The notes under the pieces were generated by a model, which saw nothing but the letters and a program-made list of their open reading frames with translations, did no database searches and had not been told where the DNA came from. Of a stretch of 64,000 nt of DNA, positions 1 to 64,000 are shown piece by piece. Origin of the DNA: Plumapathes pennacea (Eukaryota > Cnidaria > Anthozoa > Antipatharia > Myriopathidae). Within the stretch, counting starts at the first letter, position 1, and every line of letters begins with the position of its first letter. The DNA lies in the NCBI GenBank assembly GCA_964036295.1, contig OZ038470.1, positions 8,523,078 to 8,587,077 of the forward strand, given 5' to 3'. The position numbers and the translations under genes are program-made.

Positions 1-676
1 CGCACTGCTCTGCCCAGAGTGAACGCTATTTGGACGCCATATTGGATGACAACAATACCCATGTAGATAAGACACTGCAATGATATAACGAAAGCGAGAA
101 TTGCAGAACTAATGTACCGCAGAATTTTGAATCACTTTCCTTACTCAGCTTACACAAGTTCAATCACTGAAACTTACTCGCAAACATACGTTAGACTTTA
201 GTTCATGATATTCACTGTAAGCGTCTTTCATTCTATTTGCGCATAACTGGGAATGCTCCGTGTAGGGTTACGCAGCTCCACATCAGGCAGTGCGATGTCT
301 GAAGAAGTAATTACTGGGCCTGGCAAAGTTGTGACTAAAGACTAACTAAAACTTTATTCTAACATATCACGGAAGTAGTATTGTGAACATGCTAAACGAT
401 CAGAAAAAAGTTTGGCCTAAAGATAAAAACACACCTTGCTTTGAACAACTGGGCCTGTACCTTTGTAAAAAGGAAATTAACTGCAGCCAGTCAAGCGTAT
501 ACACCCCTTTCGCGTGACGCCATTGCATCCAATTTGAGAACAAAACAAATAAATTTTTCTCAGATGGGAATTGAGATCTGTAAAGTAAAAATCACCTCAA
601 TTTCTGTCCTCTGAATTGGTTTCATTCCCATAACGTGACAGGGTCTATTATCCACCTGACCCAAGAGTGCACTTAC

Positions 677-1135
677 CTCTCTTGAAATGGCGACTGTGTC
701 GTACTTCTTTACCATTTTCCCTGCTATTGTTGAAATCAGTCCCACAATAGAAGGCTTCTCCGAGTGATCCGCCTAGCAGAATAAAGGATAAAGCCAAACT
801 CCAAAAAAATTATACCTAATAACATGGGCTGCCACAAAACACTTTAGACAAATCAGAAGACAATCTAAACATTTTATCAGATAAGACAACAAACATGGCT
901 TTGCACTAGCAGGACCAGCCTTAGGTCTCATCACTGAAATGTCCCCACACAGCACATAATACTAACAGAATTAGAGTGGAGAGTTGGAGTGGATTTGTGT
1001 GGAGTGTCAACCTCACGTTGATTCTTCCTGTTGATGACAAACCTTTATAATAGCAGGCCACACGTCAACCATGATCTCCCAGTAGTGGACACTGAGGTAC
1101 AACATGTGGTTGTGTTGAATGATGTAAAGCGCTCC
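677..1135 (-). CDS. PSME4: PSME4 last two exons visible in the window
   Basis: Exon 1043-1135 encodes [20 protein letters not shown] and ends VDVWPAIIK. Exon 677-772 encodes [20 protein letters not shown] and ends AISRE. Both are in phase 0 and match the PA200 region around WPAIV...EKPSIVRLFDDLA. No further exon could be assigned confidently in 1-676. Confidence 0.93.
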
Positions 1136-4100
1136 CTGTTGAGTAAGACGGAGATATGAGACAATAACAGAGACCAAGACAGAGGTACAAGGTGACGAGG
1201 AATTTGGATCCAGTTGACTTGTACCCAAGATTTAAAAGAAGCCTATAATATTGCCTCTGCCGACATCAGTCGTTGTGTTACGAGTTTCGATACAAATAGT
1301 AGTGTCCCTCTTCGTGTCATATTTTCTCAATTACAAAAACAGGTCTTCTCCTTTTGAGTTCATTTCTTTAAGACTTTCTCTACACCCCTTTTTGAGACGA
1401 TTAATTTTACTTTCGGTCAACACTTTATTCATCAAGCTACCAGGCGCGCATTGACTTATGAGCTTTCAATTACCGGCTGAAAAAAATATCCCATCACCTG
1501 ACATGAGTCGAAAACAAAGACAGGAAAAGAGAAAGTATATAGAGAGAGAGAGAAAGACAGGCAAACAGACAGGCACATGAACAGACAAGATAGAGCGACA
1601 GACGACAGCAACAAAAACATCGATATTTAGAAGTTATGACTTGTACCTTAAACTGTTCATGAGAAACCTCCGGATTGTCTTGCAACTTTGTCATCACAGA
1701 AGGGAGCAGCGTCCTCGCAAAATAGTCGAACACGTTGATACACGACGTAATCACTCTCTGCGCCTTGACTCGAATCTAATGCAAAATAAACGGTTAAAGT
1801 TGAATCTGTCTCCTGTTGCAAGACTGAGAAGACAACGCACGAGACGTTTGATATAAAGCATACATCCCATTTCACACAAAGTACTAAGCTGATTTAGAGA
1901 TTCTTGCACATTTTATCTCAACATCTATGTCCGCGTCCACTTGAAACTTCCCCCGCTTACCTGTGCGCCCGTAACTCGAGAATAAAACCAGTTATGTCAG
2001 ATTCTTTATGAAGGTATTCACTGTACGCCGTAAACAGTGCCATGTCTGATATGAAACAGTTGCTCCTCCGGTGAGACTAAAGACAATCGCTGACTCGTGA
2101 CTTCGTGTTGAGGTTCAGAAGCTTTGCACAAAATACAGTTTCTCTCATGAATAATTGTTGGGCAATAACTGCTCACTGAAAATTGCACAAATCTCGCCAT
2201 CGGAGATTAGGCAACGAGCTCGAAAATACTCACTTCTGTGTAGGCAGTTATTGAAAGCCTGAAGAGGTCATCCATCAGCAGTTTGTGACGTGACGTCAGC
2301 TGCGTTGCCACCCGATCCAAAACGCGCATCTGCAAACCGAGGAGAGTGGTGATTGGATGATCAATGAAAATAACAATAATAACAATAATAACAATAAGCA
2401 ATTATTGGACGAGGTTGAGCAAAATATCGCAATTTGATAGTGGCGAGCAGAGACACTGACAAATCACTATTATTTTGCGATAACTGAGTTCAATAATTGT
2501 TTATCGTTCGAGTGAGCTTGCACTTCACAAAATATTTGGCATAAAATGTGTTTGGATGCACGCGTTGTAGCGAAATTGAGCTGCCATGTTCACACAGGTG
2601 GGGAAAACTGCGCATGAGCACAATATCATTTGCAGTTCACATCCAGAAAACAGCAGCGCGTACGAGCAGATACTAATTTGTAGGCAGTTATTTGCAGGTG
2701 ACGTAGCAGTCTCTCGGCCAATCGAAAGAAAGGAAAAAGTATCAAATGATAACAACAGCAATTATTACTATTGTAATTGGAGTTGATCACTTTGCATGAT
2801 GCGTTGAATGCAACTACCAAAATATCGTAAAAATATCGACGCAATTACTTAAGGAGGCTTATAACCGGGATAAAAAGAATGCTTCCGAGGGCGAAACTAG
2901 AATATCCTGTCTTGTTTACTTTCAAGGCGTGTTCTTTTGGGACTATTCCGTGTATTCCTATTCCGGAATAGACGGTAATCGTGTTCTTTTGGAACCTATT
3001 CTGATTCCAGAATGAACGAATAGTCTTCCGTTCATTTTGCTCCTGATAGCAGAATTGACGAAATAGACAGAATAGCGGTTTATTCGGAATGGACAGAGTA
3101 GCCGGTAATCGTGCTCTGTTGGTATTTTTTGCCGTATTCTGTTACGTGAGCTTTTCTGTTTTCGGACTAGCGCAAAGTCTGTTCTTTTGCGAACTGGCAA
3201 ACTGTTTCTATTTTTGTCATCCCATTCCGGAATTCAAATAAAGGGAATAGTCCCAAAAGAATGCACCCTCAAGATAAGTGTACACCTTATTATTCATCAA
3301 GCATAAAACATCACGATGCTGAACTATTTTTACTTCTCGTAACAATGCTTGAGACAAAAGTTTCTTTAGCGGCCGGTGGACTGGTGGCATTGTGACACAA
3401 CCATGGTTTATAAACGATTAACTAGACTGGCCTTGCCAGTGAGCTCGCGGCGTGAGTTGGTTCGAGACCAGAATATAAAATGGAAAGTAGGGGACAAGAT
3501 CGGAACTCCCAAGAGAGACTTCCAGTTTCTCACCATAAAAATATCACACAGTATAGAGAACTTGGCTTTTGACACCTTGCTATTTTGACACCTTGATTAA
3601 ACTAAAAATTATTATTACAACACTCATACACTTGCTTCTTAAAGGTTGAGCGACCCTGCATCTTGAGAATGCGTGACATATCTTTTTATGTACAATCGAC
3701 AGTTTGACCTTGACTCTTTCTAATCAGAGGCCACAATTATCCAGCCTTCGCTTCACTACTTATGTGTTTTCTTTTATTAACTCAATACGTTTCTTCTATC
3801 AGGCTTTCGAGTATTCGTGCTCTTTAACAAATATAAAATTGAAAGCGAGGAATGTCACACGAGAGATGTTTACAATATTATTGCGGTTTTGTTCACAGTG
3901 TGTTCAGTCCATTTGTGACTGCAAACTCAATCCTCGGAATTATTTCGGTGTATTTTTTATTTCTGGTATTTAATGAACATTGCAAAACAAAAGCTACATG
4001 ATCGAACGAAAGAAACACTTCAACAGGCAATGTACGATACGCAGAAGAATTTTATGAGGCAACAGATGTCATGTACAGAGTAAAGCATAAAGCATCATTG

Positions 4101-7100
4101 TTTTACGGCTAAAGCTCACCGTAGCTTTGGTTTCTGTTTTCGCCCTGTTATCTTCCCAAAAGTATTTTGTGTCACCACAGAAAGTTTCGTCGGGACTAAA
4201 TACTTATCAGCGACAGAGATATTAGCAATCCCCCAGCGGTATCCATCAAACATTTGTTTACAGCTATTCTCAAAGCTTCCGCGGTGAACGCGAGCCAAAA
4301 TCCTTTCCCAAAATCCAGTTTATCTGTGCATATTCCACAGAACCAAATGGTGTTGAGTTTGAATGGGATGCAGTTAACTTTTTCGCTTCACTACTTATGT
4401 GTTTTCTTTTATTAACTCAATACGTTTTTTCTATCAGGCTTTCGAGTATTCGTGCTCTGTAACAAATATAAAATTGAAAGCGAGGAATGTCACACGAGAG
4501 ATGTTTGCAATATTATTGTGGTTTTGTTCACAGTGTTTTCAGTCCATTTGTGACTGCAAACTCAATCCTCGGAATTATTTCGGTGTATTTTTCATTTCTG
4601 GTATTCAATGACCATTGCAAACAAAGGCTACATGATCGAATGAAAGAAACACTTCAACAGTACAGGCAATGTACGATACGCAGAAGAATTTTATGAGGCA
4701 ACAGATGTCATGTACAGGGTAAAGCATAAAGCGTCATTGTTTTACGGCTAAAGCTCACCGTAGCTTTGGTTTCTGTTTTCGCCCTGTTATCTTCCCAAAA
4801 GTATTTCGTGTCGCCACAGAAAGTTTCGTCGGGACTAAATATTTATCAGCGACAGAGATATTAGCAATCCCCCAGCGGTATCCATCAAATATTTGTTCAC
4901 GGCTATTCTCAAAGTTTCCACGGTGAACGCGAGCCAAAATCGTTCCCGAAAATCCCGTTTATCCGTGCATATTCCACAGAGTCAAATGGTGTTGAGTTTG
5001 CATGGGATGCAGTTAACTTTTACACACAAGTAACGAGCAATTCACTGGCCACATCTCGAGTTGTTTAGCGAAGTCCATTACGTCATCGCTTAGCTTAGCA
5101 CATGATAATATGAACCAATCACCGTGTGCTGATTCTCGACCGACAAAAAGGAAAAATAAAAAAATAAAAATTTGCGTTTTTAAGCTCGCATTGGGCTCCA
5201 GGCCCCCGCGAGCAATAATCACCAAATGGAAAATAGAGAAGAATCCCGCATCCCGAAAACCCACCTATAGGACAAGAGAATATCTGCGATTATCGTATTT
5301 CTTGTTTATTTTACACAGTGGAACCCCGCCTTACTACCTCCTTAATACGACCACCTCGTTATTACGACTACTCATTTTGTCCCGAAAAAATTCCCATCAA
5401 ATTTCTTATCGGAAAAAATTATATCATATACAGTAAGGAGAAGTTAGCTTCCGATACTTTGGCCCAGATGAAAGCAGATTAAACTATCACCTCTCACAAC
5501 ATTAATATTCTATTCTCTTCTTAATAGGCCGAGAAAATCTGTCTTTTGATCTTGGAAGTGAAAACCTGACCCAGGGTTACGGCTCTAATCGTGCTTTGAA
5601 CAACAGGGCCCTGGGCCCATACCTGTGTTGGGTCTAAATTTTGTTCAATCTGTAAGCCTGAATGCTGAAATATTTCTTTTAAACAAACTCTACTTGGAAA
5701 TGTTTTAAACCAAAATAACCTCTTCACTTGGTTGTTGACCAAAAGTTGGCATTTGATTCGCAACACAACTTCCTCTATATGTTTTTAATTGCCAGCTTTG
5801 TTTTATCAAAACTTTGCAACGTGATGGCCAAGAAATCTTGAAAAAAAAAAAAAAAAACTTGGTTAATCCGGATTTAGCTAAATTGGGCTTTGAACAACCG
5901 GGACATTTTCATTTATTTCAGATCGCCATTTCCGCACATGAACAATGAGCATGTACATACCTCGTGTTGCAGCTGGACTCTCTCAATAAGAAGTGCGCGA
6001 ACGTGCTTCTTTTTCCCCGACAACTGCAAGAAAGGTAAAATAATACTCAAAAAGATATACACAACAAATAAGTAAAGGAGAGAGAGAGGTCACAGTATCT
6101 AAACAAACGAAGACGAAAAATATGATACAAATCAAGTGAAGTGGGAAAAAAAAAAGAAAAACAAAAGGATAACCGATGAAATCAGGCGGCATAAAGCAGT
6201 TTTAGGATGACCCTCCAAAATTGTCATGTGATTGCTTTGGTTTTGTTTTTGGTAAGGCTTCAATATTTGAACGACTTCCAAAAACCACTCCAAAAACAAC
6301 AAACTTTTATAAAAGCTTTTTATGCTTACAAAAATAGGTCTTTTAAAGGGGCTCTCAACCACAGTCCTTTGCGTGCTAAAATCCTTGGTCCCGCCATTTT
6401 TGGGGTCCCGAAAGTCGAAAGTTGAACAGCAAATCCACTTCCACCCGGCTCGTTTGAGGAGAAGATTAGTTCTTTTGATCTAAAAGTGCTACTAATCTAT
6501 ATTTTTTTGTTTGATTAGTTACGTTCTTTCGTGTTGTAAACCAAATTCAGCCTTGGATTTTCCAAATGTAAACAAAAACATTGAAAAGGCTGAGAAGGCC
6601 CATTTAACCTTCCTTTTCTAATACAAAAATTAAAAGAACCAAGAGATTCAGAGAGAAAACATTAGTCGAAACTGACGAAGTGCTAACAAAATAACCACGA
6701 CAAGATGAAGGTGCTCACTTTATTTTCCATGGCCATTTTGACAGCGTTTGCACTTTGCCATCTGTGAATGAAAAAACATCCATAAACATTACATCATCAT
6801 CATAAAGATAACTGCGGGGGCCTAGCCACCGGTCTTTCATGCCAAGGGTGCAGTTTCAATCCCCATTCAAGGCAGAGAAACTTAAGGTGTAAAAACCGGG
6901 CTCTCTTCTCGTAGCTTGGATGACCACGTAAAATGGCGGTCCCGTTCCTAGATAAAAGGGCCACGAGAACGTAAAATAACCACTGAGGACGCAACCAAAT
7001 CTCTGGCAGTGACCAAGTGCTAAGGTGCTGCCCCTCAAGTGCTAAGGTATAATAACCTGAATCCAGCATATGAAAAGCCACTCTGTGGAATTGCTGCTGT

Positions 7101-7166
7101 GTATGCCGTGTATTAGTACCATTTTTATTATTGCTATTGTTATTGTTATTGTTATTGTTATTGTTG

Positions 7167-7251
<85 letters not shown>

Positions 7252-10200
7252 TTTGCAGGCTATCATATGACGACACGCACCTTAAGTCAAATTCCTCTTT
7301 CTTTGTCCCGACATGAAGCATTAACAAGTTGTATATCTGAGGCAAAAATGAAGACTATTGGCAGGGGTTGTACACTTGACAAGGAATCAAGGAACGTTTA
7401 ACTTCACACCCCGATAGGAAGAGTCAACAACAATAACAACAACAACAACAATAAATAATACTATTAATGTTAATACTAACAATATCCAAACAGCACCCGT
7501 CGAAATACCTTTACGATGTGCTCGAGCGCCTTTGTGTGATCTTCGTGATGGACCAGCAGATGGTCTGTAGAAAAAGTGTCAACTTTAACCAGCTTTTGTT
7601 GCGTAACGAAACCATAACTGGCTGATCTGCAAACTATATTTGACAAACCGCGCTAAACCTGTACATCTATGAAAGTTTCTCTGTCTGTATTTCTAACAAG
7701 TGGAGCTCTACCTTGTAGACTTACCAAGCAGTCTGTGAATTAGTTCAGCTATCCGCGTGCGGGAGTTTTCCTCGCCCATGCATACATCTAGAGAGAGAAA
7801 GAGAGATAGTGAATGAGAGAGACACACAGACGGAACTGATCCTTCATTTCACACGGTATTAATTCACATTACTATAAAAGGTAACAGTATTTACACTCTT
7901 CCAGAGAGCTGTATAATGATTTGACAGACTAAATATATCGTATGTCTTAATACACAAAAGTAATCCATTAAAGTAGATTTCATTACAAAGAATTGCTGTA
8001 GATGCATTTCTTAGAAATAGGAAGGAACTAAGGCCTTCTCAAGGACAACTTCATTTTCCAAGGACTGCAAATTATCTGTTGCCTGAGAAAATCAATTAGT
8101 ATTCTTTGAAGATTTTCAGTTTCTCATAAGCTTCTCCTCAACTGACTACATCTGAGCAGTCTTCCGTGCTGGTCTTCAAAAAGTGTTTGACTAAGGCCTG
8201 TTTCAAATGTCAAATTTCACATGCGTCGAATACAATGTAAGTTAGCTCAAACAATAGATTTTGCTTGTCTGCATTGTGTTCGGCGCATGTGAAATTCGAC
8301 ATTTGAAACAGGCCTTAGTGGTCAGATTGTCAGTCCATAATATTTTTTTCACATTTTTTTGGTCCACTACTACTTAGAAATTCAGGACCTTTTCAAGGAT
8401 TGCTGTCCAAATTCAAGGGCTATTCAAGGCGTCATAAAAATTCAAAAACTTTTCAAGACAAGCAGCCAAATTAAAGTGCTTTTCAAGACTGTACGAAACC
8501 TGTAGAAAGAGAGAGAGGAAAGGACGGGAGGAGGGAGAGAAATTACAATAAACCGATCACTATCAGCTCGGAGTTGTGCAAAATTGATCAAATTAAGAAC
8601 AAAATTGAGATCCAAAATCTGGTGCAAGAACGAGGTGCTGCATTTCCCCTGAACTAAGCCTAATGCTTGCATCAGACTAAGTAAAAACTCAAACCTTAAT
8701 ACATTCAATAACTGAGTAGCCTTATGGTTTCTCTTCCAAATAGAACACGATAGATGAAAGTAAAACAAACAAACAAACTACTACGATGCCTTGCACATAC
8801 CTGGCCCGACACAAACTGTGTTTGGTAGTCTTCCCCTAGAAACCATCGTCTTAACTCCTCTAAAATAAATGTAAATTGGTGTTATCGTCAAATTCCATAA
8901 AATGTTCATACAGAAAATTTATAAATGACATGGTGAGAGTTGACCGGTCAGAGGTTCGGTCAGCGTTTTGCCGAAGCCTGGTTTTCACGAGCGATGCAAA
9001 CAAAGAGAAATGCTCAGGGTGTAAAGCTGCATGGTTGCTCAAAAAAAAAAAAAGGAAAATAAAAAGTTCGAGATCGGAAAAATAGGAAAAAAAGGAGACT
9101 TTATTAAAGAATAGGAGCTTCAATAGTAATTTGATGGCCAATCCACCACTTTAGTCCATCAACATTAAAAAAAAAACAAATGTGAAAGGGAATCTATTTT
9201 TCAACATTAAAAGGTGCTGTTCTTCAGCATGTTTAATATCAACATCAACAAGCCTGACTACCATTCAATTTCTTTGACATTAGAGTACAAGTAGTAGATA
9301 AATGATAGTGTAAACACGGAAGTCAACTAGGGGGGTCCTGGGACATGCTTCCCCGTAAAAATTTGAAATCTAGATTCCCTAAAGCACCATTTCGTACAAT
9401 TGGAGAATACGGAATGTAGTGAAACAAATAATGTAAACGCTCAAACCAAAAGTTTCAAAACCGCACTTTTTTGTGAAATGCACTAATGCACCTGTTGTCC
9501 GTTTGTGGTACAATTAACTGCTATAGACGTAATGATTAGTCGTTCTCAAAAACTGAGTCATTGAGCATCATCCTCCGAGGATATTGCTTAGTGAAAACCA
9601 AGAACACTGCATCAAAATCCATGGAAATAATGGGTAATTTGTGAGTGCCGAAGGCGCAAGCTGTGTAGGGTCCAAAGGCATGCTCTTCAGCAAGATTTTT
9701 AAAATTGAGCTCTCTAAAATTTCATTTCCTGCATTCTAGAGAACAAAAACTGGCTTTCAATAGAACATCCTAACATCCTAATTAAAATGTCTTATCGCAA
9801 CCATTGCGTCTGTGAACCGGATGTTTCGTAAATACAGGAGTGTTGCCTTCAATATCTTGTAGGGAAAATGGGAAGGAACGGTTCTCGTCAGTGCCTTCTT
9901 CTGGAAATTTTGAAAGTTTACGCTGCATGATAAACGGATTTTCCGAAAATTAAACTGTTTTGCTGTCTTTTTACTAATGACAGCCAGAAAGACCCCCCTG
10001 GAAAAAATTGGAGGTTATTAAAAGAAATTGGACAAAATAGAAATCAACTGAAAAAATAGGAACTTGACACCCTGAATGCGTCAATAGAAACGATTGACGC
10101 AATCACAAGAGCAACGAAAATTAACTATTTTGACCCTTGTGCTTGCATCTGCGTCGAGTCTGTTTTCGCTGTGAAACAAGGACTCTTGTGATCAAGATAA

Positions 10201-10417
10201 ATTCACTCCTTTCAAACTCTAAAAACAGCTGTAGAGTACAATAAGGAGAACATCCTATCTTTCATCGGTAATACACATCTCTACACAAGAGAAACTCCAT
10301 TTTGATGAGCAACACTCACATATTCTTCAGCGGGTCCCCTCCTAATTCTGGCAAAAGCACAGCAGCACCGGTCAAGCAACTAATGATGATGTTCAGGCTC
10401 TGCTGAAGTTCCTCTCT

Positions 10418-10481
<64 letters not shown>

Positions 10482-13400
10482 CAAAAACAAACAAAAAAAC
10501 ACGCACGAAAAACAATAACAGCACACACAAGAAAAACGACAGCAAACACATGCACACAAAAACGACAACAAAAGTGAGAAGGTCAGAAAACTAAAATGAA
10601 TTACCCTTTTACTACCAAAGGCGAATTCCAACTCCCCAGCTGTCAAATAAAACCTACAGGTATAACTACTCAAATGAAAGTTCTCAATGAGTACATTCTA
10701 ACAGCAGTGTTCACTTCCAACTTCTGAAGTGTTAAATGAAACCTAAATGTGTCACCAGTCAAATAAGGCAGTGAACTCTAACCTGGTAAGAGTTTCCGTT
10801 TTTTCAACAACCCTCTCCAGCTTCTTCAGTTCTGGTTGTAAAAATGAGTCAAATAGTTCCTTGACAAAACGTTTCTCGTCTTCACTTGGGATGTGCCACT
10901 GAATACACAAGTCGTGGATGTTTCCTGGCTTTCCCCAATCCTGCAAGTGTAAGTAACAACTTGATTCAGGTAATGTTCTCTCTAAAACTTTATCCCTCAC
11001 GTCCACTTCGTGCGAGGCGCGCGCGAAAACTGTCGTCAAACAATGTCACGCGCGCTTGGAAAGCCATTAGCTAAGAAACTCAATACTGTTACTCACTACT
11101 CAACGAAAGTTAGTTCCATGCATTTTCTATAACATAAATTGTGTACAAAATACAGGGTTTGCATACAAGGTAAAATTTTACCACGAGTTATCCCCAGGTA
11201 TATAGTAATGGTGACAAACGCTGACCAACGGAAGTGACGTCAATAGCGTATTTTCGTGGGTGAATTACCGTGTGAACCGTGCGTCAATCCTGCCTTTCGT
11301 TTCACCATTCACCGACGCCGACTTTGGTCAAAACCAAACTTGCACACAAGTCGACATTAGTTCTCTGTGCTCTGACAAAGTTTAGTTTAGTCAGCGGCAA
11401 TGTCCATACTAGTTTCCAGGCCCCGCTTTGAAAGGCTTGTACTGAAGCGTTCATAAGTATTGCGTTGTGTTTGTTTCATTCAATCTAGCACTCAGTATTT
11501 ACTATGTTTTGTAATTTCAATAACCACGCTACGCTTCGCTACGTTTGCTGCCGCCATTACATGTTATCACAAGTAATAAGAGGCACACCTGTTTATCTCG
11601 ATTTTGCTGATATATAAACCTTTCGTTGATATGCTAAAAGTTTAATCGTTACGCCGGCACACTACTGTACACTTTTTCATCCTTGGTCACCCAAGTGCTT
11701 TGACGTTTGAGTCCGTTCATTGAGTTAGAGCAAAATTCTACGTAAATATATTGCCTGCATTTAGAGCAGCTGACGCATTTTGTCCAAACATCTGCGCACG
11801 CAATTGGAAACGCAGAGCACGCGTCTACAACTTCTATTTTCACGTTTGACATGAGTAATGCACGACTTGCAGAACTTGCAGACGCTGATGACTTTTGCAC
11901 CACTCTCCTAACGTTTCTAACTAACGTCGAACTTCACATCGTCGAATACAATGCAAATGAGCAAATCTATTGTTTCAGCTAATTTGCATTGTATTCGACG
12001 CATGTGAAGTTCGACGTGTAAAATAGGCCTTAAACTCCAGTTCAAGGTATTCGCTGTACACTTTCCGTTCTCTTTAAGCATTACTTGAATGATCCGTGTG
12101 GTTCCACCGATCTGTATCGAATTGCATTGACTTTAGCTGAGTTCAGATTTGCATCGAAGTCGATGTACGTTTTCATGGTTTTGCAAACTTAACAGAGCAA
12201 CTTCCGAATCCGTTTGGCTTTAGCACAACTTTCCCACAGAACAGGCTTGACAGTTGCACGTTTTTTGTCCCAGTGTTTCTAATTGGTTGAAACACGCGAA
12301 CCAGTTTAGATTGGACGACAAAAGTGGTGATGGACGTTTGTGCACAACAAAGCCTTTTACCGTGAAAGACAACACAAACGCGCACAAATGCTTCAGTGAA
12401 AATTGACAGAACAATCGCTAAAAACACCGCCGCAAGATGGACACTATCAACCACAGTCAGTCCTTTGCAGCCAGAAATTCTCAGCAACCAATTAGCCTGG
12501 TTTCCATATGATCGCCGGAATCGTCTGAGATAGAACCGAGGTGGTCCTTGCGACGGTAATCGTTTCAATCGCTCCAATCGTCCCACCAGTTTTCTGGACG
12601 ATTCGGGCAATCAAAGGAATCATATGGAAACCAGGCTGTACTCGTTCGGAAATATTGCTTCGTTTAGTTTAAAAGTGGTACTTACCTAGTTTGTAATCGG
12701 TTTGCTGTTTTAGTTTTATTTCTTCGTGTTACGAACCAAACCCAGGCATTACATTTCAAACATGTGCGCATGCAAACAAAAACATTAAACTGGCTGGGAA
12801 GACCACTTACGTTTTCACAATCACGTTTTGTTGGGAGCCATAGAACATACCGCATCTTCCTCGGCAAAAGCTCGTGAAAAATCTTTGCTTTCTATCCAAA
12901 GTTTTAACTTAAAAGTTTTTCTAGCAATTCTCAACAATAAATAAACCATTATTACTATTGTTATTCTATTCATCTATTTCTATTACTATTACTATTTATT
13001 TATTTGTTCATTTATTTGTATATATTTCAGTTTGTCCAGAATCTTCGCTAGTTTTCCTTCCTTTTTTTTGCGTCCATTTATACAAATTCTATATATTACA
13101 TAGAAAAATGAAAATAATGTAAAACATGTAATGCAGTGTATGTATTGTATGTAATGCATTTAAAGTAATGTAATAAATGATTTATGTAAATTTAGAGACT
13201 GACCCACCTCGATTAGCTATGCTACCTTCGGGTCAGTCCAAAATTATGTATTATGTTAAGAAATATAATAAACTAAAGTGTGTGTAATTAGACCTCGATC
13301 GTTTGGAAACTCGATTATAACTGCAGACCTGCAACACTACATTCATTGACAAAGCTGGGTGGTAAACAAGATTGCTTACCCTGATGAACAGATGCTCCGA

Positions 13401-16400
13401 AGGTGACTTCCCAAAATCCTCGACAACACTTCTCCATTCCAATGGATAGATTTGAGAGAGCGATTTCAATGCGTTCATCAGGAGCTGCAAGAAATGAATT
13501 AGAGGCGGTATTGCTGGCACACAGCACATAGCACGGCATTGTACGGAGTACAGTACAGTACACAGCATGGCACAACAGAGTATAGCACGTACAGCACAGC
13601 CCAACACAGTACGGCCAGCACGGCACAGTTCCACTTCTCTACACATTACCGTTGCCGCAAGACTCGCAGCTTCCTTGCATTTGAGGTGGATCGTGAACTG
13701 TAGCGTTTTCGTGATTTGTTCTTTATACTTCAGTAACGCCGGTCCGTTTGATCGTGACACCTGAGAAATAAAACCAAGAAAATGCTTCGGGAAACCTGCG
13801 TTTATCCGAAGTCCAAGAGCACAAAGAATCAAAGCAGCTGTAAGCTCGTGAATTTGTAAAAAGTAATTTTGCGGGAGTGGGTATTTAATAGATCTGACTG
13901 TGGAAGTTCGTATCCGTTTCCGCGGGCCTCCACTTTTTCTGAACTGCGTATTCGATTTAGTCTCAGTTTTGAAACCCTCATTTACAAGGCGCCAAAGGGT
14001 GAAAATTATAAAACTTAGGGGCTCGAAATGGAAAAATTTAAAATTCTTCACTGAGTGCCAAATCTTTGAACCGGAACGAGACCCGGAGTCGCAAAGAAAA
14101 TAGTCTATCCGTGACTTCATTACTCGTGTCATGCACAGCTTATCTTCAACATCTACATATTCATCAGAGACCATGATACTCCAGCCTGGGCTGCATCCAA
14201 ACTAAATACGTGCTTAAAGAAAACATGCCTTTCTTCTTTTGGCTGAGTTTCAAATTGAAGTTTAAGTAAGCCTGATACACTTGTTGACATTACTTGCGGT
14301 TTTGGTCAAATTCATTTTTGAATTATTCTTCTTCCAGTTCTATACAGTATTTTTCATTGCTGGCGAAAATTATGCGAAGCAAAGCAAATATAATCAAACA
14401 ATAGAAATATTTCGACAAGCTGAAGTCGCTCCGACCTGTCAGTGGTGTCACGGGTCTTTCAAAATTGACTTACGCTTGTCAAACAACCAAGAATTTACCA
14501 AACCTCTGTGATAATGGTTCTGAAGTGCAACAGATCTACTGGCAATTCAGGAATACAATGATAACAATCAAAATAATTTCAGAAAACGTCTTCCTGTCTC
14601 TTCGTTTCTTCATGCGTATTCGCTAATGCTCAAACTTGGAAGTCAATTGTTGACACAGCATGACAGATTGACTGACTGACGCAGTCTTAACCGCAATAAG
14701 GTGGGACGCTTAAAAATGCCACCCCAAAAACTACTTCAGCAATCGCATTCTCGATTTTGTTGCGTTGTCCGTAATATCGATACTGGCCAAATTGGGAAAA
14801 GAACGACTTCCATATTTGGAATCCATTGTTGACAGCACCGGGACACATTCCAGGCGGACTAACCACATAAAGCTGCGCTTCGCGAGCTTAAACATAGGTC
14901 CGCAAAGCGTACGTGAAGCTATTTGCTGGTTGATGATCGTCTATGATAGTGCATGATAGTTCATGATAGTTCGTGTTAAAACGGGCGTGAGAGTTCGAAC
15001 TATCATTGAATATTATCACCGTGATCGGGATTTTACACTATGCCAACTGTTCCTATGCATGACCACACACAAATGCACAAACATGGCAGTTTATTATATA
15101 ATTATTTTGAGCTAATCAACATAAAAGGAGCAAAGTATAGCTCTGAAATATTTCAAGTCGTTCTGTAAATTTCTGCGAGGTAAGCCAGATTTTGACTCGT
15201 TATAATAGTTTCGTATTAACGTAACACACTCCAGCCAAACAAATCTGTTTCTCGTGCTCTTCGAACGGTGGTGAAAAGGATTCACAGTAAAATTTCCTGT
15301 CGATTTTTCATTAGCGACAAAACCCGCTTTTACTTTTATAAACAAACAACTCAGACACACCACAGTCGATCTGCTTCTGCAATAATTATGTCATGAAATC
15401 ATGTGTCAACAAACATATCATGCGAGGTAAACCGGATTTTGACTCGTTATAATAGTTTCGTATTAACGTAACACACTCCAGCCAAACAAACCTGTTTCTC
15501 GTGCTATTCGAATGGTGGTGAAAAGGATTCACAGTAAAATTACCTGTCGATTTTTCAGTCGATTTTTCATTAGCTACAGAATCCACTCGAGACAATTTTA
15601 TAAACAAACAACTTAGACATACCACAGTCGATCTACATCTGCAATTATGCTGTGAAATCATGCGTCAACAAACATATCAGCGAACGCAAAAAGACTCGGA
15701 ATAAGCGATTTTCACATAGAACCAAAGAATCAGCAACACTCATAGCCGCCATTAAATAGTATTTTGATTCTCCACGTGCGAGAGAGCCATATTTAGAAGA
15801 CCCCTCCCTGGAGAGGTTATTTAGCTTCTGACATTCTGTCGCCAAGTTATAACATTAGCACGGAAACACTTTACTGGAAATCTCTCTGTGCATTCTTTGT
15901 GTTAAGTAGATAATAAAGGACAAACTTTCTCACAGGTCCTGCACCACGACGGCTTTTATATGGATAAAACTTTATGCCCCTCCCCCCTCAGAAGTTTTTG
16001 CCACCTAGAGGGGGAACATTTCATTGACCTAATGAGATGGGCCGAACGTAAACCAACGGTAGTTTGTCCGAGACGATGACATAGAAGCTATTTGCATATA
16101 TGCAAATAGCTTCAGAAACGATCACGATACGTGAAGAGAACTTCTGCGTTGCATTGACAATGGCATTGTAGTACAATGCAGAGAACTGCAGGCAGGAAAT
16201 CTCGTACTGAGGTTAGAGTTCTTTACACCTTTCAAATTAAAATTCTCCCAACATCACTTATAACTTTTACTTCAAACAAGTTGGGAGAATTGAGGTAAAA
16301 ATCTCTCACCTCTGCCACGATCTGAAGGTTCCACAGCAGTTGAGCGTCCACCTCTTCTTGGTCTTTTATTTCCTCGACTATACAGAACATAAAAAGAGAG

Positions 16401-19400
16401 CGCTTACATTAAACATATAAAATGTTTCCACTTTAAACTCACAGAGTAGTGTTCCAAATGGCTTAAGAATTGTATAGATTTGTGGACAAAGATGTCACCT
16501 TTTCACGTAGTGAAGGGGGGACAGAATTACTGTAAAAAGTAAGCGGTTTTTGGATAACTGTCGAAAATCAAAACCTAAAAAATTAGAGCACCAATCACAA
16601 AGGTTGGAAGGAAAATTCTTGACCAACCAGACGTCAAAAAGAAAAAAAAAGAAAAAGAAGAAGATGCGGTTGATTTTGCTCCTAACAACAAACCAATTAT
16701 CAGTACAAGAAAATGCAATCGCCACTTGCTTGCTTGCGTGTCAGATCGGAAATGGGCATTAAATTTGTTTCTGGTTAGCCAAATTTGTTTGTACCAATCC
16801 TATACACAATTACTTTTGACAGTCATCCAAAAACCACTGTCTACACAAATTCTAATCAAGGAAAAGAAATATAGGGTGATGGAGCGTTTGAACAGAACAA
16901 AGAGGATCGTAGAGTCGTATAAACAAGCTCTGTACTTATTGAGGGAACTGAGCCTGAAGTGCAAAGTTGATTCAACTCCTCTTTAACCCCAATGCACCAA
17001 CTGACCTGAGGTTAGGTGTTCAATTATGGAACAACAGTGCGGCAAGAATTTACTCAGAGCTTCATTAGGATTCGTCTGCAGAAGGAAACGAAGAATGAAG
17101 AGACAACGACAACAATGAAGTAGATAGGGAAGAGGAGGCGATGTCCGCGAGAAAGAAGGGCGAGAAAAGAAGAATCAAAGCAGCGTTGCCGCTCTAAGCT
17201 CGCCCATTCTTGTTGGTCGATAGGGTTCACATGGTTTTTGTTTAAAATTTTATTTTGCTTTTATAGTTAGTGAGACATTATTCATATAATAGAATCTGCT
17301 CAAAATTGTGCAGAAAGCACTCTTTAGTTGAACCCAGAAACTTCCAAAGAAGAATCTTTTTGTACATTGGACACATAGATTAGGTTCACTATGTTTCAAC
17401 TGTTCCATTGGTGACAAATAATTGTGTTCAAAGCCAGGATTGCAGTCATGATGCTGTAAATAGTGCAGTACAAAATAATATAAATCAAAATGATAATACT
17501 GTTTGTGCAGTTAGTTGCTCAAACAACAAAGATTGTGATTCTTCAGCTGTTGAGGAATGAAAAGCTTATTTGAGAGATTATAAAAGAAAGCAAAGAATGG
17601 ATCAACAATATCTTGCTAAAGATAAGCTAATGAGAATGCACATGAAACAGAAAAAGTAATCCCAAAGTAAAACAAAAAGAAGATAAAGCTAAGAAAATAT
17701 ACAGAGAAGCAAACCCAGATTATGTGAAAGAAAAAGAAAGACAGGCCAAAAAAAGAAAAAGGGAAAAGGACCCAGATTTTGTTAAAGAAAAAGAGACAAG
17801 CCAAAAAAATAAAAAGGCAAAAAAATCCACAATTAGTGAGACTAAAAGAAAAACAGACGAAGCAAAAACAAAGAGTAAACAAATATTAAAAACCACTGAG
17901 GGTCTTATTAAGCAACTTCATGAAAATATTAAATGTGGACCTGAGTTATGTGTACTTGCTGTGATCAACTTTGGTACAAAGCTGGTGTGATTAGATGTCA
18001 TGAACATTCATTCAACTCAGATCTTAATGCATCAGTCAAACTTTGTATCACTGGGGAAGAAAGTGTGAACAATTCTGAATGGATTTGTAGAACTTGTCAT
18101 CAAAACATCAAAGCTGGTAAGATGCCAAGTTGTGCAAAGGCCAATAAAATGACATTCCCACATAAGCCACATAAAGCCTTAATTTTTATGTTTCGTATTT
18201 GGCCGCTGCTTACACAGATGAACATATTTGCGAACCTTAATCTTGCTCTTATTTACAAGTTTTACGTGCCTCGTTAGACAGTGATTGGCACGGGTTTCAT
18301 GCTTTTTACAACATTCGGCAAGAGCAGACGACTTGGGAACAAATTTACTTATGTAGCGACGTACCTTACGCCGCACGTGTTTGCTCTTTCGCAAAAGCCT
18401 TCGAACTTTGCGTAATGGAATACGCGACGGTTCTCTCGCTCGCTTCCGATTAGTCTTACCCTTCCACGTAAAATGGTAACGCGACCGTCCGTCGAGCATT
18501 TCACGTTCAGATGTTTCTACCGCAACACAATCCTTGCCATTCGATCTGGCGACGTGATAGCTTGTGTCAATCACAGCTGTAGAAGCACCCTCGTTTAACG
18601 CCTGGTCTTTGTTTACAAAACAGCACAATGTCTGCGTTTCATGATCACAGCATTTCATTAATTTCAGTGTCGCTCAATCGCGGTATATTTTCGTAATCAC
18701 AGCACAATCCCTACATTCGTAGAAACACCCAGGCCTAATGGCCAAACAAACTTCGAATGCTTGACAACCATGACAAACAAGAAATTCCACATGAAGCTTG
18801 GACGTCTTCTGTTTGAACGAACTGCGTAACACGACCATGCCCAAATTTGGAAACTGACAAGTTCCTTCTGTGGAAATTCCTTATTTGGAAGTCCATTGTT
18901 GACACAGAAGCCTGGAAGGACACCGTGACAACTTCAAGCTCGCCTTCACTTCGTGAGGCGAGCTTAAAAACAACAACAACAGCAACAAGGTGTGGCGTGA
19001 CGTGTTTAGACAAGGTGGAGGAGGAAAAAAACTAGAAGGAGAATGATCAGAAGGGGAAGCTAGTCATGACAGACAACAGGACACTCCTACAGTATGTACC
19101 TTAGCTGCGGCTCTACACATGTCAGCCGCCATTCTCCCGGCAACTTTAGTCTCAAGGACTTTTGTTGAACAAAACCTGAAGAGCTGATCCAAGGCAGCCT
19201 GAAGCGAAAACAAAATTAAGTTGTCAGAATTTTCCAGACAAAGCAGACCACCTGATGTAAACAGGAGGCCAAAGGTCAAAACACAGGTCGGACAATTGAG
19301 AGGACCAACGCGTTATCAACCTTTATAAACCTTAAGACCTCGGGGTTGCTAGCCAACAAGTTTCTGCTTCACAACGGAGAAAAAGTAAATGGGAATCGTA

Positions 19401-22400
19401 ACACAACCAAACTTTATTGGTGGAATGCATTTCACTCGTTTGAATGTGAATTTTCCAAACCATTTGAGAAGAAATGTATCGTGATGTAGTGAGAATTGTA
19501 GTTCAGTCAGCAGAGAAAGCTTTTCCAAGTTTAACCGAAAAGTTCGCTTTCCTTATGGAAATATTTCACTGTCTCATCTCCAACATTGCTCGGAAACAGA
19601 CTTGAAAGTACACTAGATCATCTATGTATCTCTATTTAGCCTATTAAACGATACTATTAGCAGATAATTTATGTCTTATTTAATCTAAGTGCTATAATTT
19701 TAGCTTATAAAATTTATAATTCTTAATGGGCTTGACAACAATATTTGGGCTATGTCCTTTTTCTTGCTTTGTGTTATTGTCTTATATACTGTAATATATA
19801 CACAGTGTAATACACTGTTATCCGGCGTAGACCGTGATCAAATGTTTTAAAGTTTAACTTAAAAAAAAAAACCTAGGCGGATAGCATTCCGTTGCGTCGC
19901 AAAAACCATACCAGATACGCAATAACGCTATCTTCGCATCGACTATTGGGACGGAGCGCTGTTGCTCCACTCCGCTTCTGAATGTGGTAGCGTAAAATAA
20001 AAAGATAGAACTCTATTTTACGTGATCGTTTACTAATAGCTATAGTGTGCCCCGAGGCGGAAAAACACAAGCTAATTTACAGGTAACGCCACGAACTAAC
20101 TCTACACAGATGAACAGAAATGAATAGAACTACAGTCGAACCCCGCTATTTCGAAGTCGCACGGGACATGAAAAAAAGTTCGAAATAGTGGGGTTTCGAA
20201 ATAACCGATAGTAAATGACTGAAAATATATCCAAGGGGATTTTGCTTGACTTCGAAACCGAGTTCGAAATAGCGAAGTTCGACTGTATACAATAAGTAAA
20301 AAATCAATACTGTAACTAAATATGCAGAGTAAAAATTTGTTATAAGGAAACAAATTGAGAAGTAAAATAGAACAAGCGGTATGTTCGTTTATCTTCTCTA
20401 ATTTGTTAGCAGAAGTATAATTACAATAATTCAATGTCATGAAGACCTTTCTTAAAGGTATCGAGGTTGGCTGCCGTTCGCACTGTGTACCGTGTCGGAT
20501 AGGTTTTCAGAACGATCCCGGAGCGGAGCGCGAACAATCTTTCCAAAGACCACGATCGTTCCTAACAGTTCGGTATTCGATATCCTACAGAAAACTATCT
20601 GGTATACATATCTGCCCCAAACATGCCTCGCAGAGTTTACAACAGTACACTGTAGTGGATATGTTTAGCATTGGATCAAAAACCTGGCACAGTGCAAACG
20701 TAGCCTAAAGATGATGATACCGTGCGTTAGTACAAACTTCTCAAACTCATGCTTTTATAAACCAAAGTGGATGGGATTAACCGATACAGCATCAAACACT
20801 GTTTTGAGTGTTTGATCTAGCTTCTAACTCTAGGGATAAACACTTCTTAATTTGCTGAGACTTCTTTGAGAACTTATTTCAAAAACTTGCGCTTCGTCCT
20901 TGTTAAAGGATTCCAAATACCTCGAAACAAAAACAGCACTCAGCCGCCATTTATTGTTTTCGGTGTTTGGAATCCCTCATGAAACACTCGCACTCGTTTT
21001 TCAATATAACGTTATTACCGTGAAAATCTTTGGGGAGCTCTGCATCAGTATCGTGTGGAACGTGGATGCCACACCCATTCCCATCATGCCTTCCTGGCTG
21101 TTTCTCTGGTCGGTCCCACTTTCCAACTCGGATGTATTGTCAAATGATGAGTTTTCAATCATCACAAAGCACCTGAAACGCAGTACATAGGACTGTTGTG
21201 AACGTGGGGAGAGTCATAATCCAACCTTCATCATTGCCATCATCGTCATCGTCATGGTTGTCTTGTCATCACTACTACCACCATCATTGCCATCACCATC
21301 ACCGTCACCATCATCACCACTATTGTCCTCGTCATCACCATCTGCAACAATACCACCACCACCACAACCACCACCATCGTCGTCACCACCACCACCATCG
21401 CCATTATCGTACCATCCTCATCGTCATCCATGAACATCATATCATCACCATGAACCCACTTATTGCATTGTCACTGCCCACCTGTCCATGAACTGCAACA
21501 CGAAGTCTTCAAATCGTCCAGTAGCGAAGCACAGCTCTTTCTCATCCTTCAAGCGCAAAGTAAATATACAATATGCTGTTTATCGACTGATTATTTGAAT
21601 TTATATAAAGCAAAACTTGACAAATGAACAAATATTTTTTCAAAGACATCGTGCCGAAACCCAGAAACACAGACTCTTGTTACCTCTGACATGTCCATCA
21701 CTCCAACGGCCTCGGAACAATCCACCACAGGAATCAGAGAGATGATGGTCGACAGAAACGTAAAGGTACGCTGTGTATGAGGAAGAAAGAAGGCAGACAG
21801 AGGGTGAGAACAAGAAAAGAGGAAAGAAGAGAGAAAGACAGAGGGAATGAGAGAAGAAGGGAGAGACAAATAGGGACAAGGACAGAGACAGAGACAGAGA
21901 AGGGAGGGAATGAGAAAAGAGAAAAGAGGAGACAAACAGAGAGAAGAGAGAAAGACAGGGAATTAGAGAAGATAGGGGAGACACATATAGACAAGGGCAG
22001 AGACAGAGACGGAAGGGAATGAGAAAAGAGAGGGAGAGAATCAACGTCAGTGACTTCCTAAACCTTTGAACATTTTTACGTCGTTCCTGTACTGCAGGGG
22101 CCAATAAGCCTTTTGCAGCTAGAAGTCACATGACCCAAAGTTCAACACATGAAATTTTGTGTACTCTAAATAGAAAGAGACTCAGGCCAGTAGCATTAAA
22201 AGTGGCGATATTTTAAAATTCAGAAATATTTCTAAAAGGTTCTGTGTAAGAAACGTCTATAGACCCCTTCACGGTATTGAATGCACGATGGGTAATCAGG
22301 GCAAGAACAAAGAGACATGGCGACGACACGTGCGAGAAGTCTCGGTCTACTAGTAAAATCGCTCACAACCAGAACAACTGAAAGCTTGCAAATGACAATT

Positions 22401-25400
22401 TGGAGTGTTTTGAAGTTCCACCGATCAAAAAAACGAATACATAGCAGTTTATTCGTCTTCAATACCGATCATGCATTCAATACCGTGAAAGAGTCTATTG
22501 TCGTCTCTCGGGAGTCGCGGTTTTGCCGAGCGACAGCTAATCTGGAGCCCTTTGGGCACGCCAGTAGACAGCTACATCGGAGAAAATTTAGCGACACAAT
22601 ACTTTTGAAGCAGTGCCTACTCATGATTTAAATTTTCATTTAGTTGACCCGAACGCGAGCGATTGCCACGTCAGATGCCTGCTTCAGCGCCGCGAAATTA
22701 ATCTTTTGGGGCTCAATCTATTGTTTGACGATGCCAGGGCAATTCCATCCCAGGAAGAACATTGTAAGGTGAAAGGGGAAGCAACTGTAGCTCTCTATGG
22801 CAAATACGAGGATTTCAGGATTTCTCGGTCAGTTTTTCCGATGGCAACGTGAGGAACCAGGAAAAAGTGTCTCCGTATTCATTATGACTTTGTAACTTTG
22901 CCTATTCTAGGTTGCTAAAATTTTGTTCCGTTTTTTGCAAAGCTCTATTGCTTTCATTGTCTCTTACTAACTAATGCTCGGGTTAAACGTCGATCTTAGC
23001 ATGCGTCGAACTCAATGCAAATGAGCAAAATCCATTTTTTAGCCCGGGCCTAAGAAGAACGGCTGTCGTAATTTCTCAAACTGACGTCCACATCCTGACA
23101 ACAACCTAAAACAAAAGCATTTAAAGTCCCAAGCGAGTGCACGATGACCCCGAGATCATGTCAATTTCACATATTCACGTGCTTCTTTTGTCTTCTGCGA
23201 GGTTGCAGTCGATGCTGTCAAGTCTACTAATTTGTATCACCAATAGCGCACCATCAATGATATACGCTGTATGTTTATTTCGTAGTTGTTGGCTCTAAAT
23301 TAAACTGTCAGCCTATTTTGTTCAAGCATTCTTGTTCAAAGTAGTGCTTTGGAAATTGTCGCCGGCCGTGCTCGTGCAAGATTAACTTAATGAGACTTCA
23401 GTCACCAAATCATGAGAAGTACTGCTGCAGTATTGTGTCGCTCAATAATCGCCTACGCAGCTCTCTCCAAACGCGCCCGGATGGCTTCAGATTAGCTGAC
23501 GCTCAGCAAAAACGCAACTCCCGAAAGACGACAGTTTGACCCCCAAAATGGCGGATAAACAAAAGCACGTGATTTATGACGTCAGCTTGCACTAGGCTCA
23601 ATATTCTGCCAAAAGAAAATTCCGCCAGTTATATGCCCACACAGTTGTAAGCCTGCACCATTTTACATATAAGAATATCACGGTAACTGAAGTTTGAACG
23701 GAGCAGCTTCTGCTATTCACTTGAACGGACTGAAAGAACGGTTTATTATCGCAACCTTTCTGTTAACAGGAAAGGAGACCCCTTCACGGATTTGAATGCA
23801 TGATGGGTGATCAGGGTAAATAAACTGCATATACATTCGTTTTTCTGATCGGTGGAACTTCGGAGCACTCCAAATTGTCATTTGCAAACTTTCAGTGGTT
23901 CTAGATTGTGAATAATTTCGCTATATCAAACTGAGACTTCTAGCAGCGTCGCCGCCATGTTTCTTTGTTCTTGCCCTGATTAAAAATCATGCATTCAAAT
24001 CCGTGAAGGGGTCTATTGACTCCAGTGCCGATAAAAGTTGGTTTCTGTATACGAACTACCAAACATTTTTTTCATCCCGGATATAAGCCCTCGGTTATGA
24101 GTACTAATCCCCCCTTGCCCCCAAAAGGGCCTAGAACCGGGATTTTACGGTAGTTGTCACAAAAGAATGCTCCCTAACGCGAACAGTAAGGTACGCATTC
24201 TCACCATAGCTTTTCTGAAGTCGTTCGGGTCAATTCCTGGTAGCACCATCTGTAGCAACGGCAAGACATGAGTTCTCCCGTCTGAGTACGACTGGTCCGA
24301 CTGCACCAATGTTCTTGCTACTGACGTCACACAGTTGAGGGTGGCGGTCAGCTGATGTGGTTCCGTGACGGTATCGAGTGCCGTGTATAATCTGACAAGA
24401 TTGAGAAGAATCTAGATGCACTGACATCCATGCGTTCAACTCATGAAGCTAAAGTTGATGTGAACAAGCTGAACGTCGCAAAAGTGGCCTAACTGAGCTG
24501 GTGACAACCCTTCGCCAGACCAAGTTCATTCATTCATTCATTCATTCATTCAATCATTGAACAGACGAAGGGCTGCCATCCGAAGCATCAGCTAAAACCA
24601 TATTACGGCGTTTAGCTTATCGACACCTAGCAAATCCACACCAACCTGCAGCTGACATATTGTACGTTTTAACTCTACGCTACCGCGGATTAAAACTAGT
24701 TCTTGCAGAGACTAGCATTCCAACTGTCGTTCACTCATTCACCCAGTCATTTGTTCATTCAGACAAAAACTCAGTCATTCAGATATTCAGGCATTCATTC
24801 ACACAGTCATTCAACCAATATATCCTACCATCGTCCAGTCAGTTAGTCACAATGGAATGCTGGTATTTGTAAGAACTAGTTTTAGACAGTTATTTGGTTA
24901 TCCTTCATTCATTCAATCCTTCCTTCAACCAGTCAGTAATTTATTTGGTCAGTCAGTCGGTCAGTCGGTCATTTGATCATTCATTCATTCCTTCATCACA
25001 TCATTCATTGAGTTATTGAGTATGAACTTACTTGTCCAGTAGAGTGGGCATGACGACATCAGGTTTAATGAGAGCGAGGTTGTGCAGTGCGCCAGCTGCG
25101 TCAAAGTTTCCAGTCTTGTGAAAAACAGACAAGATGACGGAGGGCTTCAAACACTCCACAAACTTCAGCAGATCATCCTCCGTGATGTGCGCTTCTTTGG
25201 GAATACAAGGTACCCACGAGGCTCTTGTAAACCTTTCCCTAAACGAACCCAAAATGCGCATGCTGGTTATCAACACAATCGCTCCTGCCACGTTCGTTTT
25301 TGTTTTTGTTTTTGTTTTTTTCTTGCATTTCTTTGTTCACTTTCTCCGTCTGTCTGTCCGTCTGTCCTTCTCTTCTCTATCTGTTCCTATTAGTCAGTCA

Positions 25401-28400
25401 GTCAGTCAGTCTGTCTGTCTGTACCTACCTGTCCGTGTGTCGCTATTTGTCTTTTCTCCACACAGGGGTTCCCAACACACAGCAGTCAATTATTGCGACA
25501 CGCATATTTGATGAGCCTACGGCTCCACGTGCGATTTACAGTAGCAGATTCAAATTGGTCCTGTGAACCTCAAAATCGACAGTAAATACTTTAAAGCACA
25601 CAAACCTTGCCTGACTAGCCTCAGAACCGCTCAGACCCAGAGAAATTTCGAGCGGTCTTTTGACTGTTGATACCCGATCGAAATATGCAAAAAAAGATAC
25701 GGAAACCTTCCCATTTCTTACGCTGTAGTTTGAGATACTTCCTTTAGAGTTCCTCTGGGGTCGAAATAGAAGCGAAACTTGGAGGTCCTAGGAGGTTTGG
25801 TAGTTCCTTATTATAAAAAATTCCAAGGGAGGTCACTACCAAATTGCCATGAGACGAATTGCAACAGCACCTCGTTGGAACGTTCAGCGACAAAACTTGC
25901 CCAGCCCACCCAAGTTACTGCGATTGTGCCTTTGATTCTCGCTTTATTTTTCCAAAAAGAGTGGAGAAAAGAACAAATCGTAACAAATTTGAAGAGAAAA
26001 TAAACGATTATGATTGATACAATACGATTGATAAAAACATAACTTAGAGCTGAACGCAAACTTGTACGATCCATTCAAAGGCACAATCGCAGTATGGGGG
26101 TGGGCGGGGCAAGTTTCGTCACGAACATTCCAACGAAGTGCTGTGGATATTCGTCGTCGGTAACCGAATTCGAAATGGTTAAATTTCTTGAGTTATACGA
26201 AGTTTTGTCCAACCAGCTTTCGTCTAGGGCATCTTCGAAGTGTAATCTTGTAAACTGTGGAGTTTATTTCGAGCAATCTGTCGTATTTCACGAGAAACGC
26301 TATAGTGACCTCCCTTTGACTTTCACAGTCAACTCTCTCTAAGCAGACACCTTTCTAAGGCGGACAGCTTGTGGATTTTGTTCTTGACGATTTTCACTTG
26401 TTTCTCTCTAACTAAACTCTCTCTAAGGTGGACACTAAATGCTAGTCCTGATGGTGTCCGCCTTAGAGAGTTCACTGTATATTATAAAGAGTCAACGGCG
26501 GAATGCTGCTCGAAATTTCTCTGGATTTAGGTGCCGCAGAGGCTAGCTAAGCAAGGTTTGTGTACCTTAAGATATTTGCTATCGATTTTGCTTTTGGTTG
26601 AAGGATTTAGGCTGTTTAGGAGTTTGCAGGAGCGATTTAAATTTACCACTACTAGAAATGCAATAATCGCAGATACCCCCTCGCTCTGCCATTGATTGGA
26701 CTTTTACTTTGGTACTGCTCAACAAGAGCAGCCTTTGTTTTACCGAAATGTTGACGCAATCTTTTCTTCGAAGTCAAGTGCTACACGCAATGCTGCATGC
26801 AGGAATGAAAAAAAGAATGGTGTGTGTTATACTTTTTCGTTGAAAAAAGAGTCGATTGCGTGACGCCGCACGTATTTCAGACGGTCGGCACGTCAAATTA
26901 ATTCATACAGTCTGCCAAGCACGTTCTCAAAATTTAATACTTAAATTTTGAGGATGGTCGGCCGCCATAGTACGGGCAAAAAGGAACACTGATTTTCCAA
27001 TTTTGAATTTATAAGCAGTACAATTAAATAGGCTTCCTGTACGATTTTTTTTCTTTTACTCTGGACTGCATGCACTAGACTAAGGCATGCATATTTAATG
27101 AGCTCGAATTGTTTTGTATGTGAACCCGCTCAAAACAACATGATTTCTCCCAGAATCAAAGCAAAACTTGAACGGTTAAATTATACACGGCTTCAGACCT
27201 AGTTATACTTCAAAGGGCGTGTGAACGATTCTCGCTGCAATCACCGCGTGTCAGATTACAGCATTTGTTACAGTTTTTGTCTTGAAAGAAAAAAATAAGA
27301 CATCTGACTAAATCACTCAAGACTCTACGTTTCGATTGCTCTGAGCAAATACGGTAGGCGAAACTGGCAACAGAAGCGTATTAAAACAATACTTCGAGGG
27401 AAAATGATCAGCATGCAGGTTTTACTACATTCTTGAAGTGATCGAGTTACAAGATACGGGATAGAATATATTTGTCGCGTGAATTGTTCGATTTCCACTG
27501 ACTGACCTTTGTTCCTTGTCCCTTCTGAAGAAGTATCTGAGTTTAACACAAAACGGCGTCGGAAGCTCCCGATTTGCTTTCGAGCGCTGTTCCCTTTGCA
27601 GAGCCGTTTCTTCGGCACGCTTCTGTTCATGATGCTGTAGGCTATAACATGTTTGTCGTCTTTTCTCTTGACGTATTTGGCGTTGTTTGATTGTTTCACG
27701 ATTTCGCCTTGCCCGTGCCTGTTCCCTTCTTTTTTGAAGACGAGCTTCGCGAGACCGTTCTGTTTCAAGTTTTCCAGTTTTCAAATTCATTTTCGTGAAC
27801 GCAGTTTACGTACAATTGTTGTCAGTAAAATTAACCACTGGCGAAGACACTAATCGATAATTATTACGTTATTGCTTAGGCACCTGGCCTAAAAGGTCGT
27901 CCGAAGACTGACAGACTGACGAACATTAAATTTCGAGATGGCGATCCGCTTGGAGTCTCCAAATAAGGCGATACTACTGCATTAGCGTCGTGATCATTAT
28001 ACTTTCGCTTACGCTCGGGGATAAAATCACTGCGAAGCCGAACTATATTTTTAATGTGAAAAAAAATGCATGTTCAGTCACGCGTGGATTACTGCGTGCT
28101 TGGTTTACGGCCACGTGTTGGGAACCCCTACGTTTCTCCAGCTGTCCCTACCAATCTAACATTACCAACGTGTATGTCTCTGGCTGTCTGCTTATCTTAC
28201 TTATCTGTCCATTTTTCTCTATTTGCAAAATCCAGCAGCTCGCGTCAAATCAAACCAGTTTATGAAATCAAATCCCAATATATCCATCACACTTTCAACT
28301 GAATAGTCTTGTCGAGAGACGATAAAACAATACAGCCACGATGATGCTCAGAATATCAAACAATAGCCTTCATACCTCAAAGAACTCTGCAGACCAATAC

Positions 28401-31400
28401 GATACAATGCAATCTTCATCACATAATTATTCTCGTAAAACCTTTGATGAGACCGTTTCTGTACGACGTACAAAACAGTGAAATAAACTATCGTCCTTTA
28501 TGCAGGGGCTATCATCTAGGATACGTCGTCGATATATCGTTTACGATTAAGCACCGCTTTTCCGTCCAGTTTTATAAATTCTGTCATATCGGAAGCAGAA
28601 CAGGCCATGCCTGTTGGCTCTGTTTCGAAGCGAAGCCTACTCTGAAACCTTTCTGCTAAAAATCGCACGTTCATTTCATGCAAGTGAAACTTGGTTTTAT
28701 AAAGAAAGTTTCAAACCCGGCCCTAACTTAAAACAGAGGCAACAATCATCTCGGAATTGGCCTAATAACCAGCGATCACCCTGACTTTTTCAAAAATTCG
28801 TATTCCAAATACGTGTCCCTCCTAAAGTTGCGTATGGCCAAAATCAAAGAAGGAATTACAAAATCGTATAGAGGGGTAAAATCATGTCCGTATGAATTTA
28901 GGCTATATATTTCCCGTCTGCATGTGAAACGATCAAATTTGCTGATAAAAGGCATCTATTCGAAAACACTGCAAGGATTGTTTTTAAAACGCTTCAGAGT
29001 TTCTGTGATTGAGGACTCGAGAATACGCAAAATGTACCTGAACCCACTCAACCGCTTACGAGAAACGCAGCCTGGTTAGCAAACTGCGTAAACACCGAAT
29101 GTTGTTTCTGCGTAAGTGCGACTTCTTGACGAACCAAATTATGAAGAAACTCTGAGGATAAATTTAATTTCTTTCTTAATACTGTCCCTGTCTGTAAATA
29201 AGCCTATTTCTTTCTGTGTCTCCCCTCCCACTAATTCTTCTGGTGAGACTGTCTCGTTTCATTGCTCAGAGTTTCAACCTCACCTGTGAAGTCTTTTCAC
29301 CATTTCTTTGGGAAGATAAAAAAGCAGCCTCTGCAGTTTGCCCTGTGGGTGAAAAACGTTCAGAAGAATGAAGACTGATCAAATGACTTAAAAATCACCA
29401 AGAGGGACATTAACATTAATGCTTTGAATAGATTTCTGGCATTTTCATGGAGCAGTGTTTGGATGACTGCGAAAAATAATCGTATGATTTGTAATTCAGT
29501 TTTATACATTTGTCACAATTTTTGATTGGTCTAAATAAGTTTGGCGGCATACAATACAAGAAATTTTATTTAAACACAAGGGGATTTAAAGCGATGCCAC
29601 TTGTGGGGTCGTGTACACAAGAAATAGAATAGGTAACTATTACATAAAGCTGATTAAACTATCAGTTCATACTGCATCGCACATACAATTGATGTTTAAT
29701 GGTTGGAAGAGTTTAAAGAACTCTGTATCAATAATTGACTTACCGCATTTGTAGTGATATTCGATGGATGGTAAAAGGATTCCAGGGCTTGGAACAACTT
29801 GTTCAGCTGGTTTTGAGTTTCACTGGAGCTGCCCTACAATATTAAGAGTCGTACTCGACTCCGTCCGTGTTTCAGAGCCCATGACCCTCCCCACTTTCTC
29901 AAGGTGGAGAGGATTGCTAACTCCGAAACACCGACGGCTGGGCACTAAGTGAGCCTACATCATATGTAAATCAATAGTAAGGTTCAACATTTCACAAGAA
30001 CCAGTATATAGCAAGGTGTGATATTTATTATGCCTGTCCGTGTGTCAAATTTGTCTCTTTTTGAAATCTACGTAAATATAACGCTCCTGTTAATTAAGAT
30101 ATTTGAAATTTATTTATTAAAATTACACTAAGGAAATTAATGTGAAAAAGGAGGTAAAATGTCAAAATGAAGGAAATTAACGCAATTAACACATGTCGAG
30201 AACTGCTCTCTTAAAAGCGAAAACTAAGTGTCGTAAACCGTATGCTTTTGCCCCCTCCCCCGAGGGGGTACTCCCATTTGTAGGCCAATTATAGCGTTTT
30301 CAAGCATTTTTAGTCTGAAATAGGGTATAGATTTTGCCTTTTTGGTCTGAAATAGGGGTATAGATTTTGTCTTTTTGTTCTGAAATAGGGTATCGATTTT
30401 GTCCTTTTGGTCTGGGATAGGTATGAGATGTGTCGCCGCGGCATATGGAAGAAAACACAGGGCGGAAATCCTTGCAAAAGAAAAAAAAATCTCTGAAAAA
30501 GGTCTGAAATAGGGTATATATTTTGGAGTCAAGTCAAATTCCTAAATAACCCAATACTGGACAAAGTTGGCTCCCAGATCCATTATGGGAGATAGGTAGG
30601 GGAGGGGAGGGGAAGGGGGTGTAGATTGCCCAGCTTAATTTTTTCACTAAACTGACTTGGGCTTTCAAAGTCTATTCAATGCTTCTGTTTACATCTACAA
30701 AATCCAAGCCTAAATTTGGTTCCCAACACGAACAAAATGCAATTAATCAAAAGAAAAAATAGGGTTAGTAGTACTTTTAGATCAAAAGAAACTACACTTC
30801 TCCTCAAAAAAGTTGGTTGGAAATGAACTGTTATTCATCTTTTGATATTCAGGGGCCCTAAAAACCTAATTATCTTTTGATTAATTATGTAACTCCTTTA
30901 TGTTGGAAACCAAATTTAGCCTTGGATTTTTTAGATGTAAACAAAAACACTAAATTGGTTGAAAAGGCCCCTTTTAACTTGAGTGAAAATGATGGTTCTT
31001 TTAGCTACCATACTTATATGAATAACATTGTAACTATCTCTTCAGAATAGGAGATTAACAAAAGTTTGTGGGAGACAGGGCATCAAGGCATGAAGGCAGA
31101 AAAGTTGGCAGATCTGGTAGGTACATAGGTACAAATTATGTATGTAACCATATTGCATGAATGCTTGACTGCCCCCCCCCCCCCCCCTTAGTTACCTGTT
31201 ATTTGGTGAACTGTCAACCAACAAAACAAAACTCAGTCATATACAGTTCAGGATCTTCTTAGTGTCTACAAGGCTGTAGTATGGCTGTATATTTTTCATT
31301 TAGTATTTTAATATGCAAGTGAGAAACAAAAAATAATAGACAGCAATATAGTGTTTATAAATACACAATAAGCTGTTTATTATCTTTTTTCCTTTTTTTT

Positions 31401-34400
31401 CTTTCTTTCTTTTCCCTTTTTGAAGTTCGTTTCGAGCATCTCAAATGTAGTCTACAGTGTCAAAGTACAAACTTCTCTGTAGTGCGTGTACTACTCAACC
31501 GCACCACTCGACGAATTACAGATCAAAATCTCCCCGTTTTTCAAACATACGCGCATGCATCAGCCTGGCATCCAGTCACCTGACAGCACAATTTCTAAAA
31601 GAACTGTGGTACCCCCGTAAAATACGGTGATCAGAATTTTCCCTTTTTTATTCTTTCTTCCTTATTTTTCCTTTTTGAAGTCCATTTCGAGCATGTCAAA
31701 TGCAGTTTATAGTGTGCATGTACCACTCGACCATATCACTTGACGAATTGCCGATCGATCGACATGGAAATCTCCCCGTTTTTTTAACATACGGAAGCAT
31801 CAGCCTGACATCCAGTCGCCGGACAGCACAAATTCTCTTTTTAAACTCATTTCCGATTTCTAAAAGATCTGTGGTTGGCACACGAGGCCAATATTTATAC
31901 TTAGTTTCACTCGATGTGGTGGCCATCTTTCTGTGAGGAGCCTTGGGAAAGAGCATTACGGACAGACAGACGGAAGTGGCTTAGCATATTATTATATAGA
32001 TTTTTCTTTCTCATCTTGAATACAGTTTACAGTGTCAAAGTACAAACTTCTTTGTAGTGCATGTACAACTCAACCATACCCAACTTGGTGAGTTGCAGAT
32101 CGATCGATTGTCAAAATCTCCCCGTTTGTCAAACATGTGGCAGCATCAGCCCCATGTCCAGTACTTGACAGCTCAAATTCTCTTTCTGAACTCATTTCCA
32201 ATATCCAAAAAACACTGGCCAGAATGTGAGGCCAATATTTGCACTCTCTTTCACTCCAAGTGGCAGCTATCATGGATTGTTTTTTATAATGAGGAGGCCT
32301 GGGAAAGAGCATTACACACAGACACACGGCATATTGTTACATAGATACCACACCTCATGTACGTGAATATGTTCTACATACATATGAATGTTTGCACTTG
32401 AGTACTTACCATGGAGCTCACAATCAAAACAATAGAAGATGAAATGATGCCATAGTCTCCAACTGAATATGGCAATTGGTGTTTCCCCACCGGTACACAA
32501 AGACTCTTCAACAGTCTGGTGAACACCTGTGTACAAAATAATCAGTGTCACTTCATTTCCATGGATACGTAATAAATAATTCTATGCAGTGTATAGCCAC
32601 CACACTCAGCAAAAAAAATGTTTTAACTCATAGTTTTGTTACTCTGCAGCGTCACTCTTCTCTACACTTTTTTCAGTTTCCTACACACTTCTATAACGCA
32701 ACAAAGCAGTCATAGAGTAACATGGCACTTGGAGAAAAACAATACTGAAGTATACATACCGTAGCTATGTGTGGATTCCAGTCAATATGACCTATTGTGT
32801 CTTTAGCAAGTCTGGCAAATAGCCGAAGACAGTGCTGAAAAGAATGGGGTCACATTCAATTTGAATGGGTACAACTTTTAAATGCTCAGCAAGATGTACC
32901 ATAATATTCAACCTGTTATTTGTTCATTCATTTAGCTACTCAAGTATGTTATTTTCCTTTCCTTCCATCCTCTTCTTCAGGGCCCGGTTCTTCAAAGATC
33001 GGTTAAGCTAACCCACAGTAATTCTTTCATGATTTTGGCCAACAAACTGCAGAGTTTTGATCAAAGACTCACCAAAAATTTTACTCAAGCTCAAACCATA
33101 GTGAGGAAGTTGTTTTGCAGGCACAAAGTTAAAACAAAGTTTCGACTTAACCAATGGTTAGCTTAACCATGCTTTGAACAACCAGGCCCAGCTTGCTACA
33201 TGTTCATGCACATTATGCTACTTTTCTGTAAACACAAATTTTAGCCTGTTCAAAGAAAGCTTACTCAGAGAACACAACTAGGAAGAAGAAGACTCTAATG
33301 TGACCAGGCCTCTTGAAGCCTCAATTCAAAGAACACAATGGGCACAAATATGGTCAGCAATTTACAGAAATACACATGCATGGCAGCCATAATTTGTATG
33401 ACTCGTTTTCTGAAACAAGGGAACTGTTTTGATTTAGAAGAGAAAAGAAAATTTAGCTCATTGATAGAGCCTTCTCCTTCCCACAATTCTAGCAAGTGAA
33501 CTAAAAGAAGGTTCTGACTACAGGATAACTAGGATAAACCAATTTAACTTTGCACTTGCAAAATGACTGTGTTGTTACTTCTAACACTTTTTTCTTTCAT
33601 TCTCTTATTCTTACCAACAGTATCACAGGCAAGCAAATCCCTAACGACACTATTCACTTGCCAACATACATACCTCTTCCCATCCTGGTATATTGGTACA
33701 TGCATGCCATATCCCCAAGAACTCGTCCATCCACAACCTAAATGTAACAAAAACATATTACCTAGTATTGTACAGATGCAATGCTGTAAATGGAATGATC
33801 GATACAAACTCATGTTTAACAATACAGAGTGATATGATAATTAATTATGATAAACATTGTGTGATTTGCTGCAACACATTTTACAAGTCAACATGTTTAT
33901 CAGTATGGTATACAGTAATTTATTATATAGACACGAGTGTTTTACGGGAAAATATACCATGCGTAAAATCCATACGAAACTACATCCGGGACCCGAGTGG
34001 TGTATTTTCCATATCCTCACTAGTGAGAATATCGTTGGCATCATTTCTCGCTTTTGCACGGTTATTTGTGCAATTTCTCGTAAAACACTTGTGTCTAATA
34101 TAATAAAAAGAAAATTACACGGTGGCTTGAAGATATGGATTTTATTTTCTCGTGGTAAAAACAATATTTTACTCACTCGCGAAGCGCTCGTTCGTAAAAT
34201 ATTGTTTTTACCACTCGAAAATGAAATTCATATCTTCGCGCCGCCGTGTAATATCCTCTATGTATTACACTAATCTTGAAAGCAGCTTATAGTTCTAGTT
34301 AAGTATACTGCACTCATTACAAAAATTACATTACTTTGATCAAAACGACTCCATTACCTGAAACCTTTGTCATACTCTTGTGGAAGTAAAACTGTTGGCA

Positions 34401-37400
34401 AGAACAAATTGAAATAGAACATCGCTTTCCCAAAGGTGACATCAAAAGGGCACATGAGTGGTCTCCATTCATCCAACATTTCTTGAGTGGAATCCACAGA
34501 GAAATACACTCTTGACACAGCCACAACATGTTTGAGTGCATCTTCCAGCTTTCTACAAAATAGAAAGAGCAGAGCAGAGGTTTAAATTAAATGTTATTTA
34601 CATTAAATGTAGACTTAGTATCTGCTGTTTGACAAAAAAACAAAAACAAAAACAAAAGCTGAGCCAAAAATTCTGTTTAACAAGTAATGAAGAAGCCACG
34701 AGCAGTTTACAGTGTAGCACTGTAAAGCAACAAAAACTTATAAAACACTGTGGATTTGCACATGTGGCCCAGACATCACACTCACAAAAATGTGTACCTG
34801 CAGATACTTTCTTCAACTAGAGTCTAGCATATAATATATGCATATATATGTTCATAATACAACATATGTTTTGCAATTTTGCCTGAAATGTCTGTAACTT
34901 GTTAAAGCATACTAATGAACTATTTAATAGTAATACATAAACATTCACATAACATGTAAGCAGCTCTATGCAGGATTTTTTTAGGTAAACTGTGATGTTT
35001 AACAATTTTGAGGCAATATATAAAACCAGCAGGATTGTTTTCTTTCTTTTTTTTTTTCTTTTTTGAAGTCCAATTTGAACATCTTGAATGCAGTTAACAT
35101 TGTCAAGTACAAACTTCTGTGTGCATGTACCTCTCAACCATACATCAAATCGCCGATCGATTGACATCAAAATTTCCCCGTTTTTCAAACATGCAGTAGC
35201 ATCAGCCCCATTCCAGTAATCTGAAAGCTCAAATTCTCATTGTAAACTCATTTTCTCTAATTTGCAAAGGAACAGTGGTTGGCACACAAGGCCAATATTT
35301 ATACTTTCTTTCCCTCCCAGTGGCCACAAATTTCAGATTTTTTTATTAGGAGGCCTGGGAAAGAGTGTTACACACAAACAGATGTAATACCTCATTCACA
35401 CCAATACTTAAACCTGTTTAAAAGGTGTTTGATAAAACTTGTTTAGTTAAACGCAGGGGCTCGTTATAAAAGGGAACCCTCACGGGGAATTTTTTATATT
35501 AAATACAAAATGGCATAATGAAGAAAGCAAGCAAGAAGCCTCTCGCTTTTCTTGGCATGACCATAACTGTCAGCTAAATAAATGGTTTTACACAGCAACA
35601 CTTATGTTTACAAGTCACCAATTGTGCGTTTTCATGTTGTGTTTGTCAGCAGTAGGCAGAGAAACAGATTCAGCATGGCGGCCTATTTTTAAATCATGCG
35701 CTGTTCCCTCCAGTCATCTTGGTTTTTGACCGACCAAAGGATAGATTTCTTGTTTCTTGTGGTACCGTAACGGCCTTTCTTGGTATACTATTTGAGGACA
35801 GCAATTTAGTAATGAGTAATTCCAAACAAAATAAATTGCAATTACAAAATGCAAATCATTTCACAGTTCGGTCAGTCCAATATTGACTCAATTCATACTC
35901 AAATGAGGATGGAACTTCGATAGTGGTATCAAATTAAAAGTTCGAGGTTTGTAATAACAATAAACCGCAGTTTGGAGGACTGGCTAAACAATTATGCGAA
36001 TCATGGTCATGGAGAAACTCCAGAATATCAACAAGGAGAACGTGAAGATGAACCCAAATGATGGATAATATAAGCGCTTTTGCAACACGCGCACACAGCT
36101 TTATTTTGATAGAGTATTAATGGCCAGCAAGATTCTATATTGTATGACGTTATTTATTCTGACCAATAAAATAACATTTGTTATTTAGTTGCTCTCATTT
36201 GTTCATCAAGCAGGAGCCATTTCTAACAGCAACCACCATCTTGCCGGTCAATTAATATATTCATTAAAATCTTCCTTAGGAAGAGCCTTTTTATAGTACG
36301 CCCCTGCGTTTAAGTCAGCCATCACAATGTGCGCACAGCAAAATTAAACTAGTTTAAAACCCGTCCAACTAAACAACCTGTGCAGGTAGTGTAAAATGTT
36401 GTGTATTTAACACAAAAACAAAACAGGTTTTAGAAAACGCAGTCTAGTGCACTTGGTTTAATTAAACAGGTTTAGTTGGTGTGAATAGGGTATAAGTCAG
36501 TAAGCATATTGTTATATAGACAGTACAGAATTTTATTGTCTCAGTAAAGAGATTCCTGCCTTATTCTATCGCACAACACAATAGCTGTTGAGAGATACAG
36601 AAAGACAGAAATCTATATAATTTCCTATAAATAAGCTTCCATCTACTGTATCTGTTATGCTGTTTTCAAGGCTCCTCATCGAAAACCCAATATGGCAGCC
36701 AGAAGGGAGCAAAAGAAAACATACAATAGTTTATTGGCCTCTTATGCCAACCACTGTTCTTGTCGAAATCGGAAATGAGTTTAGAAAGATAAGTTCAGCT
36801 GTAAGATAACTGGATATTGAACTGATGCTCCCACATGGTCAAAAAAGAGGCAGATTTTGATGTTGAACGATTGTTGATTCGCTGAGTGGTACATTATTAC
36901 AAATAGAGAAGTTTGTACTTTGACACTGCATCCAAGATGCCCAAAATGAACTTCAAACAGGAAAAAAAGTAGGAAAAGAGGAAAATAAAAAAAATCCAAT
37001 GTCACCCATATTTTACAGGAGGTCCCACTAATAAAATTATATTGCTGGTATTTAACCAAAAGAAAAACATAAAGGCCATAAATAAAAGACAACTGAATAA
37101 TGGTCACACTGGGTGCACTGTACAGTACTTACACAGGAAATCTCTTCAACCCTGTGGTTTTATACTTGGAATAAAAAACAGATTCCACGATGTTATAGAG
37201 AGGTCGCCATGGAAGGACCAGCTCTTCCCTTGAAATGAGCTCACGCTTCCTGGTAATTGAAATGAAAAAATGCCCTGAGGTTATTTCTCATAAAGGACAC
37301 ACTACACTACAGTTAAACCTGTATTAAGCAGACACCTTCAGGGAACTGTGAAGTGTCTGCGTACAGGTACAGTTTACAGTATTTTACAGGTGAGTTAAAA

Positions 37401-38931
37401 TAGATTTCAGGACTTTAACAATATTGTCCACTTAATCTAGGAGTGCTAAATCCCGGGGGGAAGGACTCCCATATAAGAAAGGATGGGGATGCTCGTCGTA
37501 CCACTTAGGGGTGAAAATTACGGTTTTGGTACCACTTAGGGTGCTCAACATCAAACTCTGACATTTTTATGTGATATGGTACCATTTAGGGGTTGGGTGT
37601 CAGTTGAATGAATTCTTTTTGCAAGGGATAAAGTGCTTGATGATATCCTCTTTATAGCAATTAAAAGCATCGAAAATTTAAATTCTTGGTTTATGCTATT
37701 ATTGATACCTCTTAGAGGTCAAAGTAAGCTCAAGCTACACCCACTTTAGCACCTCTTAGGGGTCATAACCAAAATTCCCAAGGAGCTTCCCCGTCATTTT
37801 TACGTGAGAGTACCCCCCCCCCCCCAGGTGCTTAATACAGCAATGATAAATATTGATTTGCCCATAATGTCTGTTCTTACAAGCACAACTGGAAGTCTCT
37901 TCTTGCTACTTGTCTCTTCTAGACCAAGCAAACAAATCTTCAGAAAAATAGACAGACCAAGGGACAAGCAGACCTGTTATAATTATATGTTATATATCTA
38001 TGATGTATATACTTAATGGAGGAACTTATTTATTACTACAACTCAACATGGCAAAATTTGCAAAGACCCCAACCAAGGCATGATTTTTCGAGGTCCTTTG
38101 AAAATATACCAATACATTTTTTCCTCAGTCCAACCCTTTTTACTGCCCCTATAAAATACACCAAAAAGCACTGATTTCTATACCCAAGGGATCCCTTTCA
38201 GGCGAAGACCTTTATAGCCATTATAGGGAGTGCCCCACCCCACATTACGGTACTGGGATGGGGTGCCTTACTTGAGAAGCAGAGCCAGTACATGGCTAAA
38301 TGCCAGCACAAACTGTCCATCAAAACTAGGAGTCGTCAGCAACTCATAGTAAATATTGATGAAAGTCAGGTGGTCTTCCTTTGTGAATTTTCTACCATAT
38401 AACTTGATGTAACTGCAAAGTATAAACATTGAGAACCGTTTGTAAAGAAAACTCCGGAGGGCTCCACAGGGCGAGGCAAGATCATCTCGGCCTTCAAGGC
38501 TGTCGTGTGAAACGTACACGAACTGTATACATTATTCCTAGGGACACATACTAAAATTTGTCATTACTATATAAATCTGCTGTGTCATCACACAATTCAA
38601 ACTGTTTCACAATTTTCTACAAGGAAAGTACGCTCACATGGTACAAAGATGAACTCCAGAGCATAGGAAGCCTTGTATTCCCGACATCACGTTAGCTACA
38701 TATATAGAGTGTATACGGAGACTATTTTATACGAATTTACACGTACTTGCTCAGGCGATTGCTCCAGTACAAAAGGCCAGGACTCGCTTCCCGAAACACA
38801 ATAGCTCTGCCCAGGTTGTATTTGACTTCAGCCAGAAATGAGTCGGAGTCTCCATCAAGTTTGTCACTGTATGGAAGGTACTTATTGTAAATAATTCCTT
38901 TCTGTGTCTTATAAGGAAGAGCACACATCAT
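677..38931 (-). CDS. PSME4: Proteasome activator complex subunit 4 (PA200/Blm10), 5' half, multi-exon
   Basis: PA200 is a nuclear HEAT-repeat protein that caps the 20S proteasome and promotes ATP-independent degradation, including of acetylated histones (family knowledge). Exons 5' to 3' on the minus strand: 38747-38931, 38272-38412, 37133-37249, 34358-34552, 33674-33737, 32760-32834, 32410-32526, 29744-29833, 29284-29342, 25032-25238, 24205-24391, 21684-21770, 21482-21546, 21019-21172, 19100-19198, (one unresolved), 16310-16377, 13650-13760, 13380-13484, 10783-10940, 10320-10415, 8801-8859, 7725-7787, 7509-7564, 7281-7336, 6719-6761, 5961-6023, 2234-2329, 1647-1775, 1043-1135, 677-772. Each is bounded by AG and GT. 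Phases join, giving 614 codons before the gap and 430 after. Recognisable family blocks include [71 protein letters not shown] and WPAII. The C-terminal half lies left of base 1, so the protein is partial in this window, not truncated in the genome as far as can be seen. Confidence 0.95.
2925..3269. mobile_element. MITE with terminal inverted repeats
   Basis: Ends GTGTTCTTTTGGGACTATTCC-like and GGAATAGTCCCAAAAGAATGC-like sequences are inverted (2925-2949 and 3243-3269). Internal degenerate copies of TGTTCTTTTGG and TATTCCGGAAT recur. It lies in a PSME4 intron. Confidence 0.7.
3748..5021. repeat. Tandem duplication, unit about 634 bp
   Basis: 3748-4381 and 4382-5021 are near-identical head-to-tail copies. 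Both start TTCGCTTCACTACTTATGTG and end at GATGCAGTTAAC. One frame carries a hydrophobic peptide ([13 protein letters not shown]), interrupted differently in the two copies and not recognised. It lies in the 3.6 kb PSME4 intron between exons 5961-6023 and 2234-2329. Confidence 0.8.
5323..5460. mobile_element. Fragment of a CAGTGGAACCCCGC-type DNA transposon end
   Basis: The sequence from CAGTGGAACCCCGCCTTACT through alternating 'tacgacc' phrases resembles ends of pogo/Tc1-type elements. Only one end is clear. Confidence 0.35.
7130..7247. repeat. (ATT)n microsatellite
   Basis: Impure ATTGTT grading into about 27 perfect ATT units, directly downstream of PSME4 exon 7281-7336 on the gene strand. 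The asparagine or isoleucine runs in translation are artefacts. Confidence 0.97.
8191..8318. mobile_element. MITE, CTAAGGCCTGTTTCAAATGTC family
   Basis: A 21-base inverted end (8191-8211, 8298-8318) extends inward as an imperfect stem containing CACATGCGTCGAATACAATG. Relatives lie at 11924-12031 and 22984-23045. Confidence 0.75.
10320..10415 (-). CDS. PSME4: PSME4 exon 21, acceptor abutting a (TG)n repeat
   Basis: It encodes [20 protein letters not shown] and the following [11 protein letters not shown], equivalent to the PA200 segment ILQSLTIVHNCLIGSGNLLP. Donor GTGAGTG. On the gene strand the acceptor reads (TG)n then TCAG, so the microsatellite occupies the position of the polypyrimidine tract. 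Confidence 0.93.
10419..10478. repeat. (CA)n microsatellite at a splice acceptor
   Basis: About 30 CA units end three bases from the PSME4 exon 21 acceptor; on the gene strand they read (TG)n. Confidence 0.97.
11924..12031. mobile_element. MITE, second member of the 8191 family
   Basis: Arms 11924-11958 and 11981-12017 are inverted and read ACGTCGAACTTCACAT then GTCGAATACAATGCAAAT. The AGGCCTTA end is shared with the 8191 copy. Confidence 0.7.
12494..12637. mobile_element. MITE with 19-bp perfect TIRs
   Basis: Ends AGCCTGGTTTCCATATGAT and its reverse complement are perfect; the interior also folds (CGATTGGAGCGATTG phrases). Non-coding. Confidence 0.8.
15177..15680. repeat. Tandem duplication, unit about 245 bp
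   Basis: 15177-15420 and 15421-15680 share the phrase TTTTGACTCGTTATAATAG and, about 90 bases on, GGTGGTGAAAAGGATTCACA. The copies differ by scattered substitutions and a short duplication of GTCGATTTTTCA. Confidence 0.8.
16084..16113. repeat. 30-bp perfect palindrome containing paired octamer motifs
   Basis: GAAGCTATTTGCATA followed by its exact reverse complement. It contains ATTTGCATATATGCAAAT, two back-to-back octamer-type (ATTTGCAT) half sites. It lies in a PSME4 intron. Confidence 0.8.
16443..16529 (-). CDS. PSME4: Candidate for the missing PSME4 exon (frame problem)
   Basis: A minus-strand segment with an acceptor-like TTTTTACAG and a donor GTGAGT. Its 3' half read in one frame gives [17 protein letters not shown]. 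This joins in the correct phase to the next exon ([19 protein letters not shown]) and resembles the family motif PHCC...I before LLWNLQ. The upstream half is in a different frame, with a TGA directly before HLCP, and the acceptor phase does not fit exon 15. Either one base is in error or altered, or the true acceptor is elsewhere. Confidence 0.3.
17540..18175 (+). pseudogene. Helitron replicase N-terminal fragment, decayed
   Basis: Joined across at least two frameshifts, the region encodes lysine-rich repeats ([20 protein letters not shown]) and then a zinc-ribbon-like module [13 protein letters not shown] ... CITGEESVN ... [20 protein letters not shown]. That spacing of CxC/CxxC pairs is typical of the region before the Helitron Rep domain in animals. 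No Rep HUH motif or helicase follows; the copy ends near 18180. It lies within a PSME4 intron on the opposite strand. Confidence 0.65.
18182..18658 (-). CDS. Unrecognised basic ORF of 159 codons
   Basis: The longest uninterrupted unexplained frame in the PSME4 introns. The N-terminal third has cysteines ([13 protein letters not shown]). The rest is very basic ([20 protein letters not shown]) with a [12 protein letters not shown] cluster. It abuts the Helitron fragment on the opposite strand and is probably mobile-element derived. No family is recognised, and a spurious frame cannot be excluded. Confidence 0.3.
19100..19198 (-). CDS. PSME4: PSME4 exon 15, last exon before the unresolved gap
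   Basis: Thirty-three codons encoding the block [18 protein letters not shown]. It begins and ends in phase 0 (donor GTACAT). In the family about 30 residues separate this block from the LLWNLQ block, which starts the next clear exon at 16377, so one exon must lie between 16378 and 19099. Confidence 0.93.
20133..20285. mobile_element. Tc1/mariner-like MITE with TA flanks
   Basis: TA-CAGTCGAACCCCGCTATTTC at the left, GAAATAGCGAAGTTCGACTG-TA at the right, and an internal copy of TTCGAAATAG. TA target duplication on both sides. Confidence 0.75.
21225..21450. repeat. (CAT/CAC)n imperfect microsatellite
   Basis: Degenerate ATC/ACC triplets immediately downstream (gene strand) of PSME4 exon 13's neighbour; the histidine-rich translation is an artefact. 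Confidence 0.9.
21777..22040. repeat. Purine-rich (GAGA/GACA) low-complexity tract
   Basis: Nearly pure A/G strand with GACAGAGA phrases. On the PSME4 strand it forms a long pyrimidine tract ahead of the exon 21684-21770 acceptor. Confidence 0.9.
22261..22496. mobile_element. MITE, AGACCCCTTCACGG family, copy 1
   Basis: Inverted ends AGACCCCTTCACGGTATTGA and its near reverse complement at 22468-22496. The interior shares sequence with the element at 23776, in opposite orientation. Confidence 0.75.
22850..23270. repeat. Dispersed repeat shared with 57382-57712
   Basis: Phrases TTTGTAACTTTGCCTATTCT, CAGTTTGAGAAATT-like and CACGTGCTTCTTTTGTCTTC recur in reverse orientation at 57.4-57.7 kb. Confidence 0.5.
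23776..24014. mobile_element. MITE, AGACCCCTTCACGG family, copy 2 (inverted)
   Basis: Ends AGACCCCTTCACGGATTTGA and TCAAATCCGTGAAGGGGTCT. The interior (cgttttTctgatcggtgga) is the reverse complement of copy 1. Confidence 0.75.
24205..24391 (-). CDS. PSME4: PSME4 exon 11
   Basis: It encodes [20 protein letters not shown] through [13 protein letters not shown], a family signature. Phase 2 in, phase 0 out. This exon and exon 10 were the first decisive identification of the gene. Confidence 0.97.
24527..25020. repeat. (ATTC)n and CAGT-rich degenerate microsatellite
   Basis: TTCATTCATTCA runs at 24527-24560, with degenerate CATTCA/CAGTCA phrases continuing to the exon 25032 boundary. Confidence 0.85.
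25032..25238 (-). CDS. PSME4: PSME4 exon 10
   Basis: The longest exon in the window (207 bases). It encodes [20 protein letters not shown] and then the helix pair ending [17 protein letters not shown], equivalent to the PA200 segment just before [10 protein letters not shown]. Donor GTAAGT. It is separated from exon 9 by a 4.0 kb intron holding an RREQAR-type ORF (27425-27790). Confidence 0.96.
26325..26478. mobile_element. MITE, ACAGTNAACTCTCT family
   Basis: Inverted ends ACAGTCAACTCTCTCTAAG and CTTAGAGAGTTCACTGT, with internal AAGGCGGACA copies. A weak relative is at 37311-37379. Confidence 0.7.
27425..27790 (-). CDS. RREQAR-type basic ORF, probable Helitron-like N-terminus
   Basis: ATG at 27790, 121 codons. 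The start [20 protein letters not shown] and the following [19 protein letters not shown] form charged repeats with the same pattern as the ORFs at 47064-47315 and 55806-56051. Similar arginine-rich repeats precede the Helitron zinc module at 17.5 kb, hence the assignment. It is shorter than a full element and ends without any catalytic domain. It lies in the 4 kb PSME4 intron 9. Confidence 0.4.
   Translation of the reverse strand: MNLKTGKLETERSREARLQKRREQARARRNRETIKQRQIRQEKRRQTCYSLQHHEQKRAEETALQREQRSKANRELPTPFCVKLRYFFRRDKEQRSVSGNRTIHATNIFYPVSCNSITSRM
30234..30545. mobile_element. G-tract-ended repeat with CTGAAATAGGGTAT units
   Basis: It begins at GAGGGGGTACTCCCATTTGT and holds four to five degenerate units of about 33 bases with the core TCTGAAATAGGGTATAGATT. 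Inverted or partial relatives lie at 43215-43565, 56836-56960 and 38980-39050. Confidence 0.6.
31400..32345. repeat. Three tandem-adjacent copies of a short interspersed element
   Basis: 31400-31620, 31640-32000 and 32005-32345 share CTTTTTGAAGTCCATTTCGA, AAATCTCCCCGTTTTT, GAGGCCAATATTTATACTTT and the end GCATATTATTATATAGAT. Further copies are at 35050-35385 and, inverted, at 36662-36975. No LINE ORF is seen; the family is probably non-autonomous. Confidence 0.65.
32981..33189. mobile_element. MITE, GGCCCGGTTCTTCAAAG family
   Basis: Ends GGCCCGGTTCTTCAAAG / CTTTGAACAACCAGGCC, with nested GGTTAAGCTAACC. Single-end relics are at 440-465, 5580-5620 and 5880-5905. Confidence 0.7.
33920..34105. 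mobile_element. TIR element next to a hairpin
   Basis: Inverted ends TTATTATATAGACACGAGTG and TTGTGTCTAATATAATAA, each followed inward by TTTTACGGGAAA/TTTCTCGTAAAA. Nine bases separate it from the hairpin at 34114. Confidence 0.65.
34114..34252. repeat. Long hairpin with CTCGCGAAGCGCTCG loop
   Basis: Arms of about 58 bases (outer ATTACACGGTGG, inner GTAAAATATTGTTTTTACCA on the right) are inverted with few mismatches. Confidence 0.85.
34358..34552 (-). CDS. PSME4: PSME4 exon 4 (most conserved N-terminal block)
   Basis: It encodes the segment with [20 protein letters not shown], among the most conserved stretches of the PA200 N-terminal half. Acceptor TTTGTAG, donor GTAATG. The exon sits about 100 bases from the hairpin at 34114-34252 without being interrupted. 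Confidence 0.95.
35050..36520. mobile_element. Nested insertion: short interspersed element split by a 1.1-kb TIR element
   Basis: 35050-35385 matches the family at 31.4-32.3 kb up to its last bases. 35386-36492 is bounded by inverted TTCACACCAA...TTAAACCTGTTTAA ends. The short-element end GCATATTGTTATATAGAC resumes at 36503. Inside, 35451-36308 is bounded by a second inverted pair, AGGGGCTCGTTATAAAAGG / CCTTTTTATAGTACGCCCCT. Confidence 0.6.
37453..37826. mobile_element. G/C-tract-ended repeat with ACCACTTAGGGG units
   Basis: It starts CCCGGGGGGAAGGACTCCCA and ends TACGTGAGAGTACC followed by about 14 C. The interior repeats GTACCACTTAGGGGT degenerately. It lies in the PSME4 intron between exons 2 and 3. 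Confidence 0.6.
38272..38412 (-). CDS. PSME4: PSME4 exon 2
   Basis: Acceptor TGCAG, donor AAGTAAGG. It encodes [14 protein letters not shown] followed by a hydrophobic helical stretch, matching the first HEAT-like region of PA200. The phase joins exon 3 as [11 protein letters not shown]. Confidence 0.95.
38747..38931 (-). CDS. PSME4: PSME4 first coding exon
   Basis: The exon opens with two consecutive ATG codons (38929-38931 and 38926-38928). The first is taken as the start because it is the most upstream. The reading frame then gives the conserved N-terminal block [14 protein letters not shown], followed by a second block around [10 protein letters not shown]. It ends after 61 codons plus two bases at a GTACGT donor, and joins exon 2 to give [15 protein letters not shown] immediately precedes the ATG, so an upstream non-coding or coding exon spliced at this point cannot be excluded. 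Confidence 0.85.
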
Positions 38932-39390
38932 CTGCTACCAGCACATCCTCGTTTCGGACCCTGGGCACGAGCGCGTCTCAAATAGCATCCTAGCACCCAG
39001 GCTCTATTTCTATGGCAGGACCCACCCTATTTCAGATTTCAGACTGGTGACCCTAAAATTGGAATGGCGGAACGGCGGAACGGCGGAATATACCCCCAAA
39101 CACCAAAACGAGGAACGGCGGAATATACCGTTTATTCTTGGGGCACTAAACACTAGACACAGCAACGGAGCTTATATGCAACTGTGAAGAACAGAACAGA
39201 ACATACATTTGAACACGAAAACAAAACGAATTACATTTAAAATGTGACCTATTTTTCCATTTGTTTGGTCATTTTTCTGTGAAGCGAAATCCCTTGCTGG
39301 CCCGTACGATTACATGGGGAAAAGTCAGCCCGGTTAGCCGGGATCGTGGTATCTCACAGCCGGTTCTCGTGTGCAGGTGGGACTTTTAAA
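38932..39390. other. Upstream flank of PSME4, no gene seen
   Basis: Contains a CGGAACGGCGGAA short tandem at 39063-39125 and a relic of the CCCTATTTCAGA repeat at about 39010. No TATA box; the promoter could not be placed. Confidence 0.5.
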
Positions 39391-41560
39391 ATATATATAT
39401 TACTAGAAATACGATATTCGCAGAAGCCCCACGCCCTAATCGATTATGTATGACACTAGTGGGTAGAGCTCTCATGTATGCTTACACCATACAGCTCAAT
39501 ATCGTGTATTAAATGTAAATAAAAGCAGATGACACTATATGAGCATTCACACGATATTGGGGTTGTGGTTGCATACATGAGAGGAGCTCTCTACTCATTT
39601 CTTTTGAAGAGTGCAGTAATTATATTATATATGTAGGGTGGTCTTGAAAGAAGAAAGTTCTCATCATGATAATATTCTCTTTCACATAAAATCATGCCAT
39701 GTCCATTTCACAGTAATTTATTTTGTCCCATAACATTAAGAAATTATACAGGTCAAGTCAGTTTTTGCACTACATTCATAGGTAAAATGTATATACTTCT
39801 CAAGTGGGTTACATTGTACTGTACTTCTCAGAAGTTCTCAATCGTTGCATGTGTTGCCTCGTATATGTACAAAAGCACAAAATCCCATGCCAGGAAAATA
39901 TAACCCTAACCCTATACTCCCCAACATATTGGAAAATAAGAAGTTCTGTAAGTGAAAATGGAAAAATGCATTATAAAATGTACATGCAATAATTCTACAG
40001 AATATTAGACAAAAGAGAGTCAGATAAGCACATTCTCTATCAATGTAAGATGCTGTGAGACACAAGATGAGCCTGATTTTATTACCATATCAACATTCTT
40101 CTCTTTAAATGTTTCATTTCTTATGTCATATAGGTAAACTAACTCTTCTTATCACAGAAAGGTACTTTTTCCAATTGGGCTCAGTGAACTTCATGTTTCT
40201 CCCATTGATATTTTGGGACCTGTGGAAAATAAAACAAAGCACTGAAGTCTATATTATTAAGAATGTTATCAAGTGTGTTCTGTAGTTGGCAATGGGTGGG
40301 ATAGTATCTCACTAGCAATATTATTACTGTGGAGCTGTAGGATTAGCTTGCTCAAATGAAAACTTATTAAACTTTTGATTCTCGTAACACCACTCAAACA
40401 CATTTCTAACTGTCAGAGGTAAATGCAAATTGATTCTTTTTGCTTAATGATGTACAGTTAGTATCCTGGCTTGCAAATAGATTGTTGACCTTGAGTCTCT
40501 GAAGGCATCCAGGACTCAATTTCTACATACTGTATTTAACAGTCTCTGTCAGTGCTATCTATTAATTCCAACTTGTTTAGAAGGCAATTTTTTTCTGCTC
40601 ACACCAGCTTCTGCATCAATCTTTTCTGAACATTATGTATACCAGCTAAACAGCCAATTCAAAACAGCAAAAGGAACTGCAGCGATAAATTACATTATTT
40701 TCCTAATGTCAAATTTAGTGAGGCTAATCTTGCACTCCGAAAATAAATGCCCATGAAATAATACATACATGTACTGGTATTACTAAAAACTTAAAAATGA
40801 TACATTGTATTGTACAAAAACACTCCACTGTACAGTATGCCAGTAGCAAACATAAATAACTTAAATATGAAAACCATGAAGGTCAGTTCACTATCTCAAA
40901 TCAGAACATACACAATAATTTTGAGCTGTATTCAGTAACCAAGAAAAAATTGCATTTGAAATGAAATTCATATTCTTCAAAGACATTAATAATGTAAAAC
41001 AAAGTATGTGTAGCTTCATTTTACTTGATAGAAAATTATGAAATTTCTCAAAGACAAAAAAGTGTAAAACAAATTATGGCAGCTGCTTCTTAATAATTAA
41101 ATAATTAAATCAATTATTAATAGAAAACCATGAAATTACACACTAAGGAAAGTGTAATCCAGTTAGAATAGACAATAGTTGTGTAATGGTGTTCAATAAA
41201 CTTGATAGGTTTTCAACAGACAATTTAAACAAAGAATGAAATATTAACAAATCCAATATTACATTTAGCAAGTGAATCAGGTGTGAAAATTTAAAATGGT
41301 TCACAGTTCCTCACATGAAAAACAAACATAATGAAAGAACAACAAAGCAAAGAAAACTACTATATTTCCCATAAGCATTTATTGCCCAAGTACAAAGGAA
41401 GAATAGGAAGTGTTTTATTTCTTACCTGCTCCTTGTTTTCTGGTGATAACAGAAAGAATTTCGGTCGACCGAGTTGCCAGCCTTGAAATTCTTTCTGTTA
41501 GAGAGGAAAAATTCAGCGAAACACGCTGAAATCGCTACAGCAGCAAGAAAACCACCACCA
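39390..41560 (-). pseudogene. Segmental duplication copy 1 with a possible spliced gene tail
   Basis: Homologous to 43035-46900 in the same order. Two pieces look exonic on the minus strand. At 41426-41530 an open frame containing SLTERISRLATRSTEIL ends at a GTAAGA donor. At about 40105-40220, after CCACAG, FTEPNWKKYLSVIRRV occurs but is four bases out of frame relative to copy 2. The protein is not recognised. A pseudogenised two-exon tail is the simplest reading. Confidence 0.35.
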
Positions 41561-41734
41561 CAATAAGGTTAGCAAGTGTAAGCTCTATTCTCGCAATATT
41601 TTTCGAGTTATTGATCGACTAAGATCTCCCATACATTTTCTTATGAAACCCAACCGTGACGTCACACAGTCAATCAGCTTGGGCCGCCTGTGCTTACAGT
41701 TTATCATTTTCACTACTAAATTTCTCCACTCATT

Positions 41735-41950
41735 AGGGCCGTTTATACGAGAGAAATAAGACGCGTCTTAAATAAGGCGCGCCTTAAATAAGACGCGAAC
41801 TGACCGTATAAATGATACAAAACCCTTGTTCGTGTCTTACGCAAGCCGAGTCTTATTTAAGACGCGTCTTATTCTAGACCAGGGTTTTGAGCTGTTCTTA
41901 TTCAAGACGCGTCTTAAATAAGACTCGAACATGCTCGTATAAACGGGTTC
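41735..41950. mobile_element. MITE, AGGGCCGTTTATACGAGA family
   Basis: Ends AGGGCCGTTTATACGAG and CTCGTATAAACGGG, with internal AAGACGCGTCTTAAATAAG palindromes. A shorter copy lies at 48346-48431. Confidence 0.75.
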
Positions 41951-43214
41951 AACAGTTATTCGCGGCTTATTTTAGCTGGGAACACATACTGCGCAAGCGT
42001 CGGGTTTGTTGTTGCATACCAGTCTTTTCCCGGCACACTATAATTATTTTTAAAATCCGTCTCGTCCCTCGTATGCGTAAATCCGCCTAACTGGTTACGG
42101 TATCGTTTTAGGATAATAGATCGAAACTATTTTTAGAAGATAGGAACTTCATTAAGCACAGAATTCAGAAAGTTTAAACAATTTCTACTGAAGCTGTGCA
42201 ACCCATTCAAGTGCAGCTTTGATGAGTCCTGTCAAAGTTTGTCCAGTTACTGCGTGCGAAGACTTGCAAAGCTGCCAGTTTTTCATTTCATTCAAGCCGA
42301 AATTTTTACTTGCCAATCCGAATCGTCTTTTACCTGCGTGACAAGCAATTCACTGAGAGGTTAAAGGACAAAAGTGACCACAATTAGAACAACTTCTCTT
42401 TGAAGGCAGACCATTTCGAGATGCATGGCAGAAGAAAGTCGAATAACTCGATCACTCGAGTACTTTCATAATTCTTCGGACTGACAACAAAGCTGTTTTG
42501 TGGAACAATTTATTGGTCGTGTCTGGGTCTGAATCTCCGATAGATACCCACGATAGAGAGGGCAATGGATTGCAAAAAGGCCTGACATTATGCAAGACTG
42601 TCTGCTGATCGACACCAGATACTTTACACCGGACAAAATGAGGCATCGCCACAACGCTATGGTATGTCAGGCTAATATTTGTAAATGCTCAAAATAGTCC
42701 TTCTTGCCAAGGAAATCGGATGGTGCAGAGACTAATACGATACAAAACAATTCAGACGGGAATTCTGCTCAAAGTCACCGACAAATCGGAAACGTCAAGT
42801 TCAATGTAAAGCTGGAACGTTCTCCATTCACCTCCTCTTCTTCGCAGTGATTGCCATTGTTATTATATTGTCATTACGCAGTCAACATCGCACGAAAGTT
42901 TTACAAATAGCAATTTAGTCTGTACGAACTTCTTGCTTTACGAATCCCGTAGCTTTTTACATGACATTTTAGCCATGACAAAAGACCTTGAAACGAAACA
43001 CATAAACAAACGATGGTCTTGCTGGACGCGAACCATTTATACTAGAAATACGATATTCGCAGAGGCCCCACGCCCAAGTAATCGATTATGTGTGACATTG
43101 CTTAGAGCTCTCATGTAGTGTATGCTTTCACCACACCTCAATATTATATAACGTAATTAAAGGCAGATGACACTATATTAGCATTTACATGATAGTGGCA
43201 TGTGTCCCATTCCG

Positions 43215-43565
43215 GAGAGTACTCATTTGGGTGGGGGTGTGCCGCCTGAACCTGAAAACCCCTTACCCTATTGCAAACCAAAATATCTGATTTACTATAC
43301 CCTATTTCAGACCTGACTCCAAAATGTATACCCTATTTCAGACCTATTCTAGAGATTTATTTCTTTTGCAACAGTTTCCGCACTGTGTTTTCTTCCATTT
43401 GCTGTGCATTGTCTGCTGTGACACATTTCTATTAAAATCATACCCTAACCCAGGCCAAATAACACAAAATCGATACCCTATTTCAGACTAAAAATGTTTG
43501 AAAACGATACCCTTTGGGGGCGGCACATACCTATATGGCATAGTACCCCCCCCCCCCCCCCCCGG
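43215..43565. mobile_element. C-tract-ended repeat with ACCCTATTTCAGACC units
   Basis: Reverse-orientation relative of 30234-30545, ending in a run of about 18 C at 43546-43563. It is inserted in segmental copy 2 and absent from copy 1. Confidence 0.6.
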
Positions 43566-43790
43566 TGCTGTTTGAAGAGTACAGTAATCTTATTACTTAT
43601 ATCATATGTAGGGTGGTCTTGAAAGAAGGAAGTTCTCACAACATTATTCATCATGCCATGTCCATTTCACAGTAATATTTATTTTGTCTCATAAGAAAGT
43701 ATACAGGTCAAGTCAGTCTTTGCACTACATTCATTGGTAATATACTATATATTAAATACTTCTCAAGTACCTGTAGGTAATACATTTTAT

Positions 43791-43992
43791 TATATACATA
43801 CTGAGACATACTCACAAAAAAGCCACATCGTAAAATTTCGTACGCAAATGAGTTCTAGCCAATGAGAGGCCGCGAACGACGCTTTTCACACGTGAAAAAA
43901 ATCGTTCGTCCAATCACAAGCTGCGAACGACGATTTTTCACTACTGTTAAAGGGTTTCCCGGTCCCATGATAAATGTCTCAGTATGTATATA
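43791..43992. mobile_element. TIR element next to a hairpin
   Basis: Ends TATATACATACTGAGACAT and ATGTCTCAGTATGTATATA. Interior AACGACGATTTTTCA phrases and two CCAATSA boxes. The hairpin at 44008 follows after 15 bases. Confidence 0.7.
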
Positions 43993-44007
43993 ATAAACAG
44001 AAAACAT

Positions 44008-44144
44008 CATGGAAAGTGCTTTGTACAGTTTTTATTCACTCGTTGTTCCGTATCATAAAACTCACTCGCTCGCAAAGCCTCGCTCGTTCGTTTTATGATA
44101 CTTCACAACTCGTGAATAAAAACCGTATGCGCGCACTTTCCATG
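44008..44144. repeat. Long hairpin with CTCGCAAAGCCTCGCTCG loop
   Basis: Outer CATGGAAAGTGC / GCACTTTCCATG, inner GTATCATAAAAC / GTTTTATGATAC. Confidence 0.85.
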
Positions 44145-45139
44145 AAGTAATCTCTATATACTTCCCAGAAGTTCTCAATTGTTGCATGTGTTGCCTTAGA
44201 GTACATGTACAAACACACAAAATCCCATGCCAGAGAAATATAGCCCTAACCATGTATACTCTCCTGTAAGTGAAAATGAAAAAGTGCACTATAAAAATTC
44301 AATAATTTTACAGAATATTAGACAAATAAAAGTCAGGTTCGCACATTATCCAGCACTGTAAGATGCTGTGAGACACGAGAAGAGCATCAGTTTAGTACTG
44401 TATTGACATTCTTATCTTAAAAAGTCTCATTTCCCATGTCATATGGGTATCAAAGTAACTCTTCCTAATCACAGAAAGATACTTTTTCCAGTTGGACTTA
44501 GTGAACCTTATGTGTCTTGATATTTGGGGACCTATGGAAAACAAAACAAGCATCAAAGTCTATAATTAAAAAATGTGTTCTGTGGCTGGAGATAGATGGG
44601 TGGGTGGGGAAGCAGATTGTGTTGGGGTAACAGTTTAGACAATATCTCACCAGAAATTAATGTCATACAGCTGCATGAAAAAAAAAAAAAAAACTTGTTC
44701 AAAAGAAAACTTAACAAAATATCATTACTAATTCTATCTGGGAAAAGGAAGAAATTAATGCTAGTAAAGAGCTGGCTTAAGTAAAATGAAACTTACTGTG
44801 GTAAATGCAATTTGACTTGTTTGGCTGTTATAATTATGTATCTTTGCAAATGACTTTTTACCTTCAGTCCACTGAAGGCATTGACTTGTCAGGCCATTAT
44901 CTAATTGAACTTGTTTAGATCATGGCAATTTTTTTCTGCCCACACCAGCTACTAACACTGCAGTAAATCTCTTCTGAACATTACTTTATACACAGTAATG
45001 TATAAAGTACAGCTAATTCAAAAATGCAAAAGAAATGCAGCAATATTTTACATTCTGACAAAATAACCATTCATAACAATTTCTAGTTCACTAAACATCA
45101 TTCTGATTATATATATATATATATATACATTTTATAATT

Positions 45140-45330
45140 AAGCAATATAACACGAGTTTCCATGTCTATGTACTCTTATATAAACACGCGGGATGTTGGG
45201 AGAACACGAGAAAAAGTTCAAAATCACGAGCCGCTTCGGCGAGTGATTTTGAACTTTTTCGAGTGTTCTCACAACATCCCAAGTGTTTATATAAGAGTAC
45301 ATAGACATGGAAACGAGTATCATATTGCTT
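45140..45330. repeat. Long hairpin with GAGCCGCTTCGGCGAGTG loop
   Basis: Arms of about 85 bases: AAGCAATAT and TTTCCATGTCTATGTACTCT on the left, with the reverse complement on the right. A third, diverged copy of the arm (TTTCCATGTCTTTGTACTTA) lies at 46166-46190. Confidence 0.9.
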
Positions 45331-45526
45331 TTATAAAATAACGAAGCTTTTATTACCTGAAAGAACTTTATATTGAAAATGATCAAGTTCAAGATTCTCC
45401 CGAAAACCGTCAAAACGCACGCTCGTCCAATCGGAAAGTCTGTTTCACGGCACTTCGCTCAAGTCAGTCCATGAATGAAAACGGAACACCACTCCCGTTC
45501 ACTTGAAAAACTTGACAGGCTGCTAA

Positions 45527-45733
45527 ATGAAAGTGAATTTCGCAAGAAATGTGTCGGATATTAGTACCACTGTTTGTCAAGAATTCAAAAGAACCGGCGA
45601 GAATGTTTTGAGCCGTCAGGTTTCAACTTTCAGGACAACGGTGTCACTCGACGTAAACATGTCTGCACAACAACACTATTCTGCTGAAGAAGGTAGTTTG
45701 TACATTTGTTTGCTTTACTTGAGCATTACTTGA
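45527..45733 (+). CDS. Short unrecognised ORF in hairpin-associated sequence
   Basis: 68 codons, MKVNFARNVSDISTTVCQEF then a polar stretch. A possible GTAGTT donor follows codon 55. It lies between the hairpin at 45140 and the third arm copy at 46166, so it may be mobile-element sequence. Low confidence. Confidence 0.2.
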   Translation: MKVNFARNVSDISTTVCQEFKRTGENVLSRQVSTFRTTVSLDVNMSAQQHYSAEEGSLYICLLYLSIT

Positions 45734-46920
45734 ACTCTGCCGGACGACAGTCAACTCCATTGAATTGACTCAACAGCTTTTGTGCCACCGAGCCGACAGC
45801 CGAGACAGACTCATTAGCGAAGACTGTTTGTGCCTTCATCACCATAAACCTACAATTATTCGTGTGAAACTCCGGTGATCTAAGCCATCTAGTTACTAGC
45901 TACGAGCCACAGGAGACGAAGGTATAAAGGTTAGAAACTTTAGAGAATGTTCTTTGACTGTGTAATTGTTGGCTTTCTGTCTCACGGTTTCCGAATTAAA
46001 TTTCATGCAATATTCGGACAACTTTTCTTCACGCTGCTTCACTAATTGCACATGATTTGCACACGGCTTCACTATTTGCTCTAATAGCCCACTGCAGTTT
46101 CTGGAACACATGAATCTTTGAAGTAGGGGACGACACGCAGTCTTTTTATTTCAGGATTCGTCATTTCCATGTCTTTGTACTTATTTATAAAATGGTTTTT
46201 TAACCAATCAGAGCGCGCGTAGTATCATAGTTATTTTATAATAGTATATGTACTATAACTTATAGCAAAGGGAGGGGGGGGCTAAGTAAGACAAACAAAT
46301 ACTGTATTGTTATGGAAAGTAGTGGACAGGTTTTGGAAAGTTTAGCCAAGCATAAAAAACACAGTTCGAATAACATTTGACTTATAGTACTTATACAGTG
46401 TTATACAGTACATGATAAAAACAGCTGAGCAGTTAATAAACAACAACAACAACAACTGCCTATTTAAACCAAAACTCACAAGTTTTTGCATTGTATAATT
46501 TCACAGAGGACAAATATTTTGATCGGTTCTTTTGATAAACTGTAATGGTTTCTAGAGCTGCAATTTTAATAAACACAGTTCTCTCTAATCAAATGCACAG
46601 AAACGCCAAATTCTTATGTGTGAGTGATATATGTTGTGATTTTGTCTATAAAGCAAGTTGTCAAGTGGCAAATTAACCTCTGCACTGTATGACACTGGAA
46701 GTTGATTTAACTGTCATGACTCAAACAGTCAAAACAGTTTTCTGTCGTGAAAATTTATAGCAATTAATCACAACAACAAAGTTTTATCGCGGCCACAAAA
46801 TGTCCGATAAGCTCGAAGCAATGCATAACGGACGAGTTGAGGGAACAAAATAAATAGACGTGTCTTACCTGCCCCTTGGAGCTATCGGCTGGCCTTCGAG
46901 CACTATTTTAGCTTTTTTTT

Positions 46921-47315
46921 CTGTCCCACTGCTGTTCGTGCAGAGCCGGGTTGTCAGGGTTAGCCCATCCACGGCTATGCAGATCGTCTTGAAGCGCCGT
47001 TCTTCGACAAGAGACGAACGTTGCTCACGGCGTCGATTGTTGGCCTCATTTTGAGCCTGAAGCCTAATGAGCTAGCTTCTGCTTGTAACGCTCTCGGTCA
47101 CAGTCTTGTCTTTGTTTTTTTGCAGCGGTAATTTCTGGACCGGTCTGCTGTTTTAGTCGGCTCGTACGCGTTGCTTGCTGTCTGCGCTCGAGACGAATAC
47201 ACCGCTGTTGGCTGGTCTCACGACTTCGTCTTAATCTTGCTTGCTCCCTTCGTCTTTGAAGGCGAGCTTGGTCGTTATCGTGAGAATATTCCGTTTGTTT
47301 TTCCCTGAAATTCAT
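46921..47315 (-). pseudogene. RREQAR-type ORF fragment, Helitron-like (copy A)
   Basis: Starts at 47315 (MNFREKQTEYSHDNDQARLQ, then RRREQARLRRSRETSQQRC). Downstream, in another frame, SRGWANPDNPALHEQQW appears. It is about 80% identical over long stretches to 55740-56051. Broken by at least one frameshift and no catalytic domain. The related leader sequence at 48130-48325 suggests that the insertion at 47438-48095 split this copy. Confidence 0.5.
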
Positions 47316-47437
47316 TCTTCTAATTCTCCTTTCCTTCCGACGAACTGTTTCTTAGCAACAAACTCGCAGGAAAAAAATCACGTGATCAACCCGGCATTCC
47401 CCGCGGTGCCGGTTGGTCGCCCCGCAAACAACTTAAC

Positions 47438-47617
47438 AAATTGACGTCAGTTTTTTATGTGTCTGTCCTCTTATTGATCATGAAACGCGTCATAACATTG
47501 TCAAAAGTAGTGGATCCACGAGGCGCTTCGCCGAGTGGATCCGCAACTTTTTGACAATGTTATGACGCGTTTCATGATCAATAAGAGGACAGACACATAA
47601 AAAACTGGCGTCAATTT
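47438..47617. repeat. Long hairpin with GAGGCGCTTCGCCGAGTG loop
   Basis: Near-perfect arms of about 80 bases, containing ATGTGTCTGTCCTCTTATTG and its reverse complement. A third arm copy is at 48017-48046. Confidence 0.92.
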
Positions 47618-48095
47618 GTTTTTTACAATAACAAAACTCAAGCGACGACGCGGGGAAAACACGCAAGAAAACTGGATTTTGTTCGATTTGACCGAAATGT
47701 TGTCAACAACTTTTCCCGCTTTCTAATTGGTCGACGTTGAAATTCAAGACATTTCATTGGCCAAAAAGTGACAGTTTGACGTGAGCATTTCGCGCGTGCA
47801 AAATAGAATTTTGTCAAAGAAGTTGGAAAGAAATGAAACTAGACGCTTTTCTGCTGCGGTTTTCTCGACAATTTCAAGACAAAGCTCAAGGAAATTCGCC
47901 TCTGAACACTTCTGGTTCTCTACTTCAAATGCCGAATGTCGCTTTTGCAAGAACTGAGGTAAAATTGAAGCTGAATTCACCTTCTTCGTCCAAATCACTG
48001 TCGTCAGCACTCGATTTTATGTGTCTGTCCTCTTATTGATAATGAAAATTAGCCAATCACAAAGCGAGAAACTGACGTGTTATTGTAAAAATTTG
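47618..48095. mobile_element. Hairpin-associated element with TTTTTACAATAAC inverted ends
   Basis: TTTTTTACAATAACAAAA at 47618 and GTGTTATTGTAAAAATT at 48078-48094 are inverted. It contains the third copy of the hairpin arm and a CCAATCACAAAGCGAG box. Confidence 0.5.
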
Positions 48096-48129
48096 AATCG
48101 CAAAAAAGCCTTTGTGTTGGGCCGGGAAA

Positions 48130-48325
48130 GGGAAGAGCCTGGGAACGAAGTTGAAGGTTTCACCCAGCAATCCCCGGTGCGCGTGGACGTCGCCGCTGCG
48201 CGTGGACGTGATTCTGTTCCGAGGTTCTTCCCAGCAAACCCCGCTGCGCGGGGAGGTCGCCCCGTGAACGACATTCAAAAACGATGTGTTCAGATTAGTA
48301 CCCACGCCCTGCGTGGGAACGAGCA
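48130..48325. repeat. Helitron-like leader, copy A
   Basis: Matches 56240-56395: GAGCCTGGGAACGA, CCCAGCAAACCCCGC, GGTCGCCCGTGAACGACA-like, CAGATTAGTACCCACGC, ending at a CCCACGCCCTGCGTGGG hairpin. Confidence 0.55.
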
Positions 48326-48345
48326 CTTCACATCCCACACAAGCC

Positions 48346-48431
48346 GGGCTCGTATAAATGGGTCAGTTCGCGTCTTATTTAAGGCGCGTCTTATGTAAGA
48401 CGCGTCCTATTTTTCTCGTATAAACGGCCCT
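48346..48431. mobile_element. Short copy of the AGGGCCGTTTATACGAGA MITE
   Basis: GGGCTCGTATAAATGGGTCA to CTCGTATAAACGGCCCT, adjoining B2 of the retroelement at ATT. Confidence 0.65.
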
Positions 48432-48474
48432 ATTGTCTCGGTGCGATTAAGTTATGGGAGAATGAGATTGGACC
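48432..48474. repeat. B2 split direct repeat
   Basis: Exact 43-base copy of B1; outermost element boundary on this side. Confidence 0.75.
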
Positions 48475-48546
48475 GAGGCCATGAGCGGAGCGCAAAGCGA
48501 CGGACAGATGGTAGATAACGTAGTCGCCGAAGGGGAGGTGGGTGGG

Positions 48547-48722
48547 TCGGAAAAGGCTTTTACGCGTCCTTGTAGAAGGTCTTGTAGAAAAGCCCCGAAA
48601 TTGAATAATTTGGATCTTAAATACATGTTTAAGAGGCGTGGCGATGCGGGGTATTCTAAACAGACATTCCCTAGGGGGATAAAGCTAATAAATTGCACCC
48701 ACCGGTATTTCGTGTAGTCTTT
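48547..48722. repeat. A2 split direct repeat
   Basis: TCGGAAAAGGCTTTTAC through TATTTCGTGTAGTCTTT, direct copy of 55563-55737. Confidence 0.75.
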
Positions 48723-48769
48723 TAGTAATGAAAATAGTTTATCATTTTCACTACTAAATTTCTCCACTC

Positions 48770-48812
48770 ATTGTCTCGGTGCGATTAAGTTATGGGAGAA
48801 TGAGATTGGACC
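48770..48812. repeat. B1 split direct repeat
   Basis: ATTGTCTCGGTGCGATTAAG continuing to GATTGGACC; identical to 48432-48474 (B2). Confidence 0.75.
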
Positions 48813-48946
48813 TCCGCCTTAATCGCTGAATTGCTACCGCTACCTAGGTGATTCCCAGGAGGGAAGCCAGACGGGGTGGAAGAAAAGATATCCTCCCGAA
48901 ACTCAGAAACGAATCTCAGAGCGAATTTAAATATGTTTAATTAACA

Positions 48947-50770
48947 TCAAGGGAAAGCTTGAACCAAGTTTCCGGGCTCATTATTGGCACGAAACTGTCT
49001 ACCAGCAATAGACGCTTCTGACGCTGACTCCTTTGAATATGCGGCGGTGCTTCCAGCCAGATTCCAGGCATCATCACTCAGCGTGGCATCCAAATCTGAT
49101 AAGACACGCGACGGGGCGTCAGCGGGGTTGTCTTTCAACGGCACGTAGCGAAGTGGCAAACCCAGATTCCTCTCAGTACAGAACTGGAATAAGGATTTTA
49201 ACGTGGCCGAGATGACGGGCGATTTGGACACCTGCTTTTCCCAACTTGCTACCGTACTTTACTATCCACGAAAACATCGATCCTGGCGTAGTGGAAGTCG
49301 TTTGCAAGGTTTTGAAGGGTATACAGGAGAGCTAAAGTCTCTTTGGCGGTGATGGGGAGCCCACGTTCATGAACGTCCCAATAGCCTCGTGTTTCCACCG
49401 TCGTTTTGCCTTCCTGTAATATCTGACCGCTCCAACCGGAATTTTCTAATGCATCAGAAAATGACTGGGCTTGGTCGTGGAATTCCGACCTCGAAAGGTA
49501 AGCAGTCTTCCAGGTATCTAGGAAGCACCAGTGCACGATCTCTTGTCGGAGTGGCTCTGATAGCCGTATTATGGCGTTGGACTTGGGTGCCTTGCTTGCA
49601 TTGGAAATGGCTTGGTAAACCAAGTTGGTATAAAGCTTGGCTGCCGCTACCAGCAAGGCGAACGAGGTGGTCTTGCCGGAGAATTTCTGTAGGTTTTTCA
49701 ACGATACTGATTTGTTTTCCAGGATAGCTTCCCTCAATGCTGCAAATTTGACGCGCTTGTCTTGTGGAAGGATAAATGCTTGTCGCTGAGAATCACAAAT
49801 GTACCCCAAGAAGCGGATGGATGTGGCCGGTTGTAGAGAGCTCTTTTTGAGACCTATGAAATATCCCAGCGATATAAGCGTGGAGCATGCGATGAAGGCC
49901 ATTTCTGCAAGCTGATAATGTGTGAATACCCCGACGGGAGAGCCGTGAGGCAGTCGTAATTGACCAGCATAACGATCGTCAATGTACTGTGAGCAGGGCA
50001 CGCCTAAGGATCGTATAAAATCTGTAGCAGCTAAACCGATGCTATGGTACACAAAGGCACTGGCTTTCCATCCGAACGGGAGAGTAGCGTAAGTGAAATA
50101 CCATCCCTGCCACTCCAGACCAAAGAACGTAGAGCTAGATGGGTGGAGGCGCACGTGGTCATAACCACTTTTATCATTGAAAGTGGTTTGAAAATGGTCG
50201 CTGTTCACATACCGGATGAGATCAGTGAGGTAGTCTAACGTGAATGGACTATTTAGTCCAGCAGTTAAGAAAACGTTCATCGTGGCAAATGCGTGGCTTT
50301 GACGGTTCCACGGTGATTGGCATGACCAAATGAGGTGGCTGACAGGACCCGACTTTTCCCACTATATTTAGCGACCCGTTAACGATCCTCTCCATGATTG
50401 TCTTAAATATGAAATCATGAAACGCATCACACGAACGTGAATTGGGAAAGATGCTCGCTGGCGGGATGTCGCTGCTGTATTTTTTGCCTTGGAAGGTTCC
50501 ATCAAAAGGGGTGAAGAACTCGGATATATCTATTCCCCGGGATATATAGGGTAGGATCTCGTCCTTCTTGGGGTAGTCTGCCAGTATTGAAACCCATTGT
50601 GGGAGATTATTGGTGAGGTTACCCGCTGTAAAGGAATCTGGATCCCGGAACCTGAGCATACGTGGGGAAGCGAAAACCTTGCCGTTTGATACTGAATAGG
50701 CGGACGGGAGTGGTCCAGTCCAGTTGGTAGGGTTGCCTTCCCAGTCACACCACTTAACCTCGTGGTTTTG
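48947..50770 (-). pseudogene. Reverse transcriptase/RNase H of the DIRS-like element
   Basis: N-terminal part WCDWEGNPTNW ... PHLVMPITVEPSKPRICHDE. RT core LPFGWKASAFVYH and catalytic QYIDDR (about 49980). RNase H region GYWDVHERGLPITAKETLAL, VFVDSK, YVPLKDNPADAPSR. Two frameshifts are visible, near 50250 (at CTAAATAGTCC) and near 49247 (between VDSK and VASWEKQV). The protein would copy element RNA into DNA; here it cannot be made intact. Confidence 0.8.
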
Positions 50771-51127
50771 GTGTTCTTAGGGTGCAGAATTTTGAAAACA
50801 CCCTGGCGGTGATCTGAAGAGAAAAGAAAAAGGGGCGAAATACCCATAACGACCTTAAAGAAAAATAAAGGGAAGGCCCCCACCAACCAAACCGGACCAG
50901 GAACCCGCCCGAGGGCAAGTTATAGGGTGGAAGCCGAGTTTACCCTTCTGGTCACGATTATGGAAGTGGGGAAGAACTACCCAATAAGGATCAAATGCGT
51001 GTTTTACACCTTTTATTGCAAACAATATGAAATATGACTTGATTTGTATAAAGGGATGTAAGGAAAAAATGACAATATATTCCATCGAAGATTCTACTCT
51101 ATCCTTACAATGAAAGCATATGATAGG

Positions 51128-51590
51128 TTAACGCCTGAAAAACGCCCAACCTCGAGGGCCGAACCTGACACCCCCCTTGCACTCTCTAGCAATGTGGCCT
51201 CTACGGCCGCAATTGAAGCAGTTGACGTTGGGTGTACGCTGCCTAGACGGATAAGGAGTAGCAGGTCTTGAGCGCATGTAGAAAGGACTGGATGTACGAG
51301 GTGCAGTCCCTTGGGGCGCCTTTAGAGCTTTCTGAATCCCTTTTGCGATTTTCACCTCTTCACTTGTCCCTACAAGCTTTAAAAGAAGGGATTGCAGTAG
51401 CGGACTGTCCAGTAGTGGGCGTGTCTGGTGCAGGATAATAGCATATCTGGAGGTTTTATCAGAGGTGGTTTCCCTGGCGGTGTCAACGAGGTGCTCCAAA
51501 GCTGCAATAGTGGCGTGGGGTCAAAAACAACTTCTTGTAATTGCCGTAAGGAGGCCAACTCTTTTTTAAGTTCTTCCAACTATGAGTAAA
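51128..51590 (-). pseudogene. Gag C-terminal part with CCHC zinc knuckle
   Basis: LKKELASLRQLQEVVFD, then (after a frameshift near 51525) ATIAALEHLVDTARE. The C-terminus NCFNCGRRGHIARECKGG has perfect CX2CX4HX4C spacing for nucleic-acid binding. Followed downstream by RT. Confidence 0.7.
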
Positions 51591-51974
51591 TATTAAAAGA
51601 CCAAAAGGGGAAACGTGAGACAATGCGTGACTAGAGCAGTTTTGCCGACACGCGGCGAATTTATAAGGATTATGAATACTTAACTGCGATGCTTCCAACA
51701 ATTGCTGATATATGGTATTTTAAGAAAACCGTGCTTAAGGGAGAGGTTGAAGCAGATCGTTAAACTGGGGTTTAAGTGAGACTAATCCCCGTCATGTAAT
51801 AGAACATAACTGCTGGACTCCAGTTAACGCTCTAGTAAAATCACTGAACACGGTCACTTAATACGTATGGCCGCTACGATGCCTACACCTGAATGCTACT
51901 GCCAGCCCCAAGTAGAGTGCATGTACTTATGTTTAATATACGCGCGAATGAAACCCTTTTGGAAGTCATATGCA

Positions 51975-53775
51975 GACCTTACCGACACGCGTGGTTATTT
52001 TGTCGACACATGGCTACCCAATATACACGCGGCCGATTCACTTTTAGTAATGCTAAATTTTTACCGCTATGCAGCTGCTGATACACGAGGCGGTTAATTT
52101 GTGAACTTTTTCTAACATACGGCTACTTTATATACGTATTACCGATTCACTTTGGTTGCCAATTTTGTTGACACATGCGTACTTGAACACGTGACTAAGC
52201 CGCTTTTGGTAATGCCAAACTTTGCCGACACACGGCTACTCTACCAAAATATGGCTACTACGCCGTACGCGGCTACTTTATATACACGAGACCGATTCAC
52301 TTTGGTTGGCAATTTTGCCGACACACGGCCACTTATACACGTGACCAAGTTACTTTTTGTAATGCCAAACTTTGCCGACACACGGCTACTCTGCCAACAT
52401 ATGGCTACTCTGCCGACACACGGCTACTTTATATACACGTGACTGCTTCACTTTTGGTTGCCAATTTTGCCGACACACGGCCACTTACACACGTGACTAC
52501 GTCACTTTTGTAATGCCAAACTTTGCCGACACACGGCTACTCTGCCAACATATGGCTACTCTGCCGACACACGGCTACTTCATATACACGTGACTGCTTC
52601 ACTTTTGGTTGCCAATTTTGCCGACACACGGCCACTTATACACGTGACTAAGTCACTTTTGTGATGCCAAACTTTGCCGACACACGGCTACTCTGCCGAT
52701 AAACGGCTACTTTATATACACGTGACTGCTTCACTTTTGGTTACCAATTTTGCCGACACACGGCCACTTATACACGTGACTAAGTCACTTTTGTAATGCC
52801 AAACTTTGCCGACACACGGCTACTCTGCCAACATATGGCTACCCTGCCGACACACGGCTACTTCATATACACGTGACTGCTTCACTTTTGGTTGCCAATT
52901 TTGCCGACACACGGCCACTTATACACGTGACTACGTCACTTTTGTAATGCCAAACTTTGCCGACACACGGCTACTCTGCCAACATATGGCTACTCTGCCG
53001 ACACACGGCTACTTCATATACACGTGACTGCTTCACTTTTGGTTGCCAATTTTGCCGACACACGGCCACTAATACACGTGACCAAGTCACTTTTGATAAT
53101 GCCAAACTTTGCCGACACACGGCTACTCTGCCAACATATGGCTACTCTGCCGACACACGGTTACTTCATACACGTGACTGATTCACTTTTGGTTGCCAAT
53201 TTTGCCGACACACGGCCACTTATACACGTGACCAAGTCACTTTTGTAATGCCAAACTTTGCCGACACACGGCTACTCTGCCAACATATGGCTACTCTGCC
53301 GACACACGGCTACTTCACATACACGTGACTGCTTCACTTTTGGTTGCTAATTTTGCCGACACACGGTCACTTATACACGTGACCAAGTCACTTTTGTAAT
53401 GCCAAACTTTGCCGACACACGGCTACTCTGCCAACACATGGCTACTCTGCCGACACACGGCTACTTTATATACACGTAACTGATTCACTTTTGGTTGCCA
53501 ATTTTGCCGACACACGGCAAACTAATACACGTGACCAAGTCACTTTTGGTAATGCCAAACTTTGCCGACACCCGGATGCTCAGCCAACATGTGGCTACTC
53601 TGCCGATAAACGGCTACTTTATATTAGCCGTGACTGCTTCACTTTTGGTTGCCAATTTTGCCGACACACGGCCACTAATACACGTGACCAAGTCACTTTT
53701 GTAATGCCAAACTTTGCCGACACACGGCTACTCTGCCAACATATGGCTACAATGCCGACACACGGCTACCTATTA
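51975..53775. repeat. Satellite array, period about 151 bp, about 12 copies
   Basis: Each unit has the phrases TTTGCCGACACACGGCTACT, CTGCCAACATATGGCTACTC, ATACACGTGACTGCTTCAC, TTTTGGTTGCCAATTTTGCC, CACGTGAC...AAGTCACTTTTGT and AATGCCAAAC. GCCGACACACGGC recurs about three times per unit, so the array is nested. The first 200 bases are degenerate and one unit (around 52650) is about 20 bases short. Translated frames (LPTHGYFI) shift with each unit because 151 is not a multiple of three, so coding is unlikely. Confidence 0.92.
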
Positions 53776-54053
53776 GCGAGTACTAGGTAAACTTGAGGCT
53801 ATGACACTAAATAACTGAAAATGTGTACCATGAAAAATGTGAACCATGGCCCTACTTACAAGTAAAGTTGCCCGAGGTTGGAAACCGCAAACTAAACTAT
53901 TGGAACAAATAACAAACCCGGCCGGATAACCCGCGAAAAAAGACCGGGAAAAATAAATAACAACCCAAATGACCCGCGAACAAACTAGGGGAACAAGATA
54001 ACAACCCACATAAAGCCCGTGATATAACCAAAATAACAAGTAACTAAATACGG

Positions 54054-55034
54054 TTATTATATGACTGTGACGTAGTTTTACCATATAAGGTCGCAACAGA
54101 GTGCCGGTACGGGAGCGTATTACACACTTCAAATCCGTATTACACTGTAGAAAACCGGTTTGACCGGTTTAGACGCGCGCGTATCACAAATGAATCAAAG
54201 ATTTTTCTGAGTGCAAGGTAAAACGGTGCAACGAAAGTCTATGAATTTTCAGATACAAGACCCTTCCATCGAAAGAAACTGTTACTGGATAATTTGTCAA
54301 GGAAGAGAAAGCACAGTTCAGTTGGTGGAAAGCGAACAATCGCCATGGACAAACGGCAGTTCTGACTCCGTAAAGTTTTCCGCACGATGCCGTCACTGTA
54401 AACACTGCAAAATGATTTTCGCCGTGTACGAACACTGTTTTGAGTGGTTCCTTTGCTGGAAGGGGTCTTAAACTTTCGACAACCAGGCAGGAAATCGGTG
54501 AGTTGTTAATAATCTATAACTTGACAACGCGGAGTGTCGGCGGTAAAAATCCTAGTTGTGTTATGAAAGTTTCAGATTCTTCAACGTACACATTCGCTGG
54601 CTCTGTTCTTGTGTTTATTCCTTAACTACTCCGAGAAAATAAAAACCCTGTTTTGAGTACAAAGCCGCTTGCTATTGAAGAACAAAAATGGTTAAAAGTT
54701 TAAGCGAAGTGATCGATTTCAACCGCTCGAAGTACGTTTGTTCGCTGAATATTTATTCTGTCGAAGCAAGCATTTTCGTCTCCAGCGCATTTATCTCAGC
54801 ACATTTAATCTGAATTGAACTTCGATCATTTGGTGGTATAACTTCTTTAATTTTCTCTGTCAAGATTTTTAAATCGATGACCGGATTGGAAGCTGTAAGT
54901 GAATCTTTGTGTAAATGAGTGTGCGTACATTTTGCCTGGGATTGAATGAAAACAGTTTTGCTCGAAGTCTCTGTTTTATGTTTGCTGAAATATATTTTAT
55001 ATAAAGGTAAAACTACGTCACAGTCATATAATAA
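54054..55034. mobile_element. TIR element of 981 bp next to a hairpin
   Basis: 29-base inverted ends beginning TTATTATATGACTGTGACGT. One plus-strand ORF (54211-54471, 86 codons) contains CRHCKHCKMIFAVYEHCFEW and is unrecognised. The hairpin at 55042 follows after seven bases. Confidence 0.75.
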
Positions 55035-55041
55035 ATCCCTC

Positions 55042-55176
55042 ATTCGATGGTTTAGCGCGTAATACGGGCCGGCATTTTACTCGTTACTCGCATTTTTCCT
55101 CGCCCCGCGGCGGGGCTCGGAAAAATACGAGCAACTCGTAAAATACCGGCCCGTATTACGCGCTAAACCATCGAAT
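55042..55176. repeat. Long hairpin with CCCCGCGGCGGGG loop
   Basis: Arms of about 60 bases, ATTCGATGGTTTAGCGCGTA and its complement, inner GGAAAAATACGAG. Few mismatches. Confidence 0.9.
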
Positions 55177-55320
55177 AAGATGTATTTAGCGGACGAACCA
55201 CGAGGAGAAATAACTACACATATGACCAACGAACAAACCATGAGGACGAAACAAACTACACGCACATAAATATATAACCCGCGAACAAAAACCTGAGCAC
55301 CGAACAAACTACATCCCTGA

Positions 55321-55527
55321 CCTGGTTCCACTGCTTGTTGTTGAGCAGGAGGTGGAACTGCCTGTTGTTGAGCAGGAGGTCGAACTGCTTGTTCGACTTG
55401 TTGTTGTGCGGGCAACCGGTGGGACTGCTTGTTGGACTTGTTGTTGAGCTGGAGGTTGAATACCAACGGGTTGAACGGCTTGTAAAGCTGCAAGATCTTG
55501 TGGATTGGGGTTTTGTGGAGCTGCCAT
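55321..55527 (-). pseudogene. Gag-like N-terminus, proline/glutamine-rich
   Basis: Starts MAAPQNPNPQDLAALQAVQP, then repeats of PPAQQQAV in an adjacent frame (one frameshift near 55420). It lies directly inside A1. Assignment to the same element as the zinc knuckle at 51128 is inferred from position and strand. Confidence 0.45.
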
Positions 55528-55562
55528 TATAGCTTCGGCGACGTCCAGGAGAAACAAAAATA

Positions 55563-55737
55563 TCGGAAAAGGCTTTTACGGTCCTTGTGGAAGGTCTTGT
55601 AGAAAAGCCCCGAAATTGAATAATTTGGATCTTAAATACATGTTTTAGAGGCGTGGCGATGCGGGGTATTCTAAACAGACATTCCCTAGGGGGATAAAGC
55701 TAATAAATCGCACCCGCCGGTATTTCGTGTAGTCTTT
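55563..55737. repeat. A1 split direct repeat
   Basis: Same sequence as A2 with a handful of substitutions. On the minus strand it lies 35 bases before the gag-like ATG at 55527. Confidence 0.75.
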
Positions 55738-55739
55738 CG

Positions 55740-56051
55740 TGTAGTTCCTCTTGTGCCCACTGCTGTTCGTGTAGAGCCGGGTTGTCAGGGTTAGCCCATC
55801 CACGGCTATGCAGATATTGTTGCCTGGGTTGTCTCCTGAGCTCGTTTCTGCTGATAATGCTCTCGGTCATACCGTTGTTTCGCTTTTTTGGCAGCGACAG
55901 CACTGTCTGTTTGCCGTCTGCGCTCGAGACGAATACACCGTTCCTGGCTTGTCTCACGAATTCGTCTTAGTCTCGCTTGTTCTCTTCGGTTTTGAAGACG
56001 AACTTGTTTCTTCTCTTGAGAGTGTTCGGTTTGATTCTTTGCTTGATTCAT
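55740..56051 (-). pseudogene. RREQAR-type ORF fragment, Helitron-like (copy B)
   Basis: Starts at 56051 (MNQAKNQTEHSQEKKQVRLQ, then NRREQARLRRIRETSQERC). A frame change leads to LHSRGWANPDNPALHEQQWA, which resembles the stretch before the zinc module of animal Helitron replicases. It ends at the A1 repeat, where the retroelement apparently inserted. Confidence 0.5.
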
Positions 56052-56239
56052 ACTTGCCGTACTTACTTCTTCAGCAAGAGACGGCTGAGTGTAACTCCTT
56101 CAACATTCCATAGTGTCCGTTGCTTCGCAACGGACCAGCAGAACACCACGTGACCAACCCAGCAGACACCGCGGTGCCGGAAGGTCGCCCGTGAACGATA
56201 AACATCAAAACACGAGATTCGAGGTCGCAGAGGAAAGAG

Positions 56240-56395
56240 CCTGGGAACGAGGTTAGAGTTCTACCCAGCAGACCCCGCGATTCTTTTCCGATGTTTTCCC
56301 CAGCAAACCCCGCGGAGGTCGCCCGTGAACGACAAACATTCAAAAACGACATGGGGTTCAGATTAGTACCCACGCAGGGCGTGGGAAAAATATAT
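56240..56395. repeat. Helitron-like leader, copy B
   Basis: Homologous to 48130-48325, ending at the hairpin CCCACGCAGGGCGTGGG. Confidence 0.5.
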
Positions 56396-56399
56396 TTAC

Positions 56400-57130
56400 C
56401 CATATTTGAGTCGTCAGAACTATTTACCAAGGCGTTCGATTAAAAGTGTGACTTATTTTGCCATTTCGCAATTAGCTTTAAAATGTACAAACAAAAGCGG
56501 CTAAAAAATTGATCAGAATAATCAAACAGCAACAGGAACATTAACAGGGTCTAAGATTCGTATATATACCAAAAATATAGAATGATCAGCTATAATTAGT
56601 CCTTGTTTTTTACAAAAAAATACAAGTTGCTGAGTATTGACAGATTTACGGAGTAGGAAAAAGGACCAATTCACAGCCCAAATTCATTTCGCAGATGCGT
56701 GTGGCGCATTGCCTCTCGATCTGATGCCGTTACTTCTACTTCTGGGTAGAAACGCTGCTCATGTGCCTTGTTGTTGTATTTTCTTTTTATTCTCTTCTTT
56801 CTTTTATTTAATTTTTCTCATTCCACATTTTAGTGTTTGAGGGTATATTTCGCCATTCCACATTTTAGGGTCACCCATTTCAGACCAGGTTTATACGATT
56901 TTTCGACCCTATTTCAGAGATGTATCCCAGAATTTTGTCCTATTTCAGACCAACTAACAACTTATAGTGTCCCTTGGGATCAAGATATTTCTTTTTTACG
57001 GACTTGATAAACTGTATATATTTTTAAAAATAGTACAAGGGAATTTGAGTCTGGCTCTGCGGGTAACACGGCGCTAATGCTGTAGTATCGAGCTTTTCGG
57101 AGGCTCCAAGCGGGTCAATTTAATGTTGCC
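56400..57130. other. Intergenic, no gene seen
   Basis: Contains a relic of the CCCTATTTCAGA-unit repeat at 56836-56960; otherwise AT-rich sequence without recognisable coding signal. Confidence 0.5.
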
Positions 57131-57141
57131 AGGGACTTTAA

Positions 57142-57372
57142 AGGTGATGTTACACGAGACGATTTTTAACGACGATATTTCGCCCAACACCTACAATTTT
57201 GTAGCTAGCGCTTTGGCTTTTACTCTAAAAACATGGCGAACCTTCGCCAAAGGCAGAACTTCGTGCAAAGATTGCTATTCATTGATAGTTCGAAGATTAC
57301 TAGGCAAGAAGTATAGAAAAAAAAATGTTGCGCAAAAAATCGTCGTTAAAAATCGTCTCGTGTAACATCACC
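57142..57372. mobile_element. TTAA-flanked MITE
   Basis: TTAA (57138-57141) then AGGTGATGTTACACGAGACG. At the right, CGTCTCGTGTAACATCACC then TTAA (57373-57376). Long inner stem with ATTTTTAACGACGAT. The TTAA duplication fits piggyBac or Kolobok-type targets. Confidence 0.8.
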
Positions 57373-57381
57373 TTAAGATAC

Positions 57382-57712
57382 AGGACGCGAGAGGACGACG
57401 GCAACGTCGGTGAAACAATAAAACTGATCACAGAAGACAAAAGAAGCACGTGAATATCTGAAATTGACATGTTCTCGGGGTCGCCGTGCTCAAGCGTGCG
57501 ACTTCAAATGCTTCTTTTTTACGTCGTTGTCAGGACGTGGACGGCAATTCGATAAAATAACGACAGTCGTTCTTCTTAGTAGGAAACGATGAAATCGATA
57601 GAGCCTCGGCAAAAACAGAACAAATTGAGCAACCTAAGAATAGGCAAAGTTACAAAGACATAGGGAAAACAGAGACACTATTTTTTTGGTTCCTCGCGTT
57701 GCCGTCGCCGTC
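57382..57712. mobile_element. MITE with GGACGACGGCAACG-type ends
   Basis: Left GAGGACGACGGCAACG, right CGTTGCCGTCGCCGTCC. Interior matches 22850-23270 in reverse. Confidence 0.6.
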
Positions 57713-57719
57713 CTAGGTT

Positions 57720-59500
57720 TCTTAAACTCCCTATCTGTCTGTCAGGCGTACGACCTCCAGGAGAGGCTGCTAAGCAGTTCATTGAAATGAGATATACGGT
57801 CAGAAATCGTTCCTGAAGCCACTTTCACAATCATGCGCACCAGGAAATAGCTCTTTTTACTCCTCACATTAACGAGTGTCTGGCAAGTAAATCCCTCTGC
57901 TGAGCTTGGTTTGGTGTATATGATTGCATTAGAACCATAGAATAAGTTATATACTCTGCTCGTAAAAAACTAAAGTCTGATATGCTATTTGGAGTCTGTT
58001 TGTTAGTTAGCTTAAAATTTAAATTATGAGGCAAACACGTAAACAAAAACCCGCCTGTAATAAGTTCATTCAATGATTATACGATGTGTGAAGCCCATTC
58101 GTCGGGCTTTGTATTCAACGGAATAGGATGCATCTTATTTTGAAACATAGGTAACAGGTATCTATGGTCTAAATGGTCTATTACCCGGCCTAAAAGTATA
58201 ACAAACAACAACCAAACGATGTTTACCGCTGGGATTTTCATTCTTAAGAACCACAGGACGCCATAATGTTTGTCATTATGTTTTTCCGATTTTGGAACAA
58301 ATTTGTATTTTTCGTTGCCTTTAAGGTCTCGACAAAGGTTCGCGCGTTCCTCAAAAATATTCTCGGAAAAAAAATGATTGTAGTGCTGCTATCGTTGTAA
58401 AAGTCTGGAACTGAAGAATGCAGATCTATTACATTTTTCATACACGTTAAAGGTAGAGTGCGATCTAGATCAGATCGATGAAAGATATTCGCAAAAAATC
58501 AGGTCTTTCGGGAAAAAACCTTCAAGCGTCTTGGTCAATATTGCTCAAATTTTAATGAGCTGTAGACAACACACTTCTCCAATACCGTGTCAGTGATTTT
58601 TGATTTTTCGTTTCGTTCATTTTTATTAAATAGTTTGTGTAAAAACGGGTCCTGAAACGCTCCCTCCACTTTAAATGAGAATAAAATCTTTAAAACAAAA
58701 CGGATCAAAATTCGCTGACACGGTATTTTAGTCAACTTCATTTGAGTATCAGAAAAAAAGTTGTTTTAGCATTTTCGAATAAAGCCAACAGAAGTTTTGT
58801 TCCGCAACAATCAAGTTTCAAATTAATCTCAATTACTTCACCTTTAATGTGCCTAAAAAAGGTAACACCACATTTGTAATCTGCCGTCCAAGACCTGTAC
58901 AACGATATATAATACGTGTACGTTAAATTGTAACGCCACAATGATTTTTCCCGAAAGGGGCGCGCGAACCTTTACCGAGACCTTAAATGGTTGAATGACA
59001 TCAAAACATCGACGTTACAAAATGACCTCAGAAGTGTACTAGTGCGAGAACGCGGTAACGAACCTTAGGGAGTGACTGGACGCTTAAATTTTGCCGACTT
59101 TAAGACGCTGTGAAAAACACATTTTTATTTCAAAATCGGGAAAAATCTCGGGAAACGATATTTAGAGGCCATCAAGTTTGTCAGAAGAGAAAGTCCCAGT
59201 AAAGTGAGATGCGCTTAAAAAAAACCCTGGCAATTGCCCAGTTCTGGCGTCTGGCATCTAGCCTGTATTGAACATGTTACAAAACTGGACTAAAGGAATG
59301 TAACACTGAAAAACCCTCTTCGGTTTTTGCCACAAAACCTCCTTTGTCGGGAGCTGATAATGTTATATTGTATGACACATCGTTCTTTTCTCGAAGGAGC
59401 AGTCCTGCTTCGAACACCAATCATTTGGAGCAGTTTCCTCGGGGATAAGCTTATTTCCATTCATCCATGTCATGATATCGTGGCCAAAACAAACACAGCG
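57720..59500. other. Downstream flank of PPP5, no gene seen
   Basis: AT-rich; only short frames without family signatures. Possibly PPP5 3' UTR down to about 59100. Confidence 0.5.
59124..59129 (-). promoter_or_regulatory. Candidate PPP5 poly(A) signal
   Basis: AATAAA on the minus strand, about 385 bases after the PPP5 stop codon. It is the first good hexamer noticed downstream; no downstream GU-rich element was assessed. Confidence 0.3.
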
Positions 59501-59511
59501 CAGATGTAGCT

Positions 59512-62500
59512 TTACATAAAGCCAAACATTGACATCATGGAATTCGCATACGCCATTGGTTTAACATCAGGATGAGGCTGAAATGCAAATGACCTTATTA
59601 TTAAAAGAATAAATCCCTGCTATTACTGTGCACTCGTCAACTGTTATTTGGGTGGGCACATCTTTATTGAACGGTTCAGGAGTTTGACGCTCGATTTGGG
59701 CAGTAAAAGGGTTTGGTTGAGTTGCTGTTAACTCACCACTGCTTCATATGAAGTGAACTTGGGCTCGAGGTCCGACCCCATGGTGATGAACGCTCCTTTG
59801 TTACCCATCTGATCGCTGCAACATAAACAAATAAAAAAGATAAACAAAAATATACAAATCCCTTGCCAGCTTTCTTACTTCCCCAACACTCCTCCGCATT
59901 CTTTCTTTTCTCTTTGCCCCACTCCTCTGCACATTTTGCCTTTTCTTCCTCTCTTTCAACAACAACAACAACAAAAAGTTTCACATCTTCAAAAAACTTC
60001 CTTCCTCCATCTCTTACTTCCTTTCTCCTTCACTATTTTTCACCCTCCTTTGCTTCCTTTCTATTTTTCTGCCTTCCTTCCTCTGTTCCAGGTTCTTGTT
60101 CCACCCCTTACTTCAGATAACTGTCGAAAGTAATCGTGTAGTTGCTTTGGTTTGCGTTTTATTAGCTTTTGGATTGGTCCAAACAGGTTTGCAGGCATTC
60201 TGGACCAATCAGGAACAAACCCAAAACCCGATTACAATCTGGTCACGCAAGCACACAATCAAGTGGCGGTGATGTTTTCTCCCAAAAGTTCAGAAAATCA
60301 AATGGCAAAACAAATTTTATGGACCCTCATGAAAAGCATTATTATTATGTCATTAATTCCAAATTTCTTCGGGTTGTGGTTACGTGAGAGCTTTTTCTTC
60401 AGCCTTTGGTACCTCTAACAAAACTGTAATTTGTCAAACGTTCCGAACAGAAACGTACCAGTAGTTTGGTGCGGAGAATACAGTGATGCATTTGCCGTTA
60501 TGTGCAACCTCATATCCTTCAGCCTTGACCTCATGACTTCGGATGACGTAGTCTGCAACATGAAAACACATGGTCACGTGATCGGATGTCCTTTCCTCAG
60601 CCACTCAGCACCCCCCCCCCCCCCCAAAAAAAAAGAAAAAAAAAAAAGGAGAGCATGAACACAAATATTCCTATGCTCATTGCAGATTCTTTTCTCTTCT
60701 GCGCCTTCGTTGTAGGAAAAAGAGCTTCATTAAGAGGACGAGTTGTTCCTAGCATTTTACCAATGTCGTTGGTTCTGCAGAAAGTCTCCGTCACATCTGG
60801 TCCAAACTGCACCCCGACACCTCGCCTACTCGGGGATCTTCCGGGCTGAGATAAAAAAGAACATAATTTATCCCCTGAGCTAGTACTCCCCTATATTCCC
60901 TAAATAGGGACGTCTCCTGAATAGGGTATGGTTTTTAGGGTTCTCTGTCTTTGCCAGGATATACAATTTACACTTTAGCGACTTGAACAGGATCATCTTA
61001 GTGCCCTCAGGCCTGCAGTATCAAATGAGGTATCTATTGCTTCCGAAGGTAAAGGAGAAATTCAATGCTCTGTTGTCACCAGAATGTACGTTGTCATTGC
61101 CACGCCGATGTGGTGTTCGTAAACTAAAAAGTTTGAGGGTTTAATCTTTAAAACAGAATTGCAAATCAAACTACTTCTCTTAGACAGAATAGTAAAATTC
61201 AGATGAGTACACCACACCCCCTTCCCCCTCCTCACTGGGAAACTATCAAGAAGCAATCGCGGGTGTGCTGTATGAAGTATGCCACCTATGCTGATATTTC
61301 AAGTTGCTGTGGCGAAGGGTTAGCCTGCAATATTTTCGCGCTTTGCGAAGCAGAAAAATACAAGTTTGGGCTATGTGACTCCTAGCTGCAAAAGGCCTAC
61401 TCAACAAACAGTTAAAAGTATCTGAACTGGCATAGCTGCAACAGTTTTAAGGTGTAACTAAAATGGTCCAAACCGTCTCAAATGCATGTGTAAATGTTTT
61501 ATTGATTTAGTCCCTGGAGCTTGCCCCTTACCTCTTGTTGGGGATCAGACCAAAGCAAATCACACATCAAACCTGAAAACATGAAAAGAGAAGGACAGAC
61601 ATCAAGAGAAAGAGAGAAAACACAGAGCGGGGTGGGAGGAGGAAATGAATGGGGTAGGGAAGGAAAAAAACCACTTAAGAGAAGAAAGGGAGTGAGAGAA
61701 AAGAGGAAAGAACGAAGGAAAAAAAGGTAGGTTAAAAGAAGGATGAAAGAGAGGGAGGGATGGAAAAACTATTGAAGGAAAGAGGAAAAGGAGCAGGGAA
61801 GGAAGGGAGAAATAAACAAAAGAGGGAAGGAAAAAAGAAAGGCAGAATTGATGGAGCCAAGGAGGGAAGAAAACAAGAAAAGGAGGGACAGAAGGAAAGA
61901 AAGCAGTTTAATAAATTTACAATACATCTGGAAAGCCTTGCTTAGTTTGCAAGTTCTGTATGAAAGAAGGTGAAGGCAAATAATATTGCATCCATCCTGT
62001 GAATATCTCCCGAGTAGATGACTTTAGCTGAATAACATAAAAGCAGATGACACATCACCTTCGTCAGGAGGTTGTCTATTTCGACTAATTACTTTCAACT
62101 CATCTATCGTCACATCATCTCGGCTGAATAGTCCACCATGCATAACCTAGAGCAATAATAAATAAATAATAATATTTTGATATTGCTCTTGATTATATGC
62201 TGTGTGTGTGATTTTTTCTGTCTTGTACATTGCAATGCATACCAGCACTTTGTTATTGAGTAAGTGGCAAAGTGGCAGCCAGTTGTACACTTCTGTGAAA
62301 AGCTCTGCCATCTCCACAGTGTATGTATACTGGAGTTAAGGACCTCATATTCGTAGATCAACTTCCCTTCAGCCCTTGAGTTCTAAAACTGATATGTCAG
62401 CAATTTAATTTCATTACTTGCAAAAATTAAAAACTTAGGATTAAAGAATTACTTAAATCCCTATAAAAACTGACCTAAAGAAAATAGCCTTTTCAGCAAA

Positions 62501-63185
62501 AAAATTGAGATTACAAAATGTTGGTCTCTCAAAAACTAAGATTGCCAGGAAACTACACATACACACATCATATCACCAACAACATTTTTAAATCATGACA
62601 TTGAAAGGATATTTAGACTTCACTTCTCCTTCAAACCCATACATCTGATTCATTGAAGTACTTTCATGATTTCCTGCAAAACAAACACAAATAAACAAAA
62701 TAAACAAAAGACAAGGCTCCAAATAGCCCAAAGGCAAGTTGACTATCACTCTCTGGTCCACATAGTGAGGAGAAAGAAACCTCTGTATGCACCATGTGCA
62801 AGATTACATCATGCATTATTTAATTTGTAAAAAGACAATCAACCAATGGGTGTGTTCAGCTGACTCTTAGTAACATGAGTTTAAGAATTTTAGCTCACAA
62901 AAACCGGTTTCTTTATTTCTTTTTCATCCAAAGCTGTGAGCAGTGGCACATCAAATGACTTTGCATGCAGATCAGAGATTCCTTGCTCCTTGGAGCCTCT
63001 GTCCAGCAGGATAGCAGTGGTGTGTGGCAAATGCAGACTGTAGACTTTTCAACCTCTGCGGTTTTACACAATGCATGAGCTACTACAATTGCAACAACTG
63101 CTGAACCAGTAGGACTTCTTTGTGTTGGCTGAGTTCCCAGGACTTAAACACTAGTCCAAGAGAATCATTAAAAAGTGAGTTACAC

Positions 63186-63276
<91 letters not shown>

Positions 63277-63771
63277 GTAATGTTTTAGTAGGAGCAAGCT
63301 AGCAGACAGATCTCAAGCCGTACATGTATTACAGTTGTGGATCCCACTATTGTTTCATAATATTATTGAGATTTGTTTAAATATTAATTTATATTTTTCT
63401 GGTCTGCAGTCTGCATTTGTCACACACCAGGATAACAGTCAGAAAGTATGATTATTTACTTACCTCTGGACATGAAAAAATGATCAGGGTACAAAAGTTT
63501 GAAGCTAAATAATGTAAAGATGACTTCACAGGAGAAAGAACCTCTATCTACAAAATCACCGTTAAACAGCTGATGGCAGACATCAAGGAAAACATGCAAA
63601 TTCCTGTCTATACATTTGAAAACACAAAATGCTTTAGCCTTCAACACCAACAATAATCTTTAAAAAAGATACATAAGGATTGTCTTTGGACGGCCGCCCA
63701 TTGAGTTCAAAGATATTTAAAAGATCGTAGAATTGGCCATGAATATCTCCACATACAGTGAACTTTCCATC
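59512..63771 (-). CDS. PPP5C: Serine/threonine protein phosphatase 5, catalytic half, multi-exon
   Basis: PP5 is a PPP-family metallophosphatase with an N-terminal TPR domain that binds HSP90 (family knowledge). Exons 5' to 3': 63673-63771, 63464-63569, 62613-62673, 62243-62324, 62059-62146, 61532-61572, 60761-60845, 60459-60552, 59737-59815, 59512-59577. All phases join without error and the last exon ends in TAA. Metal-binding and catalytic signatures are intact: [44 protein letters not shown] and [14 protein letters not shown]. The C-terminal [14 protein letters not shown] matches the PP5 autoinhibitory tail. The linker [11 protein letters not shown] and DLLWSDPQ separate PP5 from PP1/PP2A. 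The TPR exons lie beyond base 64000. One intron is AT-AC. Confidence 0.97.
60611..60650. repeat. Poly(C)/poly(A) junction
   Basis: About 16 C followed by A-rich tract, in the PPP5 intron between exons 60459-60552 and 60761-60845. Confidence 0.9.
61560..61905. repeat. Purine-rich tract in a PPP5 intron
   Basis: AAGGAAGG/GAAAGA low complexity. On the gene strand it is a very long pyrimidine tract upstream of the exon 61532-61572 acceptor. Confidence 0.9.
62243..62673 (-). CDS. PPP5C: PPP5 exons 3 and 4 flanking an AT-AC intron
   Basis: Exon 3 (62613-62673) carries RGNHE through [11 protein letters not shown]. Exon 4 (62243-62324) carries [18 protein letters not shown]. With an AT-AC junction the protein reads [18 protein letters not shown], matching PP5 with no gap. 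A GT-AG reading needs GAA|GTGAAG as donor and an AG before TATAC, which deletes VKSK and adds YT. Confidence 0.9.
62325..62612 (-). other. PPP5C: U12-type AT-AC intron in PPP5
   Basis: The intron starts ATATCCTTTC, identical to the U12 5' splice-site consensus, and ends TCCTTAACTCCAGTATAC. That tail contains the canonical branch site TCCTTAAC about a dozen bases before the AC. The flanking codons join in frame only at this junction. Confidence 0.88.
63188..63277. repeat. (AAT)n microsatellite
   Basis: About 30 perfect units in the 790-base PPP5 intron between exons 62613-62673 and 63464-63569. Confidence 0.98.
63570..63672 (-). other. PPP5C: Possible second U12-type (GT-AG) intron in PPP5
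   Basis: The donor GTATCTTTTT is one mismatch from GTATCCTTTT, and TTTTCCTTGAT lies 12-13 bases before the CAG, as in U12 branch sites. The intron is 103 bases. A U2-type reading is also possible. Confidence 0.5.
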
Positions 63772-64000
63772 CTACAAGAAAAAACCATAAAAATCAGGTA
63801 CAGTTTTTCTGCTCACTTGGAAATCAACTAGTCATAAATGAAAATAATGTATGAGTAATGTAAGGTAGAATTGATGCTTTGGTCAGCTTCCATCTTCAGA
63901 GCAAGCTATCAACAATGATATTACCAAGTTCAAACTTTATAAAAACTTGGTGATATATCTCTAGTGAGAAAGAGGGAGAAAAAATTTAAGTGGATCTCTT

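Follow-up and report, generated by a model that had tools for sequence, protein, structure and literature searches.

Excision of U12-type introns requires U11, U12, U4atac and U6atac. In the minor spliceosome, the donor of an intron is recognised by U11 and then by U6atac, and the branch site by U12. The consensus for the U12-type donor and branch site is printed, in the same form as used here, in two publications (PMC2831892; PMC2846911). The donor rule RTATCCTT of the second tolerates a T for one of the two C residues at +5 and +6 (PMC2846911). A third source gives an optimal distance of 11–13 nt, which we take as that from the branch point to the 3′ splice site, and counts two minor introns in 50 minor-intron genes and three in 3, with human and mouse alike in this (PMC6717393). 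The genes for the regulatory B55 subunits of PP2A are described as a phosphatase-related family of which 100% contain minor introns (PMC6865273). Here we describe the PPP5 gene of the antipatharian Plumapathes pennacea. On the evidence of its sequence, it almost certainly carries a U12-type AT-AC intron for the minor spliceosome (62612–62325) and very probably a second minor intron with GT-AG termini (63672–63570).

The 3′ half of PPP5 occupies the last 4.5 kb of the window, by which we mean the whole stretch of 64 000 nt that was analysed, and is encoded on the minus strand. The 5′ part lies beyond position 64000 and thus outside the window. PP5 proteins characteristically have an N-terminal TPR domain. 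Ten exons were recognised, which join to 801 nt with a single open frame that ends in a stop codon and specifies 266 residues. The first exon recognised inside the window (63771–63673) ends with NPY. The next exon (63569–63464) has the probable GT-AG minor intron on its upstream side and a U2-type intron on its downstream side. The AT-AC intron is flanked upstream by exon 62673–62613 (about 19 residues and part codons) and downstream by exon 62324–62243 (27 residues). The remaining six exons, up to the stop codon, are 62146–62059, 61572–61532, 60845–60761, 60552–60459, 59815–59737 and 59577–59512, and are separated from each other by U2-type GT-AG introns (within 59512–62146).

Identification of the gene as PP5 is supported by comparison of the ten-exon product with proteins of known structure. 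Among the best 60 of 92 matches in PDB, the highest score was obtained with a PP5 chain (452.9 bits for 1s95), and the best chain other than PP5 or Ppt1 reached 250.7 bits. Aligned with the 1s95 segment, the product has the same residue at 186 of 261 positions, and its match to PF00149 scores 138.7 bits. The catalytic domain hence resembles that of PP5 more than those of PP1, PP2A or calcineurin. We take 1s95 to be human PP5, 7obe the Arabidopsis and 3icf the yeast protein. The PPP5 sequence had no match in the viral contig collection, and in the genome contig collection it matched only two distant loci, both from bacterial metagenome-assembled genomes.

Several other features were found within and around the gene. 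The intron 62058–61573 contains a long purine-rich stretch of the plus strand (about 61600–61900), and a long AAT microsatellite (about 63187–63277) is located in the U2-type intron that separates the AT-AC intron from the probable second minor intron. Downstream of PPP5 there is a 49-nt inverted repeat (57141–57374), the arms of which are 94% complementary and 136 nt apart; it looks like a MITE-type element. Remains of a retroelement are located on the minus strand at 49249–51520, where RVT_1 matches with 23.9 bits, less than its cut-off (29.6), and a zinc knuckle matches with 29.4 bits (cut-off 20.8).

The AT-AC intron (62325..62612, minus strand) is 288 nt long. Read on the minus strand, the succession of exon, intron and exon is ...AAGTCTAA / ATATCCTTTCAATG...GAGGTCCTTAACTCCAGTATAC / ATACACTG..., so that the 288 nt between AAGTCTAA (to 62613) and ATACACTG (from 62324) start with ATATCCTTT and end with TCCTTAACTCCAGTATAC. 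The donor ATATCCTTT (62604..62612) agrees with RTATCCTTT at all nine positions and the branch site TCCTTAAC (62335..62342) with TCCTTRAY at all eight. The AC end follows 11 nt after the branch A. The intron is in phase 2 and splits the final K codon of EVKSK, immediately ahead of Y. Its removal joins two PPP5 exons and restores the PP5 reading frame. An intron with U12 signals had been predicted at exactly this place. In the seven other introns of this part of PPP5, agreement with the U12 consensus is limited to 3–7 of nine positions for the donor and 5–6 of eight for the branch site. U12-type introns lack a polypyrimidine tract before the 3′ splice site, but the AT-AC intron is not set apart from the U2-type introns in this respect: 10 of the 17 positions before its AC are pyrimidines, and the seven U2-type introns have 10–15. 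Intron 62242–62147 was considered as a further minor intron, having a U12-like donor (7/9), but was kept as U2-type as its branch site match is just 5/8.

The chance occurrence of such signals was estimated from 100 copies of the window generated with a first-order Markov model, with both strands searched. A perfect AT-AC set was defined as donor, branch site and AC with a distance of at most 2 kb from donor to branch site. It was seen once, compared with 0.08 expected per window. The donor octamer by itself is not significant (two seen, 2.06 expected). When one donor mismatch is permitted, seven pairs are found in the window against 5.15 expected; three of the seven use a single branch site, that belonging to the AT-AC intron. 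These pairs therefore provide no evidence of minor introns outside PPP5 in the window.

The position of the junction was examined by scoring all 1286 in-frame and stop-free combinations within about 45 nt of both intron ends against the 1s95 segment. The top score of 1052 is common to five junctions, with intron starts from 62608 to 62612, all of which give the same residues at the join. Only one of the five, 62612–62325, has recognised termini, namely AT-AC. The original prediction held that no other junction restores the protein string without a gap. This is correct for the exact string, apart from the shifts within 62608–62612. However, the best GT-AG pair (62599–62312, score 1042) is also in frame and gapless, and it retains VKSK and alters three residues (TVE to PFN). 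Further GT-AG pairs are 62599–62330 (1036), 62599–62303 (1026) and 62623–62330 (1023).

In comparisons of full proteins, all 10 PP5/Ppt1 chains listed gave their highest score with the AT-AC version; as several of these are near-copies of each other, they do not amount to ten independent tests. For AT-AC, 62599–62312 and 62623–62330, respectively, the scores are 452.9, 448.4 and 439.3 bits with 1s95, 405.5, 403.5 and 393.4 with 7obe, and 284.3, 282.7 and 277.6 with 3icf. Together with the sequence signals, this speaks for the predicted AT-AC U12-type reading and for the PP5 identity. The margin over 62599–62312 is small (4.5 bits with 1s95, 2.0 with 7obe and 1.6 with 3icf).

We also built U2 splice site matrices from the seven U2-type introns of PPP5, each being left out when it was itself scored; with seven introns, the scores obtained are rough. 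On their own matrices, the donors of these introns score 1.9 to 9.6 and the acceptors 3.5 to 17.3. One alternative is an ordinary U2-type GT-AG intron at 62599–62312, with the U12-like signals as a coincidence. That intron is in frame, free of stop codons and gapless, it scores 1042 against 1052, and its deficit on 1s95, 7obe and 3icf is only 1.6 to 4.5 bits. Yet it scores lower with all 10 chains listed, and its sites are poor ones for the U2 type, with the donor AATGTCATG at −0.4 and the acceptor, ending in GTGGAG, at −5.0. It would further require that U12-type donor and branch-site signals, both perfect, occur by chance at the very junction, and we consider it very improbable.

Another GT-AG intron, 62623–62330, would delete VKSK and add YT, perhaps as an alternative isoform. 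It is in frame and its donor (3.8) is inside the range of the U2-type introns, but the acceptor (0.7) is under theirs. Moreover, the exchange for YT affects a stretch, VKSK, that reads VKAK in 1s95, and the score drops from 1052 to 1023 on the segment and from 452.9 to 439.3 bits on the whole chain, being lower with each of the 10 chains listed. We consider this intron, too, very improbable. It had been claimed that a gene finder restricted to GT-AG introns would lose VKSK here and gain YT. Such an outcome is neither the sole nor the best-scoring one, since three other GT-AG pairs outscore it. The claim was thus overstated, as the error of a gene finder could take several in-frame forms.

A further alternative is that the AT-AC intron is handled by the major spliceosome, as U2-type AT-AC introns are known (PMC6717393). 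The intron 62612–62325 has, however, the full U12-type consensus at donor and branch site, with the end 11 nt after the branch A. Scored as U2 sites, its donor and acceptor reach −5.4 and −13.4, a part of which is the cost of AT and AC in matrices made from GT-AG introns only. Processing of this intron by the major spliceosome is extremely improbable, and we retain the U12-type assignment.

A second probable minor intron, overlooked in the original prediction, is located further upstream in PPP5 (63570..63672, minus strand) and is separated from the downstream AT-AC intron by one U2-type intron. It has a length of 103 nt, GT-AG termini and phase 0, and it follows directly after NPY. The intron starts with GTATCTTTT, contains the branch site TCCTTGAT (63582..63589) and ends with CAG, 13 nt after the branch A. 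Its donor matches the consensus at 8 of nine positions and its branch site at 8 of eight. The donor GTATCTTT conforms to the RTATCCTT rule with one C to T change, and TCCTTGAT conforms to TCCTTRAY. Scored as U2 donor and acceptor, its ends give −0.4 and −0.8, which is in both cases below all seven U2-type introns.

In favour of the second intron, when both strands of the window are counted and the introns themselves included, five of 7673 GT dinucleotides fit the minor donor rule, and four of 7377 AG dinucleotides have the branch site at this spacing. At the junction itself, four shifted pairs, which have no recognised termini, score 1053 compared with 1052 for the GT-AG pair (V for L). As seven one-mismatch pairs are found where 5.15 are expected, what carries the case for the second intron is its place at a junction between PPP5 exons, a coincidence that was noted after the fact. 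We consider 63672–63570 highly likely to be a second, GT-AG minor intron of PPP5.

From the signals, their spacing and the restored frame we infer splicing, the snRNA pairings and a minor spliceosome machinery in the organism. U11 would pair with the donor ATATCCTTT of the AT-AC intron and U12 with the branch site TCCTTAAC. U6atac would then take the place of U11 at the donor, and ligation of the exon that follows the AC, at a distance of 11 nt from the branch A, would give the PP5 sequence. A search of the window against Rfam returned no families, and hence no minor snRNA gene within the window.

Retention of either intron brings a stop codon into the frame, beginning at intron nucleotide 23 in the AT-AC and at nucleotide 37 in the GT-AG intron. 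Removal of both should therefore be needed for a whole catalytic domain and an active PP5. A tentative extension is that PPP5 in this lineage depends doubly on the minor spliceosome, through an AT-AC and a GT-AG intron in its catalytic half, and that PP5 output could track the activity of that machinery.

A literature search for PPP5C or protein phosphatase 5 in connection with minor introns found no report, supplementary gene lists aside; published tables may well contain one. As a conserved phosphatase gene with a pair of well-marked minor introns, PPP5 should be of use for studies on the evolution of intron classes. It is also a warning for gene annotation, because more than one GT-AG alternative preserves the reading frame and the error would go unnoticed.

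From the known context, a minor AT-AC intron would be expected in a cnidarian gene. Compared with animal AT-AC U12-type introns, that of PPP5 has the same donor, branch site, spacing and AC terminus, and there is nothing distinctive in the intron itself. The PP2A regulatory B55 subunits are, like PPP5, phosphatase-related with minor introns; they are regulatory subunits, unlike the catalytic chain PP5. The intron thus adds a well-founded but unremarkable member to a known class and leaves knowledge of the minor spliceosome unchanged. With probably one GT-AG and one AT-AC intron, PPP5 resembles the described genes with two minor introns and differs from them only in being another gene.
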